64,000 bases of DNA from Utricularia gibba. Lineage: Eukaryota; Streptophyta; Magnoliopsida; Lamiales; Lentibulariaceae. The stretch lies in assembly GCA_002189035.1 (NCBI GenBank), contig NEEC01000011.1, forward strand, positions 310,001 through 374,000. The letters are read 5' to 3'. The position numbers were made by a program, and so were the translations under genes. The stretch's first letter is position 1. The number at the start of each line of letters is the position of its first letter. Of the stretch, positions 1-64,000 are shown piece by piece. Below the pieces are notes generated by a model. It was given only the letters and a program-made list of their open reading frames with translations. It was not told where the DNA came from and searched no databases.

Positions 1-170
1 TGTTCCTATTCTGAACTTGCAGACTGGGGTGGCAGCAGAACAGTGCTTTTTGTCCTTCTCCGGATTTTGCGCCCTTCTTCACTTGTTCCATACGTTTGCA
101 TGTCTGATTTTCTGCTGATCTCCCGCTAAACTTACTAAAACATTAGTAACAAAAGTTGTGGACTAAATCA
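1..170. repeat. Tail of dispersed LTR-like repeat, family A (copy 0)
   Basis: This stretch matches about 38330-38507 closely, including the run through 'ttgtccttctccgg' and 'gttgtggactaaatca'. It is the terminal part of the roughly 1.27-kb repeat seen complete at 37237-38507, and it is cut by the window edge. The match ends in CA at 170, as an LTR end would. The end lies inside a perfect 12-bp inverted repeat (158-169 and 174-185). Family identity is not known; LTR is an inference from the TG...CA ends and the dispersed copies. Confidence 0.6.
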
Positions 171-317
171 AAGGATTTAGTCCACTTTTTAGCATAATCA
201 CACAAAATTAACATAAACACCACTAAAACATTAAAAACCATATTTATCTAACTCAAACCATAATAAAATATAGCTATTTTATGTTATAAATTTCAGGAAA
301 AATGTGTGCTATCAGTC

Positions 318-1287
318 ATCTTTAAGTGGAATAAGTTTCATGAAGAAACTATTCTATCATTTATGCTGAAATGTTATGTGGTTGAGTATAAATAGGTGAT
401 CATCTCATTGTAAAGTTTGGAACATCATTTCCTGTAAAACAAGTTCATCACAATTGACGCACTGTGTGAAGTTGGGTTAAAACTGAGTTCAAATGATCCC
501 TCTGCAAGAGTGAATGTGACTGAATATAAGAGCTTGGTAGGTTCTTTATGCTACATTATGAGCACCAGAACTGATATCTTGTTTGTAGTGGGCTTAGTTT
601 GCAGTTTCATGGAGCAATAGAGAGAAATCCACCTCAAAGCTGCTAAAAGAATTCTACGATATTTAAAGGGGACAGTTGATGTTGGAGTGTGGTATAAAAG
701 GGCTGATTCATTTGATCTTATAGGCTATAGTGATAGTGATTGGGCAGGCAATATTGATGATTCAAAGATTACCATGAGATTTACATTCATGCTTGGTGAA
801 TCTACGATTGTGTGTAGCTCTAAAAAAAACAACACATTGTGACTCCATCCTCATGTGAGGTAGAATATGTGGCTGCGAATTCTATTGTTTCTCATGCTCT
901 TTAGTTAATCTTCATGCCGGAGACTCTCAAGTTTCACATGAAAGAGCCAATCAAAATTGGCATAGGTAGCAAGTCAGCAATTGCTCTCAGAAAGAACCCA
1001 GCATTTCATCAAAGAAGTAAACACATCAGTATAAGGTTCCACTTCATCCGAGAATGTGTGAAGGATCAACGTGTGGAGCTGTTCTTTGTCAAGACAGAAG
1101 ATAGCGTTGCTGATGTATTCACAAAACCTTTGAAAGCACAGTCTTTCATTTGGTTTCACAATGTGCTTGGAGTGAAGAAGTGTCCAGCTTAGGGGGGAGT
1201 ATTTGAGATTGTTAAGTATCATTTTCTTACTATGTTTTAGGTTATTTTTATGCCTAAATGTGATTAAAGTTGTTTAGATAGGAGTCT
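318..1287 (+). mobile_element. Ty1/copia deletion derivative (copy 1)
   Basis: An LTR/leader segment with a TATA box (TATAAATA at 387-394) runs directly into the end of the reverse transcriptase region and the RNase H region, joined at the 7-bp word 'cacaatt' (449-455). The same word occurs in the leader (7100-7106) and in pol (10286-10292) of the longer copia copy, so about 3.19 kb of interior (gag, protease, integrase, most of RT) is missing here. From 456 to 1287 it is nearly identical to 10293-12621 once the solo LTR in that copy is removed. A purine tract near 1191-1198 is followed by about 90 bp of 3' terminal sequence. Similarity between the two copies stops at 'gataggagtc' (1287). Confidence 0.85.
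456..1192 (+). pseudogene. copia pol remnant (end of RT plus RNase H)
   Basis: Conceptual translation gives the end of a copia RT followed by the RNase H domain, with recognisable pieces such as 'RILRYLKGTVDVGVWYKR', 'YSDSDWAG' and the C-terminal 'DVFTKPL' block. The last piece is open from 914 to 1192. In-frame stops interrupt the rest, for example the TAG in 'gagcaatagagag' near 615 and the TGA after the A-run near 838. The same stops occur in the copy near 12 kb, so the damage predates the split of the two copies. No function is expected. Confidence 0.85.
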
Positions 1288-2100
1288 ATAATATAAGATT
1301 TAGGTTTTTATCTAGATTAGAGTAATTATTCTAAATCTTGTATTTTAACTAATGTTTTGTGACGTTTCCTAACAAATTTTAAATATGTAAAATGTAGAAC
1401 AAAAAAAAGCGTAGTACGAGTATCGAACTCAAGCAGTTGAGTTTTACGAAAAGTGTTTTGTAGAAAACTTTCACAAATTGTCACGGATTTGTAAAAGAGG
1501 GTTTTTGAAGTACAAGAAATAAAGGTACAACCTAAGTAGTGGACCTAGACTACGGGTTGTAGTTCCTGGAAAGTGGACTCCGTTTCCTCATTTTGTCTAT
1601 CCTTGCCTCAACTTTCATTGATTCCTTCTGAATAGCTAGTTATAGGAGCAAGGAATAGCCTACTCTCCCTTACACTCTAATTGACAAGGAGGCACGGGAA
1701 TAGCCTCATGTGATTCCTCCTTGGATGATTAAGTAGACAAGAGGATTGCCGTCGATTGCCTTCAAAACTGAATTGCACGCGTGTGCCCAGTTGTTGCCAA
1801 TGACCAGTGGCAAGTACGAGGTCACTAATCGTCCACTGTTGCGATACCTCAGCCACAAACAATTTGCAACTTCCCTTGAACCAGTAGGTTTGGAGTTGGT
1901 GCTCTTCACTTTGATCTTCATCAAAACTCGCGAGGAGTGGCCTGCTACTCATGGACCGTGACTAAGAGTCGTTACAAAAGGACTGCAACAAGACGCGTGG
2001 AAGTATGCAAAATCCGGAGTGAATTCAGTGAAAAAACAAGTTTAGTGCTCAAGACTTGGAAGGAAGACTTGGAAGGAAACTTCATCTACTCCCATAAACT
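1288..2100 (-). repeat. Dispersed repeat family B, minus-oriented copy
   Basis: Read on the minus strand, this matches the plus-strand segment 4330-4935 over blocks such as 'gattagtgacctc' against 'gatagtgacctc', 'cattggcaac' and 'gtgcaattc'. Its end (1288-1560) matches 13130-13290 and 35780-35965. All copies share a block like 'gatattcatactacgct' followed by 'ggaaacgacac'. A degenerate peptide can be drawn from it but resembles no family I can name. It is most likely an old LTR-retrotransposon remnant. Confidence 0.55.
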
Positions 2101-2569
2101 AAGAGAGTTTAACCACAAAGGGTCATGAAAATAGAAACGAATATGAAAGCTATGGTGTTCTTCCTCCTTGGAGGAGAGAAAGAAGCCAAAAGTTCTAAGT
2201 CTCAAAAGAAAATGTCAAAAGTTGAGAAGTTCAAAAATAAGTATTTCAATTTGATTTTATATCACTCCTCATGTGCATTAACTTTCCCTTGCATGCAAGT
2301 TAGTGCCCAATCATTTCTGCAGATTCTGGTATGTCATAAGTCAGGGGCCTTGACTAGTATCAATTTTCCGCTCACAATTGTTCCAAGTTGCGTGCAAGGC
2401 ATGAAAAGTCAGAGTCTGACCCCCTGCAACACTCGTGCAACACTCCATGACATATTTCGGTCAAAGTACACAAAAAAGACAAAGAAAATATATACAAAAT
2501 ATAAAATAAGATTATTCTAAAAAAATCGGGTGACTTAACACTAGATTAACACATAATAATACATAATAA
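2101..2569. other. Unassigned spacer
   Basis: No gene or recognisable element is visible. An open frame at 2125-2520 has no resemblance to a known protein and plant-noncoding composition. The last five bases (2565-2569, 'aataa') are the left target-site duplication of the adjoining solo LTR. Confidence 0.5.
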
Positions 2570-3714
2570 TGATAGTGATTCTGCAAGTGCACAGAAACCG
2601 TCGAAGTAATAAAATAAGATCGTATCCACAGAGAATTATTATTGGAATATTCTTTTCAAACAAAGATTCAAAAAGACCGAAAACAAAAGAAAGATTTGGT
2701 TTTGAAAACAATAAGATTTGTATGTGTGCAAACCTTGAGAACTGACCTACTTGCGCAAGCCTTGGGGTGCTATGCTAAAATAGTGCTATTCGGTGACCGT
2801 TATAGCACCGTTCCTTGTTTTGTGGGATTACGGAATCAACTACGCCACCAGAGCCATTTCACCTCTTGTGATAACCCGTGTTTTCCTCACACCCAAATCT
2901 AACCCCTACACCTCTCACCTCGCAAACAGATTAGACAGAATGTGCCTTACCAACGATGTCCGATTGAGCCCTTCTCCTTAGGTGATTGAGGCCAACATTT
3001 GATTCTCCCACACTTCCTTAGGGCTATATGGTACTAAAGATCACGTTGGTAAAGAAAACGTTTCGAAAAAAAGAATCAGACCTCAAATTAAATGCTGAAA
3101 AATATGGTAAGACAGTCACCCGTGCAGAACTTGCGCAAGCAAGGCTTCACAACAGATCCTCAACCGCAAGCGCTCACATGCGCATGCTTGACTCTAAAAA
3201 AATAAAGTTGATGAAAAACGAAAGGGAAGACATCCAAAACATGCTAGACTCGACTCTAAACCCTAATTTGACTCTCTGGTCGTCCACCACTTGACTTCTT
3301 CAAGTCTTCACGTTTGGATCTTTATATAATGGTGGGGATTTGTCGGGCTTTCTTGATGGGCTCACATCAAATCTTCTATCCGAATCTTTTAAAATTTGAT
3401 ACAAATCTTCTAGGATGAGATCTGATGTCTCCAAGATAAGATGCGAATCTTATCTTATCCGAGAATCTTTGACCGAGTTTTCATCCAGATAGACCGAATC
3501 TTTGCTTCCATCAAAGTGGCTCGAAAATCCCCCAAATTATTCCAAATTCGTCCTAAAAAATCACAAAACACACTTTCCCTCTAAAAAGATCAAAGTGGTA
3601 TGAAAGATATAAAATTCTTCTAAAAACATAAGGAAAATGGGATAAAAAGAATGCAAAACTCATCTAAGAGAGTCCTAAAAAGCACAAATATAAGTGACAC
3701 AAAATCACTTATCA
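2570..3714 (-). mobile_element. Solo LTR of a Ty3/gypsy family, with 5-bp TSD
   Basis: The segment begins TGATAGTGATT and ends ATCACTTATCA, so the ends are TG...CA with matching inverted termini. It is flanked by a perfect 5-bp duplication 'aataa' at 2565-2569 and 3715-3719. It is homologous to 55292-56485 (opposite orientation) and to the LTR entering the right edge at 63684-64000. Only the right-edge copy has a primer site and gag-like ORF next to it, which fixes the sense strand as minus here. On that strand a TATATAAAG promoter-like box lies near 3319-3327. No internal region is attached, so this is a recombinant solo LTR. Confidence 0.88.
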
Positions 3715-3719
3715 AATAA

Positions 3720-4329
3720 TTAACTAAAAAATGACAAAATATTTTTGCTAGTTTTGTTTAAGTTTTTTTAGAGGCGAACATGAGGCAATAAGTGAGAGAA
3801 ATAAGGTAGTAGATGGTGACAAAAGAGATCTTCCCGAATTAACATCTCCTTGATTTTCGGAAGATTGCAGATGTCTAATCATGAGCATTGACGTGCGGTA
3901 CACGTGAGTCTTTGATAGATGCAATCATTAGCATACCAATATCAGAGCAGACAATTTCTTGCAAGTCACTCCAATAAAAAAAAACTAGAGGAACACGAAA
4001 ATTCAGTTTAGTTCTGTTTGGGGAAAGAATTCACTTTTCTAGTTTTCGTTTAGATTTTATTTTTCTCTATAGATGATTTTTCCTCTAGCTTCTCTCTAGC
4101 TTCTCTCTAGCATCTGCTTTCATTTTTCCTCTAGCTTCGCGGCTAGAGACTTCCATTTATGGGTTGGGATACTCCCATATCTAGTTTCATTAGTTAATCT
4201 TCATTTCTTTTATGAATCCGATCGGGTTCCGTATGTCTTCACGCGACTATATTACAGTCTTTCTGTAACAGTTCTCTTATTCAAGATTCATGATTAGCTG
4301 ATCACTACCAACGAGTTTTAAAGAGGAGT
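3720..4329. other. Unassigned spacer with short CTCTAGCTT repeats
   Basis: No gene is visible. Around 4080-4140 a short imperfect tandem of 'ctctagctt'-like units occurs. The stretch probably belongs to the decayed element whose better preserved part begins near 4330, but I cannot show this. Confidence 0.4.
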
Positions 4330-4935
4330 AAGATGGAAAGTACCAACTCATGCCCTTTTGGTAGGAGGAAAACAATTTCGTCTGTGGCCGTGCCTCAAGA
4401 TCAATCAACAGATAGTGACCTCATATCTAGACTCATTAGATCATTGGCAACACTCAGGTATATGTGTGCAATTCGACCGTGAGAGTACGTTGGTAGGATC
4501 TCTTATCTTCACGTTTGTCCAAGAAGGAGCAACATCGGACTATTCCCGTGCCTTCTTGCAAGAGAGTGTAAGGGATGGTAGGGAATTCTTTACGATTATA
4601 ACCGAGTACTCGAGAAGATCAAAGAAGAGTGGAGACAGGACGAACGTAGTTGGGCAGGATTCCAAACTCAAGAATGTTTGCTTTAATTAAGGTTCATCGC
4701 TTACGTTTATTTCTATTGTTTGTTTACAACCCCCTTACTTCCTTACTCAAGTTTCATCATTTACGTTTCTCGCACTTTTTACTTCCCAACTCGTTTACAA
4801 ATTGTAGCAATTGTATTCGGTGTAACTTCACCTTTCATTGAAAAATAACTCCCTATGTTCGACATCCATACTACGCATTTGAGTTTTAGGAGTTTTAAAA
4901 ATCTTTAAAATTTGTTGTGGAAACAACATGCATCA
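4330..4935 (+). repeat. Dispersed repeat family B, plus-oriented copy
   Basis: This is homologous in inverted orientation to 1288-2100; see the shared 'tagtgacctc', 'cattggcaac' and 'gtgcaattc' blocks. It ends with the 'cgacatccatactacgc' and 'gtggaaacaac' sequence typical of this family. The 110-codon open frame at 4358-4690 lies inside it and is not a recognisable host gene. The copy abuts a copia LTR fragment at about 4946. Confidence 0.5.
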
Positions 4936-4945
4936 GAGATCACGA

Positions 4946-5225
4946 TGAAGCATTTAACACCTGGGTATGAACGGAAGAAGTCATTGCTTGCAACGGATGA
5001 AGATCCATAACCATCATCTTTAAGTGGAATAAGTTTCATGAAGAAATCGTTCTGTCATTTACGTTGAAATTTTATGTGTTTGAGTATAAAGAGGTGATCA
5101 TGTCATTGTAAAGTTTGGAATATTGTTTGATGAAAAACAAGTTCATCACAATTTTAGTTCCTCTACTTTCCTTTGTTTTCTTCTTCATTTACGTAGCAAA
5201 TTGTAATACACACGTTGGGGTTCCA
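4946..5225 (+). mobile_element. copia LTR fragment (third copy of the family)
   Basis: It matches 6903-7180 along its whole length, from 'acacctgggtatgaacg' through 'gagtataaa' (TATA-like, 5085-5092) to 'cacgttggggttcca'. After 5225 the sequence leaves the element, with no primer site or gag, so this is a truncated LTR. Confidence 0.75.
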
Positions 5226-6902
5226 TTAGGAAAAGCATTCTGGGGGAAGAAAATGAAAGAAAGTATGAAGAATCTACTATCAAATAAGTGGGTGAGATGT
5301 TTGAGCAGTTGTGAAGTTCAATTTGATGTGAGTTGTGTAGTTATGATAAAATCATGAAACTTTAGAAATATAAAAGAGACATATTGAAAGGTTTTAGTTT
5401 TGCAAGAAGTGGATTTGGTTGAAGGTAACTAGGATGATGGATTTTGAAATTTTACTCTATTTTATGTGTAAACATGTATTTATGTGATTGTTTTATGTTT
5501 CATGATTTTTTTATGCTAATCAATTGTGATTCTTGAAATTTGATAAACATGAATTTTGTAACCCTTTTAAAATTTTTTACGTTTCAAAAAGAAATTCTTA
5601 GTATGGAAATAGAAGTAGAAATTATGAATTTGCTTTAAGAACCACTTAAAATTTTCGGATACTAGACATTATTTTTCTTAGTCCATATTTTTAAATTTAT
5701 AACTCTATATTGGTGCTTGGATTTTGGTTATTCTTTTGACTATAGGCCCTACTCCTCACTCTCAAATAAGATATTCTTGGTTATTTTTAAATAAGGATAG
5801 GCCCATTAAATATGATCTTATTTACATGACTATTGTGTTGTGTGTATCGATTGAAGTGCAAGGTGATTTTTCAAAGTAGAAATATTGTGAGGGAGTTTTA
5901 GACACATAGTTTATTTTTTCAAGCATGCTTTAAAGCACTCATTTTCTTATTTCATGAGATTAAAGCTAAAAGAACCTCTTGACCGTAGTTTCTGAGGTAG
6001 AGGACAAACTTACTAAAATTAAAAAAAGCGCAATCATGAATGTAAATGGCCACATAACTAAATGTGAATTGTTGTTTTCTACATTTATTATACATTTTTA
6101 GGTTTTAGGTTTTAAGATTGAGTCACCTAAATAGGAATTAATTTCAATGTTGTTGAATTTTTATTATTAAATGCTATTATTTTGTATTTATGTTTTTCCT
6201 ATTGTATTTTTCTCAATCATTTTGTGAAAATTTCAATTAGACATCGGGCTAAGTGTCACAGTAGCTAAACAAATAAAAAAGAAGGCCTATTCTACTTGTA
6301 AACAAGATCTATAGTGACTAGGCAATATGGGCAGCTCTTAGCTACCTACCTCTTCCTCCAACTGTTGTTCTCTTGGAGCATTGGTCTTTGGCTTAGCCAC
6401 ATAGCTAGCCATCTTGTAGCTCACCATTGTGGCCTCTTGGACCAACATCTGGTTGAGCTCTACCAGATCATTGGCCTAGGCATATTTGCCATTCTCCCCA
6501 ACTTTTCATTCTCAAGTGCTATTGCTAAATGCACTCAATACATGCTTTGTTATGCGTTTTCATGGAGATTTTGTACAATAAGCTCGAGGTGGATGCCAAG
6601 TTGAAGGCTACAATCATGGCCTCAAAGTCATAGACTAAAGTTAAAATGAAGCGATAGTTAAGTGCTAACTTTCAAGTGATAAACAAAAATTTTTGAATAT
6701 CCTTGTAATAAAATTAAATTTTCATATCAAATAAATTTGTAAGCCTTAATCCTCACAAAATGTAAAGTAGAATTCCAGATTAATCAATAAGTAGTTAGTG
6801 TTTGCAATGTATTTTTTTCGTGATGCAAAATTCGGAAAAAAACAAGCTTTAGTGAGATTAGAAAGAGAATAAATGTGAAGAAAATATTGGAGATCAAGCT
6901 GG
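5226..6902. other. Gene-free AT-rich spacer
   Basis: Short open frames occur (for example 6314-6604) but none shows a domain, codon bias or a recognisable family. No terminal repeats or target-site duplications were seen. It may be older transposon sequence decayed beyond recognition. Confidence 0.5.
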
Positions 6903-7037
6903 AGCATTGACACCTGGGTATGAACGAAAGAAGTCATTGCTTGCAATGGATGAAGATCTATAACCTTCATCTTTAAGTGGAATAAGTTTCATGAAGAAAC
7001 TATTCTATCATTTATGCTGAAATGTTATGTGGTTGAG

Positions 7038-7045
7038 TATAAATA
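7038..7045 (+). promoter_or_regulatory. TATA box of the copia LTR
   Basis: TATAAATA lies in the LTR and is conserved at 387-394 in copy 1, with a TATAAAGA variant at 5085-5092. About 60-70 bp downstream the sequence continues into a leader shared by all three copies. Promoter role is inferred from position in the LTR. Confidence 0.6.
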
Positions 7046-7183
7046 GGTGATCATGTCATTGTAAAGTTTGGAACATCATTTGATGTAAAACAAGTTCATC
7101 ACAATTTTAGTTCCCCTATTTTCTTCTGTTTTTTTCTTCATTTACATAGCAAATTGTAATCTGCACGTTGGGGTTCCATCAAA

Positions 7184-7197
7184 TTGATATCAAAGGA
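7184..7197 (+). other. Degenerate primer-binding site of the copia element
   Basis: 'ttgatatcaaagga' resembles the copia consensus TGGTATCAGAGC, complementary to initiator methionine tRNA, with several mismatches. It follows the LTR end ('ggttccatca') by a few bases and precedes the gag ATG at 7209, as expected for a minus-strand primer site. Confidence 0.55.
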
Positions 7198-7208
7198 GGT
7201 TTCCATCA

Positions 7209-10200
7209 ATGAAGACAATGGCCAACAATGGGAATCTAGGTCGATCGGGATCTTTTCCAATCCCCGTGTTAACGAAGGAGAATTTTGACAATTGGAAAAC
7301 CTGTAAGCAAACCATCTTTGGGGCAAATGAAGTCTGTGAGGTAGTACAAACTGGAGTAACAGCCACCTCAAATGCAGAAACCTTGAAAAGGGATAAGAAG
7401 GTCTTATCCATTATGCACCAAGCTTTAAATGAGAAGTTTTTTTGAGAAGGTTGCATAGGCAGCATCTTCCAAACAAGCTTGGAATTCATTCACTGCTGGA
7501 TTTCAAGGAGCAGACTGGGTGAAAAAGGTGACAGAGTTTAAAGGGCTTCAACAAAAGGTTGGTGAGAGCATCAATGACTATGTTATCAAGGTTCAGGGAG
7601 TGACAAACCAGATGAAATGATTAAGAGAGACAATGATAAAATAACAAATTGTGGTCCTTAGATAAGAAATTTTTGTTCGTTGTTTTTTCTATTGAAGAGG
7701 CTCACGATTTGGCTATTATGATAGTTGATGAGCTAACAGAATCTCTACAGGCATATGAAGAAAGATTAAAGGATGATGATGAGCGTTCATCAACAAAACT
7801 GCTATAGGTAAATGCCATAGAATCTGGAAGGGGTAATAAAAACCCAAATAGCAATCGCGGTAATAAAGGACGTGGACATGGATGAGGAAGAGGATTTGGT
7901 TGGAACAGCTCATCTAGAAACGACCAAGGTAGAGAAACCTCATCATACTCTCAAGGGCGATCCAATCAATGGAGGGGTCATAGTGGCAGAGGTAGTAGTA
8001 GACGCACTAATAATAATACATCAGGAAATGATTCCAAGAAAAAAAAGGCTAGTGTGAAGTGTTATACCTGCCATAGAATGGGGCATTATTCTTGGGAGTG
8101 CTGCCAAGAAAGACAAGAACAAAGCAACCTGACTAAAGAAGTGGAGAGTGAGTCAAAATTGAGTGAAGGCTCACCCATTTTACTGATGGCCAAAGAAGAA
8201 GAACAGAAGGATTCGAGCATTTGGTATCTCGACTCTAGCACCACTAATCACGTGTGGTCAATGAAATTCCTTTTCAACTATCCAAGAGGACTGTTTCTCA
8301 AAAGGGGTATGATTTCCACACAAAGAATAGAGCCTTAACTATGACTGATCCAGATGGATGGCTGGTGTTTAGAGTCAAGATGCAATCCAATAGGATGTTT
8401 CCAATAGATCTTCAAGTTGTTACTTTTTTGTGTTTAAAAGCTTGTTTTTAGCAGGGAGATTGGACTTGGCACATGAGATTTGGCCATGTTAACTTTGATA
8501 GATTGAAGATGATGAGCCAAAAGAAAATAGTCAAAGGTCTTCCTCAGACTAGCAATCTGAATGCAGCTTGTAAAGGCTGCGTTTTTTGTAAGCAAACTAG
8601 GTCAGAAATACCTAAGACCAGAGAATTTCATGCAAACGAACCACTGAAGCTTATTCACAGCGATGAATGTGGTCCTATTAAGCCTGAAACATTGGGAGGA
8701 AATAAATATTTCGTATTGTTCAAAATTCGACTACAATAGGAAGTGCTGGATATATCTTCTAAAATTCAAAACTAATGTCTTTCAGATTTTTTGTGAATTT
8801 CAAGCAATGGTAGAGAGGCAAGTTGGACTCCCTACCAAGCGTCTTAGGACTGATCAAGGAGGAGAATATACTCCAACTCAGTTTCATGAATTTTGTAAGA
8901 ATTCAGGCATTCACCATGAATTTTCTACTGAAGAACTCCTCAGAAAAATGGGGTTGTAGATAGGAAAAATAGGACCATTTTAAACATGTTAAGAAGTCTC
9001 CTAAAGACAAAAAAACATGCCTAAGGAGTTTTGAGGAGAGGTAGCTATGGTTGCCATCTACATTCTAAACATGAGAATTTTTGGATCCTTGGCCTATGCT
9101 CACGTACATGATTCCTTACGAGGTAAATTGGATAAAAAGTTCAAAAAAATTGTTTTCTTGGGATATGATCAGTCTTCGAAACAATATAAATTATTTGACC
9201 CCATTGAGAAGAAAATACATTTGAGTCAAGATGTGGTATTTAACAAGGCTGAAAGTTGGGACTGGAAATCCCTAGATCATTAGTATGATTTTGTTGATCA
9301 CTCTTTATTTAATGATGAAATCGAGGCAATATTGATGGTTCCAGTTGAACAAGTGGAAACAGCCCTTGCCTCTACCAAAGAAACACGAGTAAGGAGGCTG
9401 TCAAGGCATCTAAAAGATTTTATAGTTGATCTCCCTGGACAAACCCATGAATTCTTCCAAGAAGTCAGTAATTTTAGTCACTTCTACCTGTTTGTTGATA
9501 CTAAGCCTTTTGACTTTTATGAAGCAATTAAGATTCCTGAGTGGCAGCAAGCAATGAAGGCAGAGATTCAATCCATAGAAAGGAACAACATGTGGAGTCT
9601 AGTGGAAAGGCCAGCAGATAAATCAATGATCGGTGTCAATTGGTTGTACAAAATAAAACGTAAGGCAAATGGAAAGATTGATAGATTCAAAGCTTGTTTA
9701 GTTTCCAAAGGATACAAGCAGCAAGAAGGGATAGATTACGATCAAGTTTTTGCACCAATAGCTCGGATGGAGATAGTCAGATTTTTCATTGCTTTTGCTG
9801 CTCAATTTGGATGGAAGTTGTGACAAATGGATGTTAAAACGGCTTTCTTGAATGGAATACTAGAGAAAGAGGTATATGTTGAACAACCACTCAGTTTTGT
9901 GTAAGCAAGAAATAAGAACAAGATATTAAGATTGCATAAGGCATTGTATGGCCTTAAACAAGCTCTACGAGCTTGGAATAACATGATTGATGCATATCTC
10001 AAGGCTAAATGATTCAACCAATGCCCTCATGAATATTCTCTTTATGTATATGGTCTTGTCGTTGCTGGTTGTTTTGATTTATGTGGATGATCTTCTTGTG
10101 ATAGGTAGCACTGCTGCTGAGATCAACCGATTTAAGGAAGAGATGTGCAAAGCATTTGATATGATTAAATCTGGCTTGTTACACTATTATTTGGGAATCG

Positions 10201-12528
10201 AAATTCAACAAGCAGATAGGATTTTCCTTTCCCAAACAGGTTTCATTAACAAGGTCCCGAAAAGGTTTCAAATGGATCAATGCAACACAATTGACACACT
10301 GTGTGAAGTTGGGGTAAAACTGAGTTCAAATGATCCCTCTGCAGGAGTGAATGTGACTGAATATAAGAGTTTGGTAGGTTCTTTATGCTACATTATGAGC
10401 ACCATGACTGATATCTTGTTTGTAGTTGGCTTAGTTTGTAGTTGTTGGGTTTCTCGTAGATATTGAATGTCAAAAAAGCAGTGGAGTTTAAAATTTTTCG
10501 AGAAACCTCCAATGCAGATCTTGGAATACTGTATACATCAGACAAAGAGATGCTGAAAATACCTTTCAGATGACTCCGTTGTTCACAAACCGCCAATAGC
10601 AAACGGCCTCTATGGTATCCACACGTAGAGCACTCCGTCGATAACATTCTCAAGCTGTAGAATGCTGGTCGAATTCCTCAGATGCTAGTAGAGAAAATCG
10701 CCTTTTTGTGGATCAATCTCAGAGAACACGAAGATGTTGGAAGATCTGTAGATCTAAATCTTTTGATAGATATTTGGCAACATATCAAATCATATCTCCG
10801 TAAAGATTTTATCTTGTGGAGATATGTATATGTTCCAAATCTTATCTATATAAGATCTTTCATTTTGAGTTTAATCAACATTAATTTCAAAATAACTCTC
10901 TATTTAATTTACCACTTTACCAATTACATTTCATGTAATTGTGTCATTCTATTTTATATCAATGAGTGACTCCACTATTGTGTGTGACCCTATAAGCTTC
11001 TTCAATCAAAGTCGTAATAATGGATTTATTAATTAACTCTTAATTAATCAAATCCATCATTATCGATCATAAGTAATGTCTAGCAACATATCATGATCCT
11101 TAAGATTAAAGAATAATCAGGTGAACTGATTGAGCTTTTCCATGACCATCCACCATGCAATGAACAGCTTTCATCATACTTATATCTCATTCAATACCAG
11201 AACATGGGTGTGTGTCTTTCTGATGTGTCGAACTTATAATTGCATTCAAGCACTAACACTCAATGACCTACTCAAACAATTCGAGTGTCATTACTCTGGA
11301 CCCAGAACTTACTGTTAGGCTTTGATGCAATTACTTGAGATATGATCTCATCGCTAACATGAGTGATGAATCCTTTATTGATCAATCAACTATCTTCAAC
11401 CTTAAGGAGTCACATCCCTACTCATTCATACTAAGAAAGCCATGGTTAGGCTCCCATTAGTGATGAGCGAAAATATGAGCTTAAAATCAAGATAACTTTG
11501 TTGACCTCAAGTCTAAGTTTACTTGCACTATCATATTCGAGATCTTGCTACTGACACTTGGTTAGCTTCCCATAGTGGCATCTCGAAAATGAGTCATCTA
11601 GTGAATCGATTATCTAATTGACACCCACACATAGGCTCTAGTGATCTCATTATATCAATTGTGAGAACCATTGTCTAAACAGTTTAGGGAACTCAATGTG
11701 TGCCAACTTATCTGTATTTGTGATATCCTCATTTCACAAATACTCTAGTCAGGGAGTTTTTAACTTGAACATAAATGCTTGTAGAATCTCACATTATGAT
11801 CTCATCATAATTTCTATAGTACATAGATCAAGTAGAAGATTTTATCAATGATATAAATTTGATCACAATTCAAAGTAAATATTAAAAGATAAGATTTTTC
11901 AATGAGTTGATTGTCTGTAGAAGATATACACTAACAATAGTTTCATGGAGCAATAGAGAGAAATCCACCTCAAAGCTGCTAAAAGAATTCTACGATATTT
12001 AAAGGGGACAGTTGATGTTGGAGTGTGGTATAAAAGGGCTGATTCATTTGATCTTATAGGCTATAGTGATAGTGATTGGGCAGGCAATATTGATGATTCA
12101 AAGATTACCATGAGATTTACATTCATGCTTGGTGAATCTACGATTGTGTGTAGCTCTAAAAAAAACAACACATTGTGACTCCATCCTCATGTGAGGTAGA
12201 ATATGTGGCTGCGAATTCTATTGTTTCTCATGCTCTTTAGTTAATCTTCATGCCGGAGACTCTCAAGTTTCACATGAAAGAGCCAATCAAAATTGGCATA
12301 GGTAGCAAGTCAGCAATTGCTCTCAGAAAGAACCCAGCATTTCATCAAAGAAGTAAACACATCAGTATAAGGTTCCACTTCATCCGAGAATGTGTGAAGG
12401 ATCAACGTGTGGAGCTGTTCTTTGTCAAGACAGAAGATAGCATTGCTGATGTATTCACAAAACCTTTGAAAACACAGTCTTTCATTTGGTTTCACAATGT
12501 GCTTGGAGTAAAGAAGTGTCCACCTTAG
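7209..12528 (+). pseudogene. copia gag-pol polyprotein, broken
   Basis: Gag opens at 7209. A CCHC zinc knuckle (C-Y-T-C-HRMG-H-YSWE-C) lies at about 8057-8100. The protease block near 8220 reads 'WYLDSSTTNHV' where active copia enzymes have DSG, so the catalytic triplet is altered. A GAG-pre-integrase block ('HMRFGHVNF') and the integrase HHCC cysteines follow at 8470-8600. An integrase core fragment with 'RTDQGGEYTP' is near 8845. RT motifs are at 9540-10110, including 'WLYKIKRKANGKIDRFKA' and 'YVDDLLVIGS'. RNase H and its tail lie at 11941-12528. Frameshifts and stops occur throughout (for example near 7443, 7618, 8738 and 8957), and the reading is split by the solo LTR. Confidence 0.88.
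10443..11936 (+). mobile_element. Solo LTR of another copia family, nested in the copia pol
   Basis: The 1494-bp block begins TGTTGGG and ends CTAACA, typical copia LTR termini, and is absent from the equivalent place in copy 1 (near 603). The flanks are 'gtagt' (10438-10442) and 'atagt' (11937-11941), a 5-bp duplication with one mismatch. A TATATAAG box occurs on the plus strand near 10847-10854. There is no internal coding sequence, so it is a solo LTR. A 95-codon open frame inside it (10682-10969) is incidental. Confidence 0.85.
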
Positions 12529-12621
12529 GGGGAGTATTTGAGATTGTTAAGTATCATTTTCTCACTATGTTTTAGGTTATTTTTATGTTTAAATGTGATT
12601 AAAATTGTTTAGATAGGAGTC

Positions 12622-13470
12622 ATAGCATTATTAATCTTTCTTGTATTATCTTCATTCTTCCTTGTCTCTCATGCCTCTGTTATCATCAAATCCAAATCTA
12701 AAAAAAATTATAGACTCAAATAAATTCAAACATATTGGATAATATTAAATTCAAATTTCATCTATTGATCATAACGTAATGCATTTTAGCTTTTTGTCAT
12801 GTTTTTTATTAACATCTCAAAATTGATTTTTTTCATATAACATTTACATAAATAACTTAGCTTATGTATAATATTGTTGTCATGAATAAAATAATAATAT
12901 CAATATTATTAAATAAAATGTAATAACTAATAATATTTTATAAATAAGTGCAAAATATTAATTGATTCAATCGAATTTTTTAGAAAAAAAATATTGGTTA
13001 GAACAAAATTACTCAAATAATAGAAATTTTATTATACTGTGCATATATGAACAATCTAAGAATCAATTTTAGAAATCAAATTTTTTATATTCTCTTTTGG
13101 AGTTTTAAATAATATTTTTATGTAATAACATGAGATTGATATTCATACTATGCTTTTTTGTGTTCTACGTTTTATATATTTAAAATTTATTGAGAAAACG
13201 ACACGTAACATTAATTAAAATACAAAATTTAGGATAATTACTCTAATCTAAATAAAAATCTAAATCTCATCATTAAATCAAGAGTACAAAAGAATAAAAA
13301 AATTTTAAACCAAGTATGGATCAACAAATTAGAATTGTTTAAAATAGATCAAAGAGATCTGATTTGTTAAACAATTCTAATTTGGAATGCCGCTTCAGGA
13401 TTTGAGGAGTTTTTATGGATGAGATTTGGGTTTAGATTACCCGAAAAAAACATAAGAAGCAAACGCGGAA
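12622..13470. repeat. AT-rich spacer with a family B fragment (13130-13290)
   Basis: No gene is visible. 13130-13290 matches the complement of 1288-1440, including 'gatattcatactatgct', 'gttctacgtttt' and 'ggataattactctaatcta', so it is a short family B piece. A perfect 18-bp inverted repeat (13325-13342 and 13367-13384) lies about 140 bp downstream of the RSH stop codon. Confidence 0.55.
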
Positions 13471-13523
13471 GAAGGCAGCTTGTGCCATTTTATATACATT
13501 CCACAATTACGCATCCTGGGCAT

Positions 13524-16500
13524 TCACAACCTCACTTCAACTACATCACCGTCTTTCAACTCAGTGCTCGGCAACACAAGCTGCCCGTTAACTGACACGA
13601 GCTTGCCGTCGAGTCCAATCCGTCTCGCAGCATCGCCTGCGGTGCTACCGCTTCTCATTCGCATGATCCCACCGTCGGGCCAGCACACCACTGCCACTTC
13701 TCCTGACACACTCTTCTTCCCCAGGTTGTCCGCCTTGCCCTGTCGAAACCCTGCCTCGGAACAAAGTTGTTCTTCCCACTGAAGCATCGTTCGCAGCAAT
13801 TGCACCTGAGTTGAGTTCATTCACAGCTTGTTTCATGTTTGCTCGCGCAGTAGTAGTTGCGTGAAGAAAGCACGAAAATGTATCCTCACACCTTGTTGTT
13901 CATCCCATTGTCAACAAGTGTAGCGTTTGGTGCACATGTGTCTGCTTGGAGGCTAGGATTTGCGGCAGCATAGCTGGTCGCTTTACCCTCGAAGGAAGCT
14001 GATACCGTTGCCCAATATTCGTTTTCTTCCCACTCCGTCAATTCGATGACTTGGATGAACGTCGGTAGTAGGCGCTGAAACTGGTCTTGCTACATTTGCA
14101 TTGACAAGAAGCAAACATTGTGATTATGAGGTCGGATTTGAACATGAGTGAGGTTGAGGAGGTACCTTGTGAAATATACCATCTCTACAGAGTGTATATT
14201 TCTCCAAGCACGTACGCCAATCACCATGCCCCGGTTCGAACCACCATTCATCTGAAACCTGAATGCAAGGGGCAGTCAATTATGAAAACATGCAAAGCTG
14301 CCTCCAAAAACCAGCATTCATCCAGGATTTCTGCGTACACAAAAACCATTCCGGCAGTCGGCTATCTAGCGTCTTGCCATCAAGTTGACCGCTTGTTTGG
14401 TCTACTATCAGGAAGCGGTCTGTTTTTTCCTCATAAAAATCCTATTTTCGGCTATCTGAACAGACTGTTCTAATGGAAATTAAAATTGAAAGATTACCTT
14501 CTTGTATAAGCTTGCATAAGCTTCCCATCGTTTCATTTGGACTGAAGACCTTCTTCCAGCTACTGCATCAAAAGCTGCTGGCGAAAAACTAACAGCAACT
14601 AGCAACTCTCTTCCATGGTTTTCCACTCTGGAATTCAATGAGATGTGTTCAAGTTGCGTTAAAAACTTAACCACTAGGGACAAAAGCAAGGGGATACCTG
14701 ACAATAACTGCAGGAAGCAAGAGGTCTGCCTCAACTCTCACAACAGGATGCCCCACTTTAAGGGATTTGTATTTTAGCAGCAAATCGGGCTCAATGGAAG
14801 TCTGTTCTTCTAGCTCTACAGGAAAATCCGAGGTAATTCTTTCAGCATCATTAACAACGATCTTCGAGGGCAATGGATTTTCAGTCTCCTTGTAAAGCCA
14901 ATGAGCAGCAAGCCCATGCTCAGCATAGTCATGCATTCTCTAGAAAAATAGAAAAGATGACAAATGTTACGTTGTGGAATTTTTATAGGTAGCGTAGTGT
15001 CCCCATATATGGAATAGTTAATGCTTGCCTGCGTCCTAATTTGAACTTCCAAAGGGGAGAAGTCTGGTCCTTGCACTGCTGTATGAAGTGACTGTACAAG
15101 AACGAGAGTAAGGTAACTAGGCCAAAATAACAATTCAAGAATCCTATAAAAACTAAAGCAATGTGTGATTTTCCAGAGGCAATGACCTGGTAGCCACTTG
15201 GTTTGGGGTTTACAATATAGTCGTCTAGTTCACCATGGATAGGGTCCACAGCCTAAACATCAACTGAGGTTTTAGCAATAAACAATTACACCATACAAAG
15301 AGAAAACCCTTACCATGGGGCACCAATAGTAAGTATACCTGTGTATGATGTTGAGTAAACTGTAACAACACTGAACTGCCTGTCCATGGAGTGTCCCATT
15401 CTTATCTCCAACAACAACTCTCAAAGCTCGAGCATCATAAACTTTCTTTATACCAATATCTTTTCTCTTCATCTATGTGATGGTAGAAAGAATATGATAC
15501 AAATTAAAAACATATTACCAATAACACTCAATACGCATACTTTCTGGTAAGGGAGCACCTAAGAAGCATGCATAGCAAAAAACTCTAGTATCATACCTTA
15601 CTATATATGCTATATAGGCTTTTCAAGCGTCCAAATAAGGTAACCTCCATTCCAGGAATATAGCTGCATGAATTAAACACAGTGCATATGTGGGCAATAA
15701 AATCCTACAATGCATGGCAAGAAAAGGCAGTAGCGAAATGCAACACAGTGCAAACATACGATGTTGAAATAAAAAGTTCTCTCTCCAGTGCTTCCTCACA
15801 AACAACAAGAGAAGCCAAAGCTATGCCAGCATCCCTCACGACCTTTGGTTTCTTAGAATAATCCGAGCACATTGTGAGATTGTTAAAATAATTCAACCGC
15901 TTTTTTCTGTCCATTGATAGATCAAATGGGAGAACAGCTTGCAAAAGAACCTGCAAGAAAATATTTAGTATGTGTGTCAAGTTTAAATCTAAGTCAGGTC
16001 CGATAACAATGATAAAACTAAAAAGACGCACAGAATTATGAGTTCAGCTAATAAGCCTGAAATGCTGCATTCATGCTCCAACAAAAAAGCATACTCAGCA
16101 GAGACATACTTTCATGTTTATCATTTCCTCGTCTTGCTCTATGGATCTTATAGGCTCTTGGATATGCATCGCAGTAGCGCACTTCCCATATATCCTTCTT
16201 GAAATGCTTGACTTGAGGCTGGGGTTCCACATTGAAGCAAGTTCAGCTCGGAGTTGACGAAATACATCAGGCTGGTTTTCAATGAAAACGAGAGAACGGA
16301 ATCACCAAATGATTGATGCATTTAAGTGTCATATTTTTTTGTACGATGAAAAATATTTCCATATCAGGCTTTAAGAGTATACCTGAAGGACTGCAAAGCA
16401 TAGATCCTCAAGCTCAGCTTTCAGGGCCCATAACCCCAATCTTGAAGCAAGCGAACACCAGATTGTTAATGTCTCTTGTGCCACTGCTTGTGCTTTAAAG

Positions 16501-17998
16501 GGGGTAAAGCATATCTAAACCGGAAAGCCATAAAGAAAAGCAGAAAAATCAAATGGGAACTAAAAGATGATGCATAAACAGAAACTATGCTTATGATGGC
16601 AAGGTGAATGATACATAGGAAAAAAAACTAACTATGCTGACATGTAGCATGATTACAAAAGAAATTTCATGCATATCTTGGAGCAACATACATTGTTCTC
16701 ATGTTATGAAGACGATCAGCAAGCTTTATAAGAACAACACGTGGATCATCAACCATGCCCAACAACATTGCCCGTAAACTATCTGCCTGTAGGCATAGAA
16801 TTTGTCAAATACAATCATCAGTTCATACTACAGTATATTATATAAGGAACAGGCTATGTATACCTCTTCATGGTTGAGCGTGGCTTCATTAACATTTAGC
16901 CTGCGGTGTCTGCGGAGTAACTTGAAAAGAAAAAAAAATGCATTTTTGGCCCAATAATGAAAACAAAAATCATGTCAACACGAATAGAAATTTATATTTT
17001 TCACATGAAAGGATGATAAAAATGTGAAGTCGTCTGCAAAGACCTCTCTTCTACTAAATTCTCCTGAGGGTAAAGTTTTTCTAATTGCAAAACACAACAG
17101 GATAATCTTGGGATTCTGAAATCTTAGCAGCATGAATAAAAGAGTATACCTGATTAACGTAACTCAGTTTGGAGACTCCAGCCACTAGCTTTGCAACATC
17201 AGCATCAAACTCTTGCTCTATGCTATGCAAAGTTTCTGAAGCATCATCAATAACATCATGCAGGATTCCAGCCACGACTGTGTCAACAGCCTATCCAGTA
17301 AAGTACAACTACGTCAAAATAAGAACATGTACAGAACCACAGCAATCTGCTCATTCATGCCTGATTCCCCTATTTGGCACAACTGAATGAAAGATCGAAA
17401 TAAAACGTTTATCAAATCTATGAAGCGGACAAATGCGGTGTTTTGCTGCTGTTAGAATGCATATATGGTGGGAACCGAATTCACATACTCTTTTCCCCTC
17501 TGATGGGACTAACACAGCTATTATTCTTCCTGTGTTGACACAGTGGGATACATAGGGATCTCCAGTCTTCCTTATCTGACCTTGATGAGCTCTTCTTGCA
17601 AATGCTATTGCCTTTTGCACCTGCCTTTACAAATTTAAAATCTAAGAATCGCTAGTTCAATCTACAGGCAACATGTCTGAACAGGGATGATGACAAACCT
17701 TTTGGTCGTAGAATATCGGGTATCCAGTTACATCAACACCATCCAAAACATGAGAGCCTGCACACAATTGCTCCACACAGTCCAGATGACAATTACCGCA
17801 TCCAAACAATATCACAATGGATTAGAAGAGTAGGTTTCGACCTGGCTGCTCATCAAGCTTGGGCCACAAGAATTCCACCTTCGTGGAAAGACATGCACCC
17901 GAAGCAATCGCGACGGCGGTGACTGCCACCTGAGTAAGCGCCGAAGAAACAGCTCCGTGCACGGAGGTAGAACCTCCGGAAGCCGCGACGGCGATCAT
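13524..17998 (-). CDS. RelA/SpoT homologue (RSH), putative plastid (p)ppGpp synthetase/hydrolase
   Basis: Exons read on the minus strand: 17842-17998, 17699-17757, 17489-17620, 17150-17290, 16864-16920, 16692-16786, 16383-16514, 16110-16271, 15760-15950, 15597-15663, 15339-15472, 15187-15252, 15029-15091, 14698-14939, 14498-14627, 14166-14258, 13892-14089, 13524-13805. They add to 2401 bp, two short of 801 codons. The N-terminus ([15 protein letters not shown]) could be a transit peptide. An HD hydrolase domain carries 'GILHDVIDD', the synthetase domain carries '[13 protein letters not shown]', 'SLHTAVQG' and 'EVQIRTQ', and the C-terminus is a TGS-like fold ('[13 protein letters not shown]'). 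RSH proteins make and break the alarmone (p)ppGpp in plastids. Two apparent 1-base losses (near 16495-16501 and 15242-15244) break the frame. It differs from classic RSH1, which ends in an ACT domain, so I assign no symbol. Intron 13 is GC-AG. Confidence 0.88.
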
Positions 17999-18471
17999 GT
18001 TGCCTGAGGCGAGGAGGGAGTTGAGGGAAGCAGATACAGTTAACCTGGGACCGTCGAAGCCGGGAGGAATCGGAGTCTAGCCGAATAAGCCTGCAGAAAG
18101 CGATTCCTCCGGAGGATGAGTGAGGATTTGGGGGCAAGAGACATGCGTGAAGTGGAGGAGGACATCTCCACTTCCCGGTAGAGGAAGGCCAGTCGGGGGG
18201 AATGTATGCGCTGTTGTGTGGTGCCGAGGAGGCGGTTGATATTTTCGTGCGAAAACGAGTGGCGATGGGCATTGCTTCCCATATATAATATATATATTGA
18301 TATATATATATAGATACTTGGTGACTCCAAAATAGGCAGGTGAGGCGAGGCAGGCACCAAAGGTACAACAAACTTAGCAACCTGAGATGAAAAGGGGTAC
18401 AACAAACTGTCCAAGTCACGCTCCTCGATGGGGTGGGGTACCACCTGAGCACAAGAAAATAGACGCCACAT
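17999..18471 (-). other. RSH 5' flank, fused to the broken end of the exportin copy
   Basis: Only about 470 bp separate the RSH start codon from the last recognisable exportin-1 residues. A TA-rich microsatellite-like run lies at about 18283-18315. An open frame crosses this stretch (18504 to 18040) but after the exportin remnant it shows no resemblance to any family. The RSH promoter must lie here or inside the exportin pseudogene. Confidence 0.5.
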
Positions 18472-21400
18472 CCAGTCTCGATTCGAATACTCCACTCCAT
18501 TCACAAATTGGGTGACCTGAAATCATTCAAAAGCTGAGTCCCTCCCTGGTCCCAATGCCTACATCCATGGTTTGCTACCTCAACGGGCGTCATGTTTGGG
18601 AACGAACGAACGAACTCAGACGTTTGATGGCGTACTCGCGAACGAACATGCTGTTATTTGGATAAGGATACGGAACTGTTGCTGCTGCATCCCAAAGGCA
18701 AAGGGCCTCGGTCAAAAAAGCTGATTCCACCTGTCGATGTCTCCACATCAAACTTACAAGGATGGGATACAGGATCGACAGCATCAGAAACATAACTGAA
18801 CCAAGGAGGCACGCTATACCAGGCAGATCAGGTGTTGCAGCACAAGGACCGTGCAATTTAAATCCAGATTTATGGAATGTGTCTTTCGGTCAATACTGCG
18901 AATATTTCTTGTTCTATGGTTAAAAAATAAGTCCTATAGAAGTGATTACAGAACTCGGACGCCTGAAATGCCATTATAAGACAAGTAAGGTGATGTCTGA
19001 ATTTTCCTTTTGCACTAAAAATCAACCTGAAAATTTTTCAGCATCCCCAGTAGCAGGTTTAGTCCACTTTCTGCAATATTACATTCCGTATGTCGGAACA
19101 CCCATATGATGGAATCCATGACAAGTTTAAGTTGTTGGATGGAACCATCAGGACAACAAAAGACACTTCAATAGGATTCCAATAAGTAATGGCTAAGCCG
19201 AAGCTTGAAATTCGTACCTCACTTAATAAGCAGATTAATGCAGAAAAACAGTGTGTTGCAATTGCCCGAAGCAGTGAGAAGAACTTGACTCTGTGCTAAT
19301 GGCAACATCATGGCGATAAGTATGGCGAAATCAACTTGCTAAAACCCCAATAACCCTTAAAGCAGTACAAGATCAGGCCTAATAGTAAAAATCGAAATTC
19401 CAAACAAATATAACAATAATATTCAATATTAACACAGAGCTTGCATATTGTAGAAAGCCAACAAGTTATAAAATTAAATTAAAAAAGATTGTGCATATTT
19501 ACTTATAAAAATCAAAGGTCAGACACTTGTTAGAAATTCCAAATAAAAATTTCTCTGGGTAAAGGAATGTAAAATATATATGAGAAGACTCTGCCAACAA
19601 GAAAAAATGATCGCAACTCCAGTATGCATTGGAAAACAGCTTCAAATATCTTGGGAACATTCTCAATCATTGTCCCCTTGTACCTTAACAATGCAATGAC
19701 CAATAGAACATCTGATATTAGTGCGGAATCTTACATGCATATGTTTTCAAAAAAAAAAAAAACAACTTTAAATATCACTACTAAGCAACATAAACCACTT
19801 GAACAGGAGATGATTCAGAACCGCTGCAAATTGGGAAAGAAGGATTAAAAAAGAAGCATGCAAATTTTAGAATGATTCAACACTATAAAATATACATAGG
19901 AAAAATCAAACACGTACAGACACCAAAGATGCCACTCACTTATTTATAATTGTTGCATAGAGGGAAAGAACTTCTGACTCTCGCGCATCAGGAACATTTC
20001 GTGCATAGTTACCAAGAATTGGGTCCATCATTGGATTCACAAACTGTTTTCCAATATGTGGCTGATCTTCAGCTTTATCTAGGAATGTTTCAATGAGCTT
20101 CAATGTTTCCCTCTTTACAGAACTGTTACCAAGGAAAGAAAGGTAAAACCCCTAGAAGGACTAATCAGCAAGCAGATACAAGATCAAATTGGGAACTTAC
20201 CGCAGTAGTTTCACCAATGATGACTTGAAAGTATAGGCCCCACCTTGAGCAATAGTGATGGATATGAGCTCACTACACATTCTGAAGATGCTATTTAAAA
20301 TTAATAATATGAAACTGACGTTGGTCAAGCTGATACAGTGTTTATCCTTCATGAGAAAAGGACCTGTACACATTGAGCATATCCAGAAATAACAGAGTAA
20401 TCTGTGGCAACAAAGATGTTCCAAGTGAGCTAGCTGCGCGGGTGTTTGTCTGTAAGAATATATTGAAAAAATAATGAGTTATAAACTTAAGACTATTTGA
20501 ATCAGATGGGAGAAATTTCATAAAATTGTGCCAATCAGAAAGGTATATGAAAACCAAAAATAAACCTGAAGTATATGAAGAACTGCTCATATCACATTTT
20601 GATCTTTCAAATTATCCACAATCTGACGATCCCAGTCTATAATTTCAGCCATTTCTGCAGAATATGATTTGACAAATAGACGGCCATACATGTATCATAC
20701 TCATATCAACATAATGGGAAAAATAGGACAAGCAGCAAATGGAAAACCTGATTAGGAAGCTACATCAATCTCTGCAAATATTCATCTCTTTTGGAGGGAT
20801 CATATGGCACGCCTGATCAAGAAAAAATAAAAGGTCAAAATGTGCTCATAATTAACTAAAAGGTCAACAATCGATAAGGAATACAGATTCATAGAATGAG
20901 TGGATTTGGTGTGACTCAAGTTCTGTGATTGTTGTGGGAAGAGTTGTCAACAGCTTTGACACAAACGGTTCATTTTCTAAAATCTGAGAAAGACGGGTAG
21001 AACTCACAAAAAAAAAAAAAAAAAAATCTACCACAAGGGAAAAAATGATGAAAGCAGAATCCTAACCTGCATATGACCACAAACTTGCGCTTGCACTTCT
21101 GAACAATTTTTAAAAAAAGTGCCACATGCCATATCCTACAAGAATAATTGATAAAACAATCAATATGGTATAAATTACAGCACAAGCCAAGCTTGATAGT
21201 CACAGGATGGCTAGCTTATTGAATCCTAATCACCTGGAGGAATTGCAAACGTGATGATAAATATCACTATTCAAAAAAGGCCCTATGCTGGTAGTGATAT
21301 AAAACCATGCTCAGCTGAAACGAAACCTGGACTCCAGGATAGGTTTCATGCATGAATTCAAACAATTTGTTCACAACGGTTTTCAAGAACTTCCAATGGG

Positions 21401-24400
21401 CTCTCAAAGATCTTGGATATTGCCCCACCACATACCTGCATGCAAAGAAACAAGAACAACAATAACAAAAAAAATGCTGCATTAGCCTCCAGAATAGGTA
21501 CCTATTTCATAATAAATGTGATGCCGCTGGCTTGATTTTTTTTATTACACATATTAATACTCTAGGAATACAGCACAATACATAATTCAAAATTTCACTT
21601 ATAGAATCTAGTGACAAATAAAAGGTTTTCAACTTGGTTTTTACACATAGAGCATTTTTGATAGGCATCCTCCATTTGAATAATATTGAAAAAGCACTCT
21701 GAGATAGTAAATAGACGCATCTGACACACATTATGTTACTTGCAATGAGAACTTTGTTATCAAATCACGGATTACCATCACCAGAAACATATTTTCCTGC
21801 CAAATGAATTGGAAGAGTGAGGATCTAGATTAAATTAAAGTTCATCATACGTAGCATAAATGTGACATGTCAAAACCAGAAACCTTTACTGCGCCATGGA
21901 GCATCACTAATATATTGCGGAAAATCACAGTTATGCTTCAGTTAGGAAAACATTTTTTACAACTGAATATCAATATTGACACATAAGTACACGTGGCTCC
22001 TAACATTACGTGGAAAGAAGTTCTGAGAAAAACTAAAAATAAATACAGAAGAAATCAAGGTTAAAGTTACAAGGCAGATGGACACTTGTACAAAAAATAA
22101 AAAAAGGAAAATACCATCAATTTGATGGGCTATGTAGAAGACCAAGAGGATGAGAACATTTGCAGCCAAACTGGTCTGCACATACACAATAAGGAACATT
22201 GAACAGAAAATAAATGCACAAGAATCACAAAGTAGATCTCTACCTGATCCTCCATCATCGATCCAGATATTGATCCAATTTCCCAGCACAATGTATCGAG
22301 GTTGTTCCATGACCAATACTCTCCATTCAATTGCTTGCTAAGCTTACCTAGCATCTTCATCAGCCCAATGAAATTCAACATGGGGAAGGGGATGCTGGGG
22401 AAGACACAGAGAGAGAGGTCTCAGAATTCACCTGCATTCCTGGGACAATGTAAGATGCTAAATGGTCTGGGTTGAGGTCAGCCTCAAAGAGCTCCAAAAC
22501 TAGGGAATTCCGATGATAATCCAAGCAAACCCGCATGCTGTGACAATCAGAATATTGCATGGCATCAAATGAAAAGGAACCTCGAGATGATAATCACCTT
22601 GAAGACTTCTGTATCACTCATATGTTCTCCTGGGAAGATTCTAGACCCATTAGTAATGCATTTATGTTCTCCTGGGAATATTCTAATACTCTCATGTGAT
22701 TCTGAAACAACAGAAATGTAAATCAGTACATCTATATGAACGAAAAAAATTGAAATTGAAAAAAAAGGTTCATATTCCATGATAAATGAAATGCAGGCAG
22801 TAATTTACCCTGAAAATGATGTGAAGAAAAGAGCCAGATTTTGAATGAAAGCCTGCAAATAAATGTCTTATCTAAGCTTGCTAATCTCTAAGACCAGGGG
22901 AAGTATGCCATTGAATTTATAACCCACCTGCTCCTCACTATTTCCATCTGCGTAAGCCTCTACAAGTTGGTAGTGAGCAGCACTATAGCCTAATCACAGA
23001 AACAACATGAAGAACGCATCAAATGACCCTAATCAAAAGGAATTTAATAAAGAAAAAAATGCTACTAAAATGAAGAAATGATAAGAAAAGACTTTACTAC
23101 CTTATCAAAGCTAAAAGTGATGATGAACATAGGGCAAGATAAACTGTATGGATATCCTCAACTGCAATTCCCCAAGTAATATGGTATACATTTTGAGATA
23201 TTGCACATCATAGAAGTCCCGAACTTGAGAGCAGCAACCTGGCAAAGATTAATTCAGAGAAGATCAAACTCTTCAAGATGTAGGCAATCCACCAATCAAC
23301 AAATCACCACAGAAAAACCTCAGTCAAACACTGCAGAGTGAGATTGCGGTAAGCTGTCCCGAGGAAAATATTTAGCAAGGTTTCAAGCTGCAAGCATGTG
23401 AGGCATATTAATTAATATTAATCAAACTGAAGATGGCCTTAAGTCTAATTCTGTAATGTATGAACAAGAGACGATACAAACAACGGATGGTCACTAAACC
23501 AAAATAACAAAAACAAACTGGGGTGACTCGAAAATGTAACCAAGGGGAACTCAGGATAGAAAGCATGCAAAGTGGCCATGGTGGCCCGAATAAGTTCAGC
23601 CCTTTGAGAAGCAGCTAATACATACGTGCATAACTCATGAACAAGAATGAATTCACTGCATATAAAAAATGGGAAGGTGTTTAAGGAAACAGAATCTGCA
23701 CCAATTATGGAATGTAAAAACTATTGACACAAGTAAGAGATGATAAAATCAACGTGCAAAGAAAACATTTTACAAGAAAGCGTACAGTTGTGATAGATTT
23801 GTCAAAATGGCAACCTGTTGAAAGACTATTTTAACTCTTCAATCTGATGAGTCATTTCTCCTCAAGAGAAGTCAAAAATCTCTTCACTTGAAGCTGGAAA
23901 AATATCGATCTAATGTCGAGAAAAGCTCATGTAAAAGTATCGGATATCAAGTTTACTTACTTTCAGAATTGCCATGCAATTCTGAGATAGGGTTTCACTG
24001 GTTTTCGCTGCTGCTACCATATCTGGAATAAAACTTCTCCATCTAGCTGGCGCCTCGTGTTTCAAGATCTGTAGCAGAAGAAATAGACCAGGAAGTGCTT
24101 GCTTGCGCAGTAATTATAAACACTGATCCATGACAAAGAAAACACTAATATATGTACAAAAAACTGACGCCTAATCCCATAGTGATAATGCAATCACGAG
24201 ATTAAATACCTGAACTAATATAATGTTAAGTTTGTTCATCAAGCCTATCTCTCCGGAAGGAGATATCATCACTTGAAAGCTAAAAAATAAATATTAAAAT
24301 TAGGGTAGAAGATTGCATGCCCACCACGGCAAAACAGAAAAGCCTGAATGCCCGTACTGTAACTATAACCTCGGAGATATAGTTTTTCATGCCATCCCGT

Positions 24401-25403
24401 AGCTCCGAGGGTAAAACATTCCATCTATACTGAATAACACCTTCAAGAACCTACACTTCGCCAATAAAGCCATAAACAACTAACTGCTTTTTCCCACATA
24501 AAGATAAATACGAATCCATAATTAAATGGCTTAAAGCAGAAACTGGCATTTCAAAGAGAACTCCAGGAAAAAAAAAAAAAACATTTTTACCTGTAATGCA
24601 AAGAATTTGGTGTTCAAATTTTGTGTACTAGATAAAATATGAATCACTTGAAGCCACATTTCAGGATTGCCTTGCAAATCCATCAAAATGTGGTCAGCAG
24701 CGGACCTCTGATGGCAAGGTCAACATACCAAGAGAGTAAGAAAATGCTCAGAGATGCACATAGGAAACACATGCAAGCAACGATAGCCATATTCGTTATA
24801 TACGTTCAAAAATCAACATGCCTCACACACCCAAGATCAAGAAATGAATGCAAATAGCCGAGTCTTATTACAAACAAATAAATCCACTAGAATCTGCATC
24901 TTATTGCAAGTCATCTTAATACAAGAGGGCGGGATTAGCAGCCATCACCATGAATTTACAGACTTCTGAAGAGATTGGATCCTAACAAACGAACTAACTT
25001 ACAGGCCTCCAAGTGCACATCATTAGTTTGGGGCACCGCGCAAAAAACTGAGAAGTTTCACTGCTCAAGGACAATCTTCTTGTTGTAGAACTACAGGAAA
25101 TATAAATCCAAATGATGCCACAGACGGATGGCAGATTGACAACATCACCGTCCATCATGCAATCCTTCCTTCAACATTTGATATTAAACGCTTCCTAAAA
25201 AAGAATTCGAACAATGCACGCATACTGATCCCAAGGAAGTTCAATTCCCAGGAGCGAAACGGGAAAATTCGACTAATATTACAAGAAAAGACAGCAGTAC
25301 CAAACTCCTCCTTGGATCCAGTCCCATAAAAAGCAGCGACAGTGGCGTCTAGCAGAGGAACATCAATCGGCTGACTCAAATCCGTCAACTTTTCCACCGC
25401 CAT
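18472..25403 (-). pseudogene. XPO1: Exportin-1 (XPO1/CRM1) pseudogene with introns retained
   Basis: Exons along the whole of CRM1, the Ran-dependent nuclear export receptor, are recognisable in order. They include 25305-25403 (MAVEKLTDLSQPIDV...), 24591-24707, 24358-24450, 24210-24279, 23961-24068, about 23816-23895, about 23560-23668, then pieces near 22.5, 22.3, 21.35, 21.1, 20.9, 20.4, 20.1 and 19.1 kb, 18579-18730 ('VPYPYPNNSMFVREYA') and 18472-18516 ('VTQFVNG'). Lesions: the intron 1 donor has lost its G (gag|tttggt), exon 4 is 70 bp instead of 72, exon 6 has two in-frame stops (TGA, TAG) where the family has Arg and Gln, exon 7 has a T loss and a TGA, a GAAC repeat shifts the last large exon, and the conserved C-terminus after 'VTQFVNG' is missing. 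Retained introns show duplication through DNA, not RNA. Confidence 0.9.
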
Positions 25404-25913
25404 GAATCAACAGATCACTAACTCTAGTTCAAATGACAGAGGTGCGCTGTGAAACGAGACGCCCTTATGCACACGAAGAAGCGAGAGGTGAAGTTGAGGA
25501 AGGAAGGGACTGAATCGTATCCGTTGGACCATTATGAATGATAAACGTACACCAATCAGTAGATATAAAATTGAAAAAACCAAACTGATTCTCATAAAAA
25601 AAAAATGGTCGCATAATAGATACTTGAAGTTGTCTCTTTTAGTTGAATGTAAGAGTAAAACTAGAATAGAAGAAATACAACTATTTTCCGGGTTTGCTCG
25701 GTCTCCTTTGTGTCACCAACCCACACAAAGAAGGCCATGGACAATCGTTCTCTGCGAAAGAGGATGCCAAACATCAATCAGGAGAGTGCAGAGATATGTC
25801 CCCCGAGCAACAAAGGCAAATGGTCCAAAGGAGATTCGTTTCTCAGACTATTATAACCACATGAACAGTCAGCATTTCACCATGCAATTTGAGAGAAACA
25901 ATTGGAGCTTCTA
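25404..25913. other. Spacer between exportin copy and TOL1-like gene
   Basis: About 510 bp lie between the exportin start codon and the TOL1-like stop. It should hold the TOL1-like 3' UTR and the old exportin promoter. I see no element or RNA gene. Confidence 0.5.
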
Positions 25914-27755
25914 TCAAAATGATATTAAATCATTACTACTACTTCCCTGCTTTGTCTTTGCATCCTCTGCTGTGTCTGATGTGCTGCTGCTTCCAGGTTT
26001 CTTACCGAATATCATCTCATCAAGGTCATCCATCATGTCATCGTTCCTGGACCCTAGATTTGGTGGCTTCCTGATGAGAGCACCTTCTTTGGTCATTGAG
26101 GAATCATCGGGTTCGATGGCTACTGGGATCATAGCAGGCTCTGGCATAGAATGAACCTGTCTTGGCTTTCTCATCTCTTCGTACTTGGATAGAGCTTTCT
26201 GAAGTTCGTCATTCACATTCAGCGCTTCGAAAAGCAGACCCTCGTTATCCCCAGCTGTTTCAATGATTGTTTGAACCGTGTATTGGGACTCACGGCATTG
26301 ATGCAACAGGGTTGTCACCAAATCATCCTGCACAAACATGAAGAACACAGTTCGGTTTTATACTCAAAGCCGCAGGAAAACTTAATTTTGACAGCAGAGG
26401 TGAGTACCGTGTGATCAAGAATGGATGAAAATATGGGGATTGGGACTAAAAAGGTGAAGACCATATAAAAAAATTGTCTCAACTTTTGAGCCGCAAAGAT
26501 CACTTTCAAACAAGACTTCAACAGTCATACGAAGCACCTCTCAGTAGACAGCATGGGAACATATAAAATACTACATGTACCTCTAGAGCATCTTGCTGAG
26601 GAGAAGAGGATAGAACAGTGTTAAGAAGCTCGATACTGTTTCGTGCAACATCAAATGCTTCCTTCGTTTGTTCAGCTGAAAAACTTCGAACAGGGATATC
26701 GTTGTGAAGTTGTTCTTGCTCCCCAAGTGGTAAAGGGACATATGAGTTGGTACTTTCCACTGATCTTGCAGGAGTAAATATTGGAGCTAGGCTCTCATTA
26801 TCACGACCAGGAAACCGAATTCCCCTCAACTTTAAACTCTGCAGGATCAGATACTCAAGTAAGCCAAATGGATCGCTCATAAAATTCAATAGGGGCATAA
26901 CATATGTACTACCCTCTCGGAAAATCTTTAAAACAAACCACATTAGCTAAATGACTTTACTACAGAAACACGTAAAATTGTTTCTCATGTTTCAATGAGC
27001 ATTTCCCATTTCCAATTTCTTTCCCTCAATTTTCAAATACTATGCCTCACAGGTTATACACTATTCTTCATATTGTATTCCTAGCCATACATCAAGTTCA
27101 ATTCCTCAGCACTCAACCAAAAAATCATGCTCATAGAAACTCCAAAAATGACAATATTTTTCAAAAGCTAAAACCTATTGTGTTGCATAAGAACACCAAT
27201 TATCTACTTGCTTGTAACTGGAGGTTAACCGCTTTACCTTATATGTCTCTTCATAAACGGGCAAGTAGCGCAACTCATCTGAAGATTCTCCCAAGATTCA
27301 ATTAGCATCAAGGCCTTGTTCCGGTTGTTGACAAGAGTCTGGGGGTCATCAATCATCTTAACCAGCTCATCAAGAACCCTTTCAGCTGCAACCTCCGAGA
27401 ACGCCTTCTCACAATTCTTCACCACAGTTTCGAGCAATACAAGAGCCAAGTACTGGACCCTAGGGTTCTTCAAAATGATCCTTTTCTTTATTCCCCTAAT
27501 AAACTCCACACTGTTAAGTCGCTCATGGTTTACCATATCACAGAGTTCAAGATTGGTAGCCCAATCAGGCTCATCCAGACCCTCAGATGTGGCTTCCTCA
27601 ACAAGTTTATCCGTTTCATTAGGTCCCTGGAAGAATTCCTTCACCTTGAAACTCACCGAGCTCATACCAGAGCTAATCTTTTGACCCACCTCGGAGCTAC
27701 CAATCTTCAACCGCTCTCCTAACTGACTCACTTTATCCATCAAATTGTCACTCAT
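25914..27755 (-). CDS. TOL1: TOM1-like VHS-GAT protein (TOL1-like), ubiquitin-cargo adaptor
   Basis: Exons: 27238-27755, 26581-26838, 25914-26327, giving 396 residues after one correction. The start is the ATG at 27755 ('MSDNLMDKVSQLGERLKIG'), which matches the start of Arabidopsis TOL1. A VHS domain covers about residues 45-180 ('VLLETVVKNCEKAFSEVAA'), a GAT domain about 215-300 ('VRSFSAEQTKEAFDVARNS'), then an acidic tail ('DDMMDDLDEMIFGKK'). TOL proteins bind ubiquitinated plasma-membrane cargo at an ESCRT-0-like step of endocytic sorting. In exon 1 a G run reads three bases where the family codon pattern (ESWGES) needs four (27290-27292). That shifts the frame just before the donor. The rest is intact, so sequencing error is a real possibility. 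Confidence 0.9.
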
Positions 27756-28029
27756 CTTCACAAATAGATCTGAAAATCAATTCCAAAAATTGAAACCCTG
27801 ATCACATCTACGCATAGAAATTTGAAAAAAGTTGTGATAAACTCGTAAATTCAAGAAAACCCCGCCCCCAGTCCAGCTAAGAATTAAGCATCACAAGGTC
27901 GAAGGCGAACCTTTTCCAATAAACAAGCAACTCCGAATCAATTAGCACAGAACAAAAATTTTGGAGGAAGAAAAACACAACAAAGAGGAAACCGAAATCA
28001 AAAGCGATCCAGTAATCTTTCTTTACCTT

Positions 28030-29250
28030 GGAAACGAAGCTAAGAAATTGTAGGTGGCGCAAAGTTCTGCGCAATTATGACCGCCGTGTAATGATGCGGG
28101 TGCGGGTGAAGCAGAAGAGCGAGGAATTTTCCAACCTTTTGACTTTTCTTCCAATTATTCAAGAAATCTCATCAATTTCATGTTATTTTACTGTATTTAT
28201 TTGTATTTCATATCTTAACGTTAATGATCATATTTTAATTTCAATTGGATGAATATATATTTTATTTATTTTTAAATTATTTATATCCACTTTATGTTTT
28301 ACTTTATTATTAGTTTGTATTAATTTTATATATTTTAAATTTGATTTTGTGGGATAAAAAGTGAATTTCATGCATATTTACGGTATTTTAAGTTAATTTA
28401 AAAAGAAATCAAGTTCTAAAAATATATGAGTTAGAGAGTACACGAATTTGGATTAAGATAAAATACATAAATAAAAATTTAATCCAACATTCAAAGGCTA
28501 AATAAATATTTGAAAATAATTTTGAAAATTTTGAATAAAATATTTAGATAGAAGTTATATAAAACATCTTATTCAAGGTAATACAAATCCAATAAAATAT
28601 TCAAATCTTCTTTATATAAATATTCGAATCTCCTCTATATCAATATATTACTTTTTTCACTCACTATATACGTACTTTAACTATGTTTCTCTTTTACTCT
28701 CTTATATAAATGCATTACTATCAACATATAGATTCAAGTAAATTGTGCAATAATGTTTAACATTTTGATCAAGCTAGTTCTCATATTTAATGTGAATTAT
28801 ATATATTATTCTTATTGATAAAATTAGTTTTCACTGTTTTATGTATAAATCATTCCTTATAATTGACAAATATAATTAGTCTTTTAAAATTTTATATTTT
28901 AGATGTTGTTGGTTCTTTATTATTTAGATACTTAATTTAATTAGTTCTTCACTATTAAAAACACTAGTTACGATTAATTGAGAAATAATTCTATTAAATT
29001 TTTAAAGAATGAAGAATTATTAATGTAATTTTTTAATGATGATAAACTGAGCCAAATTTTGAGAAAATTAAACTTATTTATGTTAATTTGTATATTTAAG
29101 CAATAAATATTAAAAATTATTGAGAGTCAATTTTTAAAATCACTTAAATCTCAACCATAGTCGAGCACACACGTCACCCATCCCGATTCTTCATCACCAC
29201 TAAAATCTCAACCAGACTTGAGCACACACGGCTCCACATTCCGTTTCTCC
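28030..29250. other. AT-rich intergenic region
   Basis: No gene is visible. The left part is upstream of the TOL1-like gene and the right part upstream of the AIG2-like gene. Two near-identical phrases around 29140-29160 and 29200-29225 ('aaatctcaacca..' followed by 'cgagcacacacg' or 'tgagcacacacg') form a short direct repeat of about 65 bp just 5' of the AIG2-like start. This may be a duplicated promoter segment. Confidence 0.5.
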
Positions 29251-29260
29251 CACTCTCTTG

Positions 29261-29773
29261 ATGACGATGGTGGCGGAGGCGCCTGGATCCACGCTCCTAT
29301 TCACCTACGGCACTCTAAAGCGCGGGTTCTCCAACCATCCGCTTCTCGAGAACCTAATCGCCTCCGGTGACGTCGCCTTCGTCGCCTACGGCGTCACCGC
29401 CAAGGCACTTCCGCTCGTCTGCGGCCCATTCCGTGTGCCCTTCCTAATCAACAACCCTGGACACGGCCACCGCGTGTCGGGAGAGGTGTACTCGGTGTCG
29501 TCCGCCGCCTTGGCTCGGATCGACGAATTGGAGGGATTGAGCCGGGGACACTACGAGAGGCTGCCAATCGAGATCCAGATCGAGGAGGAAACGCGGAGCG
29601 GTTGGGCCTATTTCGCTCACCGGAGCTACGGAGAGGCGCTGTGGCGCAGGAGCGGCGATCAGGTGTACGACTGCTACTCGGAGAAATTGGCGACTGGATA
29701 TGTGAAACGCAACGATCGCCCCAAGAATCTGAGCTTCATGGATCAAGTCCGAGTGTTCATCGCCTCTTCTTAG
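29261..29773 (+). CDS. AIG2-like / gamma-glutamylcyclotransferase-like protein
   Basis: A single-exon gene of 170 residues. The first ATG in frame is at 29261 (MTMVAEAPGS). The fold signature 'LLFTYGTLKRG' sits at about residues 10-20 and 'IDELEGL', which holds the acidic residue used as catalytic base in the family, near residue 88. The closest family I recall is the Arabidopsis AIG2-like protein At3g02910. Such proteins have the GGCT/BtrG fold and are proposed to cyclise gamma-glutamyl amines, but plant substrates are poorly fixed. The gene is clearly more GC-rich than its flanks. It lies on the opposite strand from all other host genes here and is fully open. Confidence 0.9.
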   Translation: MTMVAEAPGSTLLFTYGTLKRGFSNHPLLENLIASGDVAFVAYGVTAKALPLVCGPFRVPFLINNPGHGHRVSGEVYSVSSAALARIDELEGLSRGHYERLPIEIQIEEETRSGWAYFAHRSYGEALWRRSGDQVYDCYSEKLATGYVKRNDRPKNLSFMDQVRVFIASS

Positions 29774-31814
29774 GAAGAAAGACATTTCCAATGTTGGATG
29801 GTTCTTAGGTGCCGTGTCTTCTTTTGGCTTCTTTCCCGCATTGATGGTATCGAGCATGAGCTGTCAATTGTGATGCAAATTCTCAGAAATTTAATGAAAT
29901 ACAAGTTTTTTGTTAAAATGATTGTTGTTTTTATTTGTTCATTAAACTAACTGTTATTGGTTTTACTATTATGAAAATAATTGTTGTTTTGAATATATTA
30001 ATATAATACCTGTTGTTTTTATTTTATTAAAATATATGATATGACATATTAAAATATACTAATTTATCTCAACAACACAAGAGCCCATGGATATTATTGG
30101 GACAATTTAGTTAAATAACTGTGTTAGAAAAAGTTTTTGTTAAAATATATGTTGTTTTTACATTATTATCAAACTACGTGTGTTTACTAATTTTTTTGTA
30201 AAAATACCTGCGTTTTTTTCGTTTTTTATATATATTATTTGTTATCAAAATACCTGTTTATTAAATTTATTTATTTTACCTTATTTGTTGTTTTTACAAA
30301 TTAGTTATTATTTTTTAATTTGCATCATAGTTAATCATAATGTACTAGATATTAAATATATTTTCAATAATTAAATTTTAGATACTAAGAAATAAAAAAT
30401 AATCATGTACTAAATTAAGAATTAAAAAAATTGAAATAAAATTACATCATGTCTCTCCAATAGTGTAGGAGTTGGATAGTTTTGTTAATATGACCGTATA
30501 AGATCAAAAAAATTATCAAAATACCTCCTATTTTTTATCATTACACAAATATATATACTTACTTATTTTTATTAGAATACTCATGTTATTGTTATTTCAA
30601 ATAACACAATCATTAGTATTATTATTTACATAAGATTTTTGTATTTAATATACATGTAGTTTTTTAAAAAAAATTGAAAGACTTTAAATAAAAATAAATA
30701 TTAAAAATTTTCAATTAATTTTATTAATAAACCTGTAATTTATTGATTCAAATGTATTCGAAAAAATATTTCGAAATTTTATAATATTTCCAAGTTATCC
30801 AATTAATTTTGTAACATTTGCAAATTTGTGATACAATAGATTAAAATATTAATTTTATAACAAATTCATTGTTTATATAACCTATTTGATAAATATTGAT
30901 CAAATAGCATTCTTTTGTATTTTTTCTGCTAAAAAGCTATATTTTTTTATATATCATATTTAATATAATAAAAGTAACTAGTTTTTATTTATAAAACATT
31001 GAAATATAAACATATATATAGATATAATTGTTATTTCGATTTTATATTCTTATTTAGTAAACAATTAGAGTTATATAGGTACCTAAATAATATCTCTATT
31101 TATGAATGTACAAATAATAACATAAAATTGAAATATCATTTATATTTATATATGCTTATATTTCCATTTTTTGTAACTAAAAATTAGATTTTTATTATAT
31201 TAAATATGATATACAAAAAGTAATATTGTTTAACCAAAAAATATATATATATAAGAATATTATTTGACAAATATTTACTTATAATTTTTATTTAAATCAA
31301 TTAATAAAATTTAAATAATTAAAACATCATTAATTCGTTTTTGTATATTTAATTTATAAGAATTTACAATTATACATGTTATATATGTTTTATTTGTGTA
31401 TTAAAGAACATCTATGTAAAAAAAATACTAATGGTAAATTGTAAAATTCAAAAATAATTTCAAAAACCATGAAACAAATATCCTGAATAATATGAGAATA
31501 AATAAAAAATTATCTTTTAATATTATGATTTATGCATTAACCAAAATATTGATGCAACATGAAAATATAAATATGAAAATGCAATTATTTATTTAAAATG
31601 AACATATTTTACTTTGAAATAAAAATAATACACATAATTTCATCTTTTCCTTGATGGAAGCAACCTCTAAACAAGTTTACCAACCAATGATTTTGATTTG
31701 ATTCCTTGTTGTCTTGGTTGGGATATATCTATTGATGAAAAAGGTTCTTTGTGATGATTGGGGATGTGAAATTGAATACCTTGAAGGTATATATGCTGAA
31801 TTTTCTTATGGATT
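29774..31814. repeat. AT-rich spacer with degenerate tandem units (about 29905-30320)
   Basis: Past the AIG2-like 3' end, units resembling 'aaaatacctgttgttttta' followed by T/A-rich bases recur at irregular spacing (for example near 29925, 29980, 30010, 30150, 30205 and 30250). They look like an eroded minisatellite or the subterminal array of a Mutator-like element. No gene is visible between 30320 and 31814. Confidence 0.45.
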
Positions 31815-34800
31815 TCAAGAGTTTCCCTCATATGACGAGTGTTTTAGCCTTGAACTTGAAGCAGTGGTCAATTGTGAAGACAACAGAGTTGAATCTCTCC
31901 TTGATGGTGGCTCTGGTGTAGAAGAGACATCAAGTCGTTCATCTAGTATGAATATATTGAAGTTAGCATCAATAGAATTTGGATCTTCCCTTGTTTGTTG
32001 ATGATGATGATATCTTCCTCTTTTTTGAAAATCTATTGTACCCTTCAGCCTTGTTTTTTGGGTTGGTCCTCTTTTCTTTGCTCTGCGTCGTGATGGATCA
32101 ACCAATAGCTGAAAAGGTGCTGGTCCCCATTTCTGCTCATTTCGAACGGGATGAACCTGACTACTATATGTATTAACAAGATAATGAGATCGATAGTAGT
32201 CACTTACTTTGTCTTTTGGGTTCACTCGAAAGTGATGACAAGCCTACCAAAAATGATAATTAGTTGTGAAATCGTAATAATGTAATATATATATTTCATT
32301 TTAGTTTACCTTTTGAGCATGACAACAGGGGTAGCGGTCATATTGCCAAACTCCACAATCACATACTTGTTTTTTCACATTAACCTTGCAAGACTCTATC
32401 CCATCTCTTGTCTTGAATGTGATTTCTACCCCTTGCTCAAAGGAATTGTACACAGTACAATTGAGTTGAGATAGTAATCTGCATGCTACATCATACTTAT
32501 TTTAAATTTGTTCCTCAAATGAGATTCCTTTCGCTACTCTAGCATTGGCAGCCACCCTATATCTCTCGAAATATTCTCTACCTTTCTCAAAAGTAACCTA
32601 AATGTAATTTATTAGTGTCACAATCTGCATGTAATTGAACTATGGATAATAGTATTATCTTTGCAATTTCTATTGGTGGCAACCGACGAGCTTCACGCAA
32701 TGCACTGTTGAGCGTCTCCACATGATTTGTAGTCATGATAGTATGCCTTTTTTCAATTATTAAGTAAGGCTTATACTCCATAAGAAAATTAAATAGAAGA
32801 ATATAAATATAACTTACCGATGGCCATCGTCATATAATAAAGTCCACTAATTTAAGGGGATTGCTTTCATATACTCAAATGCCTTCAATTTTTTACTCTT
32901 TAATGCTTTCATGGCATCTTCAAAATCTATTCGTGTTCTTGCATATGATGCTCTTCGAATGATCTCACCAAAACCTTTTGTTTTGCATCCAGCATGCGCC
33001 ATGCAATTTTTCCGTATATGAAATACGCAAAATTTGTGCACTCCATGGGTGGTGAAAAACGCTTATAGAGCTTGTAAGCTGCTAAGAATCCTGATCCTCG
33101 ATCATTGATAAGACATACTCCTTGCCTCCCACGTATCACATATATATCTAATTGTTTCATAAAAGATGCTCAATCTTCCCCTCCTTCACTTGGCACAAAA
33201 GCATATACGATTGGGCATACAAAATTATTAGCATCAATTGCAACAGCACCCAATAACTTGTAATCATAACGACCATATAAATGCGTAGCATCAATGCATA
33301 ATACTGGTCTACAATGAGAGAAATCATCAATAGTAAATCTGAAAGTCCAGAATACTCTACGAAATATATAATTGTCATTCTCATCTACCCCAATATGATC
33401 CCATGTCACTATCGTTCCAGGATTTGTTCGACAACTTCCTCTAGATAACTTGGAAGTTTAGATAATGAGTCTTCCCATGTTCCATACCGTATCTCATATG
33501 CTTTATACAAACTTGACCAAGGTTGCCAATATGAAATATCATACCCTAATGTTCTTTTGCTATTGCAATAAGATCCTTTGCTATTAACTTTTCACGTTGA
33601 TGATTCATCAATTTCGCGGAAATCCCCGGCTTTGTTAAATTGCGATGAAATGTTGCAAGATTTGGTGTGACTTCACAAGTGTGAGGCTCTATGATCTTCG
33701 TAACTTTCCAAGTCTTTGATCGACGTTGAAATCCAACGTTGCAATAATAAGGACAATCAGAATGTTATTTGTATTTTTTCCAACACATCACACGATACTG
33801 GGCTTTATCATTGTGCATCATATAGTATTCTCTTTGCGCAATAGTGATATTATAATGTGCTATGGCATCGATGACATCCTGTCTCTGCGTAAAATGCATC
33901 CCAACTTGTAGTTGCTGATGATTTCCACGATAATAATTAAGTTTAGGACTTGAGTCATTGGCATCAGCAAAGCAATATTCAATCTCTGTATTATTCTCAT
34001 CTAATGATACAGTATGTTGTTCGTCTTCTTCAGGTAGTGGTTCATCATGAAATTCAACCTCTTCATCTACATAAACAATATCTAGTACATGATCTTGTTC
34101 TTTAACATGACATGCATTTTCATAAACACCACATCTATCTTCATCATAGAAATAAGTAGGTTCAATATATGTGTACCTGAAAAATTTAGATTTTTAAATA
34201 TCAATGAATGATTCAATAACTTATATTCATAAACATTTAACTTATGTAATCTCAAAAAAATATAATATAAGTGATTACATAAATTCAGAAATAAATAAAT
34301 AAACAATGAGATAATTCTAATAAATAAAAAAAATATTCATTTAAATGAACATGAAAAATCTACTAAATAATTTAATTGATAATAATTTAAACTTGCATAT
34401 TAAATAAAATATGTAACAAAATTATTAAACAAAGTATTCCGAAATGTTGATAGCCTGCATCATCAGTATTCTGTGTATAATTGTTGTTTTCCTCGAATGC
34501 ATAAGATGGATTTGCGAATACGTCGACAAAATCATCAAGTGTAGGATATTGTGTGAATCCATTACATGAATATTATAATATTAACTCAAAGATTATAAAA
34601 AAAAATTTAAAAAAAATTACTCACCTATGTGGCTTGTAGTAGCTTCACCATCCTTCGATTTTTTTGAAATATATAAGTCAACACCAAAAGCTGAGTTATT
34701 TGGATTAAATACGTATCGAATTGTTGATAAATTGTCGATTATAGCTTCATTCATCATTCCAACTGCTTTATCAATAAACTTGGCCCTAATTTCATAGTTA

Positions 34801-34973
34801 TCTGGATGAATAAGAATATCATGCTCACCTCCAATAATCTCTAACGGCTTCTTGAATGATATAGAATGCTTCACTTCAATAAAACCACATAGATCTCTAT
34901 CATAATAAGAGATACCATTAGTATCTCTTAAAATTTGACCACCATAATACAATTTCAAGCAAACTTTGGCCAT
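31815..34973 (-). pseudogene. Mutator-like element (MULE) transposase, slightly broken
   Basis: Read on the minus strand: an N-terminal block starting MAKVCLKLYYGG (34617-34973), a MuDR-type DNA-binding region ('FTQRQDVIDAIAHYNI', about 33.85 kb), the MULE catalytic domain with 'CIDATHLYGRYDYKLLGAV' (about 33.28 kb) and 'LINDRGSGFLAA' (about 33.1 kb), a 'TTNHVETLNSALREAR' block near 32.7 kb, and a SWIM zinc finger (CxC then CxH, 'VCDCGVWQYD', 'PCCHAQK') near 32.3 kb. A basic tail follows to about 31.8 kb. An in-frame stop near 33.77 kb ('KKY*HSDC') and a few shifts break it, but most of the frame is readable, so decay is recent. I found no convincing terminal inverted repeats or 9-bp duplication, so its ends are unknown. 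Confidence 0.85.
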
Positions 34974-34999
34974 TGAAAGAGATTTGAAAGGTCAAAATT

Positions 35000-37236
35000 G
35001 TTGAAAAATACTTGTTTGTTGTTATTGATTAATCATCATTTTTTATAGAAAATCTTTTAGATATTTTCTTACTTTTTGATTCATTTTAGACCACATATTG
35101 AAATATCAACAACATTTGTGGTTATAAATCAATAACATTTTGATTTATTTAGATATTTTGAATGCAAATGCTTTTTAGCCACAAGTTTTTGTTTTTAAAA
35201 AATATAACTTTTAATAATACGAATTTTTATATTATTAATATTCAATAATAATATTAGGGCCCACGTCCATCACACACGTACATGGGTTATGTAACCCACT
35301 TCCGTACCCAACTCTACATTAACCAAATATTTTTAGTTAATATTTATATTCAATTCATAAAAATTTAAAATTTTACTAAATAATATAATTATAAAAGTAT
35401 GTTGAATGTGAATAATTTTTATCATATTAAAATATAAAGATTTTAAAAATTTAACTTCTTTTTTTTATTTGTATCGGATGAACAAAAATATGATAAGATT
35501 GATAAAATCAAATCTTTTGTATTAATATCAATTCATCATTTTTATTAAAATTCTATATTTTTAGTGTTTAATCATTATTTTTTTCTTTGTTAATAAAATT
35601 AATGTGTTTCAATATTTTTTTGAATATTAATAATTCATAGTAAATTTGATGTGCATATGTGTCTACAAGACAATCCAATTCACTCCCAGTGTCAATATGA
35701 ATTAACTCCCAATGTCAATTTAGTGAAAAACCGAGATAAGAACGGACAAAATAAAGAGATGAAATCTCATTCCTAGGAATTGCATTCCGTAGTCAAGGCC
35801 CATCACTTAGGTTGTAACTTTTTATTTCTATGTCTCAAAAACCTCCTTTTACAAAACCGTGACATTTTGTAGAAGTTTCTTATAAAACACTTTTCACGAA
35901 AAACAACTTCCCGAGATCGATATTCATACTACGCTTCTTGTTGAGGAAACGACACGCAAAAACATTGTATGCATTTTTTTATAATTTTTAGACCAAAATT
36001 GAATCTTTTTAAACGTGATGCATCTTCAGTGCCACTTTTGAAACGTGATGCATTGCCTTGCATATATTTCAATTGTGATGTTTTATATTACTTATTTTTG
36101 AAATGTGATGCTTTTTTGTATATTTTTCAAACACAATGAACTAACTATGTTATTTTTAAAATGTGATATATCAAAATATATAACTTTATAAACATGATGA
36201 ATGAATACCGTTATTTTTATATCTTAATGTACTAAATATATAAATTTGTAAATGTGATACATTATATGTGCAACTTTATATGAATATGATGTATCCCAAT
36301 AGTGATTTTTCCTATTCATTAAACCATATTTACAATATAATCACATTATTTCCTTAATAAATTAGGATAGATCCAAAAGGGAGAGTTAGTGATATTCATC
36401 ATAAACAACCTTCATTAGAGCTAGATTGAAGATTAGTAAAAAACAAGGGTTTAGATAGATTTGCATTTTTGTTTGTTAAATGAATAATTTTTTGTTAGGG
36501 TGTAATAATTTTAATAATGAGCATGATGTTTATTGAAGTCTCAAAACATCACATTATCTAATTTTAGATAGAAATTTTATTTACTCGTTTATTATATTCT
36601 TGCATTTTATTGTGAAACTATATTAATTCTAACTTAGATTAAATTTTCATTATGACAAAAACAGAATACATTACCTTTAGATGACAAGCACAAATTTCCT
36701 TGTATTTCACTCATCCACTATTCTCGTATGTTTTGTATAATTGATTGTGAATTAGGTTTATAAATTTTATTAATTCATGAATTTGCATATTTACGACATG
36801 AATAAATTATTCATTTATCAGCCATAATGAGCAACAATTCGACTTGACCTTATAGAAAAAATTGGTGGATAGATCTGGTATGGGATTTCATCCAATAGGA
36901 ACTATAAAGTACAGAACTCTGGCCCGTGCATCTAACGGGATCTGATCAGGATCCTCATTGGTGGGCTGATCATATATATATAAGTAATATTTGATGTCTT
37001 GTTTCTTACCATTTTAATTTAATGTTATTATATATAGTTTGACTCTTTTATCGTGATTAGTTTCTTGCTTTATTGGAGCCATTGAAAATTGAGATTTCTT
37101 AGATTTTTACATGTGAAAAACAATAGCTAAAACACCTCCACATCTAAATATAGATTTCTGCAAGTGATTTTTAAATATTCATTTATCCATGTATATAGAT
37201 TTCTGCACGTGATTATGGTGTTTTTAAAGATTTATT
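35000..37236. repeat. AT-rich spacer with a family B fragment and a degenerate 'gtgatgca' array
   Basis: 35780-35965 matches family B (complement of about 1358-1560), including 'gatattcatactacgct' and 'gaggaaacgacacgc'. Immediately after it, about 36010-36300, 'aaatgtgatgca'-like words recur every 40-60 bp, each with a T/A-rich tail: a degenerate tandem array. No gene is visible. Confidence 0.5.
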
Positions 37237-38507
37237 TGAGATAAACGGGAATTTCCTAATATCGTTGCAAATAAAAATGGAAAATCCGAATCAAATAAAT
37301 TTATAGTCCCTAATCGACACAAAATACAAATTTAGAAAACTTGTATAGTGGATGTCGGGGTCAATCACGAAGAGCTTGTGCTTGCTAAGTATTTTAGTAG
37401 ATGCAATATTTCGAATAACAGTAGTTCTTAGTCTAAGCTCAGACTAATAGTGGTAAACAAGTTCAGTAAACAAGGTAGGTAAGCAATATCAGGTTTCTAA
37501 GATAAAGTAACAGGTACTGGTTTTGACTCAGACTAATACGAGAACGCCTTAAGGATCTGCGGGTGGTGTTATGCTAAACTTCCTAACTTAATTTATTATC
37601 TTGCTACACTCATAACTTTAAATAACCTAAGTCTACCCAGGTCATTCATCATATTTTTGGCTTAATCTAGTCCCCAATATCATAACCAACATTGCAATTA
37701 GGTCTACCCGCATGCAAGGCATATAGAATTAAGTCTACCCGGTTCTACTGGTTCTACCCTGGACTAACACCGACTGATTCTGTTTGATTTGTTGGTCTAC
37801 CTCTAAACCATGCATTTAAGTTGTGAAACTACTTGCTCCCCTCCTTAGGTCTACCCATGATTTGTTAGGAACAAGAGTTAAAGAAGACAACTAAATTTCA
37901 TCATCAACCTAAGCACATACCACCCACTTCTCCTTAAGGCATCCCTAAGACTCTAGCCACTCATGCTTTGGAAATAAAACATGATTTCATTCATATAAGT
38001 TGGTCAAAATGGCAGAAACATTATAAACAAGTAAAATGCAGAAAGTCGAAATGTTCAGAAAACTAGAAAGTAAATAAAGATTGTTCTTCCGCCCATTAGC
38101 TACTGTTCTCAATCCGGAACAATAGCGCTGGACTGGGCTCCGGTGCTTTTCTTGGTGATGAAGGCCTCCCTTCCCCCCTCTGGTTGGTGTTTCTCCCTTT
38201 GGGGAAGAAGACCCCCTTGCATCCCCCTCGCTGTTTGCTTCTTTTCGCTCTCCCCTCTTTTCGAAAATAAATTTCCCCTTTCCTTCACTCCATTGCACTG
38301 TTGCTATCCGCGAGTACTGTTCCCGACCGCCAGCACTGTTCCCGGCCTGAACTTGCAGATTGCGGTGGCGGCAGAATAGTGCTCTTTGTCCTTCTCCGGA
38401 TTTTGCGCCCCTTTTTGCTTGTTTTACACGTTAGCAAGTCTGATTTTCGGCTCATCTCCCTGCTGAACTTACTGAAACATTAGTAATAAGAGTTGTGGAC
38501 TAAATCA
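37237..38507. repeat. LTR-like repeat family A, complete copy 1
   Basis: It begins TGAGATAAACGGG and ends GGACTAAATCA. The first part (37237-37600) is repeated at 38954-39292, the middle part at 46138-46950, and the tail at 1-170. Flanks are 'ttatt' (37232-37236) and 'ttaat' (38508-38512), a possible 5-bp duplication with one mismatch. Size and TG...CA ends suggest a solo LTR, but there is no coding region attached to any copy to prove it. Confidence 0.6.
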
Positions 38508-38509
38508 TT

Positions 38510-38953
38510 AATTGCTTGTTAATGATTATGGGTTAGCAAAGCAACGGTATGTCCCTGTTGAGGAGGAGGTCGCTATTTTCTTAGGAGGGTAGGCAAGAGA
38601 GAAAGATACTCTAGCATACAAGAGTTTTTTGATTGGAGATGAGACACCATACATGCTGCATTCCACAATGTACTAATAGGATGACAAAAGGATTGGGGTC
38701 ATAGATGATACTCTAGTATACAAGAGTTCTATCCCTTTTTTATTAATAACTCTAAGTATTCATGTTTTAGGAATGGTATAGGGGGCCATAGATGGTACTC
38801 ATGTACTCATGTCAAGGCTTGTGTCCCGGAATTTAAGAATGTACTTTTCACTGATTGCAAAGGATCTTCACTCAAAATATATTAGTAGTTTGTGACTTTG
38901 ATATATGATTCACTTGTACAAAGGCTGGCTACAAAGGTGTAAGTCATGATAGT
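38510..38953 (+). pseudogene. PIF/Harbinger transposase relic, N-terminal part
   Basis: In shifting frames the stretch reads 'YVPVEEEVAIFL', then a block like 'DTIHAAFHNVLI', then 'GAIDGTHV' (about 38783-38806). These match in order the blocks of plant Harbinger (ALP1-like) transposases, where the last contains the first catalytic aspartate. Stops and frameshifts are numerous. The remaining part of the enzyme appears beyond the nested insertions at 46950-47170. Confidence 0.6.
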
Positions 38954-39292
38954 TGATAAACGGAAATTCTTATTATCATTGAAATAAAAATAGAATTCCA
39001 TATCAAATAAATTTGTAATTTCTAATACTCACAAAATACAAATTAAATACAAAATATAAACTGGAATTCGAGGCCGATCATAAGAAGCTTGTGCTAAGTA
39101 TCTCAACAAATGCAGAATTTAGAATAATATTAGCTCTTAATCTAAGTTCAAACTAACAATAGTAACCAAGTTCAGTAAAAAATATCAAGTCTCAATGTTG
39201 AAGATAAAAAATATTAATTCTAATAAAGAGTAATACTAGTATACCTTAAGAGTGTGCAGTTAGTGTGGTGCTAAAATACCTAATTTAATTTA
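38954..39292. repeat. LTR-like repeat family A, copy 2, left part
   Basis: It begins TGATAAACGGAAATTC and is homologous to 37237-37595 of copy 1. It is interrupted at 39292 by the MULE, and the final nine bases (39284-39292, tttaattta) are the left copy of the target-site duplication. It resumes at 46129. Confidence 0.75.
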
Positions 39293-41027
39293 CGTGGTAA
39301 TATTTATTTTGACCCTACTGTTTTGGTATAAATGATAAAAATGACCCAACTGTTTTTTTCCGTTAGTGTGTTAGATGGAAATAACCCAATTAATTGGCAA
39401 AAATGGTAACACTATTTGTAATTAATACAATTTTGACCCAACAAATCTTATATATAATACTCTTTTGACCCGATTCGACAATAATAACCTAAACCGATTA
39501 TGGCATGGGCGGAAATGACCCAACTAATTGGTGAAAATGGTCACATTATTTGTAAATTATAATGTTTTGTCCCATTCGTTTTTATAAATATTATCTTTTG
39601 ACTCAATATACTTGTTAATGGGTAACCAACATTGTAAACACCAAAGTTTGTTGTTTTTTAACATTTAAATACTAAAGTTAAAAATTTCTTATTTTTTTAA
39701 AAAATACCAAACTCTGGATACGATTCGATAATGTCATTATGAAAATGATTTCAATGTAGATTTGTTTGTGTTTTCATTAGAGTTATCTGCTTTTCAAGAT
39801 GAAACTAAAAATGAACATATTAAAATACTCCATTCGATGAAAAAATGAATACTGAATTTTGTAATCAAGAAATTAGAATGAAATACACAGCAACATTATA
39901 AGTATAAAAATATAGATACAACAAATATTTTAAAGATAAAAAATATTAAAAAATTAGAAATTATAGCATGTTTTACCAAAAAAATTATATTATTAATATT
40001 AAAATCTATTTAACTAATTCAATAAAAAAGTTTTTTTTTTTTTAAAAAAAAGATCAAACGGACATTGTGCTCTTAATAAAAAAATTGTAAAAAAATGGTG
40101 GTCCATTTTATTTCAGCCCATATTAGTTTAAAGAAAAACCAATTCATGGGGATAATTAGCGAAATACATAAGATTGGTAAAATATCTAAGATTTTAAACA
40201 TATAGGTGATATACTTGTATTTTCATATACTCATTTGAAAAATACCTTGTTTTTTCAACATTATCACATTAATATTATTACTTTTAATAAAAATATTGAT
40301 GTGCATTTTTATTTATTCAAAATCATTATTTAAAATATTAATTTACATATTTTGAAGAAACAATGAAAAACATATATTTCATTTTCAACTTTCGAAATAT
40401 CTGATTAATTATGTATTTTTGTCAAAATAATAGTTATGAATATATATAACAAAAATATGTTGATAAAAATTTTAAAATTTGGGATATAAATAAATGTTTA
40501 ATCAATTGAGTTAAATTTTCTTGTGTTTTATAATAGAAAAAATTAGTTTTATTAAAATAAATATCCACATAAAAAATAAAATCAATCAATTAGGATTTTA
40601 ATTTTTTCATTAAATAATAATCAATAGATATAATTTTTATATTTTATTTTGTACATTTAAAATGGATATAAAGATTTTATAAAAAATAATGTAATTCTAT
40701 AAATAACATATATAATTTATGTTGAATTATCAATATATAAAACATAATAATTAACATGTCTTTGTAAGATATGGTTAAAATATCATAATTTAAAAAATAT
40801 CATATAATACTTATGACACAGATAAACCCCTTATTTAGCTAGAGAAAATTAGTTTCATGGAAGGATTTTTGCATCTAGGGTTTCTGTAAATAGTTTTCAA
40901 ACGAAATCTAGCTATTGAGATAGATTGGGATTTTGTGTTAGTTGTTGGATGCTCATACGTTTTTTTTATTCATTATTAGTTTTAGTCAACTTACCCTGTT
41001 TTTCCTTCATTTGTTAATATTAGGACA

Positions 41028-43437
41028 ATGGATTCAGAAGATGAGAAACTACCTGATCTAGAATATGATAGTGATTATGTGAATGATTTTTATGAGATTT
41101 TGTATACACACTTTCCAGTTGATACGTATGTGAAGTGCGCTGTTGAGAAACCTTTGAAGAGTAAAAATGAACAAGATGTGAATTGTAAACCATTTAAATA
41201 TAAAGATAGTGAAGATGTGAAGGAAGAACCATCAATTATTACAGATGAAGGAGGGAGCCAAGTGGTAGAAGAAAATCTAAAATGGTTTAATATTGACCTT
41301 GGATGGACTATTCAAGAGTTAGAGTAACTCAAAGATCATGATTGATTTGTTATTAATTATCTTTATTATATATTGTGCTTCATTGAAGTGCTTTCAAAAT
41401 GCAGGGTTGGCACTTGCTTTACAGAAAAGATACAAGCTAAGCAACAATTAGAAGATTACTGTGTGAAGAAAGGTATTGAATAGAAGTTTATGAAAAATGA
41501 TGAGCGACGATTGATTTTGATTTGTAAATTCAAGGGCTGTTTTTGGAAGTTTGTTGTTAAGAGGAAAGAGCATTGTTGTTGGCTTGTTGAAGAGGTCTCT
41601 GATCATTGTGATGAATGTGTGCCTCAGTCAAATAATAGGTCGGTTAGACCACGGTTCATTGGGCGAAAATATTTCCAAAAGATTATGAATCAACCGAAGT
41701 ATCCACTGAAAGCTTTTTGTCGTGACGTTCAAACATATTACAACCTCCAATGTGCACCTCACACAATCAGAAGAGGTAAAGAGTATGCCCGGAAGTTGAG
41801 TACAGGTTTTGAAGTTTCACAATTTGTTAAATTACGTTCGTATGTGGCCCAATATAAGTAGTCAAATCTTGGAGCAACCGTTGAAATCTTAGAGTGTCGT
41901 GATGGTGATTCCGTTGATCGATTAATGTGCACAGGCGTCTACTTTTGTCCAAAGGTATGTTTTTTATTCTTTTTGTTATTGGGTAAAAGTATGGATTGAT
42001 TTTCTTCAAAATTTGTTGTTCACAAATTGCTTACATATAGGCTTGTAGAGATGGCTTTGCATTAAGTGAGAGGAAAGTGATTGGAGTTGATGGATCACAC
42101 TTGTTGTCTAATGTGCAAGGGAAGTTACTAGTGGCAACTACATGTGACCCAAACAATGGAGTATATCCCTTGGCATGGGGAGTAGTCGGAGGGGAGACAT
42201 ACAAGAGTTGGAAGTGGTTCCTTCGATTGTTTGTCAAGGATTATGGTATAACCAACGAGAACTCATCAACATTCATAGTAATTTCTGATCGAGGGACAAG
42301 GATTATTCTTGCCATTCAGCAAGTAATGCCGGGAATGCATGTAAGGTTTTATTTATTTTAAATAATTAGCATGAGATACACATGGTTTTTCATAACTTAT
42401 TTCTTTGTGCATTAAGGTTCGTTATTGTGTGGTCCATTTACTAAAAAACATGAGAAGACATGTGAGGGTTGATCTACCTGACAGAGTTCGACAACTAGTA
42501 TGGAATGCAGCACGATCAACAACTCAAGTAGAGTTCAAGGAAGTAATGAGAAAGTTAGAGGGGGTTTGCCCTAAGGGTCATGGTTATCTTTTAGCAATAA
42601 ACCCCAAGTATTGGGTGCGAGCATATTTTCAAAAGAGCAACAAATGTCCTTTGCTTACGAATAATAATTCAGAATCTCTGAATGCTGCATTGAAGGAAAC
42701 CCGTGGCTTACCCTTCATCAACATGTTGGACAAGATCAATGATAAATTTGCAGAGTGGTTTGTTGAGAGGAGGCAGGGATCACTTAAGTGGCCTAGACCA
42801 CTTGGGGATCGAATTGATGCGATTTTAGCAAGAAATGTTGCAGCTGGTAGAGATGGGTGGATAGAGATGGATGATAGAGAAAACTTTCGATGGTTCCATG
42901 CCAATGGCATCGTCACTCTGAGACTCAGAAATTGTTCATGTGATTGCAGAGAATGGCAAATCACAGGTTTGATTCTTTTCTGATCAGTTTTTTCATCTTT
43001 TTTGAAATATTTTTATCTATTATTCTTTCACATCCTAGGTATACCATGTAAGCATGCGTGTCAAGCTATTATTCACATCAAAGGAACATTATCAGAGTTC
43101 GTGCATCCTTCTTACTTCAAGGTCAATTATGTAGCGATACGATGGTGATATCTATCGGTTACCAGGTGCCAAGTATTGGCCCTCAGATGATCTGCCTCCA
43201 TTGTTGCTGCCACCTTGGAAGCATAGGAAGCCATGACGTCCAGCTAAAAAAAAGCTTCACGGATGAAAAGTGTGTTTTGCAATGGTTGTGGTGAGAAAGG
43301 GCATAATCGTAGGAAATACCCTAATAAAAAGATAGATGACGATACTAATGATATTGAGGAGCAAACTTGTGGTCCACCATCAGAAGACATAAATTCGACA
43401 AATGATGTCACTGAGGGTCATGTAATGATGATCACTT
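41028..43437 (+). pseudogene. MULE transposase with SWIM and zinc-knuckle motifs, two in-frame stops
   Basis: Exons about 41028-41324, 41404-41955, 42041-42340, 42417-42966 and 43039 onward; the junctions carry GT and AG and keep frame. Order: acidic N-terminus, MuDR DNA-binding region ('EDYCVKKGIE'), MULE catalytic domain with 'VIGVDGSHLLSNVQGKLLV' (first Asp), 'VISDRGTRII' (second Asp), a C/H pair in 'YCVVHLLKNM', 'NNNSESLNAALKE' (candidate Glu), SWIM finger 'CSCDCREWQITG' then 'PCKHA', and a terminal knuckle 'CNGCGEKGHNRRKY' whose last Cys is Tyr. TAG codons at 41481-41483 and 41859-41861 interrupt it. It would have moved the element through its terminal inverted repeats. Confidence 0.87.
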
Positions 43438-43559
43438 GACGAAGGATGGATCTTGTCAACAGAAAGGAAACAAGAGGAATCAACATGAACCCCAGGTATC
43501 GGAATAAGCGTTTACTTAATTTTAATCAATAGTGTTCAATGTTGTACAATCATGAATAG

Positions 43560-44755
43560 GTTGAACAACCAAAGCAAGATGCAACCAAACGGCGATCCGC
43601 CAAGCCCCAAAAGAAAACCAATGTCACCTTTCATTGTAGTTATGTTGAAGGAGGGGTTATAAATATGAACACCCGAAACGGGGCAAGATGTGCAAGTGCA
43701 ACAAGGCAAAATGGCAAAATTGAAAAGTGCACGAAAGGAGCCAATCGCACCACATTTAAGAGTATATGGTCGTTTGTGAGATGATGTTTTACAATCTGTC
43801 ATTGAGTAAGTAATGAGAAACAGTTTTTTCTAGCACATAATGATATTTGTCTCACTTTTTCTTATATTTTTATGACAGCAAACTTTCTAAGAAGCAACCA
43901 AATTCAAGGATGCGTGGAATAGTTATTGTTGATGTGTTGTGGTTTGGGAATGCAGCGGAGCGTAATTTTCAACATAGGCTAATGCCAAATTGGCTTAAAA
44001 GGAATGAACATGGAACAAGAACTACATAATTATTCCAATATGCATGAAGTAAGTAATGCTTATATGTATTTTGCTTTTGGTTTCATATAAGTCATATTAT
44101 ATGAACTTTATTTTCGTAGGGGCCATTATGGTTTAGCTATATTCTGTAATTTGGGATGCAAAGAAAATCGATGTGTTCTTGTACTTGATTCATTGCACTT
44201 AGACTACCAAAAAGGGCGTGAAGCTGCCATCCGCAGGTATTTTTTGTTTAGGATGATCCTAAATGACATATAGGTTGGGTATCTAATTGATTTCACTTAG
44301 GTTACTTTCTGTGATACTCATAGCAAATGGGGAAATTGAGGAGGATGCTTTAAAGGTTCTGATTCATTAGCCTTTGGTGAGTAATATGTAGTGATGTTGT
44401 TTCGCTTCATAGTACAAACGTTATTGTTGTGTTGATTTGACATATGCCTTTACAAGAGGGGGATCTGAGTGTGGGATTTATAAGTTGATGTACTTCGACT
44501 TATTCATAGCACAGAAACCGGAGAAATACATACTAGATGGTTACCCTCAATTTGTAAGTAATGACTTCTCATAAGTATTTTTAATATCATTTCATATCAT
44601 ATAGTAATTTATCTCTTATTTTATAGATGGTTCCGGAGTGGTTTACTGATGATGAAATTCGAAAGTTTGCACAAGATATGCAAATTCCACGCCATCGACG
44701 CAAGATTTCAGATGTGGGAACACAAGAGGGTGAAAAGATGGATTCTTATCTTTGA
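43560..44755 (+). pseudogene. Ulp1-like (C48) cysteine protease gene carried by the MULE
   Basis: A plus-strand series of short exons with GT/AG borders follows the transposase by about 120 bp. The catalytic pattern of SUMO/ubiquitin-like proteases is visible. The His is in 'GHYGLAIFCNLGC' (44124-44126), the Asp in 'CVLVLDSLH' (44187-44189) and the Cys in 'GGSECGIYKLMYFDLF' (44470-44472), followed by 'PEWFTDDEIRKFAQDM' and a stop at 44753-44755. Ulp1 domains cleave SUMO-like tags, and plant MULEs of the Kaonashi/CUMULE type are known to carry them. An in-frame TAG before the Cys exon (about 44368) suggests damage or a different splice. The N-terminal part (43560-43806) is basic and not recognisable. 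Intact triad residues are seen; activity is not claimed. Confidence 0.75.
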
Positions 44756-46128
44756 GTTATTAGCATTGTCATTTCATTTTTGTGAACTTATGAAACATTG
44801 TTGATCTCTTTTGTTCAATGGATATATATCTTAGCAGTAAGGGAAGCTCGGCCAGATTACCTAAATCCATAAATTCATAAATCCAATTGCCCATTATAGA
44901 TAATAATTATTATTTTGATTTTATGTTCTTCAACTGAGTTTACTCAATTATAATTCTAGCAATTGTTATAAAAAAATATCATTAGGTGTTAACATTAAAT
45001 TTATTCAAAATTTGATTTTAAACTTAATTATTTAGTAATAAATGTTCGAATTTATTATAATTATAAGTATTAATTAGTTAACATTCAATTTATTGTATAC
45101 TTTTTACATCAAAATAATATTTTCAACGTAAAATTCAACTTTAAATTCTATTAGATTTCTCCCAAGAATCCAAATTTAAACTCTAAATTCGTATTCATTT
45201 TACTTCCATAAATTTTAAGAATGTTTTTTTTTATTTTAAAGACCATTAAACCGATAAAATAATTATATATATAGACATATTTTTCTATTATTTTAGGATT
45301 ATAGTGATATGTTTAATGAATAGTGATAAGAAATATATATTATTGAAAAAAATCGAACAATATATTATTGGTAAGTTAAGTCAATACAAATTTTACAATA
45401 CTCTTTTAATCATAATCATAATTATCAATATATTCATCCGAATAGAATATTATTGAACAAATCTAACAATATTTGATTACAAAAAAGGGGCACTACATCA
45501 TGAAAAACAAGATTTGATATTCACCAACACCATTATCAAAAGAAATTGACAACAAAATTCCCAGTGAACGTTGAATGATTTATTTGTGGAATGAGTGTTG
45601 CCAACTTAAAATTTTTTAAATGATTATAATATTTTTTTACAAGAATTAATCACATCATATTCTCATTTTATGAACTCATATTTTTTAAAAATTCAAATTT
45701 TTAAATCAATTTTATTATCTTATTTTTCATTTAATTGACAAGTTCTAATATCAATGTAACCATCTTTATAAACACTTTAATTTTTTTTTAAAAATCAAAC
45801 ATGGGTCAATATAGATCAAAATGCATATGGTGGTTGGGTCAAAACAACAAAAAAAAAAGATAATGTTGAACCAAAGTAGCTCCATCCACAAGAACGTTAG
45901 GATCAAAACCACATAATTGAAAATGTTAATTGGGTCAAAATAGTTCTAAATAAAATTTATTAGATTTAAAAAGTTATAAAAAAATATTTGTTGAGTCAAA
46001 AGTGGATCACATGGGTCAACATAGTCAGATTAGAAAAATAGTGGGTCATACAAGTTAGACCGGCTCAAAATACGTAGATCAAAATGGATAAATAGAATAA
46101 ACAGTGAGGTCATAACTTCCATCACCTC

Positions 46129-46950
46129 TTTAATTTAGCTTATTCTTATACTCACAACTTTAAACAAACTAAGTTTTCTTAGGTCATTTATCATGTTTTC
46201 GGCTCATATAGTCCTCAATATCATTACCAACATCGCAATTAGATCTACCTGCATGCAAAATGTATAGAATTAGGTTTAATCGGTTCTACTTGTTCTACCC
46301 TAAACTAATACCTACTACTCTCGTCTTATTTGTTGATCTACCTCTAAATCAAGCATCTTAGTTACAAATCTACTTGTTCCCCTCCTTAGATCTATCCATG
46401 AAATTATAGAAACAAGAACTAAGAAATAAAGATAAATTTCATTATTTACCTTAGATCCACACCACCACACTTTACCTTAAGACATCCCTAAAGTTTTAGT
46501 TACTCAGACTTGAAAGTTAAAACATAATGTCATTAAGATTAGATAGCCAAAGTAATAGAAACATTGTTAGGAAGTCTATCACAAAAACTAAAACATTTAG
46601 CAAATGAAAATAAAGTAAAAGATTATTCTGGTTCCCATCTGCTAGTGTTCACTGTCTGAAACAGTAGCGTTGAACTGGATCTTGGAGCTGTTCTTCAGGT
46701 TGGGGAGTCTCCTTCCCAATAATCTCCTTCTTTTTCCTTCTTGTTCAGTGTTGATGTTGTTGGAGGAGAGAACCACCTCATGTGTGTTGTTGAAGCTATC
46801 CTCATGATTCTCTCTCCTCCCGATTTTCTCTTCTCTCTCACTTCCCAAAGCAAGTACAATCTCTAACAGTTCTATTGCTTCTACCCCTGACTTGCAGATT
46901 GTCACTGCGACAGTGTACTCATTGCTTCCTTCTCCTCCTGCTGCATGATG
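46129..46950. repeat. LTR-like repeat family A, copy 2, right part
   Basis: It resumes where 39292 left off, sharing 'tttaattta', and matches 37596-38390 of copy 1 (for example 'cattaccaacatcgcaatta' and 'cccctccttagatctac'). Near 46930 the match to the copy 1 tail fades, so the last 100 or so bases of the repeat are lost or strongly diverged. Confidence 0.75.
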
Positions 46951-47180
46951 ACTTGCATGATTGAAAGGTGCTTTGGATTATGGAAGAAATGGATTCATAT
47001 GGTCAATGATGTACCTACCAATATGAAATTTAAGCATCATGTAAGATTAGTCGGGGCCACAATGGCCATTCACAATTGATTGTGTCATGTTAATGTTGAT
47101 GGTAATGGCTCTAATTTACTCAACTTCCAACAGAATGAGCATGCTTGAGAAGATGAAGATAATCTTGAAGAAAAAAAATA
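46951..47180 (+). pseudogene. PIF/Harbinger transposase relic, C-terminal part
   Basis: The frame beginning near 46960 reads 'IERCFGLWKKW' and later 'LVGATMAIHN', the C-terminal signature of plant Harbinger transposases (family form 'IER.FG.LK' ... 'AIHNFIR'), where the Glu is the last catalytic acid. A stop follows the IHN block. Together with 38510-38953 it is one element split by family A copy 2. Confidence 0.65.
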
Positions 47181-48156
47181 AGACATTATATCAATGTATG
47201 GACTTCCTACGAGAATCCATTATTGATGATTACAGATTCCTACGATAAGATAAGATCGTGATTATGTGCACTTAGTTGTGGTTCTTATTAGTAATATTGT
47301 ACTTGCTATTTGATCATCAAAATACAGATAATATAATTTTATCTTTAAATTTTACTTATTTATAATTTATTTTTACTTATTTCCAACTACTTCAAAGTAA
47401 TTTCTACTTAAATAATAAATTATTTATTTGAACTAACTAGAAATTATAAAATAAATCGTAACAACTATAACATAATTTTACTCGATTTTTAAATAGTGAG
47501 AACTAACAATATAAATTTGGGAATCATTTTTACAATTTAGCCAAATGTTGGGTACTAGTTGTAACTCCCATTGATTTTCATCCTCTACTTTTTTCCAGGA
47601 ACACTACTACGTTCAAGTCCTTTGAAATCCACCCTCTTACCTGTTCCCCGGGTAGAGTTTTGCTGAGAATCTGTGTTTCAACCCTGCGATGAGAGCCTGA
47701 TCAGAAAGCTCGAGATGGGATGGGAAGGTGGCAATGTTGTACGGATGCGCTTCGGCGCGCGCCAAAAACGTAGAGGAGCACCAGCAGAACTCCACCCCCA
47801 GCCTTAAAAAGCAGAAAGCCTCCCCTTCCCTCTCCGCCGTCTAGAGGCAGCCACAGCTCCTCCTCTACTACCACTGCTGCTAGTGACTAACACCAAGTGC
47901 GTGCAAGTCTCGGAGTTGAGTTGGATGGTGGACTAGACGTTGGTGCTGGGATTAGCCAAAAACGCAACACCAAATTAACCAACTTTTTGGATGTACATGT
48001 GCACCTTCGTCTTGAATTTGGGTGTGGGGGATTTGGTTCCCAATTTAACAAAGAAGGAGAAGGCTGGTCTTCAGACAACTAAAACTGTATTATGTGAAAG
48101 GCTTGTATGTTTCACCTGTAGTTCCCAACCCTGAAAAAGGATGAACCAACAACATA
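47181..48156. other. Spacer; GC-rich patch near 47.7-47.9 kb
   Basis: 47181-47560 is AT-rich and empty. 47640-47900 is unusually GC-rich with a 10-bp palindrome GGCGCGCGCC (47754-47763), an A-run reminiscent of a TATA box ('cttaaaaagc', near 47802) and CT-rich sequence, as in a plus-strand promoter and leader. The open frame that follows (47897-48082) has no resemblance I recognise. A truncated gene start is possible but not shown. Confidence 0.35.
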
Positions 48157-49302
48157 TCATTTCTCTTCGAACTCAACATCTATGATGCCAGGATCAGACT
48201 TTGAAGAAGAACCAGGGCCTCTGCCTTTTGAGAAGTCACCTTGCGGCTGCCACACGATGTTTCCACAGCTTGCGCATCGAATGGTTTGGCTCTTGTACCC
48301 CATGAATTGCCTTCTACACGCAGGGCATTCTCCCTGCTCCGGAAAATTTATACCACATGAAGATTATGGGGATCGACCAAATGTGTTTTTGGAATACGAG
48401 CAGAAGGGCAATAGCCTTCCTTACCTTTATGACAAGATTATTTGCCAAAAGCCCGATCACGAGAGGGCCGGCTAATGGCAGCACCCATGTGGTGAAGATA
48501 AGGACTCGGAATAGCCATCCTGACAGAGCAAACCACACAAAGAAAAGCGTCTGCACAAATATCAAAGAAACGACCTCAGTTTGATAAATATCAGCAAGAC
48601 TTTCTACTTGGAAATATCGTGCAAGAGTTCAGATACGAAAAGCGTCGATCTCAGTTTCGAAACGAGATGCTTAAGAGAAGCAGGATAAGTGAATCAGATG
48701 AACAAGGCATAGAACCACTGTCATTTAAGATAGGAACATGCACTCACAGCAAAGCTTCTTCCCAGAGGGGTGTCCAGGAAGTCATTGAGCTGCCTCCTGT
48801 ACTGCAAAAGAAGAAGGCAAGAATGTAAAAGAGTTGCGATGAAAAGGGGAGAAGCAAAAAATATCTTGCAATCATGAAAAAATTTCATCGTTCCGATAGA
48901 AATCTAGTGGCGAATCAATACCTTGGGCAAATTTGACATGAACTCAAGCGAGAACGCCCGCCACCGCCGATTAATTTCAAAATCGCGGTCGAGCGCACGA
49001 GCCCTATCGGCCACACATTGCGCTGCAGAAGAGAGCCGCCTCGAAATCTCATACCTCCGGTCCAGCAGCTCCGCCGTTTTACTCGTCTCGTAGACCAAAA
49101 GCTCGAAGCCGTCGTTAGCCTTCCTCCAAGCGTCACGCCACGCCTCTCCGGAAGCCAGTCGCTTAGCGAAACCGTCAACGTCACTCCGCCTGAAAGCGCG
49201 CACAGTATTCACGCGGCAGCGTATTACCACGGCGTTCGCTGGATTTCGAAGTCGGCATCTCGTGTGGATCACAGGGCGGCAAAGTATGCCGGAAGCAGCC
49301 AT
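48157..49302 (-). CDS. Putative plastid membrane protein with C-terminal zinc ribbon, function unknown
   Basis: Exons: 48922-49302, 48748-48801, 48425-48550, 48157-48333, giving 245 residues with intact junctions. The start is ATG at 49302 (MAASGILCRPVIHTRC). The Arg/Ser-rich, acid-poor N-terminus looks like a plastid or mitochondrial transit peptide. Residues about 45-125 are charged and helical ('YEISRRLSSAAQCVADRA'). Exon 3 encodes a strongly hydrophobic stretch of about 38 residues, enough for one or two membrane helices ('WVLPLAGPLVIGLLANN'). The C-terminus is a four-Cys zinc ribbon: 'CPAC' and 'CASC' 17 residues apart. I recall similar uncharacterised plant proteins but no function. A membrane-anchored zinc ribbon facing the stroma is only an inference. 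Confidence 0.82.
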
Positions 49303-49530
49303 GGACAACACAGAACCGTGAAAATGAACTCAAAGGCGGAGGTTGCTTGGACCTTTGAAATACGGAAATTACTATTTCCACCCTGGATCCATAGATTCAT
49401 GGGAATACACTTTTTTATTTATAAAAATAGCAAAAACACACCGCATTTTGCAGAATGTTCATTTCAGCTGGTAACAGTTGAACTTGTACACACACAAAAG
49501 GAAACCAATGATGATGATGATGAGGCTTCT

Positions 49531-51914
49531 TCAGATAGCTCCTGGGTGCGGGTTTGCATTCTGCTCCGCTGCAGCAGATCCTTGAGGAGGGTGCTCTTGC
49601 TCTTGCTCCTGCTCTTGCTCTTGGAGGGGTGGCTCAGCCCCCACCTCGGCATGGTGAAATTTGACGACTATGCAGGTGATATTGTCCGCACTCCCGTGAC
49701 TGAATGCGGTTTCTGTCAACTTCCGCGCCGCTGCTTCTGCGTCCTCCTCGGCCAGCCCGATCGCGACAGCTTCCTGCAAACCATGTCAACAGTGAAGTTC
49801 ACAGGGGGGAAAGGCGGAGAGATGATCAGCCGGCCGGCGGGGTACCTCGTTGGGTACGACGTCCCACAGGCCATCACTGGCGAGTACAAGCAGTTCCAGA
49901 TCCAGGTCGATCTCTTGCTCCTGTAGAATACAGGAGGAGTGGATTATAAACTTGACAAATCAGGTGTTGGTTGAGGAGGCCGTGGCCTGCTTTACTCCAG
50001 TCCTTAGTCACCTGAATCTCAGGTTCAGCCACAACAAACTGCTTCAGCATTCGATTGCCGAAAGCACGAGACATCGCCAGGACACCTCCGACCCTCCATG
50101 TCCCTGAAAATCATATCGCTGTTGAAGCTCCGAGCGTGCATGTGTTTGTGACTCATGCTTTCAGCTGTAATAGATAACAGAGGAAGCCAAACCTGCCCAC
50201 ATCACCACACCTCCTGCGTTTTCAATCCTCTTCCGCTCATCGATCCTGTTTGGTTTGTGATCTTCAGAGAGCGGGATTGCTGTCGAGGAACAAGAGAGGT
50301 GAGCGAAAAAGAAAATCAAGAAACACTATTGGTTCTTCTGAAGGTATCGCGGGCTACTTAAAACATAGATAACACATTGGGTGAGCAAATCATAGTGAAA
50401 ATTTTGAAGCAAATTCTCCAGCCAGAACATATATTTCATCGAAACGAGCAACAGAAGTTAAAAGTCATGCAGTCTGGACTGCCCACAGACTCTCTTGCAC
50501 GTTTGCGTGATAAAGAATAAGAGTACAGGCTACCAAGCGATCTATGATAAAGATTGCACCTTTCCCAGTCTTAGACATGATAGTTCGAGAATCTCCAACA
50601 TTAGCAACATAGAGGTGATTGCCGATGACAACTGCCGTTGAAGCAGTTGAGCCATCATCACGAGTGATATCCTTTTCTGATTCCAAAAACTCCCTGTCTG
50701 TCTGCTGATAAGTCTCACCTGTAGAACGTTATCATCAAGGGCACCTTCCTAGAAGAATTTCAGAAAAAACTAAAACTACAGCAGCATATTAAGACCACAC
50801 TCAAACGTCACATCACATCTCACAGTTGAATTTTCATCAGCGTATCTTTAAGCTGGAAATGATTCAGAAATGATTGGTAATCCTCATTAACAGAAACATG
50901 GATAACTATGAAAGCCTAACTATGAACGGGAAAAATATGTCTTGAGATAAATTGGGGATGCTCACTGATGGCCAACTTCGTATTTGAAATAAATTCTGGG
51001 TGTCTCATAAGATTTTCAAAAAGGTGTTCCTTCAAATATTCTGCAGCTCGAGAGCCACCATGGCCTGCATAAAGATAACAGCTTGATTAGGAGCCTAACG
51101 AGGCAGCATACTTTACTCCCATCGAGGGGGGAAGAATGACACATATGATATACACCCATTTCACCATATTCAATTAAATTAAAGAAAAGAATGAACATAG
51201 TCAACTGCGGACGTGCATCATTCACGGTAACTTAATCCAGTTAGTTTTGCTAGTCATCACCACATTTATTCAGTGTTTTAAAGCCATGAATTGTTCTCCG
51301 GCCATCACACATTAAGCTGCAATAAGCAATTAGAGATCCACATGGCGCAGGCTTACCATCGAAAATTCCAAATAGGCAAATTGGCTGCCCATCAACTTCT
51401 GAGAACTTTATGTCAAAAAAGTCTTCCATGGTAGCTCGCTTCCCCTTAAAACTGGAATAGCCACAACTTGGTCTTCCATCTTCCCTGTAAGAATAATTGG
51501 GACAGACTTCAGTTAATGTGACCGCAAAATATGAAAAGAATTCAAAATATAAAGCTACAGCCTGTGCAAGGCCAACACGCCGTATGCTAAAAGAATAAAA
51601 AAAAACAAACCTATCTAATTCACATGCCATTGGGACTACCAGCGCCGCAACCAAAATATGATCAAAGTAGAAAATTACTAACAAAATGCATGCAACTACA
51701 AGCGTTGAATTGAAAAATAACAAAAAGCTAATGAAACCAGTTGCTAGGGTCACGCATGAAATGAGCAAGGAAACCAATCCACTATTATTCATAATTGAAG
51801 TTAACAATTCCCTAACCTCTTCCATCCCCCGCTAGCAAAGCTTCCATCCTCATCCCCTTGCAGTATAAAATCAGGCATGGATCCCTTTGCAGTAGAACCG
51901 CAATCTACCATCAT
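49531..51914 (-). CDS. Protein phosphatase 2C (PP2C76/PP2C11-like)
   Basis: Exons: 51817-51914, 51357-51484, 50966-51064, 50560-50718, 50193-50279, 50012-50103, 49846-49920, 49531-49773, totalling 981 bp, 326 residues, open. It is a Mg/Mn-dependent Ser/Thr phosphatase. Metal ligands and motifs: 'TMEDFFD', '[17 protein letters not shown]', '[12 protein letters not shown]', 'VANVGDSRT', 'SEDHKPNR', '[17 protein letters not shown]', '[14 protein letters not shown]' and '[11 protein letters not shown]'. The layout matches the Arabidopsis At5g53140 (PP2C76) group. The frame is open upstream to 52031 without an ATG, and that upstream peptide ('KAGHLLRICGTSL') resembles the family N-terminus, so the true start may be further 5'. 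The C-terminus has an added Glu-Gln repeat (49593-49622). Confidence 0.92.
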
Positions 51915-52031
51915 ACTCCCTTTTCTTAAGAAGCTTCTCTTCGTCCGACAAGCTACACGGTTGATGGACAACGAAGTCCCACAGATACGCAACAAATGCC
52001 CGGCCTTAGCGCACCTTCCAATGTGCCACAC

Positions 52032-52903
52032 CCAAAAACTTGCACATCACAAAAAGCCGCTGCATAGCTTCTAAATTGGCGCAATTTCATCTCAAACCTG
52101 AATCTGATGAATTCCCAACATAAACCGAGAAGACAGAAGAAAATCAGCCAACCACTTCCCTTCTCATATCGCAAAGGTAAAGCAATGTAATTGAATCGTA
52201 ACCAGTCATCCCACCGCTCAGGCACAGAATTTCAAAATTCGTTCCTTTGACAGAAATTAAAAAAGGCCGCACAGTGCAATACAGAAACTATACATGAAAA
52301 AAAACAAAGAAGACAAGAAATTGAATTAGATCATCATTTAAAGAGATCGGTCTTCTACAAAACCATTAATTTCATAGCATCCGAGAGCCCCTGAAGCTCA
52401 AAATCGTAGCACGAACCATAACCATGTATAAGATCTCGGAAGATGCAGATCCATCAGACCGAATCAGAATCAGCCGACGCCTCGAAACCCTAAAGCGGGT
52501 TGGATGCGAGGGGATAAAAAGTGATGGATGCCGCGCCTTGCAAAATGTCTCAGAACCAGAGGAGGCCGGGGACCGTGGGTGGGGTGTGCGGGGGTGGGGG
52601 AAGAGATGACACGTGGCAACTCACTTACTGCTTCAAACCCTGTGCTCCTGCCTCTCCTGCGTTTCGGTCACATGGGCACGAACGAGTGCATCCCTTGAAA
52701 ACAAGGATTAAAGACATGCGAACCACTAACAATTCTAAGGATTGAAAACGGGCATCTATCCCTCCTATGAGGCGCGGATGCGATACAGCTAGATATATTC
52801 GACTTAAGGTATAATCGAAACAGGGACAATGGCATAGATACACCAATAGTCTCTAGGTTGTGATAATGAATATCCTGGGTCATAGAAGCTAGCTGGATGA
52901 TTG
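52032..52903. other. PP2C 5' region and SINAT 3' flank
   Basis: This stretch lies between the PP2C 5' end and the SINAT stop codon on the same strand. It should hold the PP2C promoter and leader and the SINAT 3' UTR. The G-rich run near 52560-52605 and scattered short frames show no coding resemblance. No element is visible. Confidence 0.5.
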
Positions 52904-54236
52904 TCATGTACAAAGGCTTGGTACAGTGACCCCTGCTTCTGAATTCTGCTGTTCCTTGGATATTCTGCCGGTGACTCTGAGCTTGAGCTCTTTCCTATCG
53001 CCACCAGAGAAGAAAAGCGCCATACTACGTTGGATGATCAGCCCATCATGGCTATCCCTCACCTTTCTATGGCTGTCTCTAATGCTCCGTGGAGTGCCTT
53101 CCCAAATGAGCTTTCTGCCATTGCCGCCAACCTCCAAACTGTAGCCGTATTTGCGAGCCTCAGCTTCATCCCCCATAAAACGAAGAAATGCCATGTACAC
53201 AGGGGCCATTCCAAGTTGAAATGCTTCAAAATGAAGGCAAAAATATTGGCCAAAGCAATTGAATACCTAGTAACACATAGAAAGCGTTAGCTGAGGCATG
53301 GAGAAATAAGCGGATGCAGACTATTTGAACGAAAAGCAGTTCAAGCCATTCCGCATTACGCAATCCTAATTACCTTGTGTCTCAACTTGTCCTCCAACCA
53401 CCTTTTTTGTTAAAAAAATAGCATGAATACGAATGTCCACAAGGCAAAACGCACTCTCAAGATGCCTGAAACTACATATATAAAGGATGTAAACATCGCA
53501 CTCACAGTTAACATCCATGTAGCATTTTCCACTTCACGAGGATTTGACTTAACATAACGGTGATTAAAGGTGCAGCCAGTGTGCATGTCCACTTTATGGT
53601 CATCTCTCAAATGGGAAACTAGATAAGGAATGTTTCCAGTAACTGCACACTCTGATCCAGCGTAGGGACAATTATAAGGCCTAAAATTGCAAATTCCCTC
53701 ATGACTGAGTTTGCTGTAATAAGGAAAAATTTCCAAGCAACCCAAGGAATAAAATTTGCAAGGAAGCTCTAATGACTCTGCAACTTTCTCAAGGGCCAAA
53801 CATCTAATATCCCCCAATTCTTGCCTGCAGGTAGGGCATCTGTTATGCACCCTTGTCTTGCAATTTGCACAGAGAGTGTGGCCATTGGGACACTGAAAAA
53901 AAAAATCCAGTCAATGGCTAGTGTACAAAACGGTTGATAAACTTTTAAAGTAAAGGTGGTTGAAACCACAGACGAAAACAATTTTTATAATATGCATGTG
54001 CCCCATGTCAAGTGGCAGACCTGATGAATCGGTGGGTACATGGAGTTAGTACAAACAGGGCACTCCAGCAATTCATGCACTCCTTTTGGAGCAATTCCAG
54101 AAGAGGCTAGCCTATGGTTCTTACAAAACTGCTGCGCAAGACCATTGGAGCTGCTGTGAGTGTTTGTGGAGCCCGGTGCCTGGATTTCTTCTTCATCCAT
54201 AGAATCCGATAACAAGACACTCTCAACACCTTCCAT
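52904..54236 (-). CDS. SINA-type RING E3 ubiquitin ligase (SINAT family)
   Basis: Exons: 54021-54236, 53506-53892, 52904-53266, giving 321 residues with no breaks. Start chosen at ATG 54236 (MEGVESVLLSDSMDEEE), which aligns with SINAT N-termini; upstream in-frame ATGs at 54251 and 54320 are less likely. The C3HC4 RING finger runs from 'LLECPVCTNSMYPPIHQ' across the exon 1-2 junction to 'NRCPTCRQELG'. The SIAH-type zinc fingers follow ('LPCKFYSLGC' to 'HLRDDHKVDMH'), then the TRAF-like substrate-binding domain ('HFEAFQLGMAPVYMAFLRF', 'KVRDSHDGLIIQRSMAL'). SINAT ligases act as dimers in signalling and endosomal or autophagy protein turnover. The motif set is closest to the SINAT3/4/5 type. Confidence 0.93.
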
Positions 54237-55291
54237 ATCTCTGGACGTCATCCCATTAAAAATACCAAAAACTCCCAAATTTAAAGATCTAGCCAAGTTG
54301 CGGAAAATATAAAATTCCAACTTCTGTGAGCGAGATACCCAGTTGCAAAGATTCCAAATTTAGAGTTAACAATGGCAGACTAGCCGGATTGGCAGCCGGG
54401 GTATTAGATCTTAAAACATGAGCGCACAATGAACTTTAATAGGAGATAGATGAGGCAGCTTTACATGTTGATATGGAGAGAATGGCATCACCCAACAGCA
54501 AGAAAAAACCTTGATCGTTGACCGAAACCCGCGGCTTCCATTTCCTCAAAGAAGCAATTCAAAAGGACAATTCCAAGCAACGACCAAATGGCGAGACAGG
54601 GTTTCGAATGACGGGAATCCGAATTGCCTTAAGAGGCCGGAACCCCAAATGAAGGATTCCAGGGAATCATCATCGATCGATCAATCAATCAATCAATCAA
54701 TGAGGAAGAGAGCTGAAAAACAGGGCATATTGGTAATTGGATTATGTATATATACAAATAATCATTACAAAATATCTCGAATTCAATTTTTTCTAAATCA
54801 AAGTAGAGCCCATTGGTTTGGGTTTATTTAAATGCAAAATCAATTCAAAAAAATTAATAGTAAAATTTGTACTCCACATTTTTCTTTCCATATTTTAAGT
54901 ATAATAATCATATCCGTGTATTGAAAAATTAGAGAAACATGTAAAAGAAACAAATATAATATTTTTATCCTAACAACTAATAATTATTGAAAAACTAATT
55001 GATCAAATGAGTTTGTAGCTATTAATTGGAATAAAAAATGACATAATCGGTTCATCCACAAAATTTCAACCCTCACTTATCTTCTCATCAAAAAATTATT
55101 CATTTTTCTTTCTCAATTAAATTGAGAAGATTTAAGTGGATTAGCACCACTTGGACTCATCTATAGATTTTGGGTACAGAATGCAAGGAACCGTCTTACT
55201 TTTCCTAGGTTTTTTTTATACAAATCTATACAAAAAAAACACACTATCAAATTACTAAAACTATAAAAATTCATTTTTTATTCTTCATAAA
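54237..55291. other. SINAT 5' flank with a TCAA microsatellite, then AT-rich spacer
   Basis: A (TCAA/ATCA) tetranucleotide run of about five units lies at about 54675-54702, within 500 bp upstream of the SINAT start. From 54800 the sequence is AT-rich with no gene visible up to the LTR at 55292. Confidence 0.55.
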
Positions 55292-56485
55292 TGATAAGTG
55301 ATTTTGTGTTAATTATATTTGTGCTTTTTAGGACTCCCTTAGATGAGTTTTGCATTCTTTTTATCCCACTTTATTTATGTTTTTAGAAAAATTTTATATC
55401 TTTTATACCACTTTGATCTTTTTGGAGGGAAAGTGTGTTTTGTGATTTTTCAGGACGAATTTGGAATAATTTGGAGGATTTTAGAGCTACTTTGATGAAG
55501 ACTAAGATTTGGTCTACCCGGATGAAGACTCGATCAAAGTTTCTCTGATAAGATAAGATTCGCATCTTATCTTGGAGAAATTGGATCTCATCCTAGAAGA
55601 TTTATATCAAATCTTTAAAGATTCGGATAGAAGATTTAATGCGAGCCCATCAAGAAAGCTCGACAAATCCCCACCATTATATAAAGATCCAAACGCGAAG
55701 ACCTAAAGGGAGTCAAGTGGTAGACGACCAGAGAGTCAAATTAGGGTTTAGAGTCGAGTCTAGCATATTTTGGATGTCTTTCCTTTCGTTTTTCATCAAC
55801 TTTTGTTGTTTAGAGTCAAGCATGCGTGTGTGAGCGCTTGTGACTGAGGATCTGCTGTGACGCCTTGCTTGCGCAAGTCCTGCGCGCATGACTGTCTTAC
55901 TATGTTTTTCAGCATTTAATTTGAGGTCTGATTCTGTTTTTCGCAACGTTTTCTTTACCAACGTGATCTTTAGGGTTTACCATATAACCTTAAGGGAGTG
56001 TGGGAAAATCAAAGATTGGCCTCAAGCACCTAAGGAGAAGGGCTCAATCGGACATCGTTGGTAAGACATATTCTATCTAATCTGTCTGCGAGGTGTGAGG
56101 TGTAGAGGTTAGATTTGGGTGTGGGAAAACATGGGTTATCACAAGAGGTGAAATGGCTCTGGTGGCGTGGTTGATTCCATAATCCCACAAAATAAGGGAC
56201 GGTGCTATAACAGTCACCAAGTAGCACTACTTTAACATAACACCCCCAAAGCTTGCGCAAGCAGGTCAGTGTTCAAGGTTTGCACACACGCAAGGGCGAT
56301 TTTCAAGTAAGATGGATCTTAAATTCAATTCCACTTTTATTATTATATTCAAAACCCAATCTTTCTTTTATTTTCAATCTTTTTAAATCTTTGTTTTGAA
56401 AAGAATATTTCAATAACAATTCCGTGTGGATACGATCTTATTTTATTACTTCGACGGTTTCTGTACAATTGCAGAATTACCATCA
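55292..56485 (+). mobile_element. Solo LTR of the same Ty3/gypsy family, plus orientation
   Basis: It begins TGATAAGTGATTTTG and ends CACCATCA-like ('attaccatca'), 1194 bp, homologous in opposite orientation to 2570-3714. A TATATAAAG box lies near 55679-55687. The next bases are 'agctaaaaaatg', not a primer site, so no internal region follows. The flanks 'ataaa' and 'agcta' do not match, so it may be a solo LTR left by recombination between different copies, or one flank is rearranged. Confidence 0.82.
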
Positions 56486-59476
56486 AGCTAAAAAATGAGA
56501 CAAATAAAATTAAAAGGTCAATGAGAAGTTAGGGTCTTTTGCAAAGTAAAAAATCAAAAAATTTTACAATAAGCATCGAACAAAGACATAATGGATAGAG
56601 ATAATCAGTGTAATAAAAAAGAGGGAATAACTGTTTTTACAAATAAGAAATTTTTTTAAAAAATATTAATATTTTTAAAAAATGAGATAATATAGAGATA
56701 TTTTTAAAAAATAACTAATATAAAATAAATATTTCTAAATATAAATAATATTTTCATATTATAAATTTTAAAAAAATATAAATATACATAATTAACTTCA
56801 AAATGTTCTTTATAATTAATTCATTTATAAATAAATTAATAAAAAATTCAACTCCATTGTTAAATTATATTATTAAAATATCAACAAATTGAGTTATTAT
56901 AAATATTTCAAACTAAATTTAATTATTTTAAATAAACAATTTTTATACATTTAAATGGTTATTGAGTTTAGAAAAAGTCACATCATTAAACTGAATAAAA
57001 GTTGAATAAATTTTAAAAATAATTAATATAATACTTGAAATTTATAATCCAAATACATAAAATATTATCAAACAAGCCAAATTAACAAACACAATTTAAT
57101 TATTTATTGATAATGATAGTATACTTTTTTAGTTCCCTCACAACACTTTTTATACAATACGATCAAATGTTGAATTTCTAATTTTACATTGTAACGAAGT
57201 TATAGATTGACTAAAATCTTCATATAAAGTTAGCTATTGTGATGAATTCGTTGATTGATCAATATTCTTATATGAAAGTTGTTGTTACTATATGGATTAT
57301 CGGTGTTGAAAATATGTTATCTCATTTTGTATTGTTCTGTATATATAAAGTAAATATATAGAGGATTACAAAATAGGTAGATATTTTTTGTTTACACTAT
57401 AAATTTTGATTCCGTAATAAAAAACTATAATGACTTTTTTGTATTTTGACATGCTATATTATATTTTAATATATTGTTTAATAAAAAATATTATTGACTT
57501 TTTCGTATTTTGGCATGCTACATTATATTTCAATATTCCTTATTGCATTATGTTTTCTATGTTACAAGGATGTATGTTAATATATTGATGATTTCAAATT
57601 CATAGATTATTTAATGAAATGATAGGTTTTTATAGATTATATTGATTGTTTTATAAAAGTTTTATAATTATGCATTATGTTTTGGATTAAATTCTAAATT
57701 CTAGTTTACACATAATATTTTTTTTCTTTCAGATTATGTTCTAAATTCATTTTCTTGTGTTTTTTAGACTTATATAAATTATTATTATTATTATTATTAT
57801 TGTAACAAAGCCATGGATATTGTTTGTGAAGATAAAAATTTAATTTAAAATAATAAATATACCCTAATGACATATATAAATGAAGAAAAAATGTTTATTG
57901 AAACTAAGAGAAAAGTAATGAATGATGAAATAGGTATAAATAAAACTTGTTTAAATAGCAAGTTATTCATATGGATACAAAATGTAAATACAAGTATTTC
58001 ACTTGTTTGTTTATATGATGAAAAACAAATGAATTTATGTATGTTGAGATATATTTTAGAGATAGATAAAGCCTTATCCATATTATAACATTATACCACA
58101 TTTAATTGCTCAATTTGAATTCAATATTAAGAAAAATGATGATGATTAGCACTTTGTCATATGCTGTCAAATGAAAACATCCATATGTCCATTCTACATT
58201 GGGCCTGATCCACAAGAACAAATGAACATATAGAAAACTAAATTGATCTACCTCATTGATGGAGTCTAAATTGGATTGAGGTAATCGGTCATTGAAAAGG
58301 AGCCAAAAGGTATCCTGGCAGGTTGGCACAGGTCGATAAGTGTCAAAGTTTGTTAGCAACGGTCATGGTACAGTAGTCGGTGGTTATCTGAAAGTAAGAC
58401 CATAGTATGCACAAAAGGCGCAGAAAGTAGCCGACATCTACAGAATTCAGAATTCGATCAGACCAACCTCTTCGATAAATATAAGAAACCTTGAAGAAGA
58501 AAGGGTTGAACTCCAAGCACTCTAACTTGTATTTTTTTCTCACCCCCACCTAGTGAAGTTATTTTTCAGTGAACTCTGACAGCTAGGTGATTTTTTTCAT
58601 TCCCCGACGGTTTCCACGTTAAAATCCCCGTCTTTCTTCATTTCTGTTAATCGCATCATACAGAACCCTGAAATCTTAATTGGTCCAGCCGTATCCCCAA
58701 CCCGGGAATCGGTTTTCACCTTTGCACCGATTTCCAACCACAACACTCATATTTGTAATGTAATACCATATGTATTTACTCTACATTCAAACTTGACGAT
58801 CAAAGTAATTGTGGATCTCCTATAGAATTAATGCAAATATTCTAAAGAAAGCCACTATCTCAAAATCATTCACAAAGATAGAGTATTGAAGTCTTGCTTC
58901 TACTAATACAAAGTTAATGTGAATCTCTTACATCCAAAAATATTTTCAACAACCCTTGCTTACTTTTCTTTATTATGATAGAAAATCTACCATTATCTCA
59001 CTTTCAAACCCATTTTTCATGAATGCACGAAATACATCTAGATCGATTGTCACATTATCTGTGATCAATACAAGAAAATTTTTTAATGCCTCAGTCTATA
59101 CCTTCAAATCAGCAGTTAGCTTATGTATTTACCAAGTCCATTAGCATTCTCTCTTTTCAGTATATCATGGAGAAACTTGGTTTGGGTCCTACTACATCAC
59201 ACTTCCATATCTCGAATTAGGATGCATATTTGATGAACAACTCGAATCAAGATGCATACATGACAGACTTCTATGACTTGGAAAGGGCGGTAAGATGCTA
59301 AGAAGCATACATGAGTTATATATGAATGAAGGTAAAGTCAATTGACTGTAAAACATATGGAATGCTCAAATATATCATTTCAAAGTTAATACTTGAACAT
59401 TGATTGGAGGTCTCAAGTCAAACAATCCAAAATATTTTATTTACACTTACTTCAAATCCAGAATAATTGTTTATTA
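56486..59476. other. AT-rich spacer
   Basis: No gene is visible. An (ATT)n microsatellite of about eight units lies at 57779-57802. 58.1-58.75 kb is less AT-rich and resembles decayed retrotransposon LTR sequence, but I found no partner copy in the window to support that. Confidence 0.45.
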
Positions 59477-59490
59477 GAGCATCTCCAACC
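59474..59490 (+). mobile_element. Left terminus of a PIF/Harbinger-type element
   Basis: TTA (59474-59476) followed by GAGCATCTCCAACC (59477-59490) is the 3-bp duplication plus terminal inverted repeat style known from plant PIF/Harbinger elements and their Tourist-type MITEs. The matching right terminus (GGTTGGAGATGCTC then TTA) was not found downstream, so the element is truncated or rearranged. A Harbinger-type accessory gene relic lies 900 bp inside. Confidence 0.55.
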
Positions 59491-60393
59491 CATTCCGTCC
59501 TTTCGAATGTGGTAATCTAATTATTTCTTCATCCTATAAACAAATAGTTCGTTCAGCGTTGCAAAATTTTTCTCTTTTCTATGCCCTTTCCTTTGCGGAT
59601 ATCCTTTGTTTGCAGGAAACTCCACCCATTTTTCACTTTTTTGTCATGAAAGATTTCGTTTTTTTGGTACGCCATACTACATTGAAGAATCTACTGAAAA
59701 ATTGAAGGTGGGCGTATCTTTCATTCAGATTGAAACCCTATTTTCAATTGCTTCATACACATTGAAGAATCTATTTAATACTTATATGTGAGCTCACTTG
59801 AAAAGTAAAAGTATGAACTCATTTTCTAGATTTCATTTCATTTATTCATGATGTATTTTAATGTTATGATTCTCATTGAGACATTTTAGTTTTTTATTTT
59901 ACCTTTGGTTCCGTTTTACAAAATTAAATGTGAGAAATTTATTGTGAGTTCAAAGACTTTCATAGAATTACAATAAAATCATATGATTAAATGTATACAT
60001 TTTTATATAAAATTTTGAGTTATTTTAAGCTGCATTTCCTTTGAAGTTTTTATTTAAATTCTCTAGTAAATTGTAATAAAATGGTTGAAGTTTTCGATAT
60101 TATAGTAAATGATGCTTGATCTTTAAGTAACTTTTTTTTTTTGTCAAAGACCCATGATATTTTGAACCTTGTTGTGATGTTTGATGATCTTTTGTTGGTT
60201 CAAATATGTAGACATCATATATAATGTTCTATAATACTTCGCATATGAAGCAAACTGTTTTTTAGCTTTTCTTCCACTTTGAATCATTTTCTCTAAAGCT
60301 TGATTTTTTAGTTTGATTTCATTGTTTAATGTAGTACCATGATCTCTTCATTATAATAAAAAAGGATAAGTTTATATTTGTACATTTTTATAG

Positions 60394-60840
60394 ATGGCTG
60401 ATCAAAGTGGATTAAAATCAACAAGATTGACTGAAAAAGAAGAACTTCTTGTATCGGCTTAGTTGAATGTTAGTGTTGACCCTATAAATGGGAATTTTAC
60501 AGAAGAGTGATTTTTGGGCAAGAGTCACTTCCTATTACAATGCTGCAAGAGTTGCATGACATCGTTTTATTGATCCTTTAAGGAAAAAATGGAGTCTTTT
60601 GAATAAAGAGGTTCAAAATTTTGTGGGTTGTTATAGTCAAATCCTAGGAAAAGAAACAAGTAGAATGAATGAAAACAATTGCAAATGAGATGCTATAGTT
60701 CTTTATAAGCAACAACAATAAATAGGGAAGGATTTCGATCACCTCAGTTGCTAGGAGATTTTGCGAAAGAAGTCAAAGTGGAAAATAGTAATGATTTTAA
60801 TTTGTTGCCACTTAATATTATTATGTATACTAATAAGGAG
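60394..60840 (+). pseudogene. Harbinger-associated Myb/SANT-like protein, broken
   Basis: Starting at ATG 60394 the conceptual product reads 'RLTEKEELLVSA', a stop, 'LNVSVDPINGNF', then after a frameshift 'FWARVTSYYNAARVA', 'LRKKWSLLNKEVQNFVGCY' and 'AIVLYKQQQ'. These blocks match, in order, the trihelix/Myb-like domain of plant PIF/Harbinger-linked proteins ('FW.RI..YYN', 'LK.RWG.LN..V.KF.GCY', 'AL.LY'). In Harbinger elements this second protein binds DNA and helps the transposase. Several stops and at least one shift abolish the frame. Confidence 0.7.
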
Positions 60841-62047
60841 TGAGTATCCATCAAACAATTCTATCATGCTTGCCTTTTGATTTTTGTACTCCAAAAAACT
60901 CCTTCTCTTTCAGTTTTGTGGCTTCTTTTCAACACTTCAGCCTTTTTCCTTTCTTCTTCTTCTCCCTTTTTTTTTCATTCTTTCTTTCTTTTTTTTCGAA
61001 ATTGATCTCTCTCTTGGACAGAATGTCTGTTGAAAATCCCTTCATAATTTATTGAGATAGAGCTTGATCACTAAGTTGAAAATTGCTCTCAACTTTTCTT
61101 CTTTTGTAATAGAGCTCCTAGTTTTGCAGCTTGTGCAAGCAAACGAACAAAACTGTTCTCCAGATGCTTCTTCCTTGGGTAAGAGAAATCGCAGTAGGCT
61201 ATAATCGTAAAAACGGATTTGGCTTTTGATCTAGTGATTCAAATAAAAGGGTTTCAGGCCAAGTGGGACTCATTAAGCGGATTCAAGGTGGGATATTAGA
61301 GATAAAAAAAAAAGTAAATGCGAATGCCTCAATCCCTTTGCACAAGACCTATAGAATAACCCAGCAGTATACACAAGAACAAGCCTATGATCACAGTGCA
61401 TTCAGGTCACTCATAAAGAAAAGAGAATAAAAGTGGTTTCCTCACCAAGAAAGTAGGGCTATGTAGCTTGCACAAGGAGTACAAAATGAACAGCATGTAA
61501 AAGAATGCCTTAGCAAGAAGCATGCCAAAATTCTAATGCACAATAACTATTTTGAAGAAATAGTACCAAAAACAAAAGTTTAACTTCCAGCAAAATACCA
61601 AATGTGAGGTTGTGATAAGTCAGTAAATGACATCATATTCCATTTGAAGAAAAAATGAAAATGATCCTTCTCCCCCACACTTCAATAAAAACTTATGTTC
61701 AAAAGATTGAAAAAAATCTGAAATGGGTCATGTATTCTAAAAAGTGGAATTTTCTTCATCTGGACAACCCATATACGTTGCATGACATGTGCATTTTCGT
61801 GGTCATTCATATCAGCCTGTTTGCAACTTTTAAATGCAGAAACCTAATTGCGCAAGTTGCAATGATACTTGCGCAAGCATATTGGACATATATCAAAACT
61901 CATACGAAAATTCAGATCTTATCTTTATAAAGCCATCTCTCAACAAATTTATTAGAAAACTGAAACTACTCTAAAACATAGAGATTTATGCTTATCAAAC
62001 CTATTTTATTGAAAGTAAATAAAATAAAATAAATAAAAAAAACCAAC
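60841..62047. other. Unassigned; probable 3' noncoding part of the adjoining gypsy relic
   Basis: No gene is visible. A T/C-rich stretch lies at about 60905-61010. Two copies of the 9-bp word TTGCGCAAG (61848-61856, 61869-61877) and a near copy at 61134 link it loosely to the gypsy LTR family, where the same word recurs. No 3' LTR is present, so the element at the right edge is truncated on this side. Confidence 0.35.
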
Positions 62048-62497
62048 TTATTTTTGAATGGCAACAAGTAAACCATACCTTGGTAAAAGATTAACGTGAT
62101 CGGTATGGAAATGTGTGAAAGCGAAAAGCAAACCTTTTGAATTTTCCATGAAGTTTCTTTCATTTTCTATTGCTCCATTTTGAAAGAGTCTCTTGGTGGC
62201 ACAAATCACAGCCCATCTTGATCTCAATTTTCCTGCAAAAAACTGATTCTGTGAAGAGAAAATAGAAAATTCATGACCTTTTATATGTCTCATCTTGCGT
62301 AAGTGCCAATCACGCCATTTTTTTATTTGCTCTTTGTACAGCTCAAATGGAAAGCTCCAGTGCATGGAATCAACACATGGAATTGTGATCAAAGCTTCCT
62401 TGAGTTGCTGCATTCTACAAAAGAAATCCTTGTCAAAAACAAAAACATATTCTTCAATTAAATCCTTACTTGTAATAACAAGTTCTTCTTCCTTCAA
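62048..62497 (-). pseudogene. gypsy integrase C-terminal fragment
   Basis: The open frame contains 'YKEQIKKWRDWHLRK' and 'FFAGKLRSRWA', then 'KRLFQNGAIE'. This is the C-terminal tail pattern of plant Ty3/gypsy integrases of the Athila/Tat type ('YK..TK.WHDK.I', 'LFPGKL.SRW.GPF', 'V..HGAVE'). The normal integrase core, RT and RNase H are absent between this and the gag-like ORF 300 bp upstream, so a large interior part has been lost. Confidence 0.65.
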
Positions 62498-62548
62498 ATT
62501 TTTTTCTATGAAGCTTAGAGACCTTTGAACCTCCTCTTGATGTGTGTC

Positions 62549-63567
62549 CTAATCACATAATTCGTGGGTATGGTCCTCAAAAAGATATGCTACTTGCAAA
62601 TGTTCATGCGCAACACAATCTGCTTCTGTAGCTTGCACAAGGTCAGAGACACGCATTGTTGGAACTCCATCTTCAGTTTCAATATCCTCGCATCTGGTGG
62701 GGGTCAATTCCAATTGACATGAATACTTTGGTGTGTAGATGGCTTCCAAATCATTCAATTGAGCTTCCAGCATTTGATTTTTAGTTATAGTTGTTGCAAC
62801 TTGTCATTCATGCCATGCAATCTCTTCATTTGATCTGAAAATTCTTCTTTCACTTGCTTGAATTGCTCAATGACCCCATCTTTCATCTTCTTAATCTGAT
62901 CAAATAATTCACTATTCATCTGTTGTTGTCTTTCGACGAATTGGCTCATCATACCTCTAAAAGATGGGCATTGAGGTTGTCTCCAATTCTGATTTGAAAT
63001 CTGGTTGTTGTCAACCCAATTCCCATGACTTTCTCCTTGTGCAAGTCTACTGTCAGGCCTCATGAATTTCTCCTCTAACTCTTCATCTTCATAATCACTT
63101 CCAAAATCATTGTCCTCCGAATCTAACGATGAATAAGATTGATACCAGGTGTATTGTTGATTTCTGGTCCTCCAATCTTTTTCGTACCCAACATCATTAC
63201 AATAAGTATGAGATTCATTCACAGTCTTTTCTCTGGTGTAGTAACGATTTGTTGCTAGAAGTGTATTTTGTTTTTTCGTCCGCGCTTGTGCAAGCGTCAA
63301 TTGATCGCTGTTGTACCTGCCTGAAGATGTCAATTCTGAATATGAAATCAAATGATTTACGTGATGGCCATATGATTTGTGCTCCAGAATGCATCTCTCA
63401 ACACGTGATTCTTCAGGATAAAACAAGTCATCCATCTTCCAAGACAGCATCCTAGAATCTGCCACCCAAGGATAATATTGTTGTGCAAATCGGTTTCCTG
63501 ATCTAATTCGCCCATCAATTTTCTCGAATTCGAGATTAAGGATTACATCTCGATCAAGTCTCCTCAT
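62549..63567 (-). pseudogene. gypsy gag-like ORF(s)
   Basis: The first frame (63567-62785, 260 residues, MRRLDRDVILNLEFEKIDG) starts about 95 bp after the primer site. It is acidic and glutamine-rich, with a coiled-coil-like C-terminal part ('MMSQFVERQQQMNSELFDQ', 'EQFKQVKEEFSDQMKRLHG'). After a stop a second frame (62773-62549) begins 'MLEAQLNDLEAIYTP', like the 'MEAQLSQLA' region in Athila-type gag proteins. No CCHC knuckle is visible. Gag identity rests on position and these weak similarities. Confidence 0.55.
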
Positions 63568-63660
63568 ATCTACACAAGCAAATGATGAACGAAAATCGAA
63601 AACAAAAATAAGAAATAACCTAAAACAAAATCAAAAAAGAAAAGCCAAAGGAATACAATT

Positions 63661-63678
63661 CCCCAGCAACAGCGCCAA
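63661..63678 (-). other. gypsy primer-binding site (aspartate-tRNA type)
   Basis: On the minus strand the sequence directly after the LTR reads 'ttggcgctgttgctgggg', close to TGGCGCCGTTGCCGGGGA, the primer site complementary to tRNA-Asp used by Athila/Tat gypsy elements. It starts 5 bases after the LTR's terminal CA. This fixes the orientation of the element and of the related solo LTRs. Confidence 0.8.
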
Positions 63679-63683
63679 AAACT

Positions 63684-64000
63684 TGATGGTGAATCTACAA
63701 GTGCACAGAACCTGTCAAAGTAATAAAATAAGATCGTATCCACAGAGAATTGTTATTGAAATTTTCTTTTCAAAACAAAGACTTAAAAAGAATGAAAACA
63801 AAAGAAAGATTTGGTTTTAAAAATAGTAAGAAAATTGGCTTTGGATCCAGGATTCACCTTGCTTAAAACTCGCCCAAACTTATGTGTGTAAACCTTGAAA
63901 ACTGACCTGCTTGCGCAAGCTTTGGGGGTGTTATTCTAAAATAGTGCTACTCGGTAACCGTTATAGCACCGTCCCTTGTTTTGTGGGATTATGGGATCAA
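63684..64000 (-). mobile_element. 5' LTR of a Ty3/gypsy element, cut by the window edge
   Basis: It starts (plus-strand reading) TGATGGTGAATCTAC and follows 2570-2850 closely, including 'ataaaataagatcgtatcc', 'acttgcgcaagc' and 'gcaccgtcccttgttttg'. On the minus strand it ends ACCATCA just before the primer site, so it is the 5' LTR of the element whose gag-like ORF lies at 62549-63567. Confidence 0.85.

Follow-up and report, generated by a model that had tools for sequence, protein, structure and literature searches.

C48 protease exons in phase with the transposase of a plant Mutator-like element and their putative ULP2-type origin

Layout of the element and its exons

The window, that is, the whole stretch of 64,000 nucleotides analysed here, is placed at contig C255:310001-374000 of a plant genome of 100 Mb (G000). 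It contains a Mutator-like element (MULE), and the segment 43560-44755 within this element holds five Peptidase_C48 (Ulp) exons and a linker exon on the transposase strand. The model of 11 exons comes from comparison of sister copies, with the copies free of frameshift taken for each exon. The features are as follows.

39284-39292, no strand: left 9-bp target-site duplication, TTTAATTTA
39293-46128, plus: MULE, 6.8 kb; its ends agree between copies
41028-41323, plus: T1, acidic N-terminal transposase exon, ATG at 41028 (from open frame and phase)
41405-41954, plus: T2, MuDR-type N-terminal region, with two in-frame stops in the window copy
42041-42340, plus: T3, first part of the transposase catalytic core (PF10551 MULE, E=2.2e-15 in sister copy C409)
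42417-42966, plus: T4, second part of the core (Transposase_mut, 9.7e-8 across T3/T4 in C409)
43039-43495, plus: T5, SWIM and CCHC zinc-knuckle exon, frameshifted in the window (SWIM PF04434, E=1.2e-5 in C409)
43560-43805, plus: U1, linker exon with motif APHLRVYGxLxDDVL, in phase with T5, frameshifted in the window
43879-44048, plus: U2, first C48 exon, window frameshift at about 44008
44120-44236, plus: U3, C48 exon with catalytic His (GHY) and Asp (VLDSL)
44301-44376, plus: U4, C48 exon, TAG stop in the window copy
44444-44553, plus: U5, C48 exon with Gln and catalytic Cys; 1-bp deletion and loss of the acceptor AG in the window
44627-44755, plus: U6, last C48 exon, terminating with a stop
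46129-46137, no strand: right 9-bp target-site duplication, TTTAATTTA

In C409, T2 also gives a weak DBD_Tnp_Mut match, under the cut-off. The original prediction of an element bounded by a 9-bp duplication is borne out. TTTAATTTA is present on both sides, an empty site with a single target copy (CTTAATTTA, near 37587-37595) lies in a paralogous repeat at 37240-38506, and perfect 9-bp duplications are also found in sister copies C98 (GTAAATCAT) and C505 (ATTCTAGAA). The C317 copy has a 9-bp duplication with one mismatch. The 5' end reads CGTGGTAATATTTATTTTGACC and the 3' end is CACCTC, as opposed to CACCCC in most copies. The ends are degenerate over about 30 bp. Terminal inverted repeats match at 20 of 30 bases in the window copy (0 of 5000 shuffles) in an anchored comparison; free-ended gapped alignment slid into AT-rich sequence. 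The repeats are weak in the copies of this family generally (about 30 bp, 16-20 of 30 bases matching), and non-TIR MULEs are already known (PMC2528002).

The repeat at 37240-38506 belongs to another repeat family, of which a second copy (38952-39292 and 46129-46924) was split in two by the MULE insertion; its copies are about 70-80% identical, and more of them occur in the loci at C142, C255:1.21M and C317. Near the 5' end of the element, 39377-39593 holds an 83-bp direct repeat with 134-bp spacing, and C98 and C317 have extra sequence close to it. Elsewhere in the window, open frames on the minus strand at 33765-34991 are reminiscent of the N-terminal part of a MuDR-type transposase, possibly of a second MULE. 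Overlapping open frames occupy both strands at 48904-50107, and the minus-strand frame at 49531-49785 is reminiscent of the end of a PP2C protein phosphatase.

Phase is kept at every junction from T1 to T5 and from U1 to U6, giving a single composite frame of about 1000 codons, and the T5/U1 junction is phase 0 in sister copies. These phases suggest that transposase and protease share one reading frame and are expressed from a joined transcript. The C48 exons do lie on the transposase strand inside the MULE, as had been predicted, but they do not stand as a separate downstream gene, since the phases chain them to the transposase. The window copy itself, with stops in T2 and U4, frameshifts in T5, U1, U2 and U5 and a lost U5 acceptor, is a pseudogene and encodes no working protein.

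Copies and families in the genome

The window's family, here family A, has nine further copies or fragments. Copies C409, C142 and C98 are about 95% identical to the window element and C317 is about 90-94% identical, followed by C255:1.21M, C451:4.19M, C505:0.17M, C375:0.09M and C2:2.89M at about 75-90%. C505 and C2 (2.89M) have lost most of the transposase and kept the protease exons. The C142 copy (L039 6264-7592) carries an insertion of about 1.3 kb within U6.

With the protease as query, a protein search of the genome finds same-strand protease exons about 1.2-1.6 kb behind a MULE transposase at C2:3.29M, C1:3.32M, C255:0.64M, C413:2.73M and C409:0.45M. The protease at C375:0.23M has its nearest transposase about 5 kb upstream, and C415 has two further protease loci. 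Family B has members on C2, C1, C255, C413, C375 and C415; at C1 and C2 the core of its transposase shares 42-47% identity with that of the window element. For the transposase of family C (C409:454200-457600) the figure is about 26%. Two copies of family B were examined, and in each a single open exon of 156 codons encodes both the CCHC knuckle and the linker APHLRVYGELMDDVL, which is evidence of fusion independent of any splice inference. Most other MULE transposase loci examined have no protease within their 1.5-kb flanks, so the fusion is not universal among MULEs.

In family B, the protease exons at C375:229900-231700 (L069) have no stop and keep all four active-site residues, insertions relative to C2 being uncounted. 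The family B protease regions L066 (C255:641600-643420) and L069 have frames that are open or nearly so, and their omega is low; they are candidates for more recently active elements. In L025 (C375:233781-237155), a Gln-Cys protease exon (E 2.4e-7) on the plus strand near 365 is opposite in strand to the nearby MULE transposase. This could be a KAONASHI-like reverse-orientation arrangement.

Protease domain, introns and constraint

The predicted His, Asp and Cys motifs are found in the expected place, order and strand, GHYGLAIF and LVLDSLH in 44120-44236 and GGSECGIY in 44444-44553, with splice borders between the exons that bear them. In C98 the series His-Asp-Gln-Cys reads in order GHY, VLDSL, VPLQ and SECG, and the active-site Gln, which the original prediction did not name, lies in VPLQEGGSECGIY, where exon U5 starts in the sister copies. 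The window copy has Gln and Cys in different frames because one G is deleted and the acceptor AG is lost. The spliced exons of the window copy give no Pfam match, C48 included, at E 0.1, because this copy is broken. The C48 profile match looked for by the original prediction is thus missing from the window splice and present in its sister copies: the spliced domains of C98 (E=2.6e-7, 31.1 bits) and C409 (5.6e-5, 23.5 bits) match PF02902 above its curated cut-off of 20.7 bits. By family the C48 matches are 2.6e-7 for A, 4e-6 for B and 2e-11 for C, with B and C likewise above the cut-off. His, Gln and Cys are invariant in four aligned sequences from families A, B and C; Asp is replaced by Asn in C409 only. 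The active site reads HY in families A and B and HW in the host genes, and this replacement could point to a different substrate or to reduced activity.

Against solved relatives, a profile of the three transposon families scores best with SENP7 (2e-18), followed by yeast Ulp2 (1e-6), SENP2 (3e-6) and SENP1 (2e-5). By profile and introns the domain is nearer the ULP2/SENP6-7 class than Ulp1/SENP1-2, so that the label 'Ulp1-like' does not hold in its strict sense. An ESD4/Ulp1-type origin is ruled out on the same two grounds.

The C48 domain is interrupted by four introns. Intron 1, of phase 2, splits the codon that lies two residues ahead of the catalytic His, intron 2 is phase 2 after the Asp region, intron 3 is phase 0 directly before VPxQ, and intron 4 is phase 0 and precedes WF by four residues. 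The position and phase of each of the four agree in family A (the window), family B, family C and the host gene L005, a ULP2-type gene whose best solved relative is SENP7. Host gene L003 has the first two introns in common, the readable parts of L003 and L007 agree, and both share the start of the Gln/Cys exon with the transposon proteases. The ESD4-like host gene L004, closest to SENP1, keeps His and its upstream residues in one exon and has an intron between QENG and YDCG, unlike the transposon proteases. By a simple random-placement reckoning the probability of four coincident introns is about 5e-10, and they are most simply read as inherited from a shared ULP2-type ancestral gene that had introns. 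Over the domain, amino-acid identity to L005 is about 22%, which rules out a recent capture from the host gene.

Close copies of family A show no consistent codon-position bias in transposase or protease, and transposase omega between the window and C409 is 0.98. Recent family A copies decay neutrally in both parts. With too few changes and post-insertion decay, close copies are uninformative about selection, which was then compared between families and within family B. Comparison of A with B puts pN/pS at 0.48-0.70 in the protease (C98-C2) and at 0.39-0.54 in the transposase (C409-C1), both as 95% bootstrap ranges; omega at this depth is approximate because dS is saturated between families. 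Within family B, the C1-C2 pair has a protease omega of 0.19 (pN/pS range 0.08-0.45) and a transposase omega of 0.24 (pN/pS range 0.14-0.46). Pairwise protease omega among six B copies is 0.19-0.78, and its upper bootstrap limit is below 1 in 12 of the 15 pairs, which are non-independent. This matched constraint, together with the invariant His, Gln and Cys, indicates that the protease is kept about as strictly as the transposase, both between A and B and within B. The copy comparison proposed at the outset therefore divides by depth: recent copies are neutral in both parts, and purifying selection acts on both between families and within B. A neutral protease beside a conserved transposase, the pattern named in advance as contrary to the prediction, is absent; neutrality or constraint hits both parts alike.

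Origin, possible function and known relatives

The A, B and C proteases group apart from four host proteins with support 96.1/98 in a nine-sequence tree, although the sequences are few, the branches long and the hosts from one genome, and the relations among A, B and C are less certain. Families A and B have the linker motif in common, and A and C share GYPxF/MxPxWFT at the last junction, which is absent from host L005. These features point to a single ancient capture of a ULP2-type gene with introns, which has been retained ever since. The protease had been described as captured or carried, and both appear to apply, as it was probably captured with its introns and has been carried since before the three MULE families diverged.

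We favor, as the probable history, a transposase-protease fusion in a MuDR-type MULE that arose by capture of a ULP2-type gene, was inherited and constrained, and may aid the element by removing SUMO, the window copy being dead. An ancestral MULE would have acquired the genomic form of a host ULP2-type SUMO-protease gene, with its introns. Introns, phases and tree suggest that the captured gene came to continue the transposase frame after its SWIM/CCHC end. At least three MULE families in this genome would have inherited the fusion, and purifying selection has held the protease about as strongly as the transposase, as seen between A and B and within B. In its likely mode of action the transposase part would bring a SUMO isopeptidase to the element, where removal of SUMO from the transposase or from silencing chromatin would help expression or transposition. 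The window copy would be a dead descendant of this fusion lineage.

ULP2-class relatives act on SUMO conjugates, and it is from class only that SUMO is the presumed substrate here. In Arabidopsis, SUMO1 and SUMO2 function in transposon silencing (PMC6084981). Together these make desilencing or protection of the transposase plausible. According to a review, KIU-carrying elements act in anti-silencing (PMC13317346); two VANC papers make no mention of ULP or SUMO. A bolder form, which we put forward tentatively and consider rather unlikely, is that of a transposon-encoded SUMO eraser, in which DNA binding targets the element, SUMO-dependent silencing is stripped and one capture founded a long-lived, dependent MULE class.

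Introns by themselves cannot separate one capture from several, because the host genes have the same introns, and different MULE families may have captured ULP2-type genes independently, keeping the host introns each time, with the history otherwise as above. From the scatter of ULP families in the transposase tree, the grapevine study argues that capture was repeated (or loss frequent) (PMC2528002). The separation of A, B and C from the hosts (96.1/98), the linker common to A and B, and GYPxF/MxPxWFT, common to A and C and absent from L005, all speak for a single event instead, and we regard several captures as unlikely.

Less probable still is polyprotein processing, in which the protease would release itself from the transposase by cleavage and SUMO would play no part. 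Viral processing proteases are among the C48-like relatives, and the one-frame fusion and the HY variant at the active site would suit such a role, but the closest relatives by profile are SENP7 and Ulp2. That the protease is Pack-MULE style cargo, picked up lately by the window's family and without a role, is very improbable: MULEs often carry gene fragments, close copies are neutral and the window copy is broken, but the domain and its introns also occur in B and C and the linker in B, identity to L005 is low, family B is under purifying selection, and the presence of the protease in families with transposases 26-47% identical to the window's largely refutes this explanation.

The single inherited capture thus remains our preferred reading, and it can be set beside known systems. 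ULP domains in plant MULEs have been known for two decades, and whether they are cargo or a working part is unsettled. The common introns, the fusion in frame and the matching constraint favor a working part that came from a host gene long ago, and family B offers a usable test case with the open protease at C375:229900-231700. The host ULP2-type genes (L005, L003 and L007; human SENP7) have the C48 class and the domain intron positions in common with the transposon proteases, but they have the HW active site and no transposase, and L005 is only about 22% identical over the domain. Hydra and lancelet Mutator elements carry Ulp1 domains, and Ginger1 has a C48 domain on the C-terminal side of an integrase-type transposase (PMC2836005); all of these are animal elements, possibly of independent origin. 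In Arabidopsis, KAONASHI (KI-MULE, or KIU) is a MULE family with a C48 domain of about 200 amino acids, spread by transposition. The predicted kinship of kind is confirmed, as the window's C48 exons lie inside a MULE as in KAONASHI and the melon elements, but the KI-MULE ULP is in reverse orientation to mudrA (PMC2528002) and that of the window family is on the same strand and fused. ULP-bearing MULEs are also described from melon, rice and grapevine (Mutavine families; van Leeuwen 2007, as reported in PMC2528002). Compared by description, as far as that account goes, these have a transposase followed by a C48/ULP region, in the same orientation in some families, and 9-bp duplications, with TIRs present or absent; exon phases, introns and selection, which are given here, do not figure in what PMC2528002 relates of them. 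ULP-MULEs are thus already known from Arabidopsis, melon, rice and grapevine, and the present family is one more, whose history is clarified by its introns and phases.
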